In this document: positions 1 to 64,000 of the stretch, piece by piece
Position numbering within the stretch: position 1 is the first letter of the stretch
Layout: every line of letters starts with the position of its first letter
From: Elusimicrobia bacterium GWA2_51_34
Lineage (GTDB): Bacteria > Elusimicrobiota > Elusimicrobia > Elusimicrobiales > UBA9959
DNA: 64,000 bases
Direction: 5' to 3'
Assembly (NCBI GenBank): GCA_001799565.1
Contig: MGTS01000024.1
Location: 1 to 64,000 of the forward strand
Made by a program: the position numbers and the translations under genes
The notes under the pieces: generated by a model
What the model was told of the DNA's origin: nothing
Databases searched by the model: none
Seen by the model: only the letters and a program-made list of their open reading frames with translations

Positions 1-30
1 ACGGAATCCAACGCTTTTTCAAGATTGCGC

Positions 31-90
31 CAATTTCACCATCATGTTGCGTTGGAAATGGGGATATTTTCACCATCATCTTGCATTGGA
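31..90. repeat. Two-copy direct repeat TTTCACCATCATnTTGCnTTGGA, possible IS-end-like sequence cut by window edge
   Basis: caatttcaccatcatgttgcgttgga (31-56) and attttcaccatcatcttgcattgga (66-90) are near-identical. Confidence 0.6.
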
Positions 91-256
91 TAATTCTATA
101 TATAGTCTCATCCGGAAAGATTTTGTAACATACGGTTGGAACATCTTACGAAGGTTTGCCATGTAGACCAGGCGGGGTGATAGGAATGAAGTTTGCTTTC
201 TCTCGTGACAATTTTAATATTCTGAAGATTCGCGGATAGCGAAGAGGGGTTATAAC

Positions 257-3200
257 ATGAAAATTATTTTGCTTGTGCTTGCCATGTCGTCATTTTCCTT
301 CGCCGGTCTTCCCGGACGGGGTCAGGCGGACCTTCAAAAGGCAGATGAGCTTTTTGAAAAGTCGCTGTACCAGGAGGCCCTCGGCCTTTATGACAAAGCG
401 GCCGGGTTGCCGGGTGACGCCGGCCTGAAGGCACGGTACCGCGCGGCTGAATGTGAAGGCCTTTTATTCCGCTACAGCCAGGCGGCCCAGCGGTTTTCCG
501 CCCTTAAACTGCCGAAAGACCCGCTTTGGCGCGGGCGTTTTCTGCTGCTCCGGGCGGAACTGGGCAGGGAATTTCTAAAACAGTATGGCTATAACCTGCC
601 GGCCGATATTCAGCAGGGAACTACTGATGTAACAAAGCTCACCGGTGACGAATGGAGAAAACGTATTGAGGCCGATTACGACGGGCTTTGGGACGTCAGG
701 AGCGCGCTCTCCGGTTCCGACATGAACAAGGAAGCCTATTTTATTGATATAAAAAAAGCCGAGCTCGATTATACTCCGACTTTATGGGATTTCGCTGCCC
801 TCCGGTGGGGGGATTATCTTTTGGGTGAATCCGCTGACCGGAAAAAACCATTCCCTGACGGAATCAAATTTGTTTCCGAGATTTATAAGGGGGATTACAG
901 CCTTTCCGCTCCCGCCGCAGAGAAAGCCGCCGCCATTTATGAGGAGGCCGCCGCCTTAGGCGCAAAAGGCGGGGAATTTGCCGCCGAGCGTTGGAAGCTG
1001 GAAAGGCTGCTTATACCTTTTAAACACGGCGATAAAACTTCCGGCGGAGATATGGCCAAACTTCGCGGCCTGGCGGTTCCTGTTTTAAAAAAATGGTCGG
1101 ATTCCATGACCGCGCCGGTTGCCCGCGCCTCGGCGGCGCATGAAGCCGCCGTTCTATTGCACGCAAAGCCGGACTATAAAGGAGCTGTGGACCTGTGCAA
1201 AAAAGCGGAGGATATCGCCCCCCGTTCAAGGCCGGCAGCCGAATGCGCTAAACTCCGGGCGCAGATAGAGATGCCTCGACTGGATATCTCCGCAAAATTC
1301 GCCCCGCCCGGCGGGAAAAAAATACTGAGCGTGAACGCGCGCAACCTGCCGGTTATCTATTTTCGCGCTTTCAAAACCGACCCGGCGGAACTTATCACGC
1401 TGGGTAAATACGCGGAAAAAGCCTGGGGCAGGGTGCGTTCTCTACAGAGCGAGGCGGTTGAGCATTTCATCGCCCGCGGGCCCGACATTTCGTGGCAAGC
1501 CAAAATGGAATATCCGGCCCCGTACGAGTATCTGAACAAAGAGATAGAGTCCCCCGAATTTAAAAAAGGTATATATGTGATAGCGGCTTCTGGCGACGCG
1601 GATTTTGAAGCGGGTTCATCTTTAATGAAAGCCGTAACGGTGAATATAACCGATATTTTTCTGCTTGGAACTTCCGGCATAAAGGGCGACCCCGAAAATT
1701 TTGTGTATGATCCGGCCCGGCCCGGGCGTGAGGAAAACGCAGATATCTTCCACCTGTATGCCGTAAACGCTCTAAGCGGCAAGCCTGTTCAGGAAGGTGT
1801 TATAGATACGTTTTATACAAAGAGGTACGGCGACTGGGAACGCACGACCCTTACCACCGGCGCTGGCGGCTACAGCGCGCTGGGGTTTCCGCTGCATGTC
1901 GCATATCCTTCCGATGAAAATTTTTCAATAGACCCGCTGTTGTCGTTCGGCGGGGGGTACGCCTACTGGAACGGCGCGCAGGGAGCTGGGCTTTACGTGC
2001 CGGAGCCGGTAAGCATATTTATAGAAACGGACCGGCCTGTCTATCGTCCCGCCCAGGAAGTAAAATTCAAGGTTACGGCGCTGATAAGAGAGCCGCGGGG
2101 TTTCCGGGCTTATGACGGGAAAAGCAAGCTGAAAGTTACGGCCAGGGACCAGAACTGGCAGGAAGTGTTCGCCAAAACTATGCCTTTTACGGGGCTTGGC
2201 AGCGCCGCCGGCTCTTTTATAGTGCCGCAGGGGCGGCTGCTTGGGCAATACTCCATAACGGCGGAACTTCAGGAGTACGGCCATGATTTCAGCGCGCGCC
2301 ATTCTTTCCGGGCAGAGGAATACAAGCGCCCGGAATTTGAGGTGAAACTTGAAGACGCGGATACCGCTTTTAAATACGGCGAAAACGCCAAAATTGACGG
2401 CGCCGTAAAATATTATTTTGGCTCGCCGGTGCCGAACGCGCGGGTAACTTACCGCGTTACAAGGTCGCGCTATATTCCCTGGTACGCCTGGTGGTGGCGC
2501 TGGTGTTACAGCGTGTCGGGTTTGGTGGAAACGGCGTCGGGTGAGACCCGCACGGATGAGAATGGTAAATTCTCCATAAATTTCACGCCGTCACCGGAAA
2601 GCGAAACTTACGGTGATTATCCGTCCTCTTTCCAGGTTGAAGTTGAGGCGCGCGACGCCGGCGGGCGCACCATCAGTGATTCGCGCTCGTATAATGCCGG
2701 TTCAAAGGCGTATATATTTGATATCTCTCCCGCCGCGGGTTTCTTTACAAGCGACTCCCCGGCTGTGTTCAATGCCCGCCTGATGAATTTAAACGACGCG
2801 CAGGTTGCGGGCTCCGGCGCTTACAGCGTTTTTAAAATTGAAAAGCCGCCCGAGTTCACGGGAGTAAACGGCGTGTGGGGTTCCTTCGGGCATAACCCTT
2901 CCCTGGAGCAGGCGTTCGCGAAGGCGCCGGATGGAAAACGTGTGGCCGGAGGCAGTATTGAATTCACTGAAAAAGCCCGATCCACAGTCAAACTCAAGGC
3001 GCTCCCCGAAGGTGTTTACAGGCTCAGGCTGAAAACCAAAGACCCATGGGGCGGCGAGTGCGAATCCTGGATAATAATTGTTTCGGCCGATCCCACGGCA
3101 AAAAGCTCAGGCCTTAAACTCCCGCCGGTAGCGCTGTTTGAGCATTCCTCTTATCAGCCTGGCGAGAAGGCCAGGATACTTATAGGCGCCTCGGCCCTTA

Positions 3201-6200
3201 AAGGCGTAAAGTACATGGAAACGCTGGCCGGTAATTTCCTGCTTGATAAGAAAATGATATCTTCCGGCGGCTTATCCCTGGTTGAAATCAAAGTCGGGCC
3301 GGAGCATCGCGGCGGTTTCGGTCTGCGCTGGTTCGGCGCGGGCGATTTTAAAGTATATTCCGCGATGGCAGAGGCTGATGTTCCTAAGCGCGACAGGGAA
3401 TTATCGCTTTCGCTTGACTACGACAAAACCCTGCTGCCCGGCCAGAAGGCCAGTTGGGCGCTTAAAGCCAGGGATTATCAGGGAAAGCCCGTCGGCGGCG
3501 AGGGGACTGTGCGGATATTTGACCGCTCGCTTGAATATTACCAGAAAGACGCCGGTTTCTGGAGCGACGGGCTATACGAAAAACGCCGGTCTTCTTCAGA
3601 AGGCCGCGGCTCGCTGTTCACCCCACACGCCCTGACCCTGCCTATAAAGGCCGGCCTTATAAAGCTTATGTCCGACGCGTTCAATCAAGCGGCGAAGGAA
3701 GAGCGCATGGCGGCTTTCAGGATAAATTCCTCAAGGGTCTACAGCGGGGGGAGATTTCGCGGGATGAAGAGTATGTTCGCTCTGGGAGCCATGGAAGAAT
3801 CCGAGAGCGCCGTAATGTCAAGCCCCGCAGCCGATGTTTCGGGCGGCGGGGCCGGGGCTGCGGCGGCCCGGAGCGTGGTTCCGCAGATGGCGGATATGAT
3901 GACAATGACAAAAAGCTTTAAGGGTGAGGCCGCTCCGGCTTCGTCGCGCGAAGAACCCGCTCCGGTGCGGGTAAGGAAAGATTTTTCAGAAACAGCTTAT
4001 TTTAACCCCCAGCTTAAGGTGGTAAAAGGAACGGGCAGATTTTCTTTTACTATCCCCGAGCGGCTCACAAGCTGGAAGGTGAGTTCCTACATGATAACCA
4101 AAGACGTGAAGCGCGGGAAAGCCGAAGCTTTGACGGTAACAAAGAAAGATCTTATGGTCAGGTTAGATATACCGCGCTTTTTCAGGGAGGGGGATAAATC
4201 CGTTCTTACAGCAGTAGTAAACAATGAGACTGAAAGCGAGCTTTCAGGAAATGTGGCCGTATCAGTTACCAAAGAAGGGGATTCCGCCGAGAGCAGCTTC
4301 GCGCTTACGGAGCTTTCAAAGCCGTTTACCGTCAAGGCGCATGGCACCACTCCCGTTTACTGGGATATTGCGGCTCCGCTCGCAACCGGCGCTTACAAGG
4401 TGCGCGCCATCGCGCGCTCGGGCGCCCTTTCCGACGCGCAGGAAAACGACCTGCCTGTGCTTCCTTCAAGGGAACGTCTTATCGCAACGTTGACCGCCAT
4501 GATGGACGGCAAGGTTTCAAAAGAGCTGAAACTCAAGGAACTTCAGGAGGCAGACAATAGCAGAATTATGGAGTCTATGCACCTGGAGGTTCAGCCGCAG
4601 CTTATACTTACGGTTTTAAACAGCCTGCCTTTCCTTGTGCATTATCCGTATGAATGCACCGAACAGCTGCTTAACCGCTATGTGCCGCTGGCTATAACCA
4701 ACAGTTTCTATAACCGCTATCCGGAGCTTAAAAACGCGGTCGCAAAAATTCCAAAACGCGATACCATAACTCCGGCCTGGGAACGGGATAACCCGGAGAG
4801 GATGATGTCGCTGGTGGAAACTCCGTGGGTAGAAACTTCAAAAGGTATAAAATCATACTTGCCCTCCATAGATATGCTGGATCCGAAAGCGGTCGCCGCT
4901 GAAAAAGAGGACGCGATTACAAAGCTTAAGGCCTATCAGAATTCGGACGGCTCATTTCCGTGGTTTCCCGGCGGGCATCCGGACCTGTACATGACGCTCT
5001 ACGCGCTTGAGGGCCTGGCTGAGGCAGCCCGCTACAATGTGGCTATACCCGAAGATGTGGCGAAAAGAGCGCTGAATTATGTGTTCGCGGAGATTCCGCG
5101 CCACATGAAAGCGGAAGAGGGTGAGACCTCGTTTATACTCTACGCCGCTTATGTAGTCACTTCGTTCCCGGAAAAATGGACGGAACATAAAACCGCGCTT
5201 TCATACGCCAAGCTCTGGGCCGATTTCGCAGATAAGCACGCGAACGCCATAACGCCGTTCGGCAAGGCCTACGCGGCCTATGTTTACCATCGGCTGGGCG
5301 ATAACGTGAAAGCGGGAAGTTATCTTGCCCGGGCCATGGACGGCTCGCGCGAAGATGAAATAGCCGGCCTTTACTGGACGCCTGAAAAAATATCCTGGCT
5401 CTGGTACAATGACTCCGTGGAAAAGCACGCTTTCATCTTGCGCACCCTGCTGGCTCTCAAACCTAAAGATCCGCGTATCGGTGGCATGGTGAAATGGCTG
5501 ATGTTCAGTCGCAAGTCAAGCGAGTGGAAATCCACCAGGGCGACCGCCGCGGCCATATATTCCCTGCTGGATGTTATGAAAACCAGGGGTGCGCTGGATA
5601 AAGGCGATGTGTTCAAAATAAAATGGGACGACACGCGAGAGGAAGCGGCGCTGCAGCCGTTTGACTGGGTATCAAAGCCCTTGCGCTGGTCCAAATACGG
5701 CAAGGATATAACCGCGCGAGACGCGTCGGCGACTATTGAAAAGACCGGGCCGGGCCTCGCGTTCGCTTCGCTTACCGGTATATATACAACCAATAAGCTT
5801 GCCGCCGAATCTCCGTCCGGCATGATGAACATCTCGCGCAAATATTTTCTGCGCGCCAAAGAGGGCACGGATTATGTGCTTAAACCTTTAATTTCCGGCG
5901 CTTCGGTCTCGGTGGGGGACCAGATAGAGGTTCAGCTTACCGTAACTACACGGAGCCAGTTTGAATATGTGCACATTAAAGACCCGCGCGGCGCCGGCTT
6001 TGAGGCGGAAGAGCTCACAAGCGGCTGGAAGTGGGACCAGCTATCACGTTACGAGGAGCCAAGGGATTCTTTAACCAACTTCTTCGTGGCATGGCTGCCG
6101 CATGGCGAATATATCCTTAAATACCGTGTCCGTCCCACAACCCCCGGCACATACAGGATAGGCGCGTCAGTAATGCAGTCCATGTACGCCCCAGAATTCG

Positions 6201-6241
6201 CCGCGCATTCGGACGGGTTTATGATTGAAGTAAAAAAATAA
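257..6241 (+). CDS. Bacterial alpha-2-macroglobulin family protein (MG2-type, thioester motif CTEQ)
   Basis: 1994 aa, N-terminal signal peptide, ETDRPVYRPAQEVKFK macroglobulin motif, YPYECTEQLLNRY thioester region, TPR-like N-terminus. Confidence 0.9.
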   Translation: MKIILLVLAMSSFSFAGLPGRGQADLQKADELFEKSLYQEALGLYDKAAGLPGDAGLKARYRAAECEGLLFRYSQAAQRFSALKLPKDPLWRGRFLLLRAELGREFLKQYGYNLPADIQQGTTDVTKLTGDEWRKRIEADYDGLWDVRSALSGSDMNKEAYFIDIKKAELDYTPTLWDFAALRWGDYLLGESADRKKPFPDGIKFVSEIYKGDYSLSAPAAEKAAAIYEEAAALGAKGGEFAAERWKLERLLIPFKHGDKTSGGDMAKLRGLAVPVLKKWSDSMTAPVARASAAHEAAVLLHAKPDYKGAVDLCKKAEDIAPRSRPAAECAKLRAQIEMPRLDISAKFAPPGGKKILSVNARNLPVIYFRAFKTDPAELITLGKYAEKAWGRVRSLQSEAVEHFIARGPDISWQAKMEYPAPYEYLNKEIESPEFKKGIYVIAASGDADFEAGSSLMKAVTVNITDIFLLGTSGIKGDPENFVYDPARPGREENADIFHLYAVNALSGKPVQEGVIDTFYTKRYGDWERTTLTTGAGGYSALGFPLHVAYPSDENFSIDPLLSFGGGYAYWNGAQGAGLYVPEPVSIFIETDRPVYRPAQEVKFKVTALIREPRGFRAYDGKSKLKVTARDQNWQEVFAKTMPFTGLGSAAGSFIVPQGRLLGQYSITAELQEYGHDFSARHSFRAEEYKRPEFEVKLEDADTAFKYGENAKIDGAVKYYFGSPVPNARVTYRVTRSRYIPWYAWWWRWCYSVSGLVETASGETRTDENGKFSINFTPSPESETYGDYPSSFQVEVEARDAGGRTISDSRSYNAGSKAYIFDISPAAGFFTSDSPAVFNARLMNLNDAQVAGSGAYSVFKIEKPPEFTGVNGVWGSFGHNPSLEQAFAKAPDGKRVAGGSIEFTEKARSTVKLKALPEGVYRLRLKTKDPWGGECESWIIIVSADPTAKSSGLKLPPVALFEHSSYQPGEKARILIGASALKGVKYMETLAGNFLLDKKMISSGGLSLVEIKVGPEHRGGFGLRWFGAGDFKVYSAMAEADVPKRDRELSLSLDYDKTLLPGQKASWALKARDYQGKPVGGEGTVRIFDRSLEYYQKDAGFWSDGLYEKRRSSSEGRGSLFTPHALTLPIKAGLIKLMSDAFNQAAKEERMAAFRINSSRVYSGGRFRGMKSMFALGAMEESESAVMSSPAADVSGGGAGAAAARSVVPQMADMMTMTKSFKGEAAPASSREEPAPVRVRKDFSETAYFNPQLKVVKGTGRFSFTIPERLTSWKVSSYMITKDVKRGKAEALTVTKKDLMVRLDIPRFFREGDKSVLTAVVNNETESELSGNVAVSVTKEGDSAESSFALTELSKPFTVKAHGTTPVYWDIAAPLATGAYKVRAIARSGALSDAQENDLPVLPSRERLIATLTAMMDGKVSKELKLKELQEADNSRIMESMHLEVQPQLILTVLNSLPFLVHYPYECTEQLLNRYVPLAITNSFYNRYPELKNAVAKIPKRDTITPAWERDNPERMMSLVETPWVETSKGIKSYLPSIDMLDPKAVAAEKEDAITKLKAYQNSDGSFPWFPGGHPDLYMTLYALEGLAEAARYNVAIPEDVAKRALNYVFAEIPRHMKAEEGETSFILYAAYVVTSFPEKWTEHKTALSYAKLWADFADKHANAITPFGKAYAAYVYHRLGDNVKAGSYLARAMDGSREDEIAGLYWTPEKISWLWYNDSVEKHAFILRTLLALKPKDPRIGGMVKWLMFSRKSSEWKSTRATAAAIYSLLDVMKTRGALDKGDVFKIKWDDTREEAALQPFDWVSKPLRWSKYGKDITARDASATIEKTGPGLAFASLTGIYTTNKLAAESPSGMMNISRKYFLRAKEGTDYVLKPLISGASVSVGDQIEVQLTVTTRSQFEYVHIKDPRGAGFEAEELTSGWKWDQLSRYEEPRDSLTNFFVAWLPHGEYILKYRVRPTTPGTYRIGASVMQSMYAPEFAAHSDGFMIEVKK

Positions 6242-6254
6242 CAATCCGCAACGC

Positions 6255-6323
6255 TGTCATTCCCGCAAGTCGTAAGCGGGAATCCATGCATTGTCATTCC
6301 CGCAATCCGTAAGCAGGAATCCA
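6255..6323. repeat. Dispersed palindromic repeat, two tandem copies (TGTCATTCCCGC...GCGGGAATCCAT)
   Basis: gtcattcccgcaagtcgtaagcgggaatccat followed by gtcattcccgcaatccgtaagcaggaatccat. Confidence 0.75.
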
Positions 6324-6380
6324 TAAAAAATAGGCACAGTAACTGTTAATGGAAATTGATTCCTGATAGGGAGCCGGCAA

Positions 6381-6592
6381 ATTCTCTGCGCGCTCCAAGA
6401 CCGGGTTTGGCGAAGACGGACGGGGTCTTCCGCCGGCTCCGGAACGCGCCGTCCGCCTAAGGCGGACGGCTTGAACGGTCCTCGCCGTCCCCAATGACAG
6501 GGATTCGCTCCAGACCCCGGCCCAGGCCGTTCCGCCGAAGGCGGACCCGCCGGGTTGTTTGGCGGGAAACCCTCAAATGGAGCGCGCAGAAA
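6381..6592. repeat. Intergenic structured element with terminal inverted repeats and internal GC palindromes
   Basis: ttctctgcgcgctcc (6381-) and ggagcgcgcagaaaa (6577-) are inverted; internal gccgtccgcctaaggcggacggc. Confidence 0.55.
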
Positions 6593-6883
6593 ATCCGCCG
6601 TCTCCCTTTTTAAATAACATTTCCCCGCCCTCAATATCGGTACGTCCATATTTACCCACCCAGTGGTAAACAAATATCCTTATAAATGTTTGACGGTATC
6701 TGTATAGGTTTTTTCCCTGTTGTTGGTGATAAATCACGCTGCCACAGGCGATCCGCGTTTCGTCCAATGAATGGTGGCGCTCAGTATTGAGCGCCATAAG
6801 GCGGGCTTTTAATCGTATGAGCGATTACCGGGAAACCATATGTGCAGGTTTTTCAGCGAAAAAAAGGGAAAACGAAAATTGTG

Positions 6884-7525
6884 TCAGCGGAAGTGGTCCC
6901 GGAGCATTCTTACCAGGCCTTCGGTGGCTTTGCTTGGAATCTCCTCGCCTTCCCAGTTTATGGAAAAGTGGGCGTTCCTCTGGGTGGGTTTTACATAAGT
7001 TTCATACATTGGCAATACCGTGGTTAAAATCTGGTGCTTAGTATCTTCAATGGTACGGCCCCTTTCGGTGATATCCCTCTGGACTCTGCGTAAAACGCCG
7101 GTTACCATTCCGGTGGAAACGAATATCTTATAGTCGCAAAGGGACAGGAGCTTCGGGAAATAAAGAGTGTAGAGCCCCTCAACGATAATCAGCTTTGTCG
7201 GGCGGCAGACAATGGGTTCTTTTCCCCGGGTGTGGAGTTTGAAGTCGTATATAGGCTGGCGTATGGACTTGCCTGCCCGGAGCGCTTTTATATGTTTTAA
7301 GGCCAGTGTGGAATCTATAGCGTTCGGGTGGTCGAAATTGTAAGTCTTCCTCTTCTCAAATTTCAGATGGTCAAGCGGCCTGTAGTAGTTGTCAAGAGAT
7401 AATATCTGACCGATAATCCCGATTTTTCCGCATTCCTCTATTAATTTCCTGGCCAGAGTAGTCTTGCCGGAACCCGATCCTCCGGCAATGCCGACTAAAA
7501 ACCTGGTTTTTGTTTTTGAATCCAT
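6884..7525 (-). CDS. udk: Uridine kinase-like P-loop kinase
   Basis: GIAGGSGSGKTTLARKL Walker A, LSLDNYYRPL, NFDHPNAID motifs typical of Udk/PRK family. Confidence 0.85.
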   Translation of the reverse strand: MDSKTKTRFLVGIAGGSGSGKTTLARKLIEECGKIGIIGQILSLDNYYRPLDHLKFEKRKTYNFDHPNAIDSTLALKHIKALRAGKSIRQPIYDFKLHTRGKEPIVCRPTKLIIVEGLYTLYFPKLLSLCDYKIFVSTGMVTGVLRRVQRDITERGRTIEDTKHQILTTVLPMYETYVKPTQRNAHFSINWEGEEIPSKATEGLVRMLRDHFR

Positions 7526-7535
7526 AATTGTATCA

Positions 7536-7615
7536 GTGCGGAGTTTTGGAGTTTAGAGTTAGAGTTTTAAGGTCCGGAATTTTAAACTCCCAACTCCAAA
7601 CTCTCAACTCTACAC
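7536..7615. repeat. Heptad-type intergenic inverted repeat
   Basis: gtgcggagttttggagtttagagttagagttttaa versus ttttaaactcccaactccaaactctcaactctacac. Confidence 0.8.
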
Positions 7616-8238
7616 TATCTACTTCTTTTTATTTTTACTAAAAGTTCAACCGCCAGATTGGCCTGCATATTAGCTACTATCGCTACGCGCGGCGCCATGG
7701 GGCTTATTCCCTTCGGGCATTCGGTTTCGCCGTCACCGCAAACATAAAGGCTGCCTATTTTACGTGTATGAAGTTTGGAGTTTTTACCGTAACCGGCCAG
7801 GCCCGATGCCGCTATTATGGGCTTTTTAGGATAAAGCGACAGCCAGGTGTTTATCAATATGCTCTTTTGCCCGGCCTTATCAAAAGCTTCTATTAAAATA
7901 TCCGCCTCACCGAAGAGCCGGCCGGTGTTGGCGCGGATCACCTTCACATCGTGGACGATATATTCCGAAAACGGATTTATTTTTTTAAGGTTCTCCTGCA
8001 GGGCTTCAACTTTGCGGCGGCCTATCTGTTTAATGAAATACTGCTGCCGGTTGAGATTGGAGGGTTCTATTTTGTCGAAATCGGCTATGATGAGCCTGCC
8101 CACGCCCGCCCTGGCCAGGGAAACCGCCACATTGGAGCCAAGTCCGCCCGCCCCCGCGATGCCTACCGTGCCGGCCTTGAGAGCGGCAAGGATGCGGGTA
8201 TCGTGCCTGGCGAACAGGTCTTTGAATAAGTCAGACAT
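7615..8238 (-). CDS. thiF: ThiF/HesA/MoeB-family adenylyltransferase
   Basis: GTVGIAGAGGLGSNVAVSLARAGVGRLIIADFDKIEPSNLNRQQYF is the ThiF-type nucleotide-binding motif; start chosen at MSDLFKDL. Confidence 0.82.
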   Translation of the reverse strand: MSDLFKDLFARHDTRILAALKAGTVGIAGAGGLGSNVAVSLARAGVGRLIIADFDKIEPSNLNRQQYFIKQIGRRKVEALQENLKKINPFSEYIVHDVKVIRANTGRLFGEADILIEAFDKAGQKSILINTWLSLYPKKPIIAASGLAGYGKNSKLHTRKIGSLYVCGDGETECPKGISPMAPRVAIVANMQANLAVELLVKIKRSR

Positions 8239-8355
8239 AAATTTAAAGGGTAGAGGCCGTTTGCGGGCCAAAGGCCTTTGAGACGGCACCTCCAGAGGAT
8301 TGGGTTCAGGGTAAGGAGTTCTTTACTTCTGCACCCTCTACCCCCTACCCTTAAC

Positions 8356-8547
8356 TTATCCGTGGCCGCAGCAACCGCTGCAGTTATGGCCGCCGCCGGG
8401 ATTCATGGGACAGCCGCTTTCAGGCGCGGAACCGCCTTTTTTAAGTCCCACAACTTCGTCCGAAACTTTCACCACCTTGCCCAGTTTCTTGTCGTAAACA
8501 TAGCGTCCGGTGGCCTTTTCTTCTTGTTTCTCTTTAGGTTTGTCCAT
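8356..8547 (-). CDS. Small Cys-rich protein of unknown function
   Basis: ORF ends with CPMNPGGGHNCSGCCGHG; start at MDKPKEKQEEK assumed. Confidence 0.5.
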   Translation of the reverse strand: MDKPKEKQEEKATGRYVYDKKLGKVVKVSDEVVGLKKGGSAPESGCPMNPGGGHNCSGCCGHG

Positions 8548-8566
8548 AAGGAAGTTCAGCTTAACT

Positions 8567-8674
8567 GTTGGCAACGGAAAGCTACTGAGAGCTAAAGAAA
8601 GTTACGGAATGCAACGAAAAGCTGGTTTTTACTTTCAGTGGCGTTCTGTCGCCTTCTTTTGCCCTCTGTTGCCT
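8567..8674. repeat. Heptad-type inverted repeat
   Basis: gcaacggaaagc...aaagttacggaatgcaacgaaaagc versus ctttcagtggcgttctgtcgccttcttttgccctctgttgcc. Confidence 0.65.
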
Positions 8675-8690
8675 TAGATGTATCAAAAAT

Positions 8691-8765
8691 TGGTGCGCCC
8701 ACCTGGAATCGAACCAGGACAACCAGCTTCGCAGGCTGGGACTCTATCCGTTGAGATATGGGCGC
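8691..8765 (-). tRNA. tRNA-Arg (anticodon GCG), CCA encoded
   Basis: GCGCCCATATCTCAACGGATAGAGTCCCAGCCTGCGAAGCTGGTTGTCCTGGTTCGATTCCAGGTGGGCGCACCA folds into acceptor (7 bp), anticodon (CCAGC/GCTGG) and T (CCTGG/CCAGG) stems; loop CTGCGAA. Confidence 0.9.
8728..8765. repeat. Left attachment-site repeat of genomic island (38 bp, tRNA 5' half)
   Basis: ttcgcaggctgggactctatccgttgagatatgggcgc, 37/38 identical to 22675-22712. Confidence 0.92.
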
Positions 8766-8771
8766 TTCACC

Positions 8772-9254
8772 TTATTTTACAAAGCTTTTTTGAACTTCAC
8801 AAGGAACGCTTTTTTCGCTTGGTGTCCATATAGGTGTCCATACAGCCGAGAGTATCTCCATTTCCGCCCTGATATGGCCGTTGGTTAGATGCGCGTATCT
8901 TTGTGTCATGACCGGGGAATAATGCCCCAGGATTTTCTGGAGCGCTGGTAGGTCCCTGGTCTTCATGATAAAGTGGCTGGCAAAGGTGTGGCGCAGGTCA
9001 TGAAAGCGAAAATCCTGTATATTTGCTCCTTCAAGGGCTTTTTGAAAATACCGTACAAGCGTGATCTTTGGGACAGTGAATACTTTTTCGGTGTCCCGAG
9101 GCAGCTTCATTAAAACATCGTATAACTGCTTGATAATGGGGATTTCTCTTGGTTTGCCTGATTTGGAATCCCTGATATATCCCGGCTCCCAAGCCGGTGT
9201 CTTTATGGTCTTTTTGGGCCCTGAAAACACATCTGTCCGGGGAAATTCCGCCAC
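8772..9254 (-). pseudogene. Tyrosine recombinase/integrase, C-terminal catalytic fragment (N-terminus missing)
   Basis: FRFHDLRHTFASHF...LQKILGHYSPVMTQRYAHL; has H-x-x-R, H and Y but no first catalytic Arg region; in-frame TGA two codons upstream of the GTG at 9254. Confidence 0.8.
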
Positions 9255-9530
9255 ATATCACAAAAAATTGGCGTAAACAGCCGTATTTATGCGTATTTCC
9301 CTGCGGAAACCGTCATGCTTGACTTTTAAAATGCTCAACGACGCAAGCCATCCCCCAAAATGGACATGATTCTGCATTTCCCGGTTTTGCCGCCTTACCG
9401 GACAGCACCGCTAAATTGACATAAAATCCCTTTCTCATAGGAGATTTGGCCTATTCTAAGGTCCGACTCGGTTTACACCCCACCCCAGTTTAAAACTTTC
9501 CCCGGACAGCTGTGCCTGAAAAAACTATTT

Positions 9531-9556
9531 CAACGCGACAATACGCTGTCGCGTTG
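9531..9556. promoter_or_regulatory. Perfect 10-bp-arm inverted repeat upstream of island lipoprotein gene (operator or hairpin)
   Basis: caacgcgaca-atacgc-tgtcgcgttg. Confidence 0.5.
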
Positions 9557-9647
9557 GTCTGCTACACTATTCTTGCATGGCACAGATAGTTCCATGCCTC
9601 TTAACCGAATATCCGGAAGAGAAACTGCCTAAAGGAGGCATAAACAA

Positions 9648-10052
9648 ATGAAGAAGACGATGGCAACAGCCTGGATATTTTTGTTCCCAGCACTTCTCTT
9701 TATGGTATCAGCATGTGCAACTACCAATAAAGCGAAGCAAGGCGCAATGATAAGCCAGCAGATATATGAAGAAGTGAGTAATACTGTGGTTGAGCAAATA
9801 ACTGAAATCGTAAAAGCGGCAGATGCTGGGACTATTACCAGTGTACAGCGCAAAACTCTTGCCGACTTGAGCGAGTTTAAAAAAATTCTCAACAAGTACG
9901 CAGAAGCTCACAACACTTATATAACAGCATTGAAAATCGCGGAGACTTCCTCCACGAAAACCAATGATGTCGGCAAACAAGCCCGTGAACTGGCAATAAT
10001 GAGCAGCCAGATCATTGACTACTGCGATAAGCTGGGGATAAAACTTCCCTAA
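9648..10052 (+). CDS. Small lipoprotein, unknown function
   Basis: MKKTMATAWIFLFPALLFMVSAC lipobox; RBS aaaggaggc upstream. Confidence 0.7.
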   Translation: MKKTMATAWIFLFPALLFMVSACATTNKAKQGAMISQQIYEEVSNTVVEQITEIVKAADAGTITSVQRKTLADLSEFKKILNKYAEAHNTYITALKIAETSSTKTNDVGKQARELAIMSSQIIDYCDKLGIKLP

Positions 10053-10064
10053 GGAGAGAACACA

Positions 10065-10370
10065 ATGAAGCACAACGAAATACTTAAAGCGGCATTGTCG
10101 GAAATTGCTAAAGACGAAGGCCAAAAGACCGGAGCCATAAAACTGCTTGATGCTTTTGGCAACGCGGCGGGCTTGATGTTGGCGGCGAACCCCGCATTTG
10201 CGGTCGTAAAAGGCCTTTTAGGTCTGGCAAAAACAGTATCTGCTGCCCTGAAAAATACTTCCGATATAGACAAAATAAATCTGGATGATTTATTTGTTGA
10301 AACGGTCGATGAAAAATTAAAGAAACGCGGAATAGATGACGATAAAATAAAGCGTATACTGGAAGCTTAA
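10065..10370 (+). CDS. Hypothetical 101 aa protein with central hydrophobic segment
   Basis: ORF with RBS aaggagag, directly after lipoprotein gene. Confidence 0.65.
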   Translation: MKHNEILKAALSEIAKDEGQKTGAIKLLDAFGNAAGLMLAANPAFAVVKGLLGLAKTVSAALKNTSDIDKINLDDLFVETVDEKLKKRGIDDDKIKRILEA

Positions 10371-10460
10371 AAAGCACCCTGTACGGCCTCTGTTATGGGC
10401 AGAGGTCCGTAGGGGAAGCTGCAAAAGATGGACCAATATAGTATAATTTCGGGGGGAAAT

Positions 10461-11588
10461 ATGAGCCTGCAAACACTAAAAAACAAGAAGCAAAAAGTCA
10501 GTCAAACTAAGCCCAAAACCATCACTTTTAAACTTGGAGAGTTGTTCTCCGGGCCCGGCGGAATTGCTATCGGTGCAACGTCCGCTTCTGCGACAAATTC
10601 AAGAAAAGAAACTTATAATATTGCACATCAGTGGGCGAATGACTACGACAAAGACACTTGCGCCACATACTGCAAAAACATCTGCCCTGGCGCAGACGAT
10701 ACCGTTATTTGCAGAGACATCCGCAAACTTGATTTTAACAAGCTGGACGATATTAACGCGCTAGCCTTTGGCTTCCCCTGCAACGACTACAGTGTTGTCG
10801 GGGAACAAAAAGGAATGGCCGGAGTTTTTGGCCCGCTGTATTCTTATGGGATTAAAGCAATAAAAATTTTTAACCCGGATTGGTTCCTTGCGGAAAATGT
10901 GGGCGGTCTTAAGAACGCAAACGATGGAAGTGCTTTTGAACAAATAACCCGGGAAATGTTTGATTGTGGTTACAATGTAGTACCGCATCTGTACAAATTC
11001 GAAAATTACGGAGTTCCTCAAGCGAGACACCGGATAATAATTGTGGGGATTCGAAAGGATCTCGGGAAAACATTTGTGGTTCCTGCCCCGCTTAAAAGCG
11101 GTCCAGTTACAAGCAGACAAGCCATTGAAAACCCGCCGATACCAAAAAATGCCCCCAATAACGAGCGGACCAAGCAGTCCGCGCATGTTATGGAGCGCCT
11201 TTCCTACATAAAACCTGGACAAAATGCCTTCACTGCCACTCTGCCGGCACACTTGACGTTGCAAATAAATGGGGCCAAAATAAGCCAGATATATAAGCGC
11301 TTAGACCCGAATAAACCGGCATACACTGTCACCGGCAGCGGCGGCGGCGGCACACATGTCTATCATTGGGCCGATAATAGGGCTTTAACGAACCGCGAAC
11401 GCGCAAGACTTCAGACTTTTCCGGATAATTTTGTTTTCGAAGGCGCAAAAGAAAGTGTAAGAAAGCAAATCGGAATGGCTGTGCCCGCCAAGGGCGTAAA
11501 AATTATATTTGAGTCAATTTTAAAAACTTTTGCCGGGGTTGAATATCCTTTTGTGCAGGCTTCCCTCCCGGTTTTAACGCACAAATAA
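10461..11588 (+). CDS. DNA (cytosine-5)-methyltransferase
   Basis: ELFSGPGG, FGFPCNDYSVVGEQKG, WFLAENVGGL, QARHRIIIVGI motifs; RBS ggggggaaat before ATG 10461. Confidence 0.9.
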   Translation: MSLQTLKNKKQKVSQTKPKTITFKLGELFSGPGGIAIGATSASATNSRKETYNIAHQWANDYDKDTCATYCKNICPGADDTVICRDIRKLDFNKLDDINALAFGFPCNDYSVVGEQKGMAGVFGPLYSYGIKAIKIFNPDWFLAENVGGLKNANDGSAFEQITREMFDCGYNVVPHLYKFENYGVPQARHRIIIVGIRKDLGKTFVVPAPLKSGPVTSRQAIENPPIPKNAPNNERTKQSAHVMERLSYIKPGQNAFTATLPAHLTLQINGAKISQIYKRLDPNKPAYTVTGSGGGGTHVYHWADNRALTNRERARLQTFPDNFVFEGAKESVRKQIGMAVPAKGVKIIFESILKTFAGVEYPFVQASLPVLTHK

Positions 11589-11589
11589 A

Positions 11590-12573
11590 ATGCTAAACGA
11601 CAAGCTTTTCAAAAGAGTTTTGCTCGATCCGGTCAGCGCAGGAGCGGATGAGCTTTTTATAGTTTCGGGTTATGCAACATCTGCCATGGCCTTCCATCAC
11701 CTCAACAATCTTAAAACCGAACTGCACAAAGATGTTAAGGTGAACCTCATTATAGGCATGTGTGTGCTTGACGGCCTTTCAGAAAGTAATCACCTCGGTT
11801 TTAAGAAAATAATGAATGAGGATTTCAAAGGCAGCTTTACCTGCCGCTATATCACGAACACTCCGCAATTGCACTCAAAAGTCTACTCATGGTGCAAAGG
11901 TAAAACACCCGTAGCAGGATTTGTCGGCTCGGCAAATTACACCCAAACTGCCTTTTATGAAAAACAACGTGAATGCCTCGTTAAAACCGACCCGGCCCAA
12001 TGCCTGAAATATTTCAAGTCGCTCATTAAAGACACTATATACTGCAATCACATAGAGGCTGGAAGCAGTATTCGGATATACCCTGATGCAGCTTTTGCAC
12101 GTTTTAAACGTCCTTCAAAGGCGAAAGAAATTCTTGCAGACGAAACCCCGGAGTTAAAAATTGCTGGAGTTCCCTTTGTTAAAGTTCCGCTTCTCGCTAA
12201 AGACGGAACACTTCCAGAACGTTCCGGTTTAAATTGGGGACAGCGTCCGGAAGAGCGCCGGCAGCCTGATCAGGCATACATAAGACTCCCGGCAGAAATA
12301 TATAAAACAGATTTCTTTCCGCCTATCGGACAGGATTTTATAGTCCGAACAGATGACCGGAAAATATTAACCTGCCACCGCGCCCAGCAGAACGGAAAAG
12401 GAATCCATACGTCTAATAACAGTCTGCTCGGCCAGTATTTTAGGAACAGGCTTGGACTCGCCGAAGGGGAATTTGTAAAAAAAGAGTACCTTGAAAAATA
12501 TGGCAGATCGGATATAGGCTTCTACAAAATTGAAGATGAAACCTACTACATGGATTTTTCTGAACCCTCTTAA
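11590..12573 (+). CDS. PLD-fold type II restriction endonuclease, NgoFVII-like
   Basis: LHSKVYSWCKG...GFVGSANYTQTAF (HxK and GSxN PLD motif) located 1 nt after the C5 MTase stop. Confidence 0.75.
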   Translation: MLNDKLFKRVLLDPVSAGADELFIVSGYATSAMAFHHLNNLKTELHKDVKVNLIIGMCVLDGLSESNHLGFKKIMNEDFKGSFTCRYITNTPQLHSKVYSWCKGKTPVAGFVGSANYTQTAFYEKQRECLVKTDPAQCLKYFKSLIKDTIYCNHIEAGSSIRIYPDAAFARFKRPSKAKEILADETPELKIAGVPFVKVPLLAKDGTLPERSGLNWGQRPEERRQPDQAYIRLPAEIYKTDFFPPIGQDFIVRTDDRKILTCHRAQQNGKGIHTSNNSLLGQYFRNRLGLAEGEFVKKEYLEKYGRSDIGFYKIEDETYYMDFSEPS

Positions 12574-12575
12574 AT

Positions 12576-12977
12576 GTGGACAACCTGACGCCAGAACAAC
12601 GAACTAAAAACATGAAAAATATCCGGTCGGAAGGCACCCGGCCGGAACTCAAGATAGCCAGAGAATTAAAGCGCAGGCACATCTACTTTTCCACCCACTC
12701 AAAAACAGTCCTCGGCAAGCCGGATATCCTTTTCCGAAGAAAGAAAATCGCGGTATTTATCGATTCGGATTTCTGGCACGGCAATCCTGACCATTTCAAA
12801 ATGCCAAAATCCAATATACGCTATTGGAAAGCTAAAATCAGCAGGAACAGATCCCGGGACAAGGAAGTTACTGGCACCCTGCGGCAGTCCGGCTGGAAGG
12901 TAATCCGCATTTGGGAACATGATATATATAAAAACTTCTCAAAAAGCGTCGCACGAATAGTAAAATATCTAAAGTAG
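12576..12977 (+). CDS. vsr: Very short patch repair (Vsr) endonuclease
   Basis: MDNLTPEQRTKNMKNIRSEGTRPEL...VFIDSDFWHGNP...GWKVIRIWEHDI. Confidence 0.92.
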   Translation: MDNLTPEQRTKNMKNIRSEGTRPELKIARELKRRHIYFSTHSKTVLGKPDILFRRKKIAVFIDSDFWHGNPDHFKMPKSNIRYWKAKISRNRSRDKEVTGTLRQSGWKVIRIWEHDIYKNFSKSVARIVKYLK

Positions 12978-13008
12978 ATAAATTCCTATATTTTTTATTT
13001 GAGATCAT

Positions 13009-14595
13009 ATGGCCCAAACTCCCAAATTCGCCAGCCATAATACACGGTTTAGACGTTTATGGATGTTTCCTAGAAACGTCAGAAAAATTGAGCCTTGGAA
13101 AGTGGCGCAAGGTCTTTCTTTTTTAGAGCCTTTAAAAGGGCTTATTTGGACCGGCAATCAAAGCCTGCAAAATGAGTTCAGAGGTAAATTGGTGTCTATA
13201 GGTATTGTAAGAGATTATGGTCCCTATGATCCGCATAGCGGCGGGCCCCGGACATATGAAGCACAGCTTCGATGTTTAGGCTTAATATACAAAACGCCGG
13301 GCGGCGGAATCGAGTTTACTATTGCCGGAGACGATATCTGCGAGACTGGGGCGCCGCTGAAGATTTTGCAGCGCCAGTTGTTGAACCTTCAGTATCCAAG
13401 CCCATATTCGTTCGGGACCCAGGTCAAAATTAACCCCGAAATCAAAGTTAAGCCTTTTCTTTTTATCCTCAATCTTCTTAAGCGGCCGGAAATCTCATAT
13501 TTAACTGCCGAAGAAATGGCTGTCCCAGTTATATACGGCCATAGCCACTCATGTGAAGATTATTGTGTGGAAAAGATTTTACAGCTTCGATCTGGAACCA
13601 GGCTTAAAGATTTACTTTTAAATCCCGCAGAAGATCTTTTCACCCCACGGACCGCAGATAACACTGTTGAGTCAAGAATCGTTGATGTTTTAACCATAGC
13701 CAATACCTGCAAAAATTATTTGGAATCCTGTCTGCTTATTGTCCCGGTCGAACAAGTCCGCGGCGCATACGCATTTAACCCAGAGATTGAGCCCGCGTAT
13801 CAAGCCGCACTAAAAGATGAAAATAATTACTTTGCGAATCCGGAAAATGAAGAGGGCTTCCAACGGGCTTATGGGGCATGGAATAGGAACAAAGACACAA
13901 GACGTGTTGTTGCGGAGGGGCGAAGCACGCCTGTTTTAAAAGAATCTTTTATTAAGGCTGGATTCTACGAATATTGCGGCACCCATGCGGTAACCGAAGT
14001 CTCAGAACCATTGGTAACATACATCCTAGAGAGAATCGGCGGGCCGAAAGAAGAAGTGCTTTCGGTGGTCGAAAAACTTATTCCACAATCCCTTGATATT
14101 TTTGAGACAAAGTATCTGGAACTTTCGGTGGGCGGCGTCTTATGCGCTGCTGAGTTTGAACAGGCAACGAACAATTTGTTCAACTCCGGTCTTGGTTTGA
14201 AATCGCAGTGGACTGGGAGTAAACGCAAAAGCCGTACAGAGAAAGGGGCATTTACCGACATTGTGGTATACTCTCCGCTCAAAGATGCCTGCGGTATAGT
14301 TGACACAAAAGCCGTGGTTAGATACAACCTACCCTCTGCTGATTATGCGAAAATGATTTCCAACTATATTCCCAACTATCGAGCCGTTGCCGGCCAGAGG
14401 TTTAATCTTGCATTCTGTTCATATGTTGCGGGTGGTTTTGCGGAATCATTCCCTAGTGAAGCTGTAAAAATATTTAATGCCACTAAGATCCCTTGCTCCG
14501 GTCTAAAAGCCATAGAATTGCTTAAAATGTCCAAAGACAAGCATTTGCCGCAAGCAAACTGGCAAACTCTTTGCAAAAATGGGTTAATTCGTTAA
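13009..14595 (+). CDS. AlwI-family type II restriction endonuclease-like protein
   Basis: WMFPRNVRKIEPWKVAQGL N-terminus and FTDIVVYSPLKDACGIVDTKAV PD-(D/E)xK-like core. Confidence 0.7.
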   Translation: MAQTPKFASHNTRFRRLWMFPRNVRKIEPWKVAQGLSFLEPLKGLIWTGNQSLQNEFRGKLVSIGIVRDYGPYDPHSGGPRTYEAQLRCLGLIYKTPGGGIEFTIAGDDICETGAPLKILQRQLLNLQYPSPYSFGTQVKINPEIKVKPFLFILNLLKRPEISYLTAEEMAVPVIYGHSHSCEDYCVEKILQLRSGTRLKDLLLNPAEDLFTPRTADNTVESRIVDVLTIANTCKNYLESCLLIVPVEQVRGAYAFNPEIEPAYQAALKDENNYFANPENEEGFQRAYGAWNRNKDTRRVVAEGRSTPVLKESFIKAGFYEYCGTHAVTEVSEPLVTYILERIGGPKEEVLSVVEKLIPQSLDIFETKYLELSVGGVLCAAEFEQATNNLFNSGLGLKSQWTGSKRKSRTEKGAFTDIVVYSPLKDACGIVDTKAVVRYNLPSADYAKMISNYIPNYRAVAGQRFNLAFCSYVAGGFAESFPSEAVKIFNATKIPCSGLKAIELLKMSKDKHLPQANWQTLCKNGLIR

Positions 14596-14769
14596 GCTTC
14601 CGTGTTGGGGTAGGCAGTGTGTAATTATAAAAGACATCTTTTTCGTCCAACTATTTCGAAAGGTGTTTCCATCAGGCGAGAAAGAGAAAAATTATAATAA
14701 AGGCTGAGTCAAGGACTTCTATTTGGATTTAATGTTTAACACTCAAGCCATTCCATAATTATATTATTT

Positions 14770-15252
14770 ATGAGAGAAATCAAGTTTTTTTTTGATAGGC
14801 ATCAGTGCTTTGCACTAAAGAATATTAAACCATTGGCCGGCATTTGCGGCTTATATTTTATTTTTTTGGAAAAAACGGATATCCAGTATCCGTTTGGGAA
14901 GTCTAGGCTTATTTATATCGGAATGAGTGAGAAGAAAACCAATAGCATAGGCAAAAGACTTTCCGACCATTATGACGGGATTTCGGGGAACCAGGGCCTG
15001 GTAAATTATCGTTCCGTTGAGCAACTAAATTTCACATATCTGAATTTTGCCATGCTGAAGGATTTATGGAGTTACAGTATTGAAGATCTGGAAAGCTATT
15101 TTATATTAGATTTTGTGGAAAAATTCGGGGTGTACCCAATCTGCAATAATAAAACCGGGTTTGAGGTTCAGAAGCGGGATATCGATTTAAGGCTCCTTAT
15201 TGACTGGAAGTATTTTGATAAGAAGGAGATTTCTAATGACAGAAAATCTTAA
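14770..15252 (+). CDS. GIY-YIG-like nuclease domain protein
   Basis: GLYFIF...LIYIGMSE...IGKRLSDHY...IEDLESYFILDFVEKFGVYPICNN follows the GIY / YIG / R / E / N pattern. Confidence 0.7.
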   Translation: MREIKFFFDRHQCFALKNIKPLAGICGLYFIFLEKTDIQYPFGKSRLIYIGMSEKKTNSIGKRLSDHYDGISGNQGLVNYRSVEQLNFTYLNFAMLKDLWSYSIEDLESYFILDFVEKFGVYPICNNKTGFEVQKRDIDLRLLIDWKYFDKKEISNDRKS

Positions 15253-15433
15253 AAGCGGTGCGGAAATTGTCGCAGACTTTTTCTCCGGCATAAACAGTCT
15301 GGATGGTATTGATAAAAGCATCGCAGATGCTTTAAAGAAACTTTATGCCGATGGGAAGCTGAGCAACATAAATATCTCTAATGCGCTTACTCTTATCCGG
15401 AAGGAGTCTCAAAATGAAAATAAAAAACATTGA
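15236..15433 (+). CDS. Small (~65 aa) protein, middle gene of GIY-YIG/ATPase operon
   Basis: ATG at 15236 with RBS aaggagat; overlaps upstream gene by 17 nt and downstream gene by 20 nt. Confidence 0.65.
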   Translation: MTENLKSGAEIVADFFSGINSLDGIDKSIADALKKLYADGKLSNINISNALTLIRKESQNENKKH

Positions 15434-17828
15434 GATTTCTGGATTAAGAGGTGTAAAAGACCAGCTCTCTTTGCCTTTAGAAGGGAAATCAATGTTGATT
15501 TATGGAGAGAACGGAAGTGGAAAGAGTTCCATTACAGATGGACTGGAGTGGTTTTATGCTGACGAGGTTAAACACCTGTCAACTGGCGAAATTGGGCGTG
15601 GCGGCATAGCGGCATTGAGGAATATATTTTTACCAGAAGATAAAGAGGCATCTGTTGATATCAAGTTCTCGGATAATAAATATGATTCAAAGAAGAGGCT
15701 ATATTTGAAGAGGGGCGTCCTGCTTGGTGAACACTCGAATTCAGGAGAGGAATTCGGTCAATACCTTGCCGCTTCTAATATTAAAAATCTGATTTTAAGA
15801 TATCAGGCTCTTTTGGAATTCATATTGTGTGCGAAGAATGACAAACTCAGGGAAATTTCACTGATTATCGGTTTCGAAGAGGTTACAAAAACAAGAGATG
15901 TCCTGAAAAAAGCAGTTGGGGATTTAAAAAAAGAAATTAAACTACGGGATTATGATTCCCAGATTAATGCGAAGCAGTCTGTAATATTGGAGCAGGTGTC
16001 CAGGAATATTAATGATGATGTCCAATATCTTGAGGCTATTTCCGAATTGGTTGTCCCGCTGAAACTCCAGGCAGATGTAAGGGATATGGAGAGTGTAGAC
16101 AAGATTCTTGAACGGATAAAGTTGCCGGAAAATGAAGAGACCTTGAAGCTCCAGCTTTCCTGCGAGAAGGCACTCGAATTTATATTAGTCTTTGCCGCGC
16201 GCAGGCAAACCGCCTCTGAAATATACGCGCGATTCTTCGAAAAATATCAGGCTGTTTTCTCGGATAAGAGTAAGCTGAAAAATATTGCCCTAGAACGGCT
16301 GCTGGCGGAGGGACTATCTCTTTTAAAACGGGATGATTTTAATGAGGATGTTTGTCCTCTTTGCCGTCAGGAGAAGAACAGAAAAGACCTTATATCAGGA
16401 TTGAAAGCGAGAATTCAGGCGCTAACAGCTTATAAAAAAGAAAAGCAGGAGCTGGATGAGCTAAAACAGGAGATAGTTTCCATCCATGAAGCAATAGGCC
16501 TGCTGTGTGAGAATGTTTTGCGAGAGCCTCTTTGGGGTAAAAAGGAAAATGCTGAGCCAAAATTGTTTATTGAATCGCTCAGGAATTTGAATTCCGAATC
16601 TTTACAGGCAATGAAAACAGCAGAGGCCTCACCCATTCCGCCAGCTAAATATTTCCCGCTTGATGCGGAGGGACTGGCAAAGCTCCGTTCCGAGTTGCTT
16701 GAACTCAAACAGGAAACATACGCTGTAAAAAAAGATGATCTTAAGTTTTTGATAAATAACAAACTGCTGTTGACAAAAACAGCATATCTCGAAATCAGAA
16801 CTTTAAAAAAAGAACGGGACATTCTGTCTCGCCAACTTGCTTCTATGGAATTGATGTATTCCGCATTCGTCAGCAAGCAAAGCGCGGGGCTTGCCGCATT
16901 TTTGACGGCAATTTCTAAAGATATTAATGACTTTTACGGCTACATGAACACTTCCGAGGGGGTTGATGAGATACAGCTTATCCCAATTGAATCTGATGGC
17001 GAATTACTCGGCCTAACCCTTCAGTTTAAGTTTCATGGCAATCTGGTTTCTCCTCCAGATAAATATTTGAGCGAGTCCCATCTCAACTGTCTTGGTATAT
17101 GCCTGTTCCTTGCATCCGCAAAAGTTTTTAGCAAGGGCAATAGATATTTCGTTCTTGATGATGTTGTTTCAAGTTTTGATGCGAATCATCGGTTACGCTT
17201 TGTGAATCTGCTGCTGGAAAAATTTTCGAATTATCAAATTTTGGTTTTTACCCACAACACGAGTTGGTTTGGGTATTTTGCCAATGCAATCAAAGGTAAA
17301 AACTGGTTTGTAAATAAAATACGCTGGACTCCTGAAGGTGGCGCATGTTTGGAAGCGCCGCCTTTGATGGATTTGAAGGCAAAAATTGAGGCAAAGTTCT
17401 CGGGATCAGACCCGGAGGGATTGGGAAATCTGACCCGGAAATATCTCGAACAATTGCTGAAAGATATCTGTTTCAATTTGCAGGTGGAACTCCGATTCCT
17501 TTATAACAGCGAAAATGAAAATAGAATGTCTTATGAATTATTGACCGGGCTTAAGGCTGTGCTTAAGCGAAAGAAATCAGACCTGTTGGACAATTCCGTG
17601 TTTGAATCCCTTTTTAACTCTTCTTTTGTCGGGAATAAGGAGTCCCATGACAGTGATTTTAATGCAACAATTCCAGATCTTAGGACTTTTTATGCAGATG
17701 TCCAGAAGCTGGAGGTTGCATTCCGGTGCGCCCATTGTGGACGCCTGATTTCAGGGAGAAATTACACTCTGGCAGATAAGAAAATTAGTTGTGGCTGTCC
17801 TGTCGGGAAAAAATATTCTTGGGAATAA
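15414..17828 (+). CDS. SMC/RecF-like AAA ATPase with zinc-hook CPLC and C-terminal Zn-ribbon
   Basis: IYGENGSGKSSITDGL Walker A, coiled-coil with CPLC, LSESHLNCLGICLFLA signature-like, YFVLDDVVSSFD Walker B/D-loop, C-terminal CAHC...CGC. Confidence 0.88.
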   Translation: MKIKNIEISGLRGVKDQLSLPLEGKSMLIYGENGSGKSSITDGLEWFYADEVKHLSTGEIGRGGIAALRNIFLPEDKEASVDIKFSDNKYDSKKRLYLKRGVLLGEHSNSGEEFGQYLAASNIKNLILRYQALLEFILCAKNDKLREISLIIGFEEVTKTRDVLKKAVGDLKKEIKLRDYDSQINAKQSVILEQVSRNINDDVQYLEAISELVVPLKLQADVRDMESVDKILERIKLPENEETLKLQLSCEKALEFILVFAARRQTASEIYARFFEKYQAVFSDKSKLKNIALERLLAEGLSLLKRDDFNEDVCPLCRQEKNRKDLISGLKARIQALTAYKKEKQELDELKQEIVSIHEAIGLLCENVLREPLWGKKENAEPKLFIESLRNLNSESLQAMKTAEASPIPPAKYFPLDAEGLAKLRSELLELKQETYAVKKDDLKFLINNKLLLTKTAYLEIRTLKKERDILSRQLASMELMYSAFVSKQSAGLAAFLTAISKDINDFYGYMNTSEGVDEIQLIPIESDGELLGLTLQFKFHGNLVSPPDKYLSESHLNCLGICLFLASAKVFSKGNRYFVLDDVVSSFDANHRLRFVNLLLEKFSNYQILVFTHNTSWFGYFANAIKGKNWFVNKIRWTPEGGACLEAPPLMDLKAKIEAKFSGSDPEGLGNLTRKYLEQLLKDICFNLQVELRFLYNSENENRMSYELLTGLKAVLKRKKSDLLDNSVFESLFNSSFVGNKESHDSDFNATIPDLRTFYADVQKLEVAFRCAHCGRLISGRNYTLADKKISCGCPVGKKYSWE

Positions 17829-17876
17829 AATTTTCTTTTTTTGGGATTCAGAAAATGATCGGGTTATGGAGGTAGA

Positions 17877-18104
17877 ATGGAACATTATCAAAATATAGGT
17901 GGAAATTCTGGTGTGGCTACCTATGAGACTGGCGTTGACTATATAAAGGTGCAATTCAGTGATGGATCAGTTTATCTTTATAATTATCAGCGCCCTGGAC
18001 GTTCAGATGTTGAACATATGAAAGGTTTGGCCGGTGCTGGGCAGGGATTGAATAGTTATATCAGCAGTGTCGTTAGGAAAAACTATGCTTCAAAAATAAT
18101 TTAG
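17877..18104 (+). CDS. Small protein, KTSC-domain-like
   Basis: VDYIKVQFSDGSVYLYNYQRPG...LNSYISSVVRKNYASK; short conserved-looking ORF directly after ATPase gene. Confidence 0.45.
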   Translation: MEHYQNIGGNSGVATYETGVDYIKVQFSDGSVYLYNYQRPGRSDVEHMKGLAGAGQGLNSYISSVVRKNYASKII

Positions 18105-18401
18105 GAGTTGTCCGGCGAAGCAGGGGAGATAGAGGATGCATCATAGAGAGGTGTAGGTCCCTGATGGTTTTTAGTCATTGAATGAATCCTAACAGGGGGA
18201 TTAAGTATGGAGAAGGGTAAAGAGAAAAGTAAGGAGAAAATTCTCAGTAATGGCTGAGAATCCCGCGATTGCTACACAACAAATTACGGAAACCATTAGT
18301 TTAAGTCTTGCGGGAGTTGAGAAAATCATCATCATACTTAAAAATTCCAAACCAGTGGGTGGTCTGGTTTTCGGGGGAACGTCACAAGTTCATTGCATTC
18401 T

Positions 18402-19538
18402 ATGCAAAACAAACATCCTACATTGTACTTGGATGAATCTGGATATACCGGCAATAATCTGCTTGATAAAGACCAACCAATATTTGTTTACAGTTCGGTA
18501 GAAATTTCTCCAGAGGAAGCTTCGCAGCTGGTTGTCGAGATTTCAAAAGAATTCAGTCTTACTGCTACTGAGCTTAAAGGGGCGAAACTTTGCAGATCTT
18601 CTAAAGGCCAGCGGGTAATACTTAAGATTTTGTCGAAACTCGACAAAAGATTCCAATTTATTGCGGTTAATAAAAAATATGCCGCCGCTTGCAATGTATT
18701 TGAATACTTAGTTGAGCCAGCAATATCAGAATGCAATTGGTATTTTTACGCACAAAAGCTGAATTACTATGTGGCGGATTTAATATATTCTCAGGCAGCA
18801 ATAGACTCGGAAGAAATACTTAAAGGAATTTCTTTAGGAATACGAGCACGTAATACGGCTTTAATATTTGAGACTTTAAAAAAGGTTCCTGATCTTGGTA
18901 AGGAGGGCACTATTTTTAGTGTCATCAAGGAACTGGTTACCAACAACCGAACTGCAATACTGAAAGAATTTGAGATGCTCCAAACTAATGAGCACACGCG
19001 ATGGTTGATGGATCCGACTTTTACATCGTTGTTTTCCCTTTTGTGTGGTTGGTCGGAGAATGGCTCATCATTGGAGGTTTATTGTGATGAATCAAAGCCC
19101 TTAACTCAGTTAGTGCCTGAATTGCAGGCGAGAGTTGCCGCTAAAACAGAGGATTTTGAAATGCCTTCAGGGAGAAAGATGAAGATTTTTTCGCTTATAA
19201 AAGGAATTGAATTAAAAAACTCAAAAGTTACACCTGGCCTTCAATTGGCAGATACTGTGGCAAGTGCGTCCAATTTTGCCATAAACAATCCAAATTCCGA
19301 ATTTGCTCGTCAAGCGGGAAGCTTTTTGTGTAAAGGAATCAACCCGAATAGCATGAGCCCATATTCGCAAGTATTTACCCCAGAACAACGAGAGCGCCTT
19401 GGCGGATTGCTGGTAATCATTGCTAAAGCACAGTTGAAAGGTATGTCGCCATGTGAACGTTTACGGTTTCTTATTGAAAAGGGGCAGCATTTAAGAATGT
19501 GGGAAATTAGTGATTGCTACCTATTAAAACAATTATGA
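18402..19538 (+). CDS. DUF3800 domain-containing protein
   Basis: TLYLDESGYTG N-terminal and TPGLQLADTVASAS C-terminal motifs typical of DUF3800. Confidence 0.75.
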   Translation: MQNKHPTLYLDESGYTGNNLLDKDQPIFVYSSVEISPEEASQLVVEISKEFSLTATELKGAKLCRSSKGQRVILKILSKLDKRFQFIAVNKKYAAACNVFEYLVEPAISECNWYFYAQKLNYYVADLIYSQAAIDSEEILKGISLGIRARNTALIFETLKKVPDLGKEGTIFSVIKELVTNNRTAILKEFEMLQTNEHTRWLMDPTFTSLFSLLCGWSENGSSLEVYCDESKPLTQLVPELQARVAAKTEDFEMPSGRKMKIFSLIKGIELKNSKVTPGLQLADTVASASNFAINNPNSEFARQAGSFLCKGINPNSMSPYSQVFTPEQRERLGGLLVIIAKAQLKGMSPCERLRFLIEKGQHLRMWEISDCYLLKQL

Positions 19539-19569
19539 CAGAATCACTTGTTAAGTGTGGTGGACGAAG

Positions 19570-22299
19570 ATGACAAAGCCGGCAAAAATGTGTTCTAAAA
19601 TAGATGTACAGATTTTAGTAATTGATAAAGCCATTTGTGGTTATATCAACAAGTTCGACGCTTCTGAAAGGGGCGCACTCTCTCAGGCGATTCTGCAACA
19701 GCTTCGGAATCTTGTTGAGCACATCATGCTCAAGGCCTACGCCGACGGGCGGGATATAGATATCACATACCCCAATATCTGCGCTGCAATCGCCTTTGTA
19801 AAAACAAGGGGTGAATTAAAGTTCTTACGGCGTTTTCATTATTTTCTGCAAATAGTCGTATCCCACTATACTCAAGGCGAAGAGGACTCCGAGCGGCTGA
19901 TGCTTAAATATTATGAGTTCCTTCTGAAAATCCGAGAATACCTGAAAGCAAGATATTCTCTTGATATTCTCGGGAATCTGGATAAATTTCCGATAAATAC
20001 GGATTCAGACCTAAAAGAGTATTATGAAAAGATTGCCGATAAGGTAAATCGGCACAACGTATTCGATTCTGGCAAGACGCGGCACGAGAGGTTTTATATC
20101 AGAAAGATAAAGCCATTCTTTGTTGGTCAAAGGATTTACTACGAGGTAACCTTTACTCTTGCCAATGAGAAATCGAGCAAGTTCGATAGAATTATCGCCT
20201 TCACTGCTTTGGATATTTCCCAGTTCTATGCGGCGAGGTTATACACAGTTAGTGACCGCATAGAAATTCTCGGCAAAATTATGCCCATTCTCATCATCGT
20301 TAGATGGGAAACATCTATACGCCCTTGTGAGCTAAATAATTTTGCGAAGATTTTCGGTGTAGACCTGAAGATGACTAGCGCGAATCCGGAATACCGTGAG
20401 TTGATGGGCTTTTTGACGGGAACAGGGTTCAGTCTGGTCGAACTCATTGATTTCCCTGACGGTGATTATAGTGCTGTGCGGCAAAGAATAGCCAAGAAAA
20501 CCGTTGCTTTGCCTTTCATCGATCTCCTGGATGAATGCCGTAAGATAACGCAAAGCTCTGGTGCCGGCGGTAATGTTATTCGTTATTTGCTCTATCATCT
20601 GAACAACAAAATCATAAAATCACAGTATGAAATAACGGGTGGCAACAGAAAGCTGTCTAACCTTTGTTTAAAGAATGGCTGCATCCCTTTTGATAAGATG
20701 CCATTCAATACATCATTGATTAATCATAATCCAAAACTCTCGGATTTGTTTGAGTGCACCGATTCAACCGCCAAGGAACACGAGTTATTTGCACGACGTA
20801 TAAAGAACAGCGCTGAAATTCAGGGGCAACTCTATACCCCTGTTGAAGATGTTTCCAGCTTTAGTGACTCCAATGCGCTTATTCAAAAATATAATGATGC
20901 ATTGTGGTGGGGGCATACAGATCGCCGCTTAGAAACTCAAAACGGACAAATTTACATCCGAGGGTACCAGGAGGACACGCTTTTTATCATCAAAAAGCTT
21001 AATGAACTGGTGCAAAAAGGTATCACAAACTACTCCAAGTCGGTCATTTCTTGGTTACAATCGACAGATCATAAAATCGACAGTGACGAAAAGAAAGCAG
21101 CTTTGACAGAGATGTTTGAGAAGTCTACTGTCGTGCTAATTTATGGCTCCGCTGGTACGGGCAAATCAACACTGATTAATCACATATCGCATTTGTTTTC
21201 CGGGAATAAAAAGTTGTATTTAGCGAATACAAATCCAGCGGTGGATAACCTGAAGCGTAGGGTAACTGCTTCAAATTGCACCTTCGAAACTATCGCAAAG
21301 TTTTTGAAGAGACAAGATACATCCACGGAATATGACTTACTGATAATTGACGAATGTAGCACTGTTAACAACAGAGATATGCGGAATGTTTTGGAGAAAG
21401 CAACATTCAAGCTCCTGGTTTTAGTCGGCGACATTTATCAGATAGAATCAATTCGTTTTGGCAACTGGTTTAGCACTGCTCGGAGTTTCATTCAGAAAAA
21501 TTCCGTGTTTGAGTTGACCATGCCTTATAGAACTAAGAACACTGGTTTGCTTGAGTTGTGGAGAAGAGTGCGCCACATGGACGAGACTATTCTTGAACAT
21601 ATCGCTAAGAATGGTTATTCCGCCAGGCTTGATGCGTCAATTTTTGAACCTGCTGAAGCTGACGAAATAATTCTATGTCTGAACTATGACGGCCTTTACG
21701 GGATAAACAACATTAACCGTTTCTTGCAGGAATCGAACCTTAATCCCGCCATCCAGTGGGGTATTCAGTTCTATAAGGTCAATGATCCAATCTTGTTTAA
21801 TGAGTCTGAACGATTTGCACCTTTGATATATAACAACACAAAAGGTCGAATTGCCGGGATTAAAGTTTTTGAAAATCAAATCCAGTTCGACATTGAGTTG
21901 GACAAGGTAATTAACGGGATGGATGCCGCCAGGTATGACTTCACCTTGCTAGAGGATTCTGCAACTGGACATTCAGTGATTAGTTTTTTTGTAAATAAAT
22001 ACAAAAGCACGGATGAAGATGACGATATATTATCTTCGGCGGTCGTCCCGTTTCAGGTGGCCTATGCGGTGTCGATTCATAAAGCACAGGGATTAGAATA
22101 CAACTCGGTAAAGATCGTAATTACAGATGAGGTAGACGAGTTGATTTCTCATAATATTTTCTATACAGCTATCACCCGCGCGAGGAACAAGCTCAAGATT
22201 TATTGGACGCCTGAAGTTGAAAAGAAAGTGTTGAGCAGCATCAAACCGAAGAGCAACAACAAAGACGTGGCGCTATTGAGGAGCATCAATAATTTGTAG
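19570..22299 (+). CDS. SF1 (RecD/UvrD-like) DNA helicase with long N-terminal extension
   Basis: LIYGSAGTGKSTLINHI Walker A, LLIIDECSTVNN Walker B, LVGDIYQIESI, VAYAVSIHKAQGLEYNSVKIV, FYTAITRARNKLKIYW. Confidence 0.88.
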   Translation: MTKPAKMCSKIDVQILVIDKAICGYINKFDASERGALSQAILQQLRNLVEHIMLKAYADGRDIDITYPNICAAIAFVKTRGELKFLRRFHYFLQIVVSHYTQGEEDSERLMLKYYEFLLKIREYLKARYSLDILGNLDKFPINTDSDLKEYYEKIADKVNRHNVFDSGKTRHERFYIRKIKPFFVGQRIYYEVTFTLANEKSSKFDRIIAFTALDISQFYAARLYTVSDRIEILGKIMPILIIVRWETSIRPCELNNFAKIFGVDLKMTSANPEYRELMGFLTGTGFSLVELIDFPDGDYSAVRQRIAKKTVALPFIDLLDECRKITQSSGAGGNVIRYLLYHLNNKIIKSQYEITGGNRKLSNLCLKNGCIPFDKMPFNTSLINHNPKLSDLFECTDSTAKEHELFARRIKNSAEIQGQLYTPVEDVSSFSDSNALIQKYNDALWWGHTDRRLETQNGQIYIRGYQEDTLFIIKKLNELVQKGITNYSKSVISWLQSTDHKIDSDEKKAALTEMFEKSTVVLIYGSAGTGKSTLINHISHLFSGNKKLYLANTNPAVDNLKRRVTASNCTFETIAKFLKRQDTSTEYDLLIIDECSTVNNRDMRNVLEKATFKLLVLVGDIYQIESIRFGNWFSTARSFIQKNSVFELTMPYRTKNTGLLELWRRVRHMDETILEHIAKNGYSARLDASIFEPAEADEIILCLNYDGLYGINNINRFLQESNLNPAIQWGIQFYKVNDPILFNESERFAPLIYNNTKGRIAGIKVFENQIQFDIELDKVINGMDAARYDFTLLEDSATGHSVISFFVNKYKSTDEDDDILSSAVVPFQVAYAVSIHKAQGLEYNSVKIVITDEVDELISHNIFYTAITRARNKLKIYWTPEVEKKVLSSIKPKSNNKDVALLRSINNL

Positions 22300-22442
22300 G
22301 AGAAGATACAGCACGGTTCTTAATATATTGATAAGGTTGGGAGGAGACTGTGGAGAAAACTGTGGAGAAAATCCTAATTTTCATGTAGTAATCCCCTAAA
22401 ATATAAGGGTTTGTATTCGACGGCTATTAGACCGGGCTGGCT

Positions 22443-22479
22443 TACCCAAGAAATTACCCAAGAAACTGCCCAAGAAAAT
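22443..22479. repeat. Three 12-bp tandem copies (acccaagaaatt-type)
   Basis: acccaagaaatt acccaagaaact gcccaagaaaat. Confidence 0.7.
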
Positions 22480-22566
22480 GTTTTTCCCTTGATGTTGGGG
22501 GTCGTTTTTGAAAATCCGAAACGACGGTTTCTCGCCACTATTTAGGAAGTGCGAACGCTCACTTCT

Positions 22567-22597
22567 TTGGTGTCCATATAGGTGTCCATCGGGTGTC
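22567..22597. repeat. Repeated GGTGTCCA boxes at island right end, shared with the integrase 3' end (8819-8841)
   Basis: ttggtgtccatataggtgtccat identical (23 bp) at 8819-8841 and 22567-22589. Confidence 0.8.
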
Positions 22598-22674
22598 CAA
22601 AACGGTCATATCCCATCATACCCCAACAGGGTTTTCCATAGGGAACGCCGGATTTTCATTGGGGATTTGATGGT

Positions 22675-22712
22675 TTCGCAGGCTGGGACTCTACCCGTTG
22701 AGATATGGGCGC
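22675..22712. repeat. Right attachment-site repeat of genomic island
   Basis: ttcgcaggctgggactctacccgttgagatatgggcgc. Confidence 0.92.
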
Positions 22713-22773
22713 CTCTGTTGCCGGTAGCCAGGCTGTCTGATGGTCATAGCCCTTTATACGGCACGGCCATAGG

Positions 22774-22952
22774 CCAGTAATCGGTAACCGGTAACAAGCG
22801 GTAAGAAAGAGCGCCGCTTACCGCTGCTTTGTACATTTTATAATTATAACGGGCAGGATACAATGTATGTTTCGCGAATCAGGTTTTCGGAGGATGAAAA
22901 CGCCGGTGTTCTATAAATTATGTTTTACCGGTTACTGATTACCGATTACTGG
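22774..22952. repeat. Heptad-type intergenic inverted repeat with nested hairpin
   Basis: ccagtaatcggtaaccggtaac versus gttttaccggttactgattaccgattactgg. Confidence 0.8.
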
Positions 22953-22971
22953 ATACTCTTTACTCTTGCCG

Positions 22972-24804
22972 CTATATTCCCAGCAGCCTGCGCCACCAGA
23001 TTTTTTCTTCTTTAACTTCCGTGAGCTGGTCCGGAACCTGGCGTTCGGACTGTCTTTTGTAAACGGGAAGGCCCACGCGGAAGGTGGAGCCTCTGCCCGG
23101 CTCGCTTTCAACCGTTATGCGGCCGCCCTGCATTACGGTCATAGCCTTTGTGATGGCAAGACCTAGTCCCGTGCCGCCCACTTTTTCCCCGGCGGCCACC
23201 TGCACGAATTTTTCAAAAATTTTGCCCTGGTCTTCTTTTTTTATGCCGCAACCGGTATCTTTCACGGAGAAGAAGATGAAGTTTGCCAGAGTTCCTTTGC
23301 CTGTATCGGCGCTTACCTCTATTTTGCCTCCGGACGGAGTGAACTTGATAGAGTTAGATATCAGGTTTATCAGTATCTGCACGGTGCGGCGTTTATCCGC
23401 GTAAATGTGGCCAAGACCCGGTTCGGGAAATGTAGAGAGCATTACGCCTTTTGAGGCGGTCCAGGCCTTCATTGATTCAGTCGCCTCTTTTATTATTTCC
23501 TCCGCGGAGACGCTCTCTTGGTGTAAAACCAGCTTGCCTGACTGTAATTTAGAGAAGTCAAGTATATCAGTGATGATGGAATTGAGGCGTTCCGAGTTGC
23601 GTATGGCGGTATTGAGCATGTTTTTGGTGCCGTCTCCAATTCCGCTTTCCCTGGAAAGCAGGTCAAGCGCCATGTGTATGGAGGTAAGAGGCGAACGTAA
23701 CTCGTGGGTCATGTTGGCTATAAAATCCCGCTGGAGTTGTTCCACCTGTTTCAGCTTTGTTGAGTCGGTAGGAACTGAGACCGATCCCACCACCTTGCCG
23801 TCCTCGTTTTGTATTATGGCGGTGGATTTTTTTATGGCCTCACTGAGATCCTTTCCGCCTTTTTGTTCCACATCCTTTGAAATTTCGCGCTGGTTCACGC
23901 TTCCTATTTCTTTTGCGAGCGACACTACCTGGTTTTCAAGCTGGTTGATGTCAAAAATTTTCTTGCCGGAGAGTTCGCTGAGCGCCTTGCCGGAAATAGT
24001 CTCCGCCTGCGGGTTCATCATTAAAATCTTGCCGTCCTTGTCCACTACCACCACGCCTTCGGCTATATTTGAAATAACGGACTCAGTGCGGGCTATGTCG
24101 TTTTCTATTTTCTTTTTCTCACGCCTTATCCCTTCAACGGCTTTAGAAATATTGGCTTCCATCTCATTTTTTATTTTTTTGATCAGAAGCTCAGTCACGG
24201 CGCGCTGTTCACCGGTATCAGGCGTCGCTTTGGCCGCCAATGTGGACAGAGCGTCGTTAAGGGTAAGGTCGGAGAGCGCTTTATCCAGCGGTTCAGCCTG
24301 TCCCCGCTCCTCCGCGCCCGGGAGGGACGGGTTTACCACGGCTTCCGTTGTTTGCGCCTGTGCTTTGTCAACCTTCGCGTAAATTGCCAGACTGACAGAA
24401 ATTTTTTCTATCCCGTGTTCTTTAAGATAGGCGGCGGCGTCAACTTTGAAGGCCTGCATCTGGCAGAGAGCGAGCAGATCATCTTTGGAGACTCCGTTCA
24501 GGAAAGAGAGCGTCTGGATGTGGAATCTGGAAAAAAGATTCTTCAGGGAGTTGGGCAGTTTATCGGCTGTCAGAAGAGGGGAGCCGTTGACTATAAGTTT
24601 ATTGTTGTCAAGCGTCAGGGATAACTCCCCGCCGGGTGAGGCGGTTGTGATTTTTTCAAGTAAAGACTGGCCTTCATCCAGGGCCATGCGCACCTGCGGG
24701 TGATCCGGCTTGTAGAGGTTTATCTGAACTAAAGCCCTTGTGAAAGCCTTAAGGAACCCGAGCCAAAGCAGGCGTTCATCTTTTTCTTCCGTTTCTTCTG
24801 TCAT
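22972..24804 (-). CDS. PAS-domain sensor histidine kinase
   Basis: DFIANMTHELRSPLTSI H-box, DTGCGIKKEDQGKIFEKF, GGTGLGLAI; PAS-like segment VISNIAEGVVVVDKDGKIL. Confidence 0.9.
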   Translation of the reverse strand: MTEETEEKDERLLWLGFLKAFTRALVQINLYKPDHPQVRMALDEGQSLLEKITTASPGGELSLTLDNNKLIVNGSPLLTADKLPNSLKNLFSRFHIQTLSFLNGVSKDDLLALCQMQAFKVDAAAYLKEHGIEKISVSLAIYAKVDKAQAQTTEAVVNPSLPGAEERGQAEPLDKALSDLTLNDALSTLAAKATPDTGEQRAVTELLIKKIKNEMEANISKAVEGIRREKKKIENDIARTESVISNIAEGVVVVDKDGKILMMNPQAETISGKALSELSGKKIFDINQLENQVVSLAKEIGSVNQREISKDVEQKGGKDLSEAIKKSTAIIQNEDGKVVGSVSVPTDSTKLKQVEQLQRDFIANMTHELRSPLTSIHMALDLLSRESGIGDGTKNMLNTAIRNSERLNSIITDILDFSKLQSGKLVLHQESVSAEEIIKEATESMKAWTASKGVMLSTFPEPGLGHIYADKRRTVQILINLISNSIKFTPSGGKIEVSADTGKGTLANFIFFSVKDTGCGIKKEDQGKIFEKFVQVAAGEKVGGTGLGLAITKAMTVMQGGRITVESEPGRGSTFRVGLPVYKRQSERQVPDQLTEVKEEKIWWRRLLGI

Positions 24805-26099
24805 AGACGGTAAAGATTCCCTGCTTTAAGCCCCTTGGAGGCGTTTCTGGTATCAAAAACAAGCTTTGAATTCTTTATCAGTTTGGCGTAATCAATGGCT
24901 GAATGGGGGGTTATTATCAGCACGCAGTCGTAGGCGCCTATCATTTTTGCGGTGAGAGGTTTTGAACGGTAAATTCCGTTTTCTATCTTTATCTCTGGAA
25001 CAAAGGGGTCGTGATAATCGGTTCTTGCGCCGGTTTTTCCGAGCAGCGTAAATACATCTTTGGCGGGGGATTCGCGCGGGTCGGAAATATCCGGCTTATA
25101 GGCCATGCCTATCATGAGTATTTTTGAAGTTTTAAGCGCCTTGCCTTTTAAATTAAGAAGCTCGCCCAGGCGCGCCACCACATGCTCCGGCATGGAAGAA
25201 TTTATAACGCCCGCAAGGTCTATGAAACGCGGCTCAAAATTAAGGGTTTTCATTTTCCAGCCCAGATAATGCGGGTCTAGCGGGATGCAGTGCCCGCCGA
25301 TGCCGGGGCCCGGATAAAAAGGCATGAATCCGAAAGGTTTTGAGGACGCGGCTTTTATCACTTCCCAAACGTCAAGGCCCAGCTTGTGGCACATAAGCGC
25401 CATTTCGTTCATCATGGCGATGTTTACCGCGCGGAAGGTGTTTTCAAGGAGCTTTACCAGTTCAGCCGCTTCGGCGCTTGAAACTTCATGCACCGTGTCT
25501 ATTACCTGGCCGTAAAGCAGGCCGGCCAGTCGCGTGCAGGTTTTGGTAAGCCCGCCCACTACTTTCGGGGTATTTTTGATGCCGTATTTCGGGTTGCCGG
25601 GGTCAACGCGCTCGGGTGAGAAGGCCAGATAAAAATCCCTGCCGGCTTTAAGGCCGGTTTCTTCAAGGATAGGCTTTACCAGGTCCCGGGTAGTGCCGGG
25701 GTAGGTGGTGCTTTCAAGGATGATAACCTGTTTTCTGCGCAGATATTTTTTTATCTGCAGGGCGGATGACACGATGTAGGAAACATCCGGGTCTTTGCTC
25801 TTCCTTAAAGGGGTGGGAACGCAGACTATTACCGCGTCCATTTTTTTAAGCCCCGAAAAATCCAGGCTGGCTTTAAGCTTTCCCGCTTTTGAAAGGGCGG
25901 ACACTTCGCCGGAGGTTATGTCGCCTATGTAGGAAACGCCTTTAGCTATGGCTTTTACTTTTTTTGAGTCCACTTCAAAACCGGTGGTGATAAATCCGCC
26001 CTTGGCGAATTCCACCGCCAGCGGCAGACCGACATAGCCCAGGCCTATCACGCCCACTTTAAAGCGCCTGGTCTTTATGGCATTTTCCAGTTCTTTCAT
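24801..26099 (-). CDS. UDP-N-acetyl-hexosamine / nucleotide-sugar 6-dehydrogenase (WbpA/WecC-like)
   Basis: KVGVIGLGYVGLPLAVEFAKGGF, FSPERVDPGN, PGPGIGGHCIPLDPHYL. Confidence 0.88.
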   Translation of the reverse strand: MKELENAIKTRRFKVGVIGLGYVGLPLAVEFAKGGFITTGFEVDSKKVKAIAKGVSYIGDITSGEVSALSKAGKLKASLDFSGLKKMDAVIVCVPTPLRKSKDPDVSYIVSSALQIKKYLRRKQVIILESTTYPGTTRDLVKPILEETGLKAGRDFYLAFSPERVDPGNPKYGIKNTPKVVGGLTKTCTRLAGLLYGQVIDTVHEVSSAEAAELVKLLENTFRAVNIAMMNEMALMCHKLGLDVWEVIKAASSKPFGFMPFYPGPGIGGHCIPLDPHYLGWKMKTLNFEPRFIDLAGVINSSMPEHVVARLGELLNLKGKALKTSKILMIGMAYKPDISDPRESPAKDVFTLLGKTGARTDYHDPFVPEIKIENGIYRSKPLTAKMIGAYDCVLIITPHSAIDYAKLIKNSKLVFDTRNASKGLKAGNLYRL

Positions 26100-26541
26100 T
26101 CTTAAAAATTATACTAAAAAAGTCCGCTTGTCATTTTCTCACCTCCGTGCCAAGTCATCTTAAACATGTTACTGAAAGAAGAATGCCGTCATCAGTCGTT
26201 TCTTTTGGCAAGTCCATAATTAATCTTCACCAAAGACGATTAATTAATAATTCCAATCTAAAGTTCTGGAATATCTTAAATGACTTAACCGGGGAATTTC
26301 ACAAAACGTTATAACTTTTTGTATTATAACGGTAGAGATCGGTTTTTTGCGATCTTTCGGCGAGCGACAAAGCTTCAGATGCGGTGGAGCCCATAACGGT
26401 TTTTACGTCCCCTACGGAGGGCCCGACAACTTTGTTGAAAAATAATTAACCGGGTACAACCCCGTGATTGCGCCATGGTTGATATTGGGGCGCCCTCGCC
26501 AAAAAGTAAGAAAGTAGGAAGCATCCTCTGTTCCTTTCCCA

Positions 26542-27231
26542 ATGTTAAAGAAAATACTGCTGGTAGATGACGATAAACTTGTGCTCAACACCACCCGGAG
26601 GTATTTACAGGGCCATGGGTTTGACGTGGTCTGCGCGGAGAACGGCACTGAGGCGGTAGTCCTTGCCGGCGATTTGCACCCCGCCCTTGTTATAACGGAT
26701 GTGGAAATGACAGGTTTGGACGGTTTCGCGCTGTGCAAGATCATAAAGGGAACCGATGGCTTCTCGAAAGTGCCGGTAATAATAATTTCCGGCAACAAAA
26801 TAAGCGATGAAAATATACTGGCTGGTTATAACAGGGGAGCGGATGACTACATCTTAAAGCCGGTTTCCTTGCCCGTTCTATTGGCCAAGATCAATGCTGT
26901 GATGAAGCGTTACGAAGCATTCCTGGGAAAGAATGAAAGGATTTTAAAATTGGGGATGGTGATAGATCCTTCCGACAGGACGGTCGTTATGGGGGGGCGG
27001 ACTATAAACCTTACGCGCAAGGAGTTTGATTTGCTGACGGCGCTTATAACGGGGGAGAACCGCCTTCTAAGCATAACGTATTTGCTCGACACAGTGTGGG
27101 GCTATGATCCGGCCAGCTATAACGACCCGCATACCGTAAGGGTCCACGTCTCTTCCCTGCGAAAAAAACTGGGGCCTGAAATAGGCAGCCACATAATAAG
27201 CGTCCTCGGCCACGGGTATAAATTTAAATAG
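26542..27231 (+). CDS. OmpR-family response regulator
   Basis: KKILLVDDDKLVLNTTRR receiver plus winged-helix LTRKEFDLLTALI...YNDPHTVRVHVSSLRKKL. Confidence 0.9.
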   Translation: MLKKILLVDDDKLVLNTTRRYLQGHGFDVVCAENGTEAVVLAGDLHPALVITDVEMTGLDGFALCKIIKGTDGFSKVPVIIISGNKISDENILAGYNRGADDYILKPVSLPVLLAKINAVMKRYEAFLGKNERILKLGMVIDPSDRTVVMGGRTINLTRKEFDLLTALITGENRLLSITYLLDTVWGYDPASYNDPHTVRVHVSSLRKKLGPEIGSHIISVLGHGYKFK

Positions 27232-27352
27232 GTTTGCCGCCCCTCTCGTCTCTACTTTTAACGTCCGTGTTCGCTCTGTGCCCGGGTGGCCCGCAGACCC
27301 ATGCCGCTGAAGATGTCCATGTAAAGACGGAGAGTGATGCGGTCTTTATCTG

Positions 27353-27718
27353 TTATTCTTCTTTTAACATCTTTTCCATTATGTCCCGTATCTCGTTTAT
27401 GCCGAACGGTTTTATCAGGAAACCGTAAACTTCCACTCCCGGCACTATGGGGTTGGCGAGTTTTGAGAAAGAACCGGTTACAACTATGATCTTAACGGCG
27501 GGGCGGCGGGCTTTTATCTTTTTTATGACTTCTTCGCCGCGCATATCCGGCATTTTAAGGTCGCAGATCACCGCGGTGAAATCTTCTTTTTCAATAAGGG
27601 CCAGGGCGGATGTCCCGTCGGCCGCCTCGGAAACGGCCCATCCACGGCTTGAAAGCGCGCGTCGCGCGTAATTCCTTACGATATCTTCGTCGTCAACAAT
27701 AAGGATCTTCTTGTGCAT
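27353..27718 (-). CDS. Single-domain response regulator (CheY-like)
   Basis: KKILIVDDEDIVRNYARRAL...VICDLKMPDMRGEE. Confidence 0.88.
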   Translation of the reverse strand: MHKKILIVDDEDIVRNYARRALSSRGWAVSEAADGTSALALIEKEDFTAVICDLKMPDMRGEEVIKKIKARRPAVKIIVVTGSFSKLANPIVPGVEVYGFLIKPFGINEIRDIMEKMLKEE

Positions 27719-27719
27719 A

Positions 27720-29270
27720 TTATGTGGGAATGATTAATGTGAAAGCAGAACCTTTTCCAGGTTCGCTTTGCGCGGTTATTGTGCCGGAGTGCTTGTTGAT
27801 TATGCCGAGGCAGACCGAGAGGCCAAGTCCCGTGCCTCTTCCCACGGGTTTGGTGGTGAAAAAAGGGTCAAAGACCCTGGTCAACATATTCGTGGGTATC
27901 CCGACACCAGTGTCGGCAATGGTTATTTCCACGCCCTCTTTGTCGCCGACCTGCGCGGGGCGCGTGGAGATGGTTATCGTTCCCCCGTCCGGCATGGCGT
28001 CACGGGCGTTTGTAAGCAGGTTGAGGAACACCTGCATAAGCTGCTGGAAGTCGGCGTTGATCATAGGAAGACCTTCCGCTGACTTCCTGACGATCGTTAT
28101 GCGTTGAAGTTCCATCTGGTGAGCGCAGAGTGTCAGTGTTTCCTCAAGGGGTTCGTTCACGTTTATCGGTGACATGAGGGATTCATCCTGCCTGGCGAAA
28201 GACAGGAGCGAGGTGATTATTTTCTTACAGCGGAACACGGCTTTTTCAATATCCTTGAGGTCCTTATAGCTCTGGGTAGATCGCTCTTCCTTTTCAAGCA
28301 GCAGCTGCGTTAGGCCGAGTATGCCGGAAATCGGGTTGTTGATTTCATGCGCCAGTCCTCCGGACATCTGTCCCAGTACGGACATTTTTTCAGCCTGTAT
28401 CAGCTGGGACTGTGTTTCCTGCAGTTGGCGGTAGAGGTTGGCGTTCCGGAGGGCCAGATTTACAAGCGAACCGAAGACTTTTGCCCGCTGTGTGTCGTTC
28501 TCGGTAAAATATGCGTTAGGCCGTTTGCGGTTTATGTTTATAAGTCCGGTAAGCCTGTTCCCTTCCATTAATGGCAGTATCATCGCAAATTTTATTTCCC
28601 CTATCAGGGCGATGTCCGTGAATTTGGCGTCATTGAACGGCTCATCAACCAGTGTAATTGCGTTAATGTCATCTACCGGCAGCCGGTGTAGTATGCGTGT
28701 GCATACTTCAAGCCTTGATTTTTCCCGGGCTTGTCCATCCAGCCCGTAGGAGACGGCGATATAAGGTTTTCCGGTTTTGTTTATCAGCACCAGTAGCGAT
28801 TCGTCGGCTTTGAGTATCCGCGTAACCGAATCGATGATTATACTGAGCAGTTCCTCGGATCGGATAGTGGAAAAGATGGCTTTTGTTATGTCGTTGAATT
28901 TTTTCTTTTCTAGCGCCCGCTCTACCACAGTGCGCAGTTCGGCTATATTGAAGGGCTTGTGCAGGTAATCAAAGGCGCCCTTGCGCATGCTCTGGATGGC
29001 CGTACTCATGCTCCCATAGGCGGTGATTATTATAGCTTCGGTTTCCGGATCTATTTTCTTTATCTCGCCGAGGGCGCTTATGCCGTCCATGCCGGGCATC
29101 TGTATGTCCATTATTACAAGATCGAATTTTTCCTTGCGTACGGCGTTTACACCCTGTTCTCCGCTAAAAGCCCTGGACAGGACGTATCCGTCGGACGAAA
29201 GCGCGGCGCAGATAATTTCAGATATCTGTTCTTCGTCGTCCACCACAAGTATTCTGGCTTTTTTCGTCAT
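27720..29270 (-). CDS. Receiver-GAF-histidine kinase
   Basis: ILVVDDEEQISEII receiver; SGGLAHEINNPISGILGLTQLLL H-box; start moved to MTKKARIL. Confidence 0.87.
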   Translation of the reverse strand: MTKKARILVVDDEEQISEIICAALSSDGYVLSRAFSGEQGVNAVRKEKFDLVIMDIQMPGMDGISALGEIKKIDPETEAIIITAYGSMSTAIQSMRKGAFDYLHKPFNIAELRTVVERALEKKKFNDITKAIFSTIRSEELLSIIIDSVTRILKADESLLVLINKTGKPYIAVSYGLDGQAREKSRLEVCTRILHRLPVDDINAITLVDEPFNDAKFTDIALIGEIKFAMILPLMEGNRLTGLININRKRPNAYFTENDTQRAKVFGSLVNLALRNANLYRQLQETQSQLIQAEKMSVLGQMSGGLAHEINNPISGILGLTQLLLEKEERSTQSYKDLKDIEKAVFRCKKIITSLLSFARQDESLMSPINVNEPLEETLTLCAHQMELQRITIVRKSAEGLPMINADFQQLMQVFLNLLTNARDAMPDGGTITISTRPAQVGDKEGVEITIADTGVGIPTNMLTRVFDPFFTTKPVGRGTGLGLSVCLGIINKHSGTITAQSEPGKGSAFTLIIPT

Positions 29271-29358
29271 GAAAACGATCCATGCAAGTTCAATAAACCC
29301 ATTGTACAAAATAAACTTCCGCATTAACCCGTTGCCCGGCACTGACGGGCTTTGCATC

Positions 29359-29434
29359 GGAAGCAGGGCGGTAAAGCCGGTAAAGCCGAAGGAAAACGTG
29401 CGGGAAAGTCCCCGTCCATTCCAGGCCGAAGTCT
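29359..29434 (-). other. 76-nt conserved intergenic element, copy 1
   Basis: AGACTTCGGCCTG...TTTCCCG...CTTTACCGGCTTTACCGCCCTGCTTCC, ungapped match to 59660-59735. Confidence 0.6.
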
Positions 29435-29563
29435 GCAAAAAGAGGACTTGAAACAACGAAAATCCCAAACCAGGGGCCTGGTTATTTGGGGACGGTAGCG
29501 CCGGACATGAGTAAACCGCAAGTCCGGTCTTGTGGAGGGGTGAACAACGGCGCAATGGGATGG

Positions 29564-30172
29564 TTATTGTGAGGCAATGTCAACCAAAAGGGATGGCGGC
29601 AGGTCGCCTGCCGTTGCGCTTGCATGTACATTCGCTTTCGCCGCCGGGTTTTCCGCCACCGGTTCCGCGGGAACAGCGGTTGCGATAGCCGATAGTCCTG
29701 AAAGGGACGGAGGGGAACTGCCGCCTGCTTGATTAAATGCCTGCCACTCTACTATTGTCCACGGGCCTCCGCCGATATCAGCAACTATATTGCGCCAGGC
29801 AGTTTCTGGCTCGTATTGCTTCCTGTTTATTTCGTCTATAAATCCCTTTTTCCCTTTATGGTTGGTATAAAGTGTGACAGCGTGAAGGTTTCCGGCGTCA
29901 TTTTTAAGCGTAACGACCCGGGCTTCTACCCCCGCGCACGAATTAAGCGTTTCCTCTGCCACTACGGCCATGCACTTGCAGTCCCCAACGCCGCGGGTCA
30001 TGCATGTTTCTGCTGACTCCCATTTGTCAGTCCGTTCGTAGATAATACGTTGTCCTATCCAATGGCTTATGCGGTCTGGTTGGCATTTGGTGTATAAAGC
30101 CAAATCCGTAGGCGTTGTCATCGGCATCGTCCCGGTAAGTCCTAAAAAAAACATGGCGATTGAGCGGAGCAT
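29564..30172 (-). CDS. Transglutaminase-like cysteine peptidase domain protein
   Basis: GVGDCKCMAVVAEETL (Cys), NLHAVTLYTN (His), GFIDEIN (Asp) arrangement. Confidence 0.6.
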   Translation of the reverse strand: MLRSIAMFFLGLTGTMPMTTPTDLALYTKCQPDRISHWIGQRIIYERTDKWESAETCMTRGVGDCKCMAVVAEETLNSCAGVEARVVTLKNDAGNLHAVTLYTNHKGKKGFIDEINRKQYEPETAWRNIVADIGGGPWTIVEWQAFNQAGGSSPPSLSGLSAIATAVPAEPVAENPAAKANVHASATAGDLPPSLLVDIASQ

Positions 30173-30513
30173 GTCAATATCCTTGTCAATAATAGTGTAG
30201 GCAAAGCACTAAAAATTGGGCGCAAATCCTTGTCAAATTCGGGTCAAATATTTACTGCGGGTATAAAGGGTGGCGCGGTCAACTGGGGGCAAATAAGAAT
30301 TTTTCACATTCGCACTTTATTGGAAGAACCCGTTCATTTCCCTGGAACTGTTCCGGATAGCCAGGTATGAGGGGGAAAGGGCCTTATCACCCTTTCACGG
30401 AACTATATGAAACTCAGGAGTTCTAATCCTGGCGTTTCAGTGGTCGACAGGATTCAAAATTTATGTGCCGCCCACGCTGCTCTTTATTTAGAGGGGCATA
30501 TAATAATATAATT

Positions 30514-31161
30514 ATGGCAATGGAATGGATTTTACAGGCTCCGGTGCTTTTCTTCTCCGTGATCGTGCATGAATTCGCCCATGGCTTTATCGCTTACGAG
30601 AAAGGGGACGATACCGCGTATTTATCCGGCAGGCTGACCTTAAACCCCCTGCCGCACATTGACTTTATGGGCACTGTGGTGATGCCGGTTATTTGCGCTG
30701 TGTCGGGTTTTCCCATTATAGGCTGGGCAAAGCCGGTGCCGGTAAATCCTTACCGGATGGCAAATCCCAGGCGCGACATGGCGCTGGTGGCCTTAAGCGG
30801 CCCGGTTTCCAACCTGCTGCTTGCAATGCTTTCTTTTGCGCTCTGGAAAATATTCGCTTTGAATTTTTTGGGCGCGGATCTGACTTTGACACTTTTGAAG
30901 GCCTTGCAGTTTGGGGTGATCATAAATCTTGCGCTTGCTTTTTTTAATCTTATTCCGGTATCCCCGCTGGACGGCAGCAATATATTGCTCGGTTGGCTTT
31001 CAGGGCGCTGGCTTGAAAATTATGAAAAACACATCCCTTACGGGATGTATATTATACTCGCCCTTGTGCTTACCGGGCTGGTAAAATATCTGATATTGCC
31101 GCCCCTTTTGCTTGCTATTGCGTTTCTGGGAGGGCTTGGTTTTGTTCCTATGTCATTTTAA
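30514..31161 (+). CDS. Site-2 protease family (M50) membrane metalloprotease
   Basis: SVIVHEFAHGFIAYEKGD HExxH and NLIPVSPLDGSNIL motifs. Confidence 0.9.
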   Translation: MAMEWILQAPVLFFSVIVHEFAHGFIAYEKGDDTAYLSGRLTLNPLPHIDFMGTVVMPVICAVSGFPIIGWAKPVPVNPYRMANPRRDMALVALSGPVSNLLLAMLSFALWKIFALNFLGADLTLTLLKALQFGVIINLALAFFNLIPVSPLDGSNILLGWLSGRWLENYEKHIPYGMYIILALVLTGLVKYLILPPLLLAIAFLGGLGFVPMSF

Positions 31162-31164
31162 TTT

Positions 31165-32256
31165 ATGGAAAATGGGAAAAAGAAAATTGTGGTTTCCGGT
31201 ATGCGTCCTACGGGGAGGCTGCATCTAGGCAATTACTGGGGGGCCTTGAAAAACTGGGTGGACCTTCAGGAAAAATACGATTGTTTTTTCTTTGTGGCAG
31301 ACTGGCATGTTCTTACCACGGAAACAGGGAAAACTGAAACCATAAGGGAAAACGCCCGTCTTATGGTAATTGACTGGCTGGCGGCCGGCCTTGACCCCCA
31401 AAAGTGCGTGTTTTTCAGGCAGTCTGAAATAAAAGAGCACGCCGAACTTTATCTGCTGCTTTCCATGGTAACCCCGGTCAGCTGGCTTTTGCGCAACCCA
31501 ACCTTCAAAGAACAGCTGCTTGAACTGCACAGGCAAAAATACAAGGGTCAGGAAGATAAAGCGAAAGGCGCCGAGGGCGCGGCAAAAAAACTGCTGGAAG
31601 CCCACTCCGGAGGCGAGGAAGATCTGGCCGTCTCCTCCGAGCTGTCAACCTACGGGTTTCTGGGCTATCCTGTTTTGCAGGCGGCTGATATTGTTATGTA
31701 CGGGGCCGATTTTGTGCCGGTAGGCAGGGACCAGCTTCCGCACCTTGAGCTTACCAGGGAAATAGCCCGTAAGTTTAACCGCGTTTTCGGCGCGGGTCTG
31801 TTGAAAGAGCCGGACGCGCTTTTGACCCCGTCGCCCATGGTGCCGGGCCTTGACGGCCGTAAAATGTCAAAGTCCTTCAATAATTCCATAGAACTTGGCG
31901 AAGCGCCTAAATCAGTTGAGGCCAAAATAAAGCGGATGTTTACCGATCCGCTTAAGCTGAAAGTTGACGATAAAGGGCACCCGGAGGGCTGCGTGGTATT
32001 CGCTTTCCATAAAATTTATAATACGGCCTGGGCCGCGCGCGAAAAAGAATGCCGGGGCGGCGCTATAGGCTGCGGCGCCTGCAAGAAGCATCTTTTTGAG
32101 CTTATGGCTCCAGGCCTTGAGGCTTTTGCCGCGCGCCGCGCGGCTTACGAGGGAAACCCCGACAAAGTGGACGCGCTGCTCGCAGCCGGTTCAGCCAGGA
32201 CCCGGGTTGCAGCCGCCTCCGCGCTGTCAAAAATAAATAGTGTAATTAAGTTATGA
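31165..32256 (+). CDS. trpS: Tryptophanyl-tRNA synthetase
   Basis: SGMRPTGRLHLGNYWGAL and GLDGRKMSKSFNNSI. Confidence 0.95.
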   Translation: MENGKKKIVVSGMRPTGRLHLGNYWGALKNWVDLQEKYDCFFFVADWHVLTTETGKTETIRENARLMVIDWLAAGLDPQKCVFFRQSEIKEHAELYLLLSMVTPVSWLLRNPTFKEQLLELHRQKYKGQEDKAKGAEGAAKKLLEAHSGGEEDLAVSSELSTYGFLGYPVLQAADIVMYGADFVPVGRDQLPHLELTREIARKFNRVFGAGLLKEPDALLTPSPMVPGLDGRKMSKSFNNSIELGEAPKSVEAKIKRMFTDPLKLKVDDKGHPEGCVVFAFHKIYNTAWAAREKECRGGAIGCGACKKHLFELMAPGLEAFAARRAAYEGNPDKVDALLAAGSARTRVAAASALSKINSVIKL

Positions 32257-32269
32257 TAAATCTTCGGGG

Positions 32270-32372
32270 AGTCAGTAGTCAGAATTCAGAAGTCAGAATG
32301 TTGAAGCGGTCAACAAGTTGTTGGATGTCTGTTTGTAGACCATTCTGGATTCTGACTTCTGAATTCTGTCTT
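32270..32372. repeat. Heptad-type intergenic inverted repeat (trpS-scpA)
   Basis: gtcagtagtcagaattcagaagtcagaatg versus cattctggattctgacttctgaattctgtc. Confidence 0.9.
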
Positions 32373-32394
32373 CTTAATGATGTGGCAACAAATT

Positions 32395-33108
32395 ATGAAC
32401 GATCTAGATATTCACATTGATATTTTTGAAGGCCCGCTAGACCTTCTGATGCACCTTATCCGCAAGAACAATCTTGATATTTACGATATACCCATTTCCC
32501 AGATAACAAAAGAATACCTGTCTTACCTTGAAGTGATGAAGAATTTAAATCTGGAAGTGGCGGGTGAATTTCTGGTAATGGCCACAACCCTTATGCAGAT
32601 AAAGGCCAAAATGCTTTTACCCGCCCGTGAAATGCCGGGTGAAGAAGGCGCGGGCCCAGACCCGCGGGGCGCCCTGGTGTCAATGCTTGAAGAATACCAG
32701 CGTTACAAAGAAGCCTCAAAGGACATCTCCCGGCGTTTTGCGAGTTATAAAGATGTTTTTTACAGGGGTTCCCCCGTGTTTACAAGTGAGGAAAAATTTT
32801 TGGAACTGGATTTTTATTCGCTCGTTGACGCCGTAAAGCGCGCCTTTGACCGGGTGGAAAGCTCAAAAGAAGTTGAGGCGGACCGCTTTCCCATAGAATC
32901 GCGCGTGGAGAAAGTGCTTAATATGTTAAGCGGCCGCGAGTGGCTGCTGCTGGATGATATTTTCGCCGGAGAAACGCATAAGCTGGGCGTCATTACCTGT
33001 TTTATGGCCATGCTTGAGCTTATAAAACTGCGTAAAATAGTTGTTTCCCAGGACGATGTCTGCGGCGAGGTGCGTGTTTATCCGGCACCGGAACCGGTGG
33101 TTAAATAA
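32395..33108 (+). CDS. scpA: Segregation and condensation protein A
   Basis: IHIDIFEGPLDLLMHLIRKNNLDIYDIPI. Confidence 0.93.
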   Translation: MNDLDIHIDIFEGPLDLLMHLIRKNNLDIYDIPISQITKEYLSYLEVMKNLNLEVAGEFLVMATTLMQIKAKMLLPAREMPGEEGAGPDPRGALVSMLEEYQRYKEASKDISRRFASYKDVFYRGSPVFTSEEKFLELDFYSLVDAVKRAFDRVESSKEVEADRFPIESRVEKVLNMLSGREWLLLDDIFAGETHKLGVITCFMAMLELIKLRKIVVSQDDVCGEVRVYPAPEPVVK

Positions 33109-33213
33109 GTGGTGAGTGGCTAGTGGCGAGTGCGAAGCAAATAAAATAGGCGGGAGGTGTTACTGTTACTTACCCGCTGTTCACTCGCCACTAGCCACTG
33201 TCCACTAGTCACT
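33108..33213. repeat. Heptad-type intergenic inverted repeat (scpA-scpB)
   Basis: agtggtgagtggctagtggcgagtgcga versus tcactcgccactagccactgtccactagtcact. Confidence 0.9.
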
Positions 33214-33228
33214 TTCTGCGAGGTACAT

Positions 33229-33957
33229 ATGGAAGACACTGAACTTAAAAAAGCGCTTGAAACTTTACTTTTTATAGCGGACCATCCTTTACCCGTTGAG
33301 GGCCTGGCGCAGCTCTGCGAGGTGAAAAACCAGGAGCGCGTAAAGTCGCTTTTGGATGAATTAAAGGCGGTCTATGACGGTGAGGAAAGGGCTTTGCAAA
33401 TTATGCAGGTGGCCGGCGGCTGGCAGATGTCCACCAGGCCCGCTTACAGCCTGTGGGTAAGAAAGCTTTATCACAATAAAATGACCGTGCGCCTTACACA
33501 GGCGGCGTTGGAAACGCTTTGCATTGTCGCTTACAAACAACCGCTCACCCGCGCGGAAATAGAGGCCATAAGGGGTGTTGAAGTAATAGGTCCGCTTGAC
33601 ACTCTTACCGAGCGCAGGCTGATTACCGTGGTAGGCAGGCGTGAGACCACGGGCCGCCCGATACTTTACGGCACTACAACCGAATTCCTGCGCCAGTTCG
33701 GGCTTAACACTCTTTCGGATCTGCCGAAGCTTGAAAGCTTTGTTATTGAGAATCCGGCGGCCTCGGCCCAGGCCACGGCGCTGGAACTGGTGGAAGAGGA
33801 ATCCGAAGCGGCCCGTGAAGAAGCCCGCTTGGCCGGAGAAACGGAGGACAATCCGAACGCCGAGGAACACCAGCCGGCTTCACCGGAAGCCGTTGCCTCT
33901 CCGTCACCTGTTGAAACGGGACAGAACCCCGAATCCGTAGATGAAGAAGGGAAGTAA
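33229..33957 (+). CDS. scpB: Segregation and condensation protein B
   Basis: LKKALETLLFIADHPLPVEGLAQL...IRGVEVIGPLDTLTERRLITVVGRRETTGRPILYGTT. Confidence 0.93.
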   Translation: MEDTELKKALETLLFIADHPLPVEGLAQLCEVKNQERVKSLLDELKAVYDGEERALQIMQVAGGWQMSTRPAYSLWVRKLYHNKMTVRLTQAALETLCIVAYKQPLTRAEIEAIRGVEVIGPLDTLTERRLITVVGRRETTGRPILYGTTTEFLRQFGLNTLSDLPKLESFVIENPAASAQATALELVEEESEAAREEARLAGETEDNPNAEEHQPASPEAVASPSPVETGQNPESVDEEGK

Positions 33958-34094
33958 CCAGTAACCAGTAACCAGTAACCGGTTGCCGAGTTGTTACCGC
34001 CATTTGCGCTTGTCACCTGTTCCCCGCAGCCGCATACTTGTGACTTGCAACTTGTGACCTGTGACTAAAAATTTTTGCAGCAAAAAATTTTACT

Positions 34095-35093
34095 ATGCCT
34101 GAGATAAGAAAAGACCCGGTTTTCGGACGTTGGGTTATCGTCGCCTCCGAGCGCGGACTGCGGCCTAATGAGTTTAAAACCGCTTCCGACGACTGCAATG
34201 GCGTTTATAAATGCCCATTCTGCCACGGTAATGAGCATCTTACTCCTCCAGCGGTCTATTCGCTTCCTGTCGCAGGCGGCAAGAGTTGGCGGCTGAGGGT
34301 GGTGCGCAATAAATATCCGGCGCTGGTTCCCGGAGGCAACGGCTGCGGACAGTCCGACGGTATTTATAACCGCATGGATGGCATAGGTTGTCACGAGGTG
34401 CTGATAGAAAACTCGCGCCACGGCCTTCGGCTTGAGGAAATGGACATTGAGGCTATAGCCGATGTTGTGCGTACCTTCAGCCTTAGAACGCGTGAGATAA
34501 AAAAGGACCCCGGCGTAAAGTATGTGATGATCTTTAAAAATCATGGCATGAACGCCGGCGCCAGTCTCGCGCACCCGCATTCGCAGATAATAGCCCTGCC
34601 CATGGTTCCTATAATGGTGGAGGAGGAAATAACCGGAGCCGGACATTACTTTAAGGAAAAAGGCGCCTGCGTGTTCTGCGATATTTTAAAAGAAGAAACA
34701 GGCTTTAAGAAGAGGGTGGTGGCGGAAAACGGGAATTTTATGGCCATTGAGCCGTATGCCAGCCGGTTCTCTTTTGAAACCTGGCTGCTGCCGAAAAAAC
34801 ATCTCAGCCATTTTGAGGATATGCCGGAGTCGCAGGTTTCGGATCTGTCTTCTATTTTAAAAAATACTCTGTGCAAGCTTCACGCAACGCTTCCAGACCT
34901 TTCCTATAACCTGATAGTTCATACCATGCCTGTCCAGGCCCCGGAAGCGGCTCATTACCACTGGCACATTGAAATAATGCCTAAGTTAAGTCATGTGGCG
35001 GGTTTTGAATGGGGTACCGGTTTCTACATCAATACGGTTCCGCCCGAAGACGCGGCTGCGATGCTCAACGATGGGAAGAAGTATAAACTTTAG
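34095..35093 (+). CDS. galT: Galactose-1-phosphate uridylyltransferase
   Basis: RKDPVFGRWVIVASERGLRPNEF, CPFC, NHGMNAGASLAHPHSQI. Confidence 0.9.
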   Translation: MPEIRKDPVFGRWVIVASERGLRPNEFKTASDDCNGVYKCPFCHGNEHLTPPAVYSLPVAGGKSWRLRVVRNKYPALVPGGNGCGQSDGIYNRMDGIGCHEVLIENSRHGLRLEEMDIEAIADVVRTFSLRTREIKKDPGVKYVMIFKNHGMNAGASLAHPHSQIIALPMVPIMVEEEITGAGHYFKEKGACVFCDILKEETGFKKRVVAENGNFMAIEPYASRFSFETWLLPKKHLSHFEDMPESQVSDLSSILKNTLCKLHATLPDLSYNLIVHTMPVQAPEAAHYHWHIEIMPKLSHVAGFEWGTGFYINTVPPEDAAAMLNDGKKYKL

Positions 35094-35095
35094 GG

Positions 35096-35207
35096 TAGTC
35101 TGAGAGTCGAAGAGTCTGAGTGTCAAGAGTCAAAGAGTCAAAAAATTAAGATTCAAGATCAGAAAATACCTAGACTCCCAGACTCTAAGACTCTACGACT
35201 CTTGACT
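35096..35207. repeat. Heptad-type intergenic inverted repeat (galT-glgA)
   Basis: agtctgagagtcgaagagtctgagtgtcaagagtc versus gactcccagactctaagactctacgactcttgact. Confidence 0.9.
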
Positions 35208-35224
35208 GCACAACCGGAGACATC

Positions 35225-36682
35225 ATGAAAATTCTTATTGCCGCGAGCGAGGCTTTCCCTTTCGCTAAAACAGGCGGGCTTGCCGATGTGGTGGGCGCTC
35301 TCTCCCAGGTGTTTTCCCGCGCTGAGGGCGTGGAAGTGGCGCTTTTCCTTCCCAAATACCGAAATATCGGCGGGGGGGCGTTCTCGCTTAAGGCCGTAGG
35401 CGGCAATTTCCTGATCCCCATGTCCGGCCGCGTTGAAACGGCTACCATGTCCCAGGTGCAGTGGGGCCGTGTGTCGGTTTATTTTATTGAAAACCGCAAG
35501 TATTTTGACAGGCCAGGTATGTACCGGGCTAATTTCGGCGACTATGAAGACAATGACGAAAGGTTTATTTTCTTTTCCCGCGCCGTGCTTGAAGGCGCTA
35601 AGTTTATAGGTTTCAAACCTGATGTCATTCACTGCCACGACTGGCAGACCGGGCTTGTAAGCGCCTATCTTAAAACCATTTACCGCATAGATTCCTTTTT
35701 CTCCAAAACCGCCACCGTGTTTACCATAAACAACATCGCCTACCAGGGGATGTTTCCCAAAGAAACCCTTTTAAAAGCCGGGTTCCCGTGGGCGGACTTT
35801 ACGCCCGATAAGCTTGAGTTTTACGGCGGGATGAACTTTATGAAAGCGGGGCTTGTGTTTTCGGATATTCTCACCACGGTCAGCCCAACTTACGCCGGCG
35901 AGATCCAGTTCAAGCCGGACTTCGGCAAGGGGCTTGAGGGGGTTTTGCGCTCGCGCAGCGTTGACCTCTTCGGAGTTTTAAACGGCATAGACGAGGAAAT
36001 ATGGGACCCCGCCACGGACGCCTTCCTGGAGCGCGGTTACGATATTAAAAGTTTCCAGCGCGGCAAGGCCGCGGCCAAAATAGCCCTTCAGCGGGAGTTG
36101 GGTTTTGATGAAAACAAAGATATGCTGCTTGCGGGCGTGGTGTCGCGCCTGGAACAGCAAAAGGGGCTTGATATTCTTTGTAAAGCGATGCCCGAATACC
36201 TTGGAAAAATACAGTTCGCGGTGCTTGGCGCGGGTGACCCCGGGCTTAGCGAGGCCTTCGCGAACCTGGCCAAGGCCGAGCCTAAGAAAATATTTTTTGA
36301 AACCGGTTTCCATGACAGCCTTGCGCACAGGATATACGCGGCTTCCGATATTTTTATTATGCCCTCGCGCTTTGAGCCCTGCGGCCTCTCGCAGATGATA
36401 GCCATGCGCTATGGGGCGCTTCCGGTGGTAACGCGCACCGGCGGACTTAAAGACACCGTGAACTACAACGGAGAGCCTAAAGACTCAAACGGTTTTGCCA
36501 TTAACAACGCGGATGAGGGCGAGCTTAAATCCGTGCTGGGCCACATCATTTCGCTTTATGGCTGGCGTGAAAACTGGGACATTATGGTAAGGAACGCCAT
36601 GAAAACCGATTTTTCCTGGACCAGGTCCGCGCAGGAATATTTAAAACTTTTTAACATCGCATATCAGAAGAAGCAGTTGTAA
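35225..36682 (+). CDS. glgA: Glycogen synthase (GT5)
   Basis: ILIAASEAFPFAKTGGLADVVGAL, HCHDWQTGLV, PSRFEPCGLSQMIAMRYG. Confidence 0.95.
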   Translation: MKILIAASEAFPFAKTGGLADVVGALSQVFSRAEGVEVALFLPKYRNIGGGAFSLKAVGGNFLIPMSGRVETATMSQVQWGRVSVYFIENRKYFDRPGMYRANFGDYEDNDERFIFFSRAVLEGAKFIGFKPDVIHCHDWQTGLVSAYLKTIYRIDSFFSKTATVFTINNIAYQGMFPKETLLKAGFPWADFTPDKLEFYGGMNFMKAGLVFSDILTTVSPTYAGEIQFKPDFGKGLEGVLRSRSVDLFGVLNGIDEEIWDPATDAFLERGYDIKSFQRGKAAAKIALQRELGFDENKDMLLAGVVSRLEQQKGLDILCKAMPEYLGKIQFAVLGAGDPGLSEAFANLAKAEPKKIFFETGFHDSLAHRIYAASDIFIMPSRFEPCGLSQMIAMRYGALPVVTRTGGLKDTVNYNGEPKDSNGFAINNADEGELKSVLGHIISLYGWRENWDIMVRNAMKTDFSWTRSAQEYLKLFNIAYQKKQL

Positions 36683-36693
36683 GGGTAAATTGG

Positions 36694-36817
36694 CTAGGTA
36701 ACAGGTGGCAGGTTGCAGGCAGAGGGCAGGGGTCAAAATTCAGATTCAACGACTCTAAGACTCTTAGACCCTTCGACTCTCAGACTGGTTGCCTGCCACC
36801 TGACACCTGCAACCTCA
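36694..36817. repeat. Heptad-type intergenic inverted repeat, nested
   Basis: aggtaacaggtggcaggttgcaggcag versus ctgccacctgacacctgcaacct; inner gactctaagactcttagacccttcgactct. Confidence 0.85.
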
Positions 36818-36841
36818 CATCCAATAAAACAAGGGGGGATT

Positions 36842-37195
36842 ATGGGTATTTTGACAAAGGTTTTCGGCGGAACAAAAAAACAGGATGGATCAGGCGCAGT
36901 CGCGCTGCTTGAGGCGTTTGTTATGAAAGTGAACAAGGATGTATTCCCGGTAATGGGGCTGGGAGTGGTGGTGACGGGCGTAGTTGAAAACGGAACTATT
37001 TCTTCCGGAGATAAGGTCTGCTTTACGACTAAAACCGGCAATAAGATAGTCTGTGACGCGGATGTCCAGGCCGGAGGCGAAGGGGACGGGGACCGTCAGA
37101 CGGCTTCGGCGGGTATGGTAATAGCGCTGCTGCTTAAAGGCGCGGATTACCGCGATGTTGAAAAGGGCATGGTGATATCGGGAAGGCAGCCATAG
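36842..37195 (+). CDS. Stand-alone EF-Tu domain-2-like (translation factor beta-barrel) protein
   Basis: VFPVMGLGVVVTGVVENGTISSGDKVCF...AGMVIALLLKGADYRDVEKGMVIS follows EF-Tu domain 2 pattern without a GTPase domain. Confidence 0.75.
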   Translation: MGILTKVFGGTKKQDGSGAVALLEAFVMKVNKDVFPVMGLGVVVTGVVENGTISSGDKVCFTTKTGNKIVCDADVQAGGEGDGDRQTASAGMVIALLLKGADYRDVEKGMVISGRQP

Positions 37196-37386
37196 GCTAG
37201 TAGGCTGGTAAGCTGGTAGGCTTTCTGTGGAGTTCCTAAATCAAGACACAAGCGTACATTCCTACTGGCATACTAGCTGGCAATCTTACCCGGCTACCAG
37301 CGAGTAATCTTGTGGGCTCTGAAAAGCATACCAGCATACCCGCCTACCAGCGCAAATAGCCGGTGGCGATTTGCAGGAGGTTTGCC

Positions 37387-38586
37387 ATGAAAGTGGTTTT
37401 TTACACTAACGAATATCCTCCCTATACCTACGGCGGAGCGGGAGTAGCGGTTGAGTACCTTACGCGCGAACTTGCGAAGCTCATGGAAGTGGAAGTACGC
37501 TGTTTCGGCGACCAGCGCGTGAAGCGGCCGCGTCTTTCGGTCGCCGGCTATCAGCCTTGGGCCGAACTCGCGCGGGGCGCGCATAAAGGTTTTGATAAGG
37601 CGCTTGAGGCTTTAAGCGTCAACCTTCAGTTCTGTAAGAACAATACGGCCGACATTGTCCACTGCCACACCTGGTATACTAATCTGGGCGGGTTCTTCGC
37701 GAAGATCCTGCACAATATCCCTTTTGTAATGACAACCCACTCGCTTGAACCGCTGCGGCCCTGGAAACGCGAGCAGTTGGGCCGCGCCTACGACCTCAGC
37801 AGCTGGATAGAGGAGAACGCGGCGCGTTCAGCCGACGCCGTCATCGCGGTTTCCCAGGGCATGAAGGATGATATTCTTTCCTGCTACGATATTCCCGCCT
37901 CTAAGATACACGTAATTCACAACGGCATAGACCTTGCCGAGTATCGCCAAAGCGGCAGCGTTAAAGCGCTCCGCCGTTGGGGGGTGGACCCAAACAAACC
38001 CTATATTCTTTTCGTAGGACGCATAACAAGGCAGAAGGGTATTATCCACCTTGTTAATGCCATCGCCCACCTGGACCCCGAAGCGCAAGTTGTTCTTTGC
38101 GCTGGGGCGCCTGACACCAAAGAGATAGCGGCCGAGATGGAAGCCAGAGTCGCGAAAATACAGAGGACCCGAAAAAATGTAATCTGGATACGGAAGATGC
38201 TTCCCAAAAATGAAATAATAGAACTTTACAGCCATGCCGCTGTTTTCTGCTGTCCGTCTATTTACGAGCCTTTCGGCATAATCAACGTTGAGGCCATGGC
38301 GTGCGGCACGCCGGTAGTGGCCTCGGCCGTGGGCGGAATCAAGGAAGTAGTAGTGCCGGAACGGACCGGACTGCTGGTGCCTTTCGCGGCGCGTAGGGAC
38401 GGATCTTACGAACCGCGTAATCCCGAAAAATTCTCTCGTGACCTGGCCCGCGCGCTGAACCGTGTTCTGCGCCAGCCGTCTCTGCGGAGCCGATTCTCAA
38501 GCCTTGGCCGCCGCCGTGCCGAGACGCACTTCAGCTGGGCCGGCGTCGCTAAAAAGACGCAGGCCCTATACCGCAGTCTGATCTGA
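37387..38586 (+). CDS. GT4 glycosyltransferase, GlgM/actinobacterial GlgA-like
   Basis: FYTNEYPPYTYGGAGVAVEYL, HCHTWYTNLGG, CPSIYEPFGIINVEAMACGTPVVAS. Confidence 0.85.
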   Translation: MKVVFYTNEYPPYTYGGAGVAVEYLTRELAKLMEVEVRCFGDQRVKRPRLSVAGYQPWAELARGAHKGFDKALEALSVNLQFCKNNTADIVHCHTWYTNLGGFFAKILHNIPFVMTTHSLEPLRPWKREQLGRAYDLSSWIEENAARSADAVIAVSQGMKDDILSCYDIPASKIHVIHNGIDLAEYRQSGSVKALRRWGVDPNKPYILFVGRITRQKGIIHLVNAIAHLDPEAQVVLCAGAPDTKEIAAEMEARVAKIQRTRKNVIWIRKMLPKNEIIELYSHAAVFCCPSIYEPFGIINVEAMACGTPVVASAVGGIKEVVVPERTGLLVPFAARRDGSYEPRNPEKFSRDLARALNRVLRQPSLRSRFSSLGRRRAETHFSWAGVAKKTQALYRSLI

Positions 38587-38614
38587 TTTGTTTTAGCCGC
38601 AATATGGAGGAGTT

Positions 38615-40555
38615 TTGAAAAGCCGGCATATTGAATCCTGCCGCCCGCGTCCGGAGTTGCCCAAAAAAAGGGAAATGCCGTCCAGCCTCGGAGCGCGCTA
38701 CTTTGGGGCGGATCCCGCCTCCGCCTTAGGCGGATGCGGGGTAAACCGCTGCGAATTTCTGGTATGGGCTCCGCAGGCCAGGCGGGTACAATTGAGACTT
38801 CTCACTCCGCGCCGTAAACTGCTTCCTATGGTTACGGACGGTTCCGGTTATCACTGGACGGTCCTTTCGGATGTGGAGCCGGGAACGGAATATCTCTTCC
38901 GCCTGGGCGGCGGTCTGGAAAGGCCCGACCCTGCCTCCCATTGTCAGCCGCACGGCGTTCATGGTCCGTCGGAGGTAGTGGACCCGGCCTATAACTGGCA
39001 TGACAAGGCCTGGAACGGTCTGCCCCTTGAACGTTTCGTCATTTATGAACTGCACACAGGAACCTTCTCGCCCGAGGGGACCTTTGCCGGAATTATCCCC
39101 AGGCTGGATACCCTCAAAGACCTTGGCGTGACCGTTCTGGGGATTATGCCAGTGGCGCAATTTCCAGGCGCGCGCAATTGGGGATATGATGGGGTATATC
39201 CATTTGCGGCGCAGCAATCCTACGGCGGCGCGCCGGAACTTAAGCGCCTGGTGGACGCCTGCCACAAGCGCGGGATAGCTGTAATGCTTGATGTCGTATA
39301 CAATCACGTGGGGCCTGAGGGCAACTATCTGCGGGATTTCGGTCCTTATTTTACGCGCGATTACCGGACGCCGTGGGGAGAAGCGCTGAATTTTGAAGGT
39401 CCCGGTTCCGACGAAGTGCGCCGCTTTTTTATTGAAAGCGCCGTGCGCTGGCTGGATGAATTTCATATTGACGCTTTGCGCCTTGACTCCGTTCACGCCA
39501 TACGTGATTTTTCCGCGCGGCACTTTGTGGAGGAACTGGCCGCGGCCGCGCATAAAATTGCCCGCGCCCGGGGCCGCATGATACAGGTAATAGCGGAGAG
39601 CAGCCTTAACGACCCGCGCGTCATCCGGTCTCCCGCCGTTGGCGGCTGGGGCTGCGACGCGCAATACTGCAAGGATTTTCATCATTCCCTGCATGTAGCG
39701 CTGACAGGCGAACGTTCGGGACAATACCGGGATTTTGCGGGGCTACGTGACCTGGCCCGGTCATACCGCGACGCTTTCGTTTACACCGGTCAGTATTCGG
39801 CTTGTCGGCGCAGCAAACACGGCCGCAGCGCGGCCGGAAGGCCCGCCGCGCAGTTCCTGGTTTTCGCGCAGGACCACGACGAGGCGGGTAACAGACCGCA
39901 TGGCGAGCGGCTGGCCGCTCTGGCGGATTTTGAGGCCCTTAAGCTTGCGGCCGGCGCGGTGGCCCTGTCGCCCTTCATTCCGTTCCTGTTCATGGGCGAG
40001 GAATATGGGGAAGAGTCGCCGTTCCTTTATTTCACCAGCCATTCAGATAAGCGGCTCGCCGAAGCCGTTCGTCTGGGGAGACGCAGGGAATTTAATTTGG
40101 CCGCGGGTAAAGTGAAAATTCCGGATCCTAATTCGGAGAGCGCCTTTCTTCGCTCCCGGCTTAATCATAGGCTTCGCCGTAAAGGAAGACATGCCGTTCT
40201 TGAGCGTTTCTACCGCCGCCTCTACGCTTTGCGCCGCGGCCATCCCGCGCTGGCAAAACCTGACCGGGAAAATATTGAAGTGGCGCTTTATGAAGAGGCC
40301 GGGATGCTTACGGTGCGGCGCCGTGCCGGCGGGGATGAAGCGTTCTTTATCCTGAATTTAGCGAAAAAACCCGGCCGTGTGAAACTGGAACTGCCCGGCG
40401 GGAAATGGACCAGGCTTCTGGATTCGGCGCAGCCGCAATGGGGCGGGCCTGGCAGCCCTGCCGCGGAGTGTCTCACCGGCGCTCAGGCGGAACTGTCTCT
40501 GGCGCCGCTTAGCGTAGTGCTTTACGGTAAAGAGATTAAAACGATGAAGGAGTGA
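38615..40555 (+). CDS. treZ: Malto-oligosyltrehalose trehalohydrolase-like GH13
   Basis: FVIYELHTGTFSPEGTFAGI, NWGYDGVYPFAAQQSYGGAPELKRLVDACHKRGIAVMLDVVYNHVGPEGNYL. Confidence 0.88.
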   Translation: MKSRHIESCRPRPELPKKREMPSSLGARYFGADPASALGGCGVNRCEFLVWAPQARRVQLRLLTPRRKLLPMVTDGSGYHWTVLSDVEPGTEYLFRLGGGLERPDPASHCQPHGVHGPSEVVDPAYNWHDKAWNGLPLERFVIYELHTGTFSPEGTFAGIIPRLDTLKDLGVTVLGIMPVAQFPGARNWGYDGVYPFAAQQSYGGAPELKRLVDACHKRGIAVMLDVVYNHVGPEGNYLRDFGPYFTRDYRTPWGEALNFEGPGSDEVRRFFIESAVRWLDEFHIDALRLDSVHAIRDFSARHFVEELAAAAHKIARARGRMIQVIAESSLNDPRVIRSPAVGGWGCDAQYCKDFHHSLHVALTGERSGQYRDFAGLRDLARSYRDAFVYTGQYSACRRSKHGRSAAGRPAAQFLVFAQDHDEAGNRPHGERLAALADFEALKLAAGAVALSPFIPFLFMGEEYGEESPFLYFTSHSDKRLAEAVRLGRRREFNLAAGKVKIPDPNSESAFLRSRLNHRLRRKGRHAVLERFYRRLYALRRGHPALAKPDRENIEVALYEEAGMLTVRRRAGGDEAFFILNLAKKPGRVKLELPGGKWTRLLDSAQPQWGGPGSPAAECLTGAQAELSLAPLSVVLYGKEIKTMKE

Positions 40556-40656
40556 TTACAGTGATTAAAGAATGGATAACAGTGATAAAAGGGGAATTGC
40601 CAAAATCATTTGTTTATTATCACTACAATCTCTTAATGCTATCACTGTAATCTCTT
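40550..40656. repeat. Heptad-type intergenic inverted repeat (treZ-glgE)
   Basis: gagtgattacagtgattaaagaatggataacagtgat versus atcactacaatctcttaatgctatcactgtaatctctt. Confidence 0.85.
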
Positions 40657-40669
40657 TCAAGGAGGAATT

Positions 40670-42751
40670 ATGCCAAAGAAACCCGGGAAAATTGTTAAGC
40701 GCGCGACGGTGTTAGAAAATATCTCTGTGGAAAGCCCCCGGCGCGTTGCTATTGAGAATGTACGCCCCCAAATAGACGGCGGGCTGTTTCCCATCAAGCG
40801 CGTTATTGGAGAACAGATCCGGGTTGAAGCGGATATTTTCGCGGACGGGCACGACGAGTTGGCGTGCTTCCTGCTTTACCGCAGGGAGCGCCCCGCCCTT
40901 TTGCCAACAGAGTTAAACAGCATCAGGCAAAAGGGCGGGGTATGGAAGCGGGTTCCGATGCGGCCTTTGGGCAATGACCGCTGGCGGGCTGAATTTAAAG
41001 TGACGCAGCTGGGTTCGTATCGCTACACTGTTGAGGTCTGCATTGATCACTTCGCGACATGGTTGAGGGATTTAAAGAAACGGCTGGATGCCGGTCAGGA
41101 CGCGCGTTTGGAAATTCCGGCCGGCGCTGAACTTATTGCCGCGGCCGCGGCCAGGGCCATCTCCGGAAAAGCGGATTCCCGGCGGCTTAAAGAGCTGGCG
41201 CGTGACTTTGCGTCCGGCGGCGATCCGCGCGCTTTGGCGGAGCGTTTGTCGGACCCGGAACTGAGCGCACTGGTCTCCATCTGGGGCGACGACAAAGATT
41301 ATGTCCGGTTCGCCCGCGAGCTTGAGGTGTGGGTGGAGCGTGTCAGGGCCCGTTTCAGCGCGTGGTATGAACTGTTTCCCCGTTCCTGCTCGTCCAAACC
41401 TGGCCGGCACGGGACGTTTAAGGATCTTTTAGCGCGTCTGCCGTATATAGCTGGAATGGGTTTTGACGTGTTTTACCTGCCGCCTATCCATCCTGTAGGC
41501 CGCACCCATCGCAAAGGCAGGAACAATTCCCTATCGGCCAGGCCGGGTGAGCCGGGCAGCCCCTGGGCCATCGGCGACAAGACCGGCGGTCATAAGGCCA
41601 TACATACGGAGCTTGGAACTTTGCGTGATTTTCAGCTGCTGATCGCGGCGGCCAAAGAGAACGGCCTGGAACTGGCCTTGGACATCGCTTTGCAGTGCTC
41701 TCCCGACCATCCCTGGCTGCGAGAGCATCCGCAGTGGTTCCGGCGCAGGCCGGACGGAAGCCTGCGCCACGCAGAGAACCCGCCTAAAAAATACGAAGAC
41801 ATATATCCGCTGGATTTCGCCTGCCGGGATTGGCGGCCTTTGTGGGACGAGGTGAAAAGCGTATTTCAGTTCTGGATGGAGCAGGGAGTGCGGATCTTTC
41901 GCGTGGACAACCCGCATACCAAACCCTTCACTTTCTGGGACTGGCTCATCCGGGAACTCCGGCGTGGGAACCCCGACCTTATTTTCCTCGCCGAAGCTTT
42001 CACCCGGCCAAGGGTAATGTGCCGCCTGGCCAAGGCTGGTTTCAGCCAGTCCTATAACTACTTTCCCTGGCGCAATTCCAGGCGGGAACTTGAAAGCTAT
42101 TTCACCGAGCTGACCCGCACCGAGGTGAGCGAGTACCTGCGGCCGAACCTGTGGCCCAATACTCCGGATATCCTTACGGAGTATCTGCAGTTCGGCGGGC
42201 GTCCTGCTTTCATGATCCGTCATGTTCTGGCGGCCACGTTGGGCGCCAGTTACGGGATATACGGTCCGGCGTTTGAACTGTGTGAACGCGCGCCCAGGGA
42301 TCCGGGCCAGGAGGAGTACCTGAATTCTGAAAAGTACGAGATTAAGAGCTGGGATCTTAACCGGGCGGACAGCATCCGTGATTTTATCGCCCGCGTCAAC
42401 CGCGTCCGCGGTGAAAATCTCCCGCTGCACAACGACGCGAGCCTGCGATTCTTCCATGTGGACAACGAGCAGCTCATCTGTTACGGTAAACAGGCCGCCG
42501 GAGATATTGTGATTATGGTGGTTAACCTGGACCCGAACTATAAACAATCCGGCTGGGTGGACCTTCCGCTTAGCGAGCTGGGGCTGACCGCCGACAAACT
42601 GTACCAGATGCACGATCTGCTGGATGATAAGCGTTATTTGTGGCGGGGTGCGCGTAATTATGTGGAGCTTGATCCGAAAGTGTGCCCGGCCCACATCTTC
42701 CGCCTGCGCCGTTACGTAAAGACCGAACAGGACTTTGATTATTTTCTGTAA
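40670..42751 (+). CDS. glgE: Alpha-1,4-glucan:maltose-1-phosphate maltosyltransferase
   Basis: FDVFYLPPIHPVGRTHRKGRNN, HAENPPKKYEDIYPLDF, GVRIFRVDNPHTKPFTFWDWLI. Confidence 0.93.
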   Translation: MPKKPGKIVKRATVLENISVESPRRVAIENVRPQIDGGLFPIKRVIGEQIRVEADIFADGHDELACFLLYRRERPALLPTELNSIRQKGGVWKRVPMRPLGNDRWRAEFKVTQLGSYRYTVEVCIDHFATWLRDLKKRLDAGQDARLEIPAGAELIAAAAARAISGKADSRRLKELARDFASGGDPRALAERLSDPELSALVSIWGDDKDYVRFARELEVWVERVRARFSAWYELFPRSCSSKPGRHGTFKDLLARLPYIAGMGFDVFYLPPIHPVGRTHRKGRNNSLSARPGEPGSPWAIGDKTGGHKAIHTELGTLRDFQLLIAAAKENGLELALDIALQCSPDHPWLREHPQWFRRRPDGSLRHAENPPKKYEDIYPLDFACRDWRPLWDEVKSVFQFWMEQGVRIFRVDNPHTKPFTFWDWLIRELRRGNPDLIFLAEAFTRPRVMCRLAKAGFSQSYNYFPWRNSRRELESYFTELTRTEVSEYLRPNLWPNTPDILTEYLQFGGRPAFMIRHVLAATLGASYGIYGPAFELCERAPRDPGQEEYLNSEKYEIKSWDLNRADSIRDFIARVNRVRGENLPLHNDASLRFFHVDNEQLICYGKQAAGDIVIMVVNLDPNYKQSGWVDLPLSELGLTADKLYQMHDLLDDKRYLWRGARNYVELDPKVCPAHIFRLRRYVKTEQDFDYFL

Positions 42752-42776
42752 TTTTAAGTAACTGCTCAAGTAGACA

Positions 42777-42871
42777 GGATTCAGAAGTCAGAATTCAGAA
42801 TGGCAGAATCTTTTTCGGCGCGGGCATTCTTATTGTGACTCCTGAATTCTGGTTTCTGACTACCGGAATAG
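42777..42871. repeat. Heptad-type intergenic inverted repeat
   Basis: aggattcagaagtcagaattcagaatgg versus cattcttattgtgactcctgaattctggtttctgac. Confidence 0.8.
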
Positions 42872-42900
42872 TTACAATTTCAAAGGACAAGGAGGCCGTA

Positions 42901-44103
42901 ATGGCTATATATTCCAGTGAGCAGCTTGAAAAATACGCGGATGCGCTTATATGGGGGCTTAAAACCGCGCGGACGGGGTTTAAAAAATACGACGCCATAC
43001 TTATCCGCTGCGACCTTGAAGGCCGCGAGCTTGGAGAGGTGGTGCACCGCAAGCTTGTGCGGGCCGGGTACAACGTAACTTTCCGCTTTATAATGAATCC
43101 GCGGCTGGAACGGGACTTTTATGAATTTTCAGACGACAGACAGCGCGCTTTCGTGGCGGCCGGAGACAAGGAGTTTTACTCAGCCTTGAACGGCAATATT
43201 TACATTCACGCGCCCGCTTCGCTGACGCATCTTAAGGGAATAGACACAAAACGCCAGTCACAGGTGGCCATAGCCAGGAAGCCGTTCCGTGACCTGATGA
43301 CCAGGAACGAGGATAAGGGGAAGTTCGGCTGGACGCTTTGCACTTATCCTACCGAAGAACTGGCCCGCCAGGCCAGGCTGCCGCTTAAGGAATATGCGGC
43401 CCAGATAGCCAGAGCCTGCTTCCTTGGCGAAAAGAATCCGGTCAAAAAATGGGCGGAGATTTACAAAAATTCCATGGCTATAAAGAAATGGCTTAAGGGG
43501 CTTAAGATAGATACTATCCGTACTGAGTCCAGATCCATGGACTTTGAAATAAAAGTGGGAGACATGCGGCGCTTCCTGGGTGTGAGCGGCCATAACATCC
43601 CCTCTTTTGAGATATTCACCTCGCCGGACTGGCGCGGCACTAAAGGCGTGTATTTCGCTAACCTTCCGGCATTCCGCGGCGGCAATTATGTTAAAGGCAT
43701 CCGTTTAGAGTTCAAGTCCGGCAGCGCGGTAAAGATCTCTGCCAAAAAAGGCGAAGAGTACGTGAAGAAAATAATGGCCACCGATAAGGGCGCTTCCCGG
43801 ATAGGGGAATATTCGCTTACGGACCGCCGCTTTTCCAGAATAGACAAGTTTATGGCCGATACCCTGTTTGATGAAAACTATGGCGGCAGGCACGGCAACT
43901 GCCATGTGGCCGTAGGCGACGCCTATTGCGACACCTATGCCGGAGACGTCTCAAAGCTCACTGAAAAGATAAAAGTAAAACTGGGCTATAACAACTCGGC
44001 CATACATTGGGATATGATTAACACTGAAGATAAAAAAGTGACCGCAACGCTTAAGAACGGCAAAAAGACCGTCATCTACGAAAAGGGACAGTTCAGGTAC
44101 TAA
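42901..44103 (+). CDS. Aminopeptidase, M29 family-like
   Basis: NIPSFEIFTSPDWRGTKGVYF, GNCHVAVGDAY, SAIHWDMI. Confidence 0.85.
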   Translation: MAIYSSEQLEKYADALIWGLKTARTGFKKYDAILIRCDLEGRELGEVVHRKLVRAGYNVTFRFIMNPRLERDFYEFSDDRQRAFVAAGDKEFYSALNGNIYIHAPASLTHLKGIDTKRQSQVAIARKPFRDLMTRNEDKGKFGWTLCTYPTEELARQARLPLKEYAAQIARACFLGEKNPVKKWAEIYKNSMAIKKWLKGLKIDTIRTESRSMDFEIKVGDMRRFLGVSGHNIPSFEIFTSPDWRGTKGVYFANLPAFRGGNYVKGIRLEFKSGSAVKISAKKGEEYVKKIMATDKGASRIGEYSLTDRRFSRIDKFMADTLFDENYGGRHGNCHVAVGDAYCDTYAGDVSKLTEKIKVKLGYNNSAIHWDMINTEDKKVTATLKNGKKTVIYEKGQFRY

Positions 44104-44106
44104 CGA

Positions 44107-44205
44107 AAGTGGCGAGTGGTTAGTGGGTAGTGGTTAGTAACGGAGTTAAGGAGAGATTCGTATCTTTTAAATTGCTAACCACTGACCACTGTTCACTGTC
44201 CACTT
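44107..44205. repeat. Heptad-type intergenic inverted repeat
   Basis: agtggcgagtggttagtgggtagtggttagt versus gctaaccactgaccactgttcactgtccactt. Confidence 0.88.
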
Positions 44206-44211
44206 CCCCAT

Positions 44212-45483
44212 ATGGCAACACTTCTCGCGGCTTTGAGAACTGGAAGGGGGCGGCATGTGGCCGCTGCGGTGGGACTCGCCGGCCTTTCGGCGTCCTTCCT
44301 TTTCTGCGGCTACGAGTTCATACGCTCGCCCATAGAATCCATATTTATTGACAATTTCGGAGCGGCGGCAAAACCTTACGCCCTCAGCTGCGTGCCGGTG
44401 ATGATGGGCCTGCTTATATACCTCTACGGCAGGTCTTTGTCCGCCTTCGGCGGCGCGCGGTCCATGGCGGGGTCCATGCTTTTGTCCAGCGCGGTGTTTG
44501 TCGCCGCATATTTTTCTTTGGACCGGCTTGGCGGGCCGATGGTGTTTTTTTTGTTTGTTTTCAAGGAATCTTATGTGGTGATAATTTCAGAGCAGTACTG
44601 GTCTTTTATAGACAGCGTAGTCAGGGACGAGGAAGGCAGGGTGTTTAACGGGCCGGTGGCCGGTTTTGGCGCTCTTGGTTCTTTAGTGGGCGGTTTCCTG
44701 CTTGGCCGTTACGCTGTGCGGCTGCACACTGAAACTTTCATACTGCTGTCAGCCCTGTGTTTTCTGCCGGCCATGGCGCTGATGTGGAAGGCTTACGGCC
44801 GTGCCGGGGAGCCTAAGCCGGCGGCTGATGAGGAAGGCGGTAAAAAGGGCCATATTCATCTGGGCATACTCAGGGAGAACCGCACCGTTCTCTTTATAGC
44901 TTTAACTATTTTTTCCGCGCAGGTTGTGGCCACCGCCCTAGACCTGCGGTTCTCGCTGCTTGTGCAGGACGCCCTGCCGGATAAGGATCTGCGTACTGCG
45001 TTCCTCGGCGGTTTTTGGATGAAAGTGAATATTTTTTCTTTTTCAATGCAGTTTTTGTTTACGCCGCTTTTGCTGCGTTACCTGTCGGCGCGCCGCATCC
45101 TGACCGCCATCCCGGTAGTTCATATAGCCACCTGCGCTATGCTGCTTGTCTATCCAAGTCTGGGGCTTGCTTCGGCGGCTTTTCTGTTGTTTAAGGGAAT
45201 GGATTATTCCATTTTCAGGGCTTCAAAAGAAACTCTTTATATACCTTTCTCTTACGATACGCGTTACCGCGCCAAGCAGGTGGCTGACGCGTTTACTTAC
45301 AGGTTTTCCAAGGGTTTTACTTCCATCGTACTTTCCATTGTTAAATCTTTCATCGCCATACCGGTTGCGGTCTACGCCGCCACGGGCCTGGCGTTTTCAA
45401 CCGTCTGGTTTGGTTTCTCCTTTCCGCTGACAGCGAAAAGAGCACAAGAGCGCAAGAGCACAGGAACACAAGTAAGAGGCTGA
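44212..45483 (+). CDS. MFS-like / NTT-like multi-pass membrane transporter
   Basis: About 12 hydrophobic segments; TDKR-like loop features. Confidence 0.6.
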   Translation: MATLLAALRTGRGRHVAAAVGLAGLSASFLFCGYEFIRSPIESIFIDNFGAAAKPYALSCVPVMMGLLIYLYGRSLSAFGGARSMAGSMLLSSAVFVAAYFSLDRLGGPMVFFLFVFKESYVVIISEQYWSFIDSVVRDEEGRVFNGPVAGFGALGSLVGGFLLGRYAVRLHTETFILLSALCFLPAMALMWKAYGRAGEPKPAADEEGGKKGHIHLGILRENRTVLFIALTIFSAQVVATALDLRFSLLVQDALPDKDLRTAFLGGFWMKVNIFSFSMQFLFTPLLLRYLSARRILTAIPVVHIATCAMLLVYPSLGLASAAFLLFKGMDYSIFRASKETLYIPFSYDTRYRAKQVADAFTYRFSKGFTSIVLSIVKSFIAIPVAVYAATGLAFSTVWFGFSFPLTAKRAQERKSTGTQVRG

Positions 45484-45557
45484 GAAGAAAATATTGCGCA
45501 AATGAAAGAAAACAAATCTTGCTTGTGTGCTTGTGTTCCTGTGCCCTTGTGCTCCTG

Positions 45558-46574
45558 TTAAAAATTAATGCCGGCTGAAATCCTGTGCACTGAGCCCAGG
45601 TCCCCGAAAGGCGAGAAGGCGTAGTCTATGCAGTAGTCGCTGTATCGCAGCCCCGTGCCGAAGGTTATATTGCGGAGCCCTCCGATATCGCTGATGGCGC
45701 GGGTATTAAAGCCGGCGCGAAGGGCTGCGTCAATTTTTTCCGAAAACCCGATTTTGAGTTCACTACCCATCGCTAGGTAGGGTAAATTATCTTTTGGGGC
45801 CACCACATCGGCTGTTATTGTGAGGTACTTGTTAAGTTCCGTCATACTGCCAAGACGCAATATCAGGGGCAGGAGTGACTCTTCCTTGTCGTAGCGGAGC
45901 GCGCCCATTATGTTCTGGGCCGACATGGCCAGGCGGAAGCGGTTGTCAAAAAAATACGGAAACAACACGCCGATGTCGGCTGAAATAGTGTTGGCGGAGG
46001 ATTCCAATTCTGAACGGATGAACTTGCCCGTAGCGCCCAGTATGAAGCGTTCTTCCGGATCTTTATTGTAGCCGGTGATATAGGTGGCAAAACCCACGGC
46101 GGCGGAAATATCGTAAGGAGTGAATCCGCCCAGATCAATGCCGCCGGAGTTTGTTTTGCGGATGGACCCGAAGTTCATATATTTTACCGCCACGCCCCAG
46201 GCCCCTACATCCCCCGCGTTTTCGGCGTAAGCGAAATAATCCACAAAAGTTTCCGCCAGATAGGGAGCGTGCATAAAGACCATGGAATTCTTTTTTACGT
46301 TTATAATGCCGGCAGGGTTCCAGTCAAGCGCGAAGGCGTCGTCGGCAAGGGCCGAGTAGGCCTCGCCAAGCGCCGCGCCGCGCGCCCCCGCGGTAACTTT
46401 TAAAAATTGCCCGCCGGAGGTGCCCGCGGATCCGCCGTCGAAACCTTCGGCATAGGAGGCAGTAGGCAGTAGGCAGTAGGTAATATATAGGAAAAGGCAG
46501 AAAGAAAGAGTCAAAGAGAAACAGACAGGAGAGGTTCCCGGTTTTATATTGCTTTTAAAACGTGTAAAGCCCAT
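45558..46574 (-). CDS. PorV/PorQ family outer membrane protein
   Basis: GGQFLKVTAGARGAALGEAYSALADDAFALDWNPAGI. Confidence 0.85.
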   Translation of the reverse strand: MGFTRFKSNIKPGTSPVCFSLTLSFCLFLYITYCLLPTASYAEGFDGGSAGTSGGQFLKVTAGARGAALGEAYSALADDAFALDWNPAGIINVKKNSMVFMHAPYLAETFVDYFAYAENAGDVGAWGVAVKYMNFGSIRKTNSGGIDLGGFTPYDISAAVGFATYITGYNKDPEERFILGATGKFIRSELESSANTISADIGVLFPYFFDNRFRLAMSAQNIMGALRYDKEESLLPLILRLGSMTELNKYLTITADVVAPKDNLPYLAMGSELKIGFSEKIDAALRAGFNTRAISDIGGLRNITFGTGLRYSDYCIDYAFSPFGDLGSVHRISAGINF

Positions 46575-46653
46575 ACGTTTTCCTCTGAAACCCTTTTCTT
46601 CCGCCCTGCCTGCTACCTGCCACATACCACCTACTACCTGCTACCCTATCCTG

Positions 46654-49600
46654 TCACCGTTCAATTACCACTTTAAAAAGCTTGTCCGTTTTCTTGTCCT
46701 GGGTTTGTATCAGCGCCAGATAAACGCCGCTGGCGGCTTTGCGCCCGGAGTCGTTCTCTCCCGCCCATAAGGCCATTCCGTTTATATCGGCTTTTATAAC
46801 GCGTACCAGCTCGCCCAGGAAAGTGTAAACTTTTATTTTCGCGTAAGGGGGCATGTTAGTGAAATGCATTACATCCGAAACGCTGGACGGTTTGTAAGGA
46901 TTCGGGTAAATTTTAACGTTGGCAAGGCCGGCGCTTGTAGCCGTCTCCATTATCTGAAAAGTTGAAAGGTGCCAGCTTTGGGCGGTAACGCGATTTCCTG
47001 CGGTATCGGAAACCGAGGGCAGCGGCGCCCAGGTCTGGCTGGTTTCATCGTAAAGCGCGATTATCAGCCTGCTGCGGTCCATGCCCGGCGGCAGGTCGGT
47101 TTCGCGGTAAGAGATGGTAATGGTAACCGGTTTGAAAAGCAGCGTCGGCGGGTCATAGGTAATTTCAACGCCTATATTGGTCGCTTTAAGCGCTGTTAGC
47201 GCTGAAACGGGAGGGGCGAAGCCGGAAGTTTTTACAGCCAGCGTCATCCGGGTGGAGCTGCCTATAGAACCGCTTGGCAAAAATATGGAGATGGGGCCGT
47301 ATGAGGAGGCAAGTGTTATGGTGTTGTCCTGAAAGGCCACTGAATTTTTTACCTCTTCAAGCAAAGTGGCGGCCGAACCGGCGCTTACGAAATCCGAAAC
47401 CAGCCCCGACTGCCCCACGGCCTGTATTTGTACCCAGTAGGTGGTGTTTATAAACAGGTTTGAGAAAACCGCGGTTTCTGCGTTTACTGAAACGGAGGCG
47501 TTAATGACTGAGAAATCAGGGGCTGTAGAAACCTGCACCCGGTAGAGCGTGCTGGAGGAATTGCCGTTATCTCCCCAATTGACTGAAAATCCGTCGATTA
47601 GAAAATCCGGAGCAGGAAAAGTTTGCGCGGGGGCCGGCACGTACGGAGTGGCGGGCAGTGTCAGCGCCGTTCCCAGCGGCAGGGGCGGAACTTTGGGCTC
47701 GTCCACCATGTTAAGGGCGGAAACCCGCAGGTAATATGAAGCGTTTGAAACCAGGCCTGTAAACGAAGCCGCCAGCGCCGTTGTAACGGAAGACAGCACC
47801 GTTCCGGAGAAAGCCGCTTCTGAAGAAATCTGCGCCCTGTATTTGGTGCCGCTCCCGTTTAATCCCTGCAGCCAGTTGATGGTAATGGAGGAAACGCCAA
47901 TGTCCGAATAATTATCAAAAGCAGGATCAAAGGCGCTTGTGGCCGCGGTGGGAAATATCCCTCCGGGTGTGGCGCGGTTAAAGCGGTTCATGGCCGTTAC
48001 GCGCGGATAATATGTCGTGTTAGGCAGCAAACCATCCGCGGTTAAAAATGTGGCGGAAGAACCAGTGGTTGAGGTGGAGACGGGGTTTGAAAAATCGGAA
48101 TGTGAGGACAAATCCACTACGTAAACAGTGTCAGCCGGGTTTGAATGCGTCAGCCAGTTAACTGTAATGGCGTCGGTGGTAAAACTGAAAGGCGGCGCGG
48201 CCGGGGTAGGGGCGTCGGCTAAAGTTGAGGTGGCCGCAATATTTACATAATTAGCCGCGCCGTCCCAGTTAAGCGTGCCGGCCCGGAGATAGTAAGTTGT
48301 ATTGGGATCCAGTCCCGTAAGCGACAACTGCGTTGCGGAGATGGTGTCCGTGTAGGAGGAAAAAAGCACGGGCTCAAATGCCGGGCTGGCGGAGGCTTCA
48401 AGCCGGTATCTTTCCGCCGTCGCGTTTGGAGGACTTGGGGCCAGCGGGATCCAGGGAACGGTAATGCTTGAAGAAAATACCCCGGTTATAGGTTGGACGT
48501 TTAGAGGCAGGGCTAATGTGGATTGCAGCCACGGCGTGGAGTTAGTGTAAAACGTGGTACCATTAAACAGGGCTCCGGCCCGGTAGTAGTATTTTGTGTT
48601 TTCGTTCAGGGTAACCGAGAGGCTTTCGGCGCCCGGGTCGGAGGTTGAAGAACTCAGGATCAGGTCCTGGAAGCGCCAATCGGGGTAGGCGGCGGCCTCA
48701 ACAACGTAACCGTCCGCCAGGCTGGTAGTAAAATTCAAGGTCGCGCTGGACAGCCCTACATACGCCAGAATAACCACGGTAGGCGGACCGGGAGAGGCGG
48801 TTCTCAGGACGTCAAGGGCGGTATAATTGGGAGTAAATTCCCAATTAAGAGTGGCTAAGCGAAGATAATAACTTGTATACGACCCCAGGCTTGAAAGGGT
48901 AAGCTGGTTCAGCTGGTTCTGGTAGGTAACGGAAGATATTATCTCTCCGCCTTCGTCAAATGGAGCGGTGGAGCCTTCAAAGAGGTATCCCTCGCAGGAA
49001 GAACTTTGGGGCGAAGCGTCCAGGGGGTGAAAACTTACCGTGATCAAATTCATGCCGGAGATCGTTGTTACGGTGTTGGCGCTGAACTGCGAAGCGAGCG
49101 TTATGGCGGAAGTGTAAGGCTCCGCTGTGTAGTTAGGGTCGAAATTTTTGTTAAGCGAAGCCGCCCTGAAGTACCAGGTGGTGTTCATGGCAAGGCCGGA
49201 AACAGTGAGAGTTGAGAGTTGTGAGTTGAAAGTTGAGGAGGAAAAAATCGCGCCGGTGAAATTTGAAGCGGTGGAGGCCTCAAGGCGGTAGCCGAGCGCG
49301 GAGGCTGTTGAGGGGCCTGGCGGGAGCGCCGCCCAGCCGAGCGTCGCCGAGTCGGCGGCTACCCCTAGCAGCTGTAAATTCTGCGGCTTTGAAGACAGCG
49401 TGGTAAAGGAACGGCCGGAATCATTGGCGGCTCCGTTCCAGTTAAGCGCTCCCGCTTCATAATAGTACGTGGTGTTGCGCTCCAGGTCGGTCAGAGTAGC
49501 GCTTGAAGTGTCGTGGTCCGTACTGCTCCATACAACAATTACGCCCCTGTCATAAACGCTCACGGTTGAATATCTAAGCCGGTAGCCCTCCGAGTCCATT

Positions 49601-50355
49601 GCCTGCGCGGGGCCTGAAACAGCCGTCCAGGTAACCGTGGCGCTGGTTTCGCCAAAGGTTTCGCCAAGACCGTCAAGTTTAATGGCAAGAGTCGCCGTGG
49701 AAATGTCGGTGGTGGGGGCGGTTTGAGTTCCGGAGAGGTTTACCGCCGCCACATGTAAAAAATAAGTGGTGTTGGCGGCAAGTCCCGGCAAGGTAAGCGG
49801 GGGATAATAATCGGAGTAAAATTTTGAATCTGTGAAACCCGGATTGTCGGCGTATTCTATTTTATATTCGGTCCAATCGGGATTGCCGTTGCGGTTTACC
49901 TGAACGCTTATTTGAGCTGTATCTGAAGAATCTGAAGCAAAAAAATCATACACAAACTCCGGAAGAGTCGGCGCTGCGGCGTGAGTTACGGTTGAAATAT
50001 AAAGCGGGTTATAGGAACCATCGCTTTGTTTTTTTACCCGGAAGTAATAAATGGTGTCAGGGTCCAGATTTATATAAGTTGTGGTGTTTGAGCCCGGCGC
50101 GCCGCCGGCTGTCAGGGCGGAGAAATCACTTACAGTTGAAAGCGCCGTTTCATAAGGCGCGTTTACGTCCCAGTTGAAAGAGAGGGTGTTAGAGGTGACT
50201 CCAATGTTGACCGGGTGTAAATCGGTTTGGGCTGACAGCCAGGCCTGGCAAATAAAAAACAACCCCGCCGCTAAAAAAGAGGCCCGAAATCCGCGCAAAG
50301 GCGAATGGTACGCATGCATACCGACATAGTCTAGCACAGGGCCATTAAAAATCAA
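46654..50355 (-). CDS. Multi-fibronectin type III secreted protein with T9SS-like C-terminal domain
   Basis: Many repeated L.PNTTYYLRA.ALN units; C-terminal VKIYPNPYKPSS...GVYLALIQTQDKKTDKLFKVVIER. Confidence 0.85.
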   Translation of the reverse strand: MIFNGPVLDYVGMHAYHSPLRGFRASFLAAGLFFICQAWLSAQTDLHPVNIGVTSNTLSFNWDVNAPYETALSTVSDFSALTAGGAPGSNTTTYINLDPDTIYYFRVKKQSDGSYNPLYISTVTHAAAPTLPEFVYDFFASDSSDTAQISVQVNRNGNPDWTEYKIEYADNPGFTDSKFYSDYYPPLTLPGLAANTTYFLHVAAVNLSGTQTAPTTDISTATLAIKLDGLGETFGETSATVTWTAVSGPAQAMDSEGYRLRYSTVSVYDRGVIVVWSSTDHDTSSATLTDLERNTTYYYEAGALNWNGAANDSGRSFTTLSSKPQNLQLLGVAADSATLGWAALPPGPSTASALGYRLEASTASNFTGAIFSSSTFNSQLSTLTVSGLAMNTTWYFRAASLNKNFDPNYTAEPYTSAITLASQFSANTVTTISGMNLITVSFHPLDASPQSSSCEGYLFEGSTAPFDEGGEIISSVTYQNQLNQLTLSSLGSYTSYYLRLATLNWEFTPNYTALDVLRTASPGPPTVVILAYVGLSSATLNFTTSLADGYVVEAAAYPDWRFQDLILSSSTSDPGAESLSVTLNENTKYYYRAGALFNGTTFYTNSTPWLQSTLALPLNVQPITGVFSSSITVPWIPLAPSPPNATAERYRLEASASPAFEPVLFSSYTDTISATQLSLTGLDPNTTYYLRAGTLNWDGAANYVNIAATSTLADAPTPAAPPFSFTTDAITVNWLTHSNPADTVYVVDLSSHSDFSNPVSTSTTGSSATFLTADGLLPNTTYYPRVTAMNRFNRATPGGIFPTAATSAFDPAFDNYSDIGVSSITINWLQGLNGSGTKYRAQISSEAAFSGTVLSSVTTALAASFTGLVSNASYYLRVSALNMVDEPKVPPLPLGTALTLPATPYVPAPAQTFPAPDFLIDGFSVNWGDNGNSSSTLYRVQVSTAPDFSVINASVSVNAETAVFSNLFINTTYWVQIQAVGQSGLVSDFVSAGSAATLLEEVKNSVAFQDNTITLASSYGPISIFLPSGSIGSSTRMTLAVKTSGFAPPVSALTALKATNIGVEITYDPPTLLFKPVTITISYRETDLPPGMDRSRLIIALYDETSQTWAPLPSVSDTAGNRVTAQSWHLSTFQIMETATSAGLANVKIYPNPYKPSSVSDVMHFTNMPPYAKIKVYTFLGELVRVIKADINGMALWAGENDSGRKAASGVYLALIQTQDKKTDKLFKVVIER

Positions 50356-50473
50356 TAGACAATATGTTACGGGATGTCGCCGCCTTTTGAGTTCTATGCT
50401 TTTGTTGAAATGCCTGCGGTTTCTATTATATTATAGGGTCAGCGCCGCGCAGTGGAAATAAAAAACTGCATTT

Positions 50474-51613
50474 ATGAAAGTAAAAAATATCCTTTTTTTC
50501 GCGTTAGCCGTTTGCTGCTGGTTTTCGGCGGGTCTGTCCGCTTCAGGCGGACGCCGTGAAACTACTATAGGTCCGTCGGCGGACCGCAAACCTTCCGCGC
50601 AGAAGCCAAAAAGCCTTAAATTTTCCGTAAAACAGATAGGCCCGATCCTTGAGGTAAAAGAGTCCTCCACCCAGGTAATAGGCCAGGGCGGAAATTACGC
50701 GGTTACGGACGGCCCCGGTAAAACGGTCTGGTTTTTAAACAATATCTGGACGGGAGAGGTTCCCTCGTCCGGTCAGCCGGCCCGTTGGGGCATAATTGAG
50801 GGCGGAGTGGCCCTGTCAGCTTCCAGTTCCCCCTATTCTTTGAAAGGCGCTTTGAATCATGTGCTGGATGAAAACCGCTGGCCGATACCGTTTCTTTCAT
50901 CGGATTTCAGGGAATATATCCAGGTGCGTAAATTCTGGCCGCGCGCCGGCTTTAAAAATGAAAAAAAGTATTATGTGTTCTATTCAATCCTGAATAATTT
51001 CGGCAGCGGTCCTTACGATTATTTCCGCGTAGGCCAGGGGCTCGCTTTTTCCGATAATCCCTCCGGTTCATATAAAAAAGTGGAAGTCGGGGGGGGGTAC
51101 GCCCTTTGGAGCGATGTGGAACCGGCTTTCGGCTCGGCTGTCCTCTCCGACAGCGACGGCTGGCTGTACATTTATGGCCGGGTAATGACCGAGCCGGGTA
51201 AGTATTCGGCGGCGCTTGCCCGTGTAAGGCCTGAAAATATGGAGAGCAGGGAAAAATACGACTATTACAGCCTGGATGTTTCAAGCGGCGTGTGGACTTC
51301 CGACCTGACGGAAACTACGCCGGTTATGGAAAACATGCCCGAAGAGTTTTCTGTTTCCTACAATGAATACCTGAAAAGTTACCTGGCGCTTTACCTGGAC
51401 ATTGAGGATACTGAAATTTTATTAATGAAAGCCGACTATCCCTGGGGGCCGTGGAAAGACCCTGTGAAAATAATGGCCTGCTCCAAAGAGGAATACTGTT
51501 CAGGCGCCAAGGAACAACCCCTGTTCTCCCTGGAGGACGGGAAAAAGATCTTTTTCACGCTTGAAAAAAAGAATATGCCGTATATCTACGAGCTCACATT
51601 CACAGTGAAGTAG
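50474..51613 (+). CDS. Secreted beta-propeller-like protein (DUF4185-like), unknown function
   Basis: Signal peptide; repeated YVFYSILNNFGSG / GLAFSDNPSGSYKKV / WLYIYGRVMT patterns. Confidence 0.5.
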   Translation: MKVKNILFFALAVCCWFSAGLSASGGRRETTIGPSADRKPSAQKPKSLKFSVKQIGPILEVKESSTQVIGQGGNYAVTDGPGKTVWFLNNIWTGEVPSSGQPARWGIIEGGVALSASSSPYSLKGALNHVLDENRWPIPFLSSDFREYIQVRKFWPRAGFKNEKKYYVFYSILNNFGSGPYDYFRVGQGLAFSDNPSGSYKKVEVGGGYALWSDVEPAFGSAVLSDSDGWLYIYGRVMTEPGKYSAALARVRPENMESREKYDYYSLDVSSGVWTSDLTETTPVMENMPEEFSVSYNEYLKSYLALYLDIEDTEILLMKADYPWGPWKDPVKIMACSKEEYCSGAKEQPLFSLEDGKKIFFTLEKKNMPYIYELTFTVK

Positions 51614-51684
51614 ATAGTAGGTAGTAGGCGGTATGTAGGGAATGGCAGACAGTATATTACCTACCCTGTTGCAGAGAGAAGTCC

Positions 51685-52803
51685 ATGTCTGAATACAACA
51701 TACTGGTGATAAATCCCGGCTCCACTTCCGACGAGGTGAGTTTTTTCCGCGGCGAAAAACTGGTTTTTCATAAGATCGTCCGGTACAGCCCGGAAGACCT
51801 GAAAGCCTACGAGTTTAAAAAAGTAACCTCCCAGTATAAATTCAGGAAAGGCCTGGTGCTTGACGCCCTGAAAGAGCACAAGGTGGAGCTGTCGGAGCTG
51901 CACGCCGTTATAGGCCGCGGCGGAGTGCTTCGGCCCATAGAGGGCGGGGTCTACGCGGTTAGTGATAACATGCTTAAAGACTTGAAAGAAGGCGTAATGG
52001 GAGACCACCCTTCAAATTTGGGAGGAATACTAGCCCACAACATAGCCGGCATGTGCGGCGCCGCGGCGTTTATAGCCGATCCGGTAACGGTTGATGAGAT
52101 GGAGCCTTTGGCCAGGTATTCGGGGATGCCTGAGAACCCCAGAATTTCAATTTTTCACGCGCTTAATCAGAAAAGGGTGGCCCGCCACGCGGCCCGCCAG
52201 CTTGGTAAACCATACGCAGACTGCCGCCTGATCGTCATGCACGGCGGCGGCGGCGTCTCGGTTGGCGCGCACGCGGGCGGCAGGGTGGTGGACGTGAATA
52301 ACGGGCTTGAGGGTGACGGGCCTTTCACGCCGCAGCGCTCGGGCGGAGTGCCGGCCAGCGGGCTGATAAAAATGTGTTTCTCCGGCAAATACACATTGGC
52401 CGACATGAAACTAAAGCTTAAAGGCCGCGGCGGCCTTGTGGCTTATACCGGCACCTCCGACTGCCTGGCTCTTGAAAAATATATCCTGACCGGCGAGGTA
52501 AAGCCTAATTCCGGCCTTGATCCGGCAAAAATTTCCCGCGAAAAAGCCAAAGAGGCGGTGCTTGCCATGGCTTATCAGATTTCAAAGGAAATAGCGGCCA
52601 TGGCCTCTGTGCTTGAAGGCAAGGTGGACGCTATAGTGCTTACAGGCGGGCTCGCCTACGACCAGATAGTGATACCCGAAATCAAGCGTAGAGTGGGCTG
52701 GATAGCCCCGGTGCTAAGCTATCCCGGCGGCGATGAAATGAGCGCCCTGCGCGCGGCGGCGCAAACCGGCCTTAAGCGTCCCGCCGCGGTAAAGGTGTAT
52801 TAG
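51685..52803 (+). CDS. buk: Butyrate kinase
   Basis: ILVINPGSTSDEVSFFRGEKLVF, VMHGGGGVSVGAHAGGRVVDVNNGLEGDGPFTPQRSG. Confidence 0.93.
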   Translation: MSEYNILVINPGSTSDEVSFFRGEKLVFHKIVRYSPEDLKAYEFKKVTSQYKFRKGLVLDALKEHKVELSELHAVIGRGGVLRPIEGGVYAVSDNMLKDLKEGVMGDHPSNLGGILAHNIAGMCGAAAFIADPVTVDEMEPLARYSGMPENPRISIFHALNQKRVARHAARQLGKPYADCRLIVMHGGGGVSVGAHAGGRVVDVNNGLEGDGPFTPQRSGGVPASGLIKMCFSGKYTLADMKLKLKGRGGLVAYTGTSDCLALEKYILTGEVKPNSGLDPAKISREKAKEAVLAMAYQISKEIAAMASVLEGKVDAIVLTGGLAYDQIVIPEIKRRVGWIAPVLSYPGGDEMSALRAAAQTGLKRPAAVKVY

Positions 52804-52890
52804 GAGAATTGTAGAAGTTAGAATACAGAATTCAGAAGCCGGAAGTCGGGAATTCGCGGCGACGATTTTAAAATCAACAAGGAGAAAAGT

Positions 52891-53844
52891 ATGAAGTTTC
52901 GCAATTTTGAAGAACTGATGAAGCTGGTTAAAGATAAACCGAACCGCATAGTGGTGCCCGGCGCAAATAATGACGAGGTGATGCAAGCTATAAAAATGGG
53001 AGTTGAACACCGCATAATTTCCGGCGGCATTCTGGTAGGGCCGAAAACCCAGGTTGAGGCCGTAGCGGAGAAGGTCGGAGTTAAACTGGATATTTTTGAA
53101 ATAATAGATATGTCCGATTGCGCGGAGATGTGCAATAAGGCCGTGGACCTTGTGAAAGCCGGCAAGGGAGATTTTCTTGTGAAAGGCCTGGTGGACACTA
53201 AATTTTACATGAAGGCCATACTGCGCAAGGAAGTGGGCGCGGTGGCCGAAGGGACGGTGCTTAGTCATTTTGTGCTTTTTGAACTGTCCAACTATCACAA
53301 ACTTTTTGCCGTTACCGACGCGGCCATAATTATAAATCCCACGCTGGAGCAGAAGGCGAAAATTACCCGCAACGCCGTGGACATGATGCGAATGCTGGGC
53401 GTTGAAAAACCTAATGTGGCCGTGGTCTGCCCGGTGGAAAAAGTAAACCCCAATATTCCCAGCACCATGGACGCGGAAGCCCTTGTGAAGATGAATAAGG
53501 AAGGGATTTTGAAGAACTGCGTGGTGGAGGGGCCTTACGACATTTATATCGCATTTTCAAAGGAGCTGGCGGCGGAAAAAGGCATAAAAGGCGCCGCCGT
53601 TCCCGGCGAAACCGACATAGCGCTTTTCCCCAACCTGGATTCGGCCAACCCCGTATATAAATGCCTGTCGTTTTTCGGCGCGGGCATGAAATCGGCCACG
53701 CTGCTTGTCGGGTCCAATATCCCGGTAATACTGCCGTCCCGCACCGACACGCCTGTGACAAAGCTGCACTCAATAGCGTTAGCGGGCTTTCTAAAGTCTC
53801 AGGCCGTCTTAACGGGCATGGCCCTTGATACGGCACGGCCATAG
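52891..53844 (+). CDS. ptb: Phosphate butyryltransferase
   Basis: MKFRNFEELMKLVKDKPNRIVVPGANNDEVMQAI; phosphate acyltransferase fold; adjacent to buk. Confidence 0.9.
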   Translation: MKFRNFEELMKLVKDKPNRIVVPGANNDEVMQAIKMGVEHRIISGGILVGPKTQVEAVAEKVGVKLDIFEIIDMSDCAEMCNKAVDLVKAGKGDFLVKGLVDTKFYMKAILRKEVGAVAEGTVLSHFVLFELSNYHKLFAVTDAAIIINPTLEQKAKITRNAVDMMRMLGVEKPNVAVVCPVEKVNPNIPSTMDAEALVKMNKEGILKNCVVEGPYDIYIAFSKELAAEKGIKGAAVPGETDIALFPNLDSANPVYKCLSFFGAGMKSATLLVGSNIPVILPSRTDTPVTKLHSIALAGFLKSQAVLTGMALDTARP

Positions 53845-53970
53845 GCTAGGCAGGGGTTTGCGCCTGACAGCGACAAGGGACTGCGAGCGAATAGCGAATT
53901 AGGGACGGAGTTCTTTATAACTACCCACTACCCACTGGCCACTATTCACTATGACTAAGGAGAGAAAATT

Positions 53971-54474
53971 ATGGTTTGGAATTTTTTAAAAAAAGTTTTG
54001 AACAAGAAGGAAGAAAAACGGTCGGAAACCGAGCCCCGGGCCGCTTTTCAGCAAAACACGCGGATTCAGCAGGCGGCCTCTCCGTCGTCCGCGCCATCCG
54101 CGGAAAAGCCTGCCGATGTCAAGGCTCCGGCGGCCACGCCCGCGGTGAAAGAAAAGCCGCACGCTGAAAAAACCGATGAGGAGCTGGTTCAGGAACTAAA
54201 CGCTATTTCCCCTGAAATCCTTTCCCAGGCCAAAACCCCGCAGATGCGCAAGTTGATAATAGACATCTACCGCAAGATGCTTGTTGAGGGCGTAAATATA
54301 AAAGATGAAAAAGAAGTTAAAAAATGGCTCAAAAAACATCCCGAAGTTGTGAACGGGGGCGAAACCCATAAAATAGAAACCTTTAAAAGAGAAGAGCCGA
54401 AAGTGGGCCGCAACGACGCCTGCTCCTGCGGTTCCGGCAAGAAATACAAAAAATGCTGCGGGAAGGGAAAATAA
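53971..54474 (+). CDS. SEC-C motif protein
   Basis: C-terminal [23 protein letters not shown]. Confidence 0.85.
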
Positions 54475-54520
54475 CTATCGGTAACTGCTCAAGTGGGTTA
54501 TCTGTAGGCGCGACGATAAT

Positions 54521-54642
54521 TGATAGCAGCGGAAAGCAAAAGAAAGCAACTGAATGCCACAAAAAGTAAGAGCATGAAATAATTTTCTTTCTTACTCGCA
54601 GTTGCTTTCTGTAGCGTTTCGTAGCCTTTAGTTGCTATCGAT
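54521..54642. repeat. Heptad-type intergenic inverted repeat
   Basis: gatagcagcggaaagcaaaagaaagcaactgaatgcc versus cagttgctttctgtagcgtttcgtagcctttagttgctatc. Confidence 0.8.
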
Positions 54643-54658
54643 GACAACAGTTTGCAGT

Positions 54659-56038
54659 CTAAATAACATTCCCCTGAGAAAGAAGGATTTTTTTTAGCCG
54701 GCGGAAATCAGCCGGTATAGAGGTGCTTTTGCCGCGTTTTTTCATGCAGGACGCAAGACGTGCGGGGAGCTTTACCGCTTCTCCCGTATTTCTTGACACG
54801 ATATCGGGGAATTTAGCCGGGTGAGCCGTGGATAAGACTATCTTCGGGCCTGCGAGATTGCAGTTAAAGGCGGCGGCTATGGCGGTTGCGGTATGCGGAT
54901 CGGATACATAACCAAACCTTTTGAAAGCCAGGCCTATTGTTTTCTCAGTTTCCCCGTCCGTAACGGTGACGGCGTCAATATCCCGTTTAAGCGCAACGCG
55001 GTTATTGTGATACATGTCAAGAATTCTGGCGAAGTTGCTTGGTATTCCCACGTCCATGGCGTTTGAAAGTGTCAGTCGGGTTTTTACGCGCGGGAGCTTT
55101 CCCGTGGCAAGGTAATGCGGAACCCCGCTGTTGATATTAACCGCGGCGATAAATTTCCGCGCGGGCAAACCCATTCTTTTCGCGAACAGCCCGGCGCAAA
55201 GATCGCCGAAGTTCCCGCTGGGAATAATAAATACCGGTTCGCGCTTTGCCATCCCTCTGCGCAATGCCGTAAGCTGTGAAACAGCGCTGAAATAATAGAA
55301 CATCTGCGGAAGAAGCCTGCCGATGTTAATAGAGTTGGCGGATGAAAGGGTCATTTTCCCTCGTATTTCCGCGTCGGAAAGGGCTTTTTTGGCCATCCGC
55401 TGGCAATCGTCAAAATCCCCTCTTACCTTAAGCGCGATGATATTTCCTCCGGGAGCGGTTATCTGTTTTTCCTGCAGAGGGCTTATCCTGCCTTCCGGAT
55501 AAAGCACAACAACGTTTATTCCGGCCAGGCCGAAGAATCCGTGCGCCACCGCGCTCCCCGTGTCGCCGGAAGTGGCTACGAGGACTGTCAGGCGCTTTTT
55601 TGTGCCGGCCAGGTAATGCTCCATCAGGCGTGCCATGAAACGCGCGCCGAAATCCTTAAACGAGAGCGTGGGACCGTGGAAGAGTTCAAGGATATATAAA
55701 TCTTTGGAAATCCGGACCAGCGGGGAGGGGGAGTTGTTTACAGGGAAGGCTTTTTTGCTGAAAGAGTCGCGTATTATTCCTTTCAAATTCTTATCTGTTA
55801 TATCGGAAATATATTTCCGGCAGGCTATAAAAGCCAATTCATGAAAATTATAGCTTCCGATATCGTGAAAAAAATTATTTCCGGGGCCGTGACACTGGCC
55901 TGTCGCGGACCTCTGGCGTTGTCCGCGACTGGGAAAAGCCTCCGGCATAAACAACCCTCCGTCACCGGCCAGACCCGTGAAAAGGGTTTCCCGGAAGGTT
56001 GCCGGCTCTGATTTACCGTTAGTGCTGTAATATTTCAT
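54659..56038 (-). CDS. thrC: Threonine synthase
   Basis: LYILELFHGPTLSFKDFGARFMARLMEHYL, VATSGDTGSAVAHGF, SANSINIGRLLPQMFYYF. Confidence 0.95.
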   Translation of the reverse strand: MKYYSTNGKSEPATFRETLFTGLAGDGGLFMPEAFPSRGQRQRSATGQCHGPGNNFFHDIGSYNFHELAFIACRKYISDITDKNLKGIIRDSFSKKAFPVNNSPSPLVRISKDLYILELFHGPTLSFKDFGARFMARLMEHYLAGTKKRLTVLVATSGDTGSAVAHGFFGLAGINVVVLYPEGRISPLQEKQITAPGGNIIALKVRGDFDDCQRMAKKALSDAEIRGKMTLSSANSINIGRLLPQMFYYFSAVSQLTALRRGMAKREPVFIIPSGNFGDLCAGLFAKRMGLPARKFIAAVNINSGVPHYLATGKLPRVKTRLTLSNAMDVGIPSNFARILDMYHNNRVALKRDIDAVTVTDGETEKTIGLAFKRFGYVSDPHTATAIAAAFNCNLAGPKIVLSTAHPAKFPDIVSRNTGEAVKLPARLASCMKKRGKSTSIPADFRRLKKILLSQGNVI

Positions 56039-56247
56039 TATTTGTAATTTTTGCCATAGGCCATAGGCTTTAGGCTATAAAGTTATAAGCAAATTCCTGA
56101 AAAAGCATACGGCATACGGCTTAAAACTTTTACGTGTTTATGCTTCTTGCCTACAGCCTAACTGCCTATCCGCCTGGGGCGCCCTCTATTTCAGCGGGCG
56201 TCCGCCTAAGGCCGACGGACCCGCCGGCTGTTTGGCGGGCAGCCTAT

Positions 56248-56757
56248 CTACCTGAGCAGTCCCAATATTTCCGCCGCCATTTCAGCCGGGGATCGTTTCC
56301 CGGAGTTGACGGTCCGGTCCGCGGCTTTTTCATAAACAACGGTTCTCTCTTTGAAAAGGCGTGTTATGCCTTTTTCCTTAAATCCTACGATGCCGCGGTC
56401 ATGAATAATCCCCGAAAGCCGTTTTTTTACTTCCTTAAGAGGCGTTTTAAGGTAAATGACCAAGGTTTCCTTTTTGAGTTTTTTCATCGCCGCCGTAGAA
56501 TAAATTATGCTGCCGCCCGGGGAAAATACAACCCTGTTAATGTCTATTCCCAGAGTGAACTTCTCCTCCAGCGCCAGCAGGGCCTTTTCTCCGTCTTTGC
56601 CCAAAATTACTTCGTGCCCCCTGCCTGTTTTCTTTTTTATGTAAATATCCAGATCAATAAAATCCCAGCCCAGTTTTTTTGCCAGAGTTTTGCCTGCCGT
56701 GGATTTTCCTGATCCCGGCATGCCAATGAGAGTTATCCCCTTGAATTTTTTCTTCAT
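56248..56757 (-). CDS. aroK: Shikimate kinase
   Basis: ITLIGMPGSGKSTAGKTLAKKLGWDFIDLDIYI, VVFSPGGSIIYS. Confidence 0.88.
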   Translation of the reverse strand: MKKKFKGITLIGMPGSGKSTAGKTLAKKLGWDFIDLDIYIKKKTGRGHEVILGKDGEKALLALEEKFTLGIDINRVVFSPGGSIIYSTAAMKKLKKETLVIYLKTPLKEVKKRLSGIIHDRGIVGFKEKGITRLFKERTVVYEKAADRTVNSGKRSPAEMAAEILGLLR

Positions 56758-56934
56758 TCCCGTATTTTTTGTATTATACATCTATTGTAAGTGGTGACTA
56801 CTCAGGTTCAACGGTTGGCAATCAGGAACATAAGAAAATTATAGAAAACATAACCATGAACTGTGAACTGTTGATCTGTGAACCTGACAACTTAAGCAGT
56901 AACGACAGTTTTTAAAACCGCGGGAGGAAGCCTA

Positions 56935-58191
56935 ATGACCAATAACATCGGAAAGTTGCTCCGGATTTCACCAAAAAGATTTAGAGAGATAAACAGGTTC
57001 CTGCTGGACCCTAAAAATGAAGCGGTACGCGCCGTTGTAAAACTCATCGGCCAATACGGCGGCGCCGCCGCGATTAACAGGAAAGCGGCCGAAGCGGGGA
57101 AGACCGGAAACCTGTTGGCGCTTCTCAAAAAGAAAAATTCTCCCTATTATTCCGACGTTCTCTGGCTGATGGAACAGCGCGACAAGGGCGCGTTTATCAG
57201 TATGAAGGATTATTGCCGCAAACACGCGGGTACGTGCAGAGTTAACCGAAAGAATGCCGTCGCGCTGGAAATCAGCGCTCTGCAATACTTCCCTTTTCTC
57301 ATACAATCCGCCCGACAGGCCATTGCCAGGCGGGAACTGATGCCAGGCCGTTTTATCCGCGTGCGCAATATGAAAGAACAGGTGGCGGACCTTGGCGACA
57401 TCCTGGCGGTTTCCGCCTCAATGCGGATAATCGGCGCGTCCCTTGTTGAAACACTGGATACGAAAGGCACGGACGGTTCAAACATACACCTCGGCGGTCC
57501 GGCGACGATCACCGGCTATTTCGGCGGAGTGGGCCAGCCCAATGAGCACGCCATGCAGTGGGCGCGGGAGTACCTGCATTACTACACTACCTACGGCATC
57601 CGCCAGGCGCTCAACGTAAACTCCGGCACAATAATGATCGCCTATCTTATGCACAGGCTTGGCATAGACAACGAATTTAAAATTTCCGTGTTCATGGGCA
57701 ACGACAACACCTACTCTATCATGTGGACGCTGCTTGCGGCGAAACTTTTCGCGCGTGACGACGGAACTACTTCCCTCATCGGCTTCAATCTGGCTAACTC
57801 GGTGAATAACGAAACTATTATCCAAGCCTCTAAAATACGTAAAGCGCTGGGCCTGGAGAAAGTTGTCCGCTTTGAGCACCACATCACGGAGACATTCAAG
57901 TCCATCGTGGTTCAGCCGTATAACCGCAGGCGGGAACTGGTCCAGTTGGCCGCGAAGGTGCCGAATATAGCGGCCAAACATGAAGGCGGAGACCCTGAAA
58001 TAGACGGCAAACGCGCGCACCCTTCGGATATCCTTGATTACTTCCTGCCTAAGAAAGACATTGAGTCCAAGGGCCTGATGCCCGCGATGCTGAGGAATTA
58101 CCTGGACAAACACGACGCCGTGAACCGGACCGCCAAAGCGCTCACTAAGGCCGGCATCGGCGTGATAGCCGCGCAAAATCTGCATAAATAA
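56935..58191 (+). CDS. Uncharacterised 418 aa protein
   Basis: Long ORF with RBS gggaggaag; HLGGPATITGYFGGVGQPNEHAMQWAREYLHYYTTYGIRQALNVNSG; family not recognised. Confidence 0.75.
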   Translation: MTNNIGKLLRISPKRFREINRFLLDPKNEAVRAVVKLIGQYGGAAAINRKAAEAGKTGNLLALLKKKNSPYYSDVLWLMEQRDKGAFISMKDYCRKHAGTCRVNRKNAVALEISALQYFPFLIQSARQAIARRELMPGRFIRVRNMKEQVADLGDILAVSASMRIIGASLVETLDTKGTDGSNIHLGGPATITGYFGGVGQPNEHAMQWAREYLHYYTTYGIRQALNVNSGTIMIAYLMHRLGIDNEFKISVFMGNDNTYSIMWTLLAAKLFARDDGTTSLIGFNLANSVNNETIIQASKIRKALGLEKVVRFEHHITETFKSIVVQPYNRRRELVQLAAKVPNIAAKHEGGDPEIDGKRAHPSDILDYFLPKKDIESKGLMPAMLRNYLDKHDAVNRTAKALTKAGIGVIAAQNLHK

Positions 58192-58283
58192 GCGAATAGC
58201 GATTAGGCGGGATTAATAAAGATTTTCTTCCGCTAATCCCTACTTCGCTATTTCGTTGGCGCTATTAGTCAGGAGGATTATTA

Positions 58284-59267
58284 ATGAAAGAGATTAAAAA
58301 AGAAGTTATAAGCCCTGTTGAAGTAAAGCCGCGGCAAAATGTGAAAAAAAGCCTGTTTGACCTGGCTAAAATGAAAAAGGACGGCGTTCCCTCCGCCTGG
58401 GTTACCGCGTATGACCTTCCTTTCGCCCATGCCGCCCAAAAAGCGGGGGTTGATATGATACTTGTGGGTGATTCCGGAGGAATGGTTCAATTGGGTTATT
58501 CCACAACAAATCCCGTAACCATGGATGAAATGATAATGCTGGCAAAGGCGGCCAGAAAGGGAGCTCCCGACACTTTCATGATAGGAGATATGCCGCAGGG
58601 GGCTTATGAACCCTCGGAAAGGGACGCTGTTATAAGCGCTTTGCGTTTCGTTAAGGAAGCCGGTTCGGACGCGATAAAGTGCGAGGGTGGACACAGGATT
58701 ATCCCTAAAATAAAGGCCATGGTTGACGCCGGAATTCTTGTAATGGGGCATCTGGGGCTTACCCCCCAGAGTACCGGCTCCTTCGGCGGTTACAGAGTGC
58801 AGGGTAAATCGGTTAAAAGTTTTGAGAAAACAATGGAAGACGCCCTGGAGCTTCAGGAGGCCGGGGTGTTCGCCTTATTGCTGGAGGCAATGCCCTCGGA
58901 GCCCGCGGAACAGATAGCCAGAGCTCTTAAAATACCGGTTTATGGAATAGGCGCCGGGACCGGGGTTGACGGTCAGCTTATCATAATGCACGATCTTATG
59001 GGTTTTTATGCCGCGTTCCGCCCGTGGTTCGCCAAGTGTTATGTTCCAGAAGTCTCCGGGCAATTCAAAGACTATATATCGCAGATACCGGACATAAGGA
59101 AGAACGGCAAGGAAGAAAGGCGCGATGGCTTGCTGGTTTTAGCCGAGATGGCCATAAAAGCTTACATTGAGCAGGTTCGCGGCGGGACTTTCCCCGGCAA
59201 AGAATACTCTTATTCAATAAAATCTGAAGAACTGGCGGCGCTTAAAATCTCTAAATACTGGAAATAA
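58284..59267 (+). CDS. panB: 3-methyl-2-oxobutanoate hydroxymethyltransferase
   Basis: WVTAYDLPFAHAAQKAGVDMILVGDSGGMVQLGY, IKCEGG, VMGHLGLTPQS. Confidence 0.92.
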   Translation: MKEIKKEVISPVEVKPRQNVKKSLFDLAKMKKDGVPSAWVTAYDLPFAHAAQKAGVDMILVGDSGGMVQLGYSTTNPVTMDEMIMLAKAARKGAPDTFMIGDMPQGAYEPSERDAVISALRFVKEAGSDAIKCEGGHRIIPKIKAMVDAGILVMGHLGLTPQSTGSFGGYRVQGKSVKSFEKTMEDALELQEAGVFALLLEAMPSEPAEQIARALKIPVYGIGAGTGVDGQLIIMHDLMGFYAAFRPWFAKCYVPEVSGQFKDYISQIPDIRKNGKEERRDGLLVLAEMAIKAYIEQVRGGTFPGKEYSYSIKSEELAALKISKYWK

Positions 59268-59276
59268 GAACAAAGC

Positions 59277-59624
59277 CTAACGGTTGTAGTCGTCAGCCAA
59301 CCGTACAGTGTCGTCGGGGTGATAAGTGGAAACTTCAAGCAGAGTGACCCTGCCGTAAGGCGCGGCAAAGCGATGTCTAGTGCCGGTGGGGATGGGGGCG
59401 GCGTCGCCCGGTTTGTAAACCGCGGCCTGCCCGTTTATCTCCATAAGGCATTTGCCTTTGAGCACATAAAGGGTCTCATGCTTTTTCGTGTGGTACTGCA
59501 GGCTCAGGCGGGCGCCTTTGTTGATAATGAGTATCTTGCCCAGATACAGGCCCGGCGCGCAGGCGAAAACATTCTCCTGTCCCCACGGTTTTTTTACTAT
59601 TGTGGTTTTTGTTTTCTTTTTCAT
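59277..59624 (-). CDS. Cupin, mannose-6-phosphate isomerase type II-like
   Basis: KKPWGQENVFA...LSLQYHTKKHETLYVLKGKCLMEI...PGDAAPIPTGTRHRF. Confidence 0.85.
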   Translation of the reverse strand: MKKKTKTTIVKKPWGQENVFACAPGLYLGKILIINKGARLSLQYHTKKHETLYVLKGKCLMEINGQAAVYKPGDAAPIPTGTRHRFAAPYGRVTLLEVSTYHPDDTVRLADDYNR

Positions 59625-59659
59625 ATGTTCCTATAGTGTATGTCTTTTGACCTTCCGGG

Positions 59660-59735
59660 AGACTTCGGCCTGAAACCAATGGACACTTTCCCGGCCGCCT
59701 CCGCTTAACTTTACCAGTTTTGCCGCCCTGTTTCC
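59660..59735 (+). other. 76-nt conserved intergenic element, copy 2
   Basis: AGACTTCGGCCTG...TTTCCCG...CTTTACCAGTTTTGCCGCCCTGTTTCC. Confidence 0.6.
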
Positions 59736-59810
59736 AATTTCAAATTGATCGTTTTCCCTCTCCCGGAGCTTCCGGATGCGCCGACCGGTAATAACGGAGA
59801 AAAAGGGCCC

Positions 59811-59839
59811 TTGACAAAACTCTAACTCCCCTTTATATT
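59811..59839 (+). promoter_or_regulatory. Sigma70-like promoter (TTGACA-17-TATATT)
   Basis: ttgaca 59811-59816, tatatt 59834-59839, upstream of the kinase start at 59881. Confidence 0.75.
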
Positions 59840-59880
59840 ATATGATAAGACATGGGTATTCTTGGACGGCGTATTTATCT

Positions 59881-62475
59881 ATGAGAAAGATATCTTCCTT
59901 CGCGTCGGTCATCATTCTTTCCGGTATTTTTGTTCCATTTTTTGCCATGGCCGCCGCGGGCGATGAGGCCGGTTTGGAGGCTCTTGCGGTAGTGCCGGCT
60001 TCCGAGGTTCCGGTGGGCATGGATAAAGCGCCTGCGGCGACTTCGTATACGGGTGAAGACTTGCGTACTTTCAGGGCTAATGCCTCCGGACAGTCCGATG
60101 TTTCGGCGCGCGCGCTGTTGAAGTATTTAAGGGGACTTATGCCAGGCGAGCCGCAGGAATTCGTAAACCGGCAGTGCTTTCCGATAGCTGAAATGGTGAT
60201 AGGTCTCAGGCGCATGGCGCTTTTAAAAACTCTGCCTGAAGAAGAGTATCAGTCCATAAGCCGGGAACTCGCTTCTTTTGATATACGCGTGTCTGAATCC
60301 CGGGACAGCCTGCTTTCGGACCGCAGGGATAACGACAGGGGTGGCAATAAACGGAGCCCTATTGATGAACTGGTGGATACGCGTTCCGCCGTTAATTCCG
60401 GGGACTCAAAGGCGGCGGAGAAAGTTCAGGCGCTAACGCAGAGTTATCCCGACAATCCTTCGGTTCAGTCCGCGGCGGCCTCATACTATAATGACATGCG
60501 CAATTATTCCATGGCTGAAAAAACAGCCACCGACGCCATAAAACTGGATGAAAAAAGCCCGGACGCCTATAAAACCAGGGCGCGCGCGCGGGCCTCGCTG
60601 GAAGACAGGAAGGGCGCCCTTGAGGACATAAAAAAAGCCATGTCCATAGATCCGCAGGATGAGTCGGTAAAAATTCTTTTAGTGCTTCTTGAAAGCCGCA
60701 AAAGCGTGCCCGCTCTTAACTCGCTCGCAACGGTTGCGGAAATAAAAAAGGCTTTCAGTTCCTCCTCCGACGGAGACTTATCCGCGGTAGAAAGTGCCCC
60801 GGAGGATCCCGGCAGCGTGCAGGGCGGCCAATCTCACGGCGCAGCCGGGGAGGAGCCCGGGCTTGTCCGTGAAGGCGGGGCGCAGCCGGGGATTTACGCC
60901 GCGGACTACGGTAAATCCAAAACTTACCTGCAGACCGCTCTTGCCAAAACGCGCCTTGGCGATTATGAGGGCGCCGCTAAATACTCCGCTCTTTCCATAG
61001 AAAAAAATCCCGCCAACCTTGACGCCTGGCTGGAAAGGGCCAACGCCATGAATTTCCTCGGCCGCTATGACGAGGCTGTGAGGGACGCCACCTTCGTGCT
61101 GCAAAAAGAACCTTCTAATCTTCAGGCTTTGAATATGCGCGCCTGGGCGCTGAATAAAAAAGGGTTATCCGGCGAGGCTGAAACCGATTCAAGCCGGGCC
61201 ATTAACATTAACCCGAATTTCGCCGACGCCTGGTTTAACAGGGCGCTGGCCTACGAAAAGCAGGGCGACTATAAAAAAACGCTTGATAATTTCCGGCAGG
61301 CCGCGGCGCTTAGCGGGTCGTATCAGAGCCGCTACCAGGACGCTGTGGCGCAGTACGGCGCCATGGTGCCTGGTTTTTCAGCCGGGTTCGGCGCGGCCTC
61401 AGCCGGGGCGCAGGCGGTTTATGAAGGCGCGCGCGGCGAAAAACGCTCTCCGCTCACGCGGTTCCTTGTTTTGTTATTTTTCACTCTCAGCGGCGGAGCC
61501 TTGGTCGCCATGGGGCTGGTGCACGTGATAACTTCAAAAAACGAAAAAGCGGAGGCAAGCGCGCGCAATACCCACCCTGAAGTGCTTTCCCCGTCCATTT
61601 TCTATGAGGGTGTGGCCACCGGCAAATATAAGATAGAGCGTAAAATAGGCGAAGGCGGCATGGGCATGGTTTACGAGGCGGTTGACCAGTCTCTTGGCAG
61701 GAAAGTCGCCATAAAAAAGATGAACGATGAAATAAAAGTTAACGAGCGGGAAAAACAGCGCTTCCTTGAAGAGGCCCGCACCGTGGCCCTTCTGCGTCAT
61801 CCCAATATTGTGGAAATTTTTACTATTTTTGAGGAAGAAGCTAATATTTATCTGGTTTTTGAGTTTCTCAGCGGTATGACGCTGGACCGCCTGCTTGACA
61901 AGGAGGTCAGGCTGGGCTTTGAGAAAACCGTTAAAATTTTTGATGAGGTTTCAAAAGCTCTGGTTTACGCCCATTCAAAAAACATTATCCACCGCGACCT
62001 TAAGCTTTCTAATATCATGTTGAGCGAGGAGAACGAGGTTAAGGTAATGGATTTCGGGCTGGCAAGCCGCGCCAGGGAAGCTCTGGCCAGATTCTCCAAT
62101 AAGGAAGTGGTCGGCAGCCCCGCGTATATGCCGCCTGAGCAGGATTTGGGCGTTTTTTCAAGGGAGGCTGACATTTACTCTCTTGGCGTTTGTCTTTACG
62201 AGGTTCTTACGGGCGTGCTGCCTTTCCAGGGTCCGGATTTCCACGCTCAGAAGGCGCGCGCTATTTACCGGCCTCTCAGCGTCATATTGCCGGGTTCTCC
62301 AAAGCTGCTTGATTTACTGCTTGAAAAAGCCCTTGCCCCCGAGCCTGAAAACCGCTTCCACAGCGCCGGTGAATTTCGCGGGGCGCTTCTTGATATAGCC
62401 GAGGCCATGGGGTTTGGCCCGGCGCAGGAACGCCGCGCTGAACAGCGTCCGCAATACAAAACCTTTCCGGTTTAA
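59881..62475 (+). CDS. TPR-containing membrane Ser/Thr protein kinase
   Basis: GEGGMGMVYEAVDQSLGRKVAIKK, IIHRDLKLSNIML, VMDFGLAS; N-terminal TPR repeats and one TM segment. Confidence 0.9.
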   Translation: MRKISSFASVIILSGIFVPFFAMAAAGDEAGLEALAVVPASEVPVGMDKAPAATSYTGEDLRTFRANASGQSDVSARALLKYLRGLMPGEPQEFVNRQCFPIAEMVIGLRRMALLKTLPEEEYQSISRELASFDIRVSESRDSLLSDRRDNDRGGNKRSPIDELVDTRSAVNSGDSKAAEKVQALTQSYPDNPSVQSAAASYYNDMRNYSMAEKTATDAIKLDEKSPDAYKTRARARASLEDRKGALEDIKKAMSIDPQDESVKILLVLLESRKSVPALNSLATVAEIKKAFSSSSDGDLSAVESAPEDPGSVQGGQSHGAAGEEPGLVREGGAQPGIYAADYGKSKTYLQTALAKTRLGDYEGAAKYSALSIEKNPANLDAWLERANAMNFLGRYDEAVRDATFVLQKEPSNLQALNMRAWALNKKGLSGEAETDSSRAININPNFADAWFNRALAYEKQGDYKKTLDNFRQAAALSGSYQSRYQDAVAQYGAMVPGFSAGFGAASAGAQAVYEGARGEKRSPLTRFLVLLFFTLSGGALVAMGLVHVITSKNEKAEASARNTHPEVLSPSIFYEGVATGKYKIERKIGEGGMGMVYEAVDQSLGRKVAIKKMNDEIKVNEREKQRFLEEARTVALLRHPNIVEIFTIFEEEANIYLVFEFLSGMTLDRLLDKEVRLGFEKTVKIFDEVSKALVYAHSKNIIHRDLKLSNIMLSEENEVKVMDFGLASRAREALARFSNKEVVGSPAYMPPEQDLGVFSREADIYSLGVCLYEVLTGVLPFQGPDFHAQKARAIYRPLSVILPGSPKLLDLLLEKALAPEPENRFHSAGEFRGALLDIAEAMGFGPAQERRAEQRPQYKTFPV

Positions 62476-62594
62476 GCGTTATCAGCGCAGCGTATAGAGC
62501 TTTGCCTTGTTGCCAAAAGGTTCGGGCCCGCCTGGGGCGGCCGCGGCGGAACTTTTTAAATTTCAAAAAAATACTTGCTTTTGGGCCGTCTGAC

Positions 62595-62646
62595 GCGCAT
62601 AGCCCCGCACTTTTTCCGAAATGGGTCAAAGTGCGGGGCATAGCGC
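62595..62646. terminator. Long stem-loop after kinase gene (possible terminator)
   Basis: gcgcatagccccgcacttt ... aaagtgcggggcatagcgc, near-perfect arms. Confidence 0.5.
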
Positions 62647-62745
62647 TTGTTGCGGCACGCCCGGAGGTCAGATACGGCACGGTCCCGCTTCCGCCTAAGG
62701 CGGAGGCTGGGCACGGCCATAGGCCAGTATTAGAGCGGGAAGGGA

Positions 62746-62865
62746 ATGTTTTTACAAATTTTTCAGGAAGTAAAAGCGTCAGTAGCAGGGAACACTACCG
62801 ATAACCTGTCCTATGTTTCTTACGGATTTGATACACTCTTTACCGTGACCGTCGGCAACTACTGA
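62746..62865 (+). CDS. 39 aa small ORF, MFLQIFQEVKASVAGNTTDNLSYVSYGFDTLFTVTVGNY
   Basis: ATG preceded by gcgggaaggga; below the ORF-track length cutoff. Confidence 0.35.
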   Translation: MFLQIFQEVKASVAGNTTDNLSYVSYGFDTLFTVTVGNY

Positions 62866-62867
62866 TA

Positions 62868-62987
62868 ATGATGAAAGGCGCGTGGGTTAATTCGTTTTAC
62901 CTGCTCGCCGGCATCTGTGTAGCAGGGATGACCGTTATGGCGCTCACCAAACCGCCGGCCCGGCCTGAGCTGGTGGCGCCCGCCTGA
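62868..62987 (+). CDS. 39 aa small ORF with hydrophobic segment, MMKGAWVNSFYLLAGICVAGMTVMALTKPPARPELVAPA
   Basis: Starts 2 nt after the preceding small ORF stop; one predicted TM stretch. Confidence 0.35.
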   Translation: MMKGAWVNSFYLLAGICVAGMTVMALTKPPARPELVAPA

Positions 62988-63042
62988 CCGGCACGTGCAC
63001 TTATGGCCTGATACCGCACTGCCCTGTTCCAACGGATAGTCT

Positions 63043-64000
63043 ATGAAAATAACGCTCATCTATCCTCCGACAGATTGTCTGAACTGCGAATGTTTCACTC
63101 TGCCGAACCTGGCCCTCCCCGTGCTGGCCGGATACTTGCGCAAGGAAGGGCACGAGGTCTCACAGATGGACCTGGACCTCCCTTTTAACGGAGAGATCCG
63201 GCGCCGCAACCCTGATGTTGACTTCAATATTCTCAATCATCCGGACAAAACCATCGCTTATCTCAACGGGCGTCTCCGCGGGCCGGAGGCGGCTCTTCTT
63301 AAACGCATAACAGGGCTGTTTATCGCCTGGCCCGGCTTCCGCAAATCCGATCTTTTCGGCATCACTTTGGCCGGGTTTAAAATGAATTCTTTTCTGTTGA
63401 ACGCCGCGGCTCTGATAGCGCATGGGCTCAAGAACCGGTACCATTCCCCCGTGGTCATCGGCTACTGCGGGGTGCCGAAGACGATCTATCGCGAGCTCCT
63501 GGAAAAATATCCCGTTTTTGACTACGCCGTCTATTCCGGAGGGGGATTTCACCTGGCGCGGCTGGTTGAACGCCTGGCCGGACGGAGTAACGGTCTTTTG
63601 TTCACCACCCTGGAAAAGAAGGGCGGAACGATTGTGGACCATGTCCGGATGGCGGAAGAAGAGCTGACCAGACCGGATTATGCGGGGTACCCGCTTTCGC
63701 TATATAAGGTGGACAGCACCGCCCTTTTATCGCGTTATAACCCAGACGCGCCTGTTACACGGGATCTCATCCGCCGCGCCGGTAACCGTGAGCAACTGAT
63801 TGTTATGTACCGCTTCTCCGACACCTGCCGGGGGCGGTGCGCTTTTTGCGGCAACGACGCCCGCCGCAAATCAAGGTGCCTGAGCGCGGATCAGGTGATA
63901 GACGATCTCTTCCGGCTGAAAGAGGAAGGGGCCACCGGCGTCTATTTCATCAACCCCAATTTCAATGACAGCTACAAATTCGCGGAGGAACTCTGCGATA
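63043..64000 (+). CDS. B12-binding-domain radical SAM protein (truncated at window end)
   Basis: MKITLIYPPTDCLNCECFTLPNLALPVLAGYLRKEGHEV; CRGRCAFCGN (CxxxCxxC). Confidence 0.88.
   Translation, partial: MKITLIYPPTDCLNCECFTLPNLALPVLAGYLRKEGHEVSQMDLDLPFNGEIRRRNPDVDFNILNHPDKTIAYLNGRLRGPEAALLKRITGLFIAWPGFRKSDLFGITLAGFKMNSFLLNAAALIAHGLKNRYHSPVVIGYCGVPKTIYRELLEKYPVFDYAVYSGGGFHLARLVERLAGRSNGLLFTTLEKKGGTIVDHVRMAEEELTRPDYAGYPLSLYKVDSTALLSRYNPDAPVTRDLIRRAGNREQLIVMYRFSDTCRGRCAFCGNDARRKSRCLSADQVIDDLFRLKEEGATGVYFINPNFNDSYKFAEELCD

Follow-up and report, generated by a model that had tools for sequence, protein, structure and literature searches.

The stretch of DNA analysed here (the window) covers 64,000 nucleotides, positions 1 to 64,000 of contig MGTS01000024.1 from Elusimicrobia bacterium GWA2_51_34. 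It contains a compact trio of overlapping genes, followed by a fourth small gene, within a ~14-kb island (window 8691-22715) situated at a tRNA-Arg gene. The relevant features are:

8691..8765, minus strand: tRNA-Arg(gcg), the integration site of the island
8772..9254, minus strand: C-terminal fragment of a tyrosine integrase, recognized by sequence motif only, adjoining the tRNA
14770..15252, plus strand: GIY-YIG nuclease-like gene (160 aa, single domain; putative effector)
15236..15433, plus strand: small helical middle gene (65 aa; putative adaptor)
15414..17828, plus strand: Rad50/SMC-type ATPase gene (804 aa; zinc hook)
17877..18104, plus strand: 75-aa KTSC-like gene, 48 nt past the ATPase gene (recurrent, optional fourth gene)
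22675..22715, plus strand: partial tRNA duplicate of 41 nt, 95% identical to 8728-8768, at the far end of the island

The nuclease and middle genes overlap by 17 nt (15236-15252), and the middle and ATPase genes by 20 nt (15414-15433); the coordinates, lengths and overlaps given in an earlier note on this DNA proved exact when the sequence was read again. Ribosome-binding sites of the AGGAG type lie upstream of the middle gene and of the ATPase gene, and a purine-rich site is found just 5' of the 75-aa gene, while none was seen in the window sequence before the GIY-YIG gene. A promoter scan of the locus scored below the shuffled mean.

The product of the first gene carries the motifs GLY (residues 27-29) and YIG (49-51), and G27/Y29, Y49/G51, R63, H67, E108 and N126 are invariant among the 69-71 relatives aligned. 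Thus the motifs, the catalytic Arg, His, Glu and Asn and the β-β-α-β-α core of the GIY-YIG superfamily are all present, and the secondary structure of the AF2 model (pLDDT 88) agrees with that core. Taken alone, the window protein falls under the Pfam GIY-YIG cut-off (13.5 vs 22.6 bits); GIY_YIG_2 is matched in 66/71 relatives, with a best E value of 1e-4. A Foldseek comparison of the model with solved structures gave no significant match, T4 EndoII being among the weak PDB matches, and the top viral structural matches are phage endonucleases, named GIY-YIG proteins among them. The invariant catalytic residues, the family matches and the phage endonucleases together uphold the identity of a GIY-YIG nuclease proposed in the earlier note. 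As a bare single domain that lacks a DNA-binding module, the nuclease probably relies on its partners for targeting.

The middle protein is helical by pattern, measures 58-81 aa in relatives (typically ~62 aa) and shares the conserved core KSGKEILDxFF...LY..GKLTDxN in their alignment. Its profile weakly resembles the recognition helix of plant GARP/Myb domains (ARR10, E 0.001), a resemblance at the level of sequence that could be due to chance or could hint at DNA binding.

The ATPase scores above the Pfam cut-off for SMC_N and displays the split head, Walker A and B motifs, signature, H-loop, coiled coil and CxxC hook of Rad50/SMC-type ABC ATPases. Walker A occupies residues 31-38, the CPLC zinc hook 314-317, the signature (S-E-S-H-L-N) 552-558, the Walker B LDD 581-583 and the H-loop H614; a C-terminal helical domain (~654-770) and a four-Cys zinc ribbon (772-795) follow. 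Each of the motifs first read by eye (GENGSGKSS, CPLC, VLDDVVSSFD and CAHC...CGC) was found again in the sequence. Walker A, hook, Walker B and H-loop are invariant or nearly so across relatives, with an Asp-Asp Walker B (LDD) in 54/54. For the AF2 model (pLDDT 85), the top Foldseek matches are Rad50 chains of Mre11-Rad50 complexes, and a Lamassu LmuB chain first appears at rank 39. The C-terminal part (window 17375-17828) holds near-invariant N..RxYLE..LK, NExRM and NxxSHD motifs besides the zinc ribbon. A HEPN-type RNase was considered for this domain and is unsupported, because N-x-x-S-H is kept but the required Arg is Gly in 42/54 ATPases.

When ~85,000 species genomes were scanned with an alignment of the nuclease, 96 relatives were returned, of which 80 were kept. 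At all 80 loci a small gene and the ATPase gene lie downstream of the nuclease on the same strand and in the same order, the small gene always in between (80/80); as the scan patterns favour close relatives, this count describes the present nuclease family and not all GIY-YIG proteins. The small gene overlaps the ATPase gene in 70/72 measurable loci, with start codons chosen by script. The trio is thus a conserved operon, as first suspected, with an arrangement far above chance. A nuclease without linkage to the ATPase in other genomes, the outcome that the earlier note took to speak against its proposal, was not encountered among the 80. Hosts span at least 12 phyla (Bacteroidota, Nitrospirota, Planctomycetota, Chloroflexota, Cloacimonadota, Calditrichota, Bacillota, Pseudomonadota, Thermodesulfobacteriota, Elusimicrobiota, Aminicenantes, Margulisbacteria and Auribacterota, with one archaeal bin); many of the genomes are metagenome bins, alongside isolates in culture and one complete genome, from Brocadia. 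The three proteins co-evolve: pairwise distance correlations reach r 0.80 for nuclease and ATPase, 0.83 for small protein and ATPase and 0.70 for nuclease and small protein, values matched in 0/2000 permutations. Within Elusimicrobiota, 6/295 genomes have a strong ATPase match, all six with the nuclease, and a seventh retains nuclease fragments only. Even in the divergent plasmid copy NZ_CP080785.1, which was left out of the alignment used for structure prediction, the nuclease is inverted yet the three genes are still adjacent.

The trio is rare, patchy and laterally transferred. A genome of the same genus (locus L142) has the flanks of the window island and lacks the island itself, and the plasmid copy just described (L002 7309-13980) sits beside tniQ, tniB and Mu-type transposase genes. 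Phylum changes in the nuclease tree exceed those expected from one origin per phylum. The window nuclease is nearest to copies from Nitrospirota, Aminicenantes and Brocadia, and the nucleases of Endomicrobia, which also belong to Elusimicrobiota, group with Bacteroidota; these positions point to separate acquisitions within the phylum. No ortholog was detected in 296 other Bacteroidota (0/296), where one distant relative was matched at 1e-39. Decayed copies in Endomicrobia (L021, L022 and L023) reveal repeated loss, which fits the loss of a defence system and equally that of any dispensable cargo. A phage-borne origin was considered and rejected: 50,697 phage records contain no relatives of nuclease or ATPase, and scans of viral contigs yielded none with the nuclease and at most weak matches with the ATPase.

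The surroundings of the trio are strongly those of defence genes, in line with the earlier expectation of a defence setting. The window island carries a restriction-modification cluster (10428-14595) with a C5 methyltransferase, an NgoFVII-type PLD nuclease, Vsr and a 528-aa protein whose weak type II enzyme match makes it a possible second restriction enzyme. On the other side (18393-22299) lie a DUF3800 protein and a 914-aa helicase that matches the PADLOC candidate PDC-S53 at 1323 bits. Across loci, 148 proteins neighbouring the trio match 150 PADLOC families at 1e-20, compared with 62 families for 148 control proteins, an enrichment to be read as a guide and not as a precise rate because the control regions come from four genomes. 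Every control family is matched by one protein only; among the neighbours, type III methyltransferases (up to 5), type II methyltransferases (up to 4), Shedu SduA (4), Old (3) and PDC-S06 (2) recur. The trio itself matches none of the systems catalogued in PADLOC-DB 2.0.0, a point on which the earlier note had reserved judgement: the profiles match the window nuclease and middle protein in 0 families, and the relatives of these two proteins give marginal, scattered matches (the best to PDC-M57B, 2.4e-4 in 11/71). A literature search found no description of the trio, though a key ABC-ATPase survey was outside its reach and an earlier in-silico mention may exist.

The 75-aa gene was put forward in the earlier note as a possible fourth component, and it does recur: in 15/80 loci a KTSC-like gene is no more than 130 nt away from the trio, upstream or downstream, and others accompany the trio in Endomicrobia (L019-L022). 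The family is also found alone, with a copy in 53/295 Elusimicrobiota genomes and mostly away from the trio, so it is an optional partner and no defining part. The KTSC label itself, assigned by eye, finds no backing in Pfam, where the 75-aa protein matched no model, KTSC included, and five relatives gave no KTSC match at E up to 5.

What might these genes do together? As the trio is linked across phyla and sited in defence islands, it is most likely an uncatalogued bacterial immune system. Our main reading, to which we give a probability of about 0.65, is that of a horizontally transferred module of three, sometimes four, genes in which the ATPase clamps DNA, the middle protein bridges and the nuclease cuts. 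Two Rad50-type ATPases would be held together by the CPLC zinc hook and by their heads with ATP bound; the dimer would clamp DNA typical of an invader, such as a free end, a hairpin or a branched replication intermediate. The link between these heads and the stand-alone nuclease would be the middle protein of ~62 residues, in a complex where recognition either sets the nuclease on DNA or frees it from inhibition. The ensuing cut would destroy the invader or kill the infected cell, with the KTSC-like protein as an optional accessory. In this most likely mechanism, recognition of foreign DNA by the ATPase would fire the nuclease via the small adaptor, a design similar to that of Lamassu/ABC-3C or Mre11-Rad50. 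Such a module would add an uncatalogued cross-phylum three-gene candidate to the class of SMC/Rad50-based immunity. With ~1,030 residues in total, it would offer a compact test of how these ATPases sense foreign DNA and switch nucleases, and its function is directly testable, since isolates in culture (for example a Pedobacter or Polaribacter among L053, L071 and L094) and one complete genome carry intact copies.

Lamassu (LmuABC/DdmABC, ABC-3C) is the closest known system in layout, with an effector, a small middle protein and a zinc-hook SMC protein (PMC10586767). The trio has the same gene order, its ATPase is likewise SMC-like with a zinc hook, and both reside in defence islands. It could therefore be a Lamassu subtype in which a GIY-YIG effector replaces LmuA, and PADLOC indeed ranks LmuB first for the window ATPase, an LmuB profile matching 55/55 ATPases of the set. 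True Lamassu operons fetched from the same phylum served as a yardstick, and against these the score is weak, the window ATPase reaching 76-78 bits where true LmuB proteins reach 140-376. In a tree, the ATPases of the trio cluster on a branch of their own (support 90), and LmuB on another (97). Their Asp-Asp Walker B, constant in 54/54, differs from the Asp-Gln (Glu-to-Gln) form of LmuB, which reads DQPSQ in the three closest local proteins. Sizes diverge too: the same-phylum operons combine effectors of ~300 aa (262-313), middle genes at the LmuC position of 153-193 aa and LmuB proteins of 566-660 aa (~650 aa), whereas the trio has a middle protein of ~62 aa, unrelated by profile, and an ATPase of 804 aa. 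LmuA bears a C-terminal docking domain, whereas the trio effector is a single GIY-YIG domain of ~150 aa; the PADLOC LmuA profile did not match the window nuclease, and this nuclease type is absent from the Lamassu effectors listed in one review. Layout and likely logic are as in Lamassu, but membership is not supported: the ATPase score, the tree, the Walker B motif and the sizes of the partners lead us to reject it, and a subtype of this kind appears unlikely. We tentatively propose, at somewhat less than even odds, a separate undescribed immune family with a Mre11-Rad50-like sensor, its nuclease exchanged for a structure-selective GIY-YIG enzyme, a ~62-residue adaptor, and an interchangeable core of small protein and ATPase that would also occur without nuclease on archaeal and rhizobial plasmids.

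Rad50 is the nearest fold of the ATPase, and SLX1 and ANKLE1 are examples of GIY-YIG nucleases that cleave branched DNA during repair (PMC9071465, PMC10287932), so that the trio might instead serve DNA repair or the processing of DNA ends, as a counterpart of SbcCD/Mre11-Rad50 equipped with a GIY-YIG nuclease; a repair cassette on mobile elements would give much the same pattern. Mre11-Rad50/SbcCD similarly joins a zinc-hook Rad50-type ATPase to a nuclease, but the latter is the calcineurin-like Mre11, a domain that Pfam does not detect in the trio or the scanned window neighbours. The trio furthermore adds the small protein and the C-terminal helical domain and zinc ribbon of the ATPase, and it is mobile and rare. 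Its patchy, transferred occurrence in islands and on a plasmid among defence neighbours is unlike housekeeping repair, and same-genus relatives of the window genome do without it, which makes a repair role in place of immunity quite improbable. More remote still is selfish cargo, with a homing-type nuclease spreading its element. Homing endonucleases often have a GIY-YIG fold, and the mobility of the cassette suits this reading, but there is no intron, intein or constant insertion site, the nuclease keeps a strict partnership with ATPase and middle protein, an integrase and a tRNA site belong to the window island itself, and the phage records contain no relatives of nuclease or ATPase. An immune module remains the preferred reading.

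Other defence systems share parts of this design. The DndD/CxC ABC-ATPases, with which GIY-YIG (URI) nucleases are among the nucleases associated, always occur with small DndE, thought to be a kleisin-like or DNA-binding subunit (PMC10853773). The pairing of an SMC-type ATPase with a small protein is common to both, but DndE is a double ribbon-helix-helix protein, and the trio has a CPxC and not a CxC hook and no modification genes. Menshen, to which the earlier note had likened the layout, likewise combines an ATPase and a nuclease in a defence system of several genes, but consists of DUF262 and OLD/TOPRIM nuclease components (PMC10952713). Pfam detects neither DUF262 nor TOPRIM in the trio, so Menshen is rejected by composition; no SMC trio like the present one is involved there, and Lamassu/ABC-3C or Mre11-Rad50 compare better. 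The GIY-YIG domain is known from the defence proteins CMoRE, PD-T4-3 and PD-lambda-1 (PMC12923530, PMC10952713). Differently from the trio nuclease, a bare domain with partners, CMoRE is single-component and has its own modification-sensing domain.

Related ATPases also occur in other contexts. On haloarchaeal and alphaproteobacterial plasmids, a gene for a ~58-75-aa protein overlaps with one for an SMC-type ATPase with a CPxC hook, and GIY-YIG is lacking (L003 4822-6959, L114 4822-6968, L004 3470-6194, L115 3425-6847 and L116 3460-6086); one such pair has a DCL-family gene directly 3'. These pairs may represent a broader core with exchangeable effectors; the hhalign probability between their small proteins and the middle protein is 28% at best. 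Finally, related ATPases of ~790 aa lie right after a helicase-like gene at L163 2748-11571 and L164 2513-11618, with methyltransferase-like genes downstream (identified by eye), and would constitute another candidate SMC-containing system.
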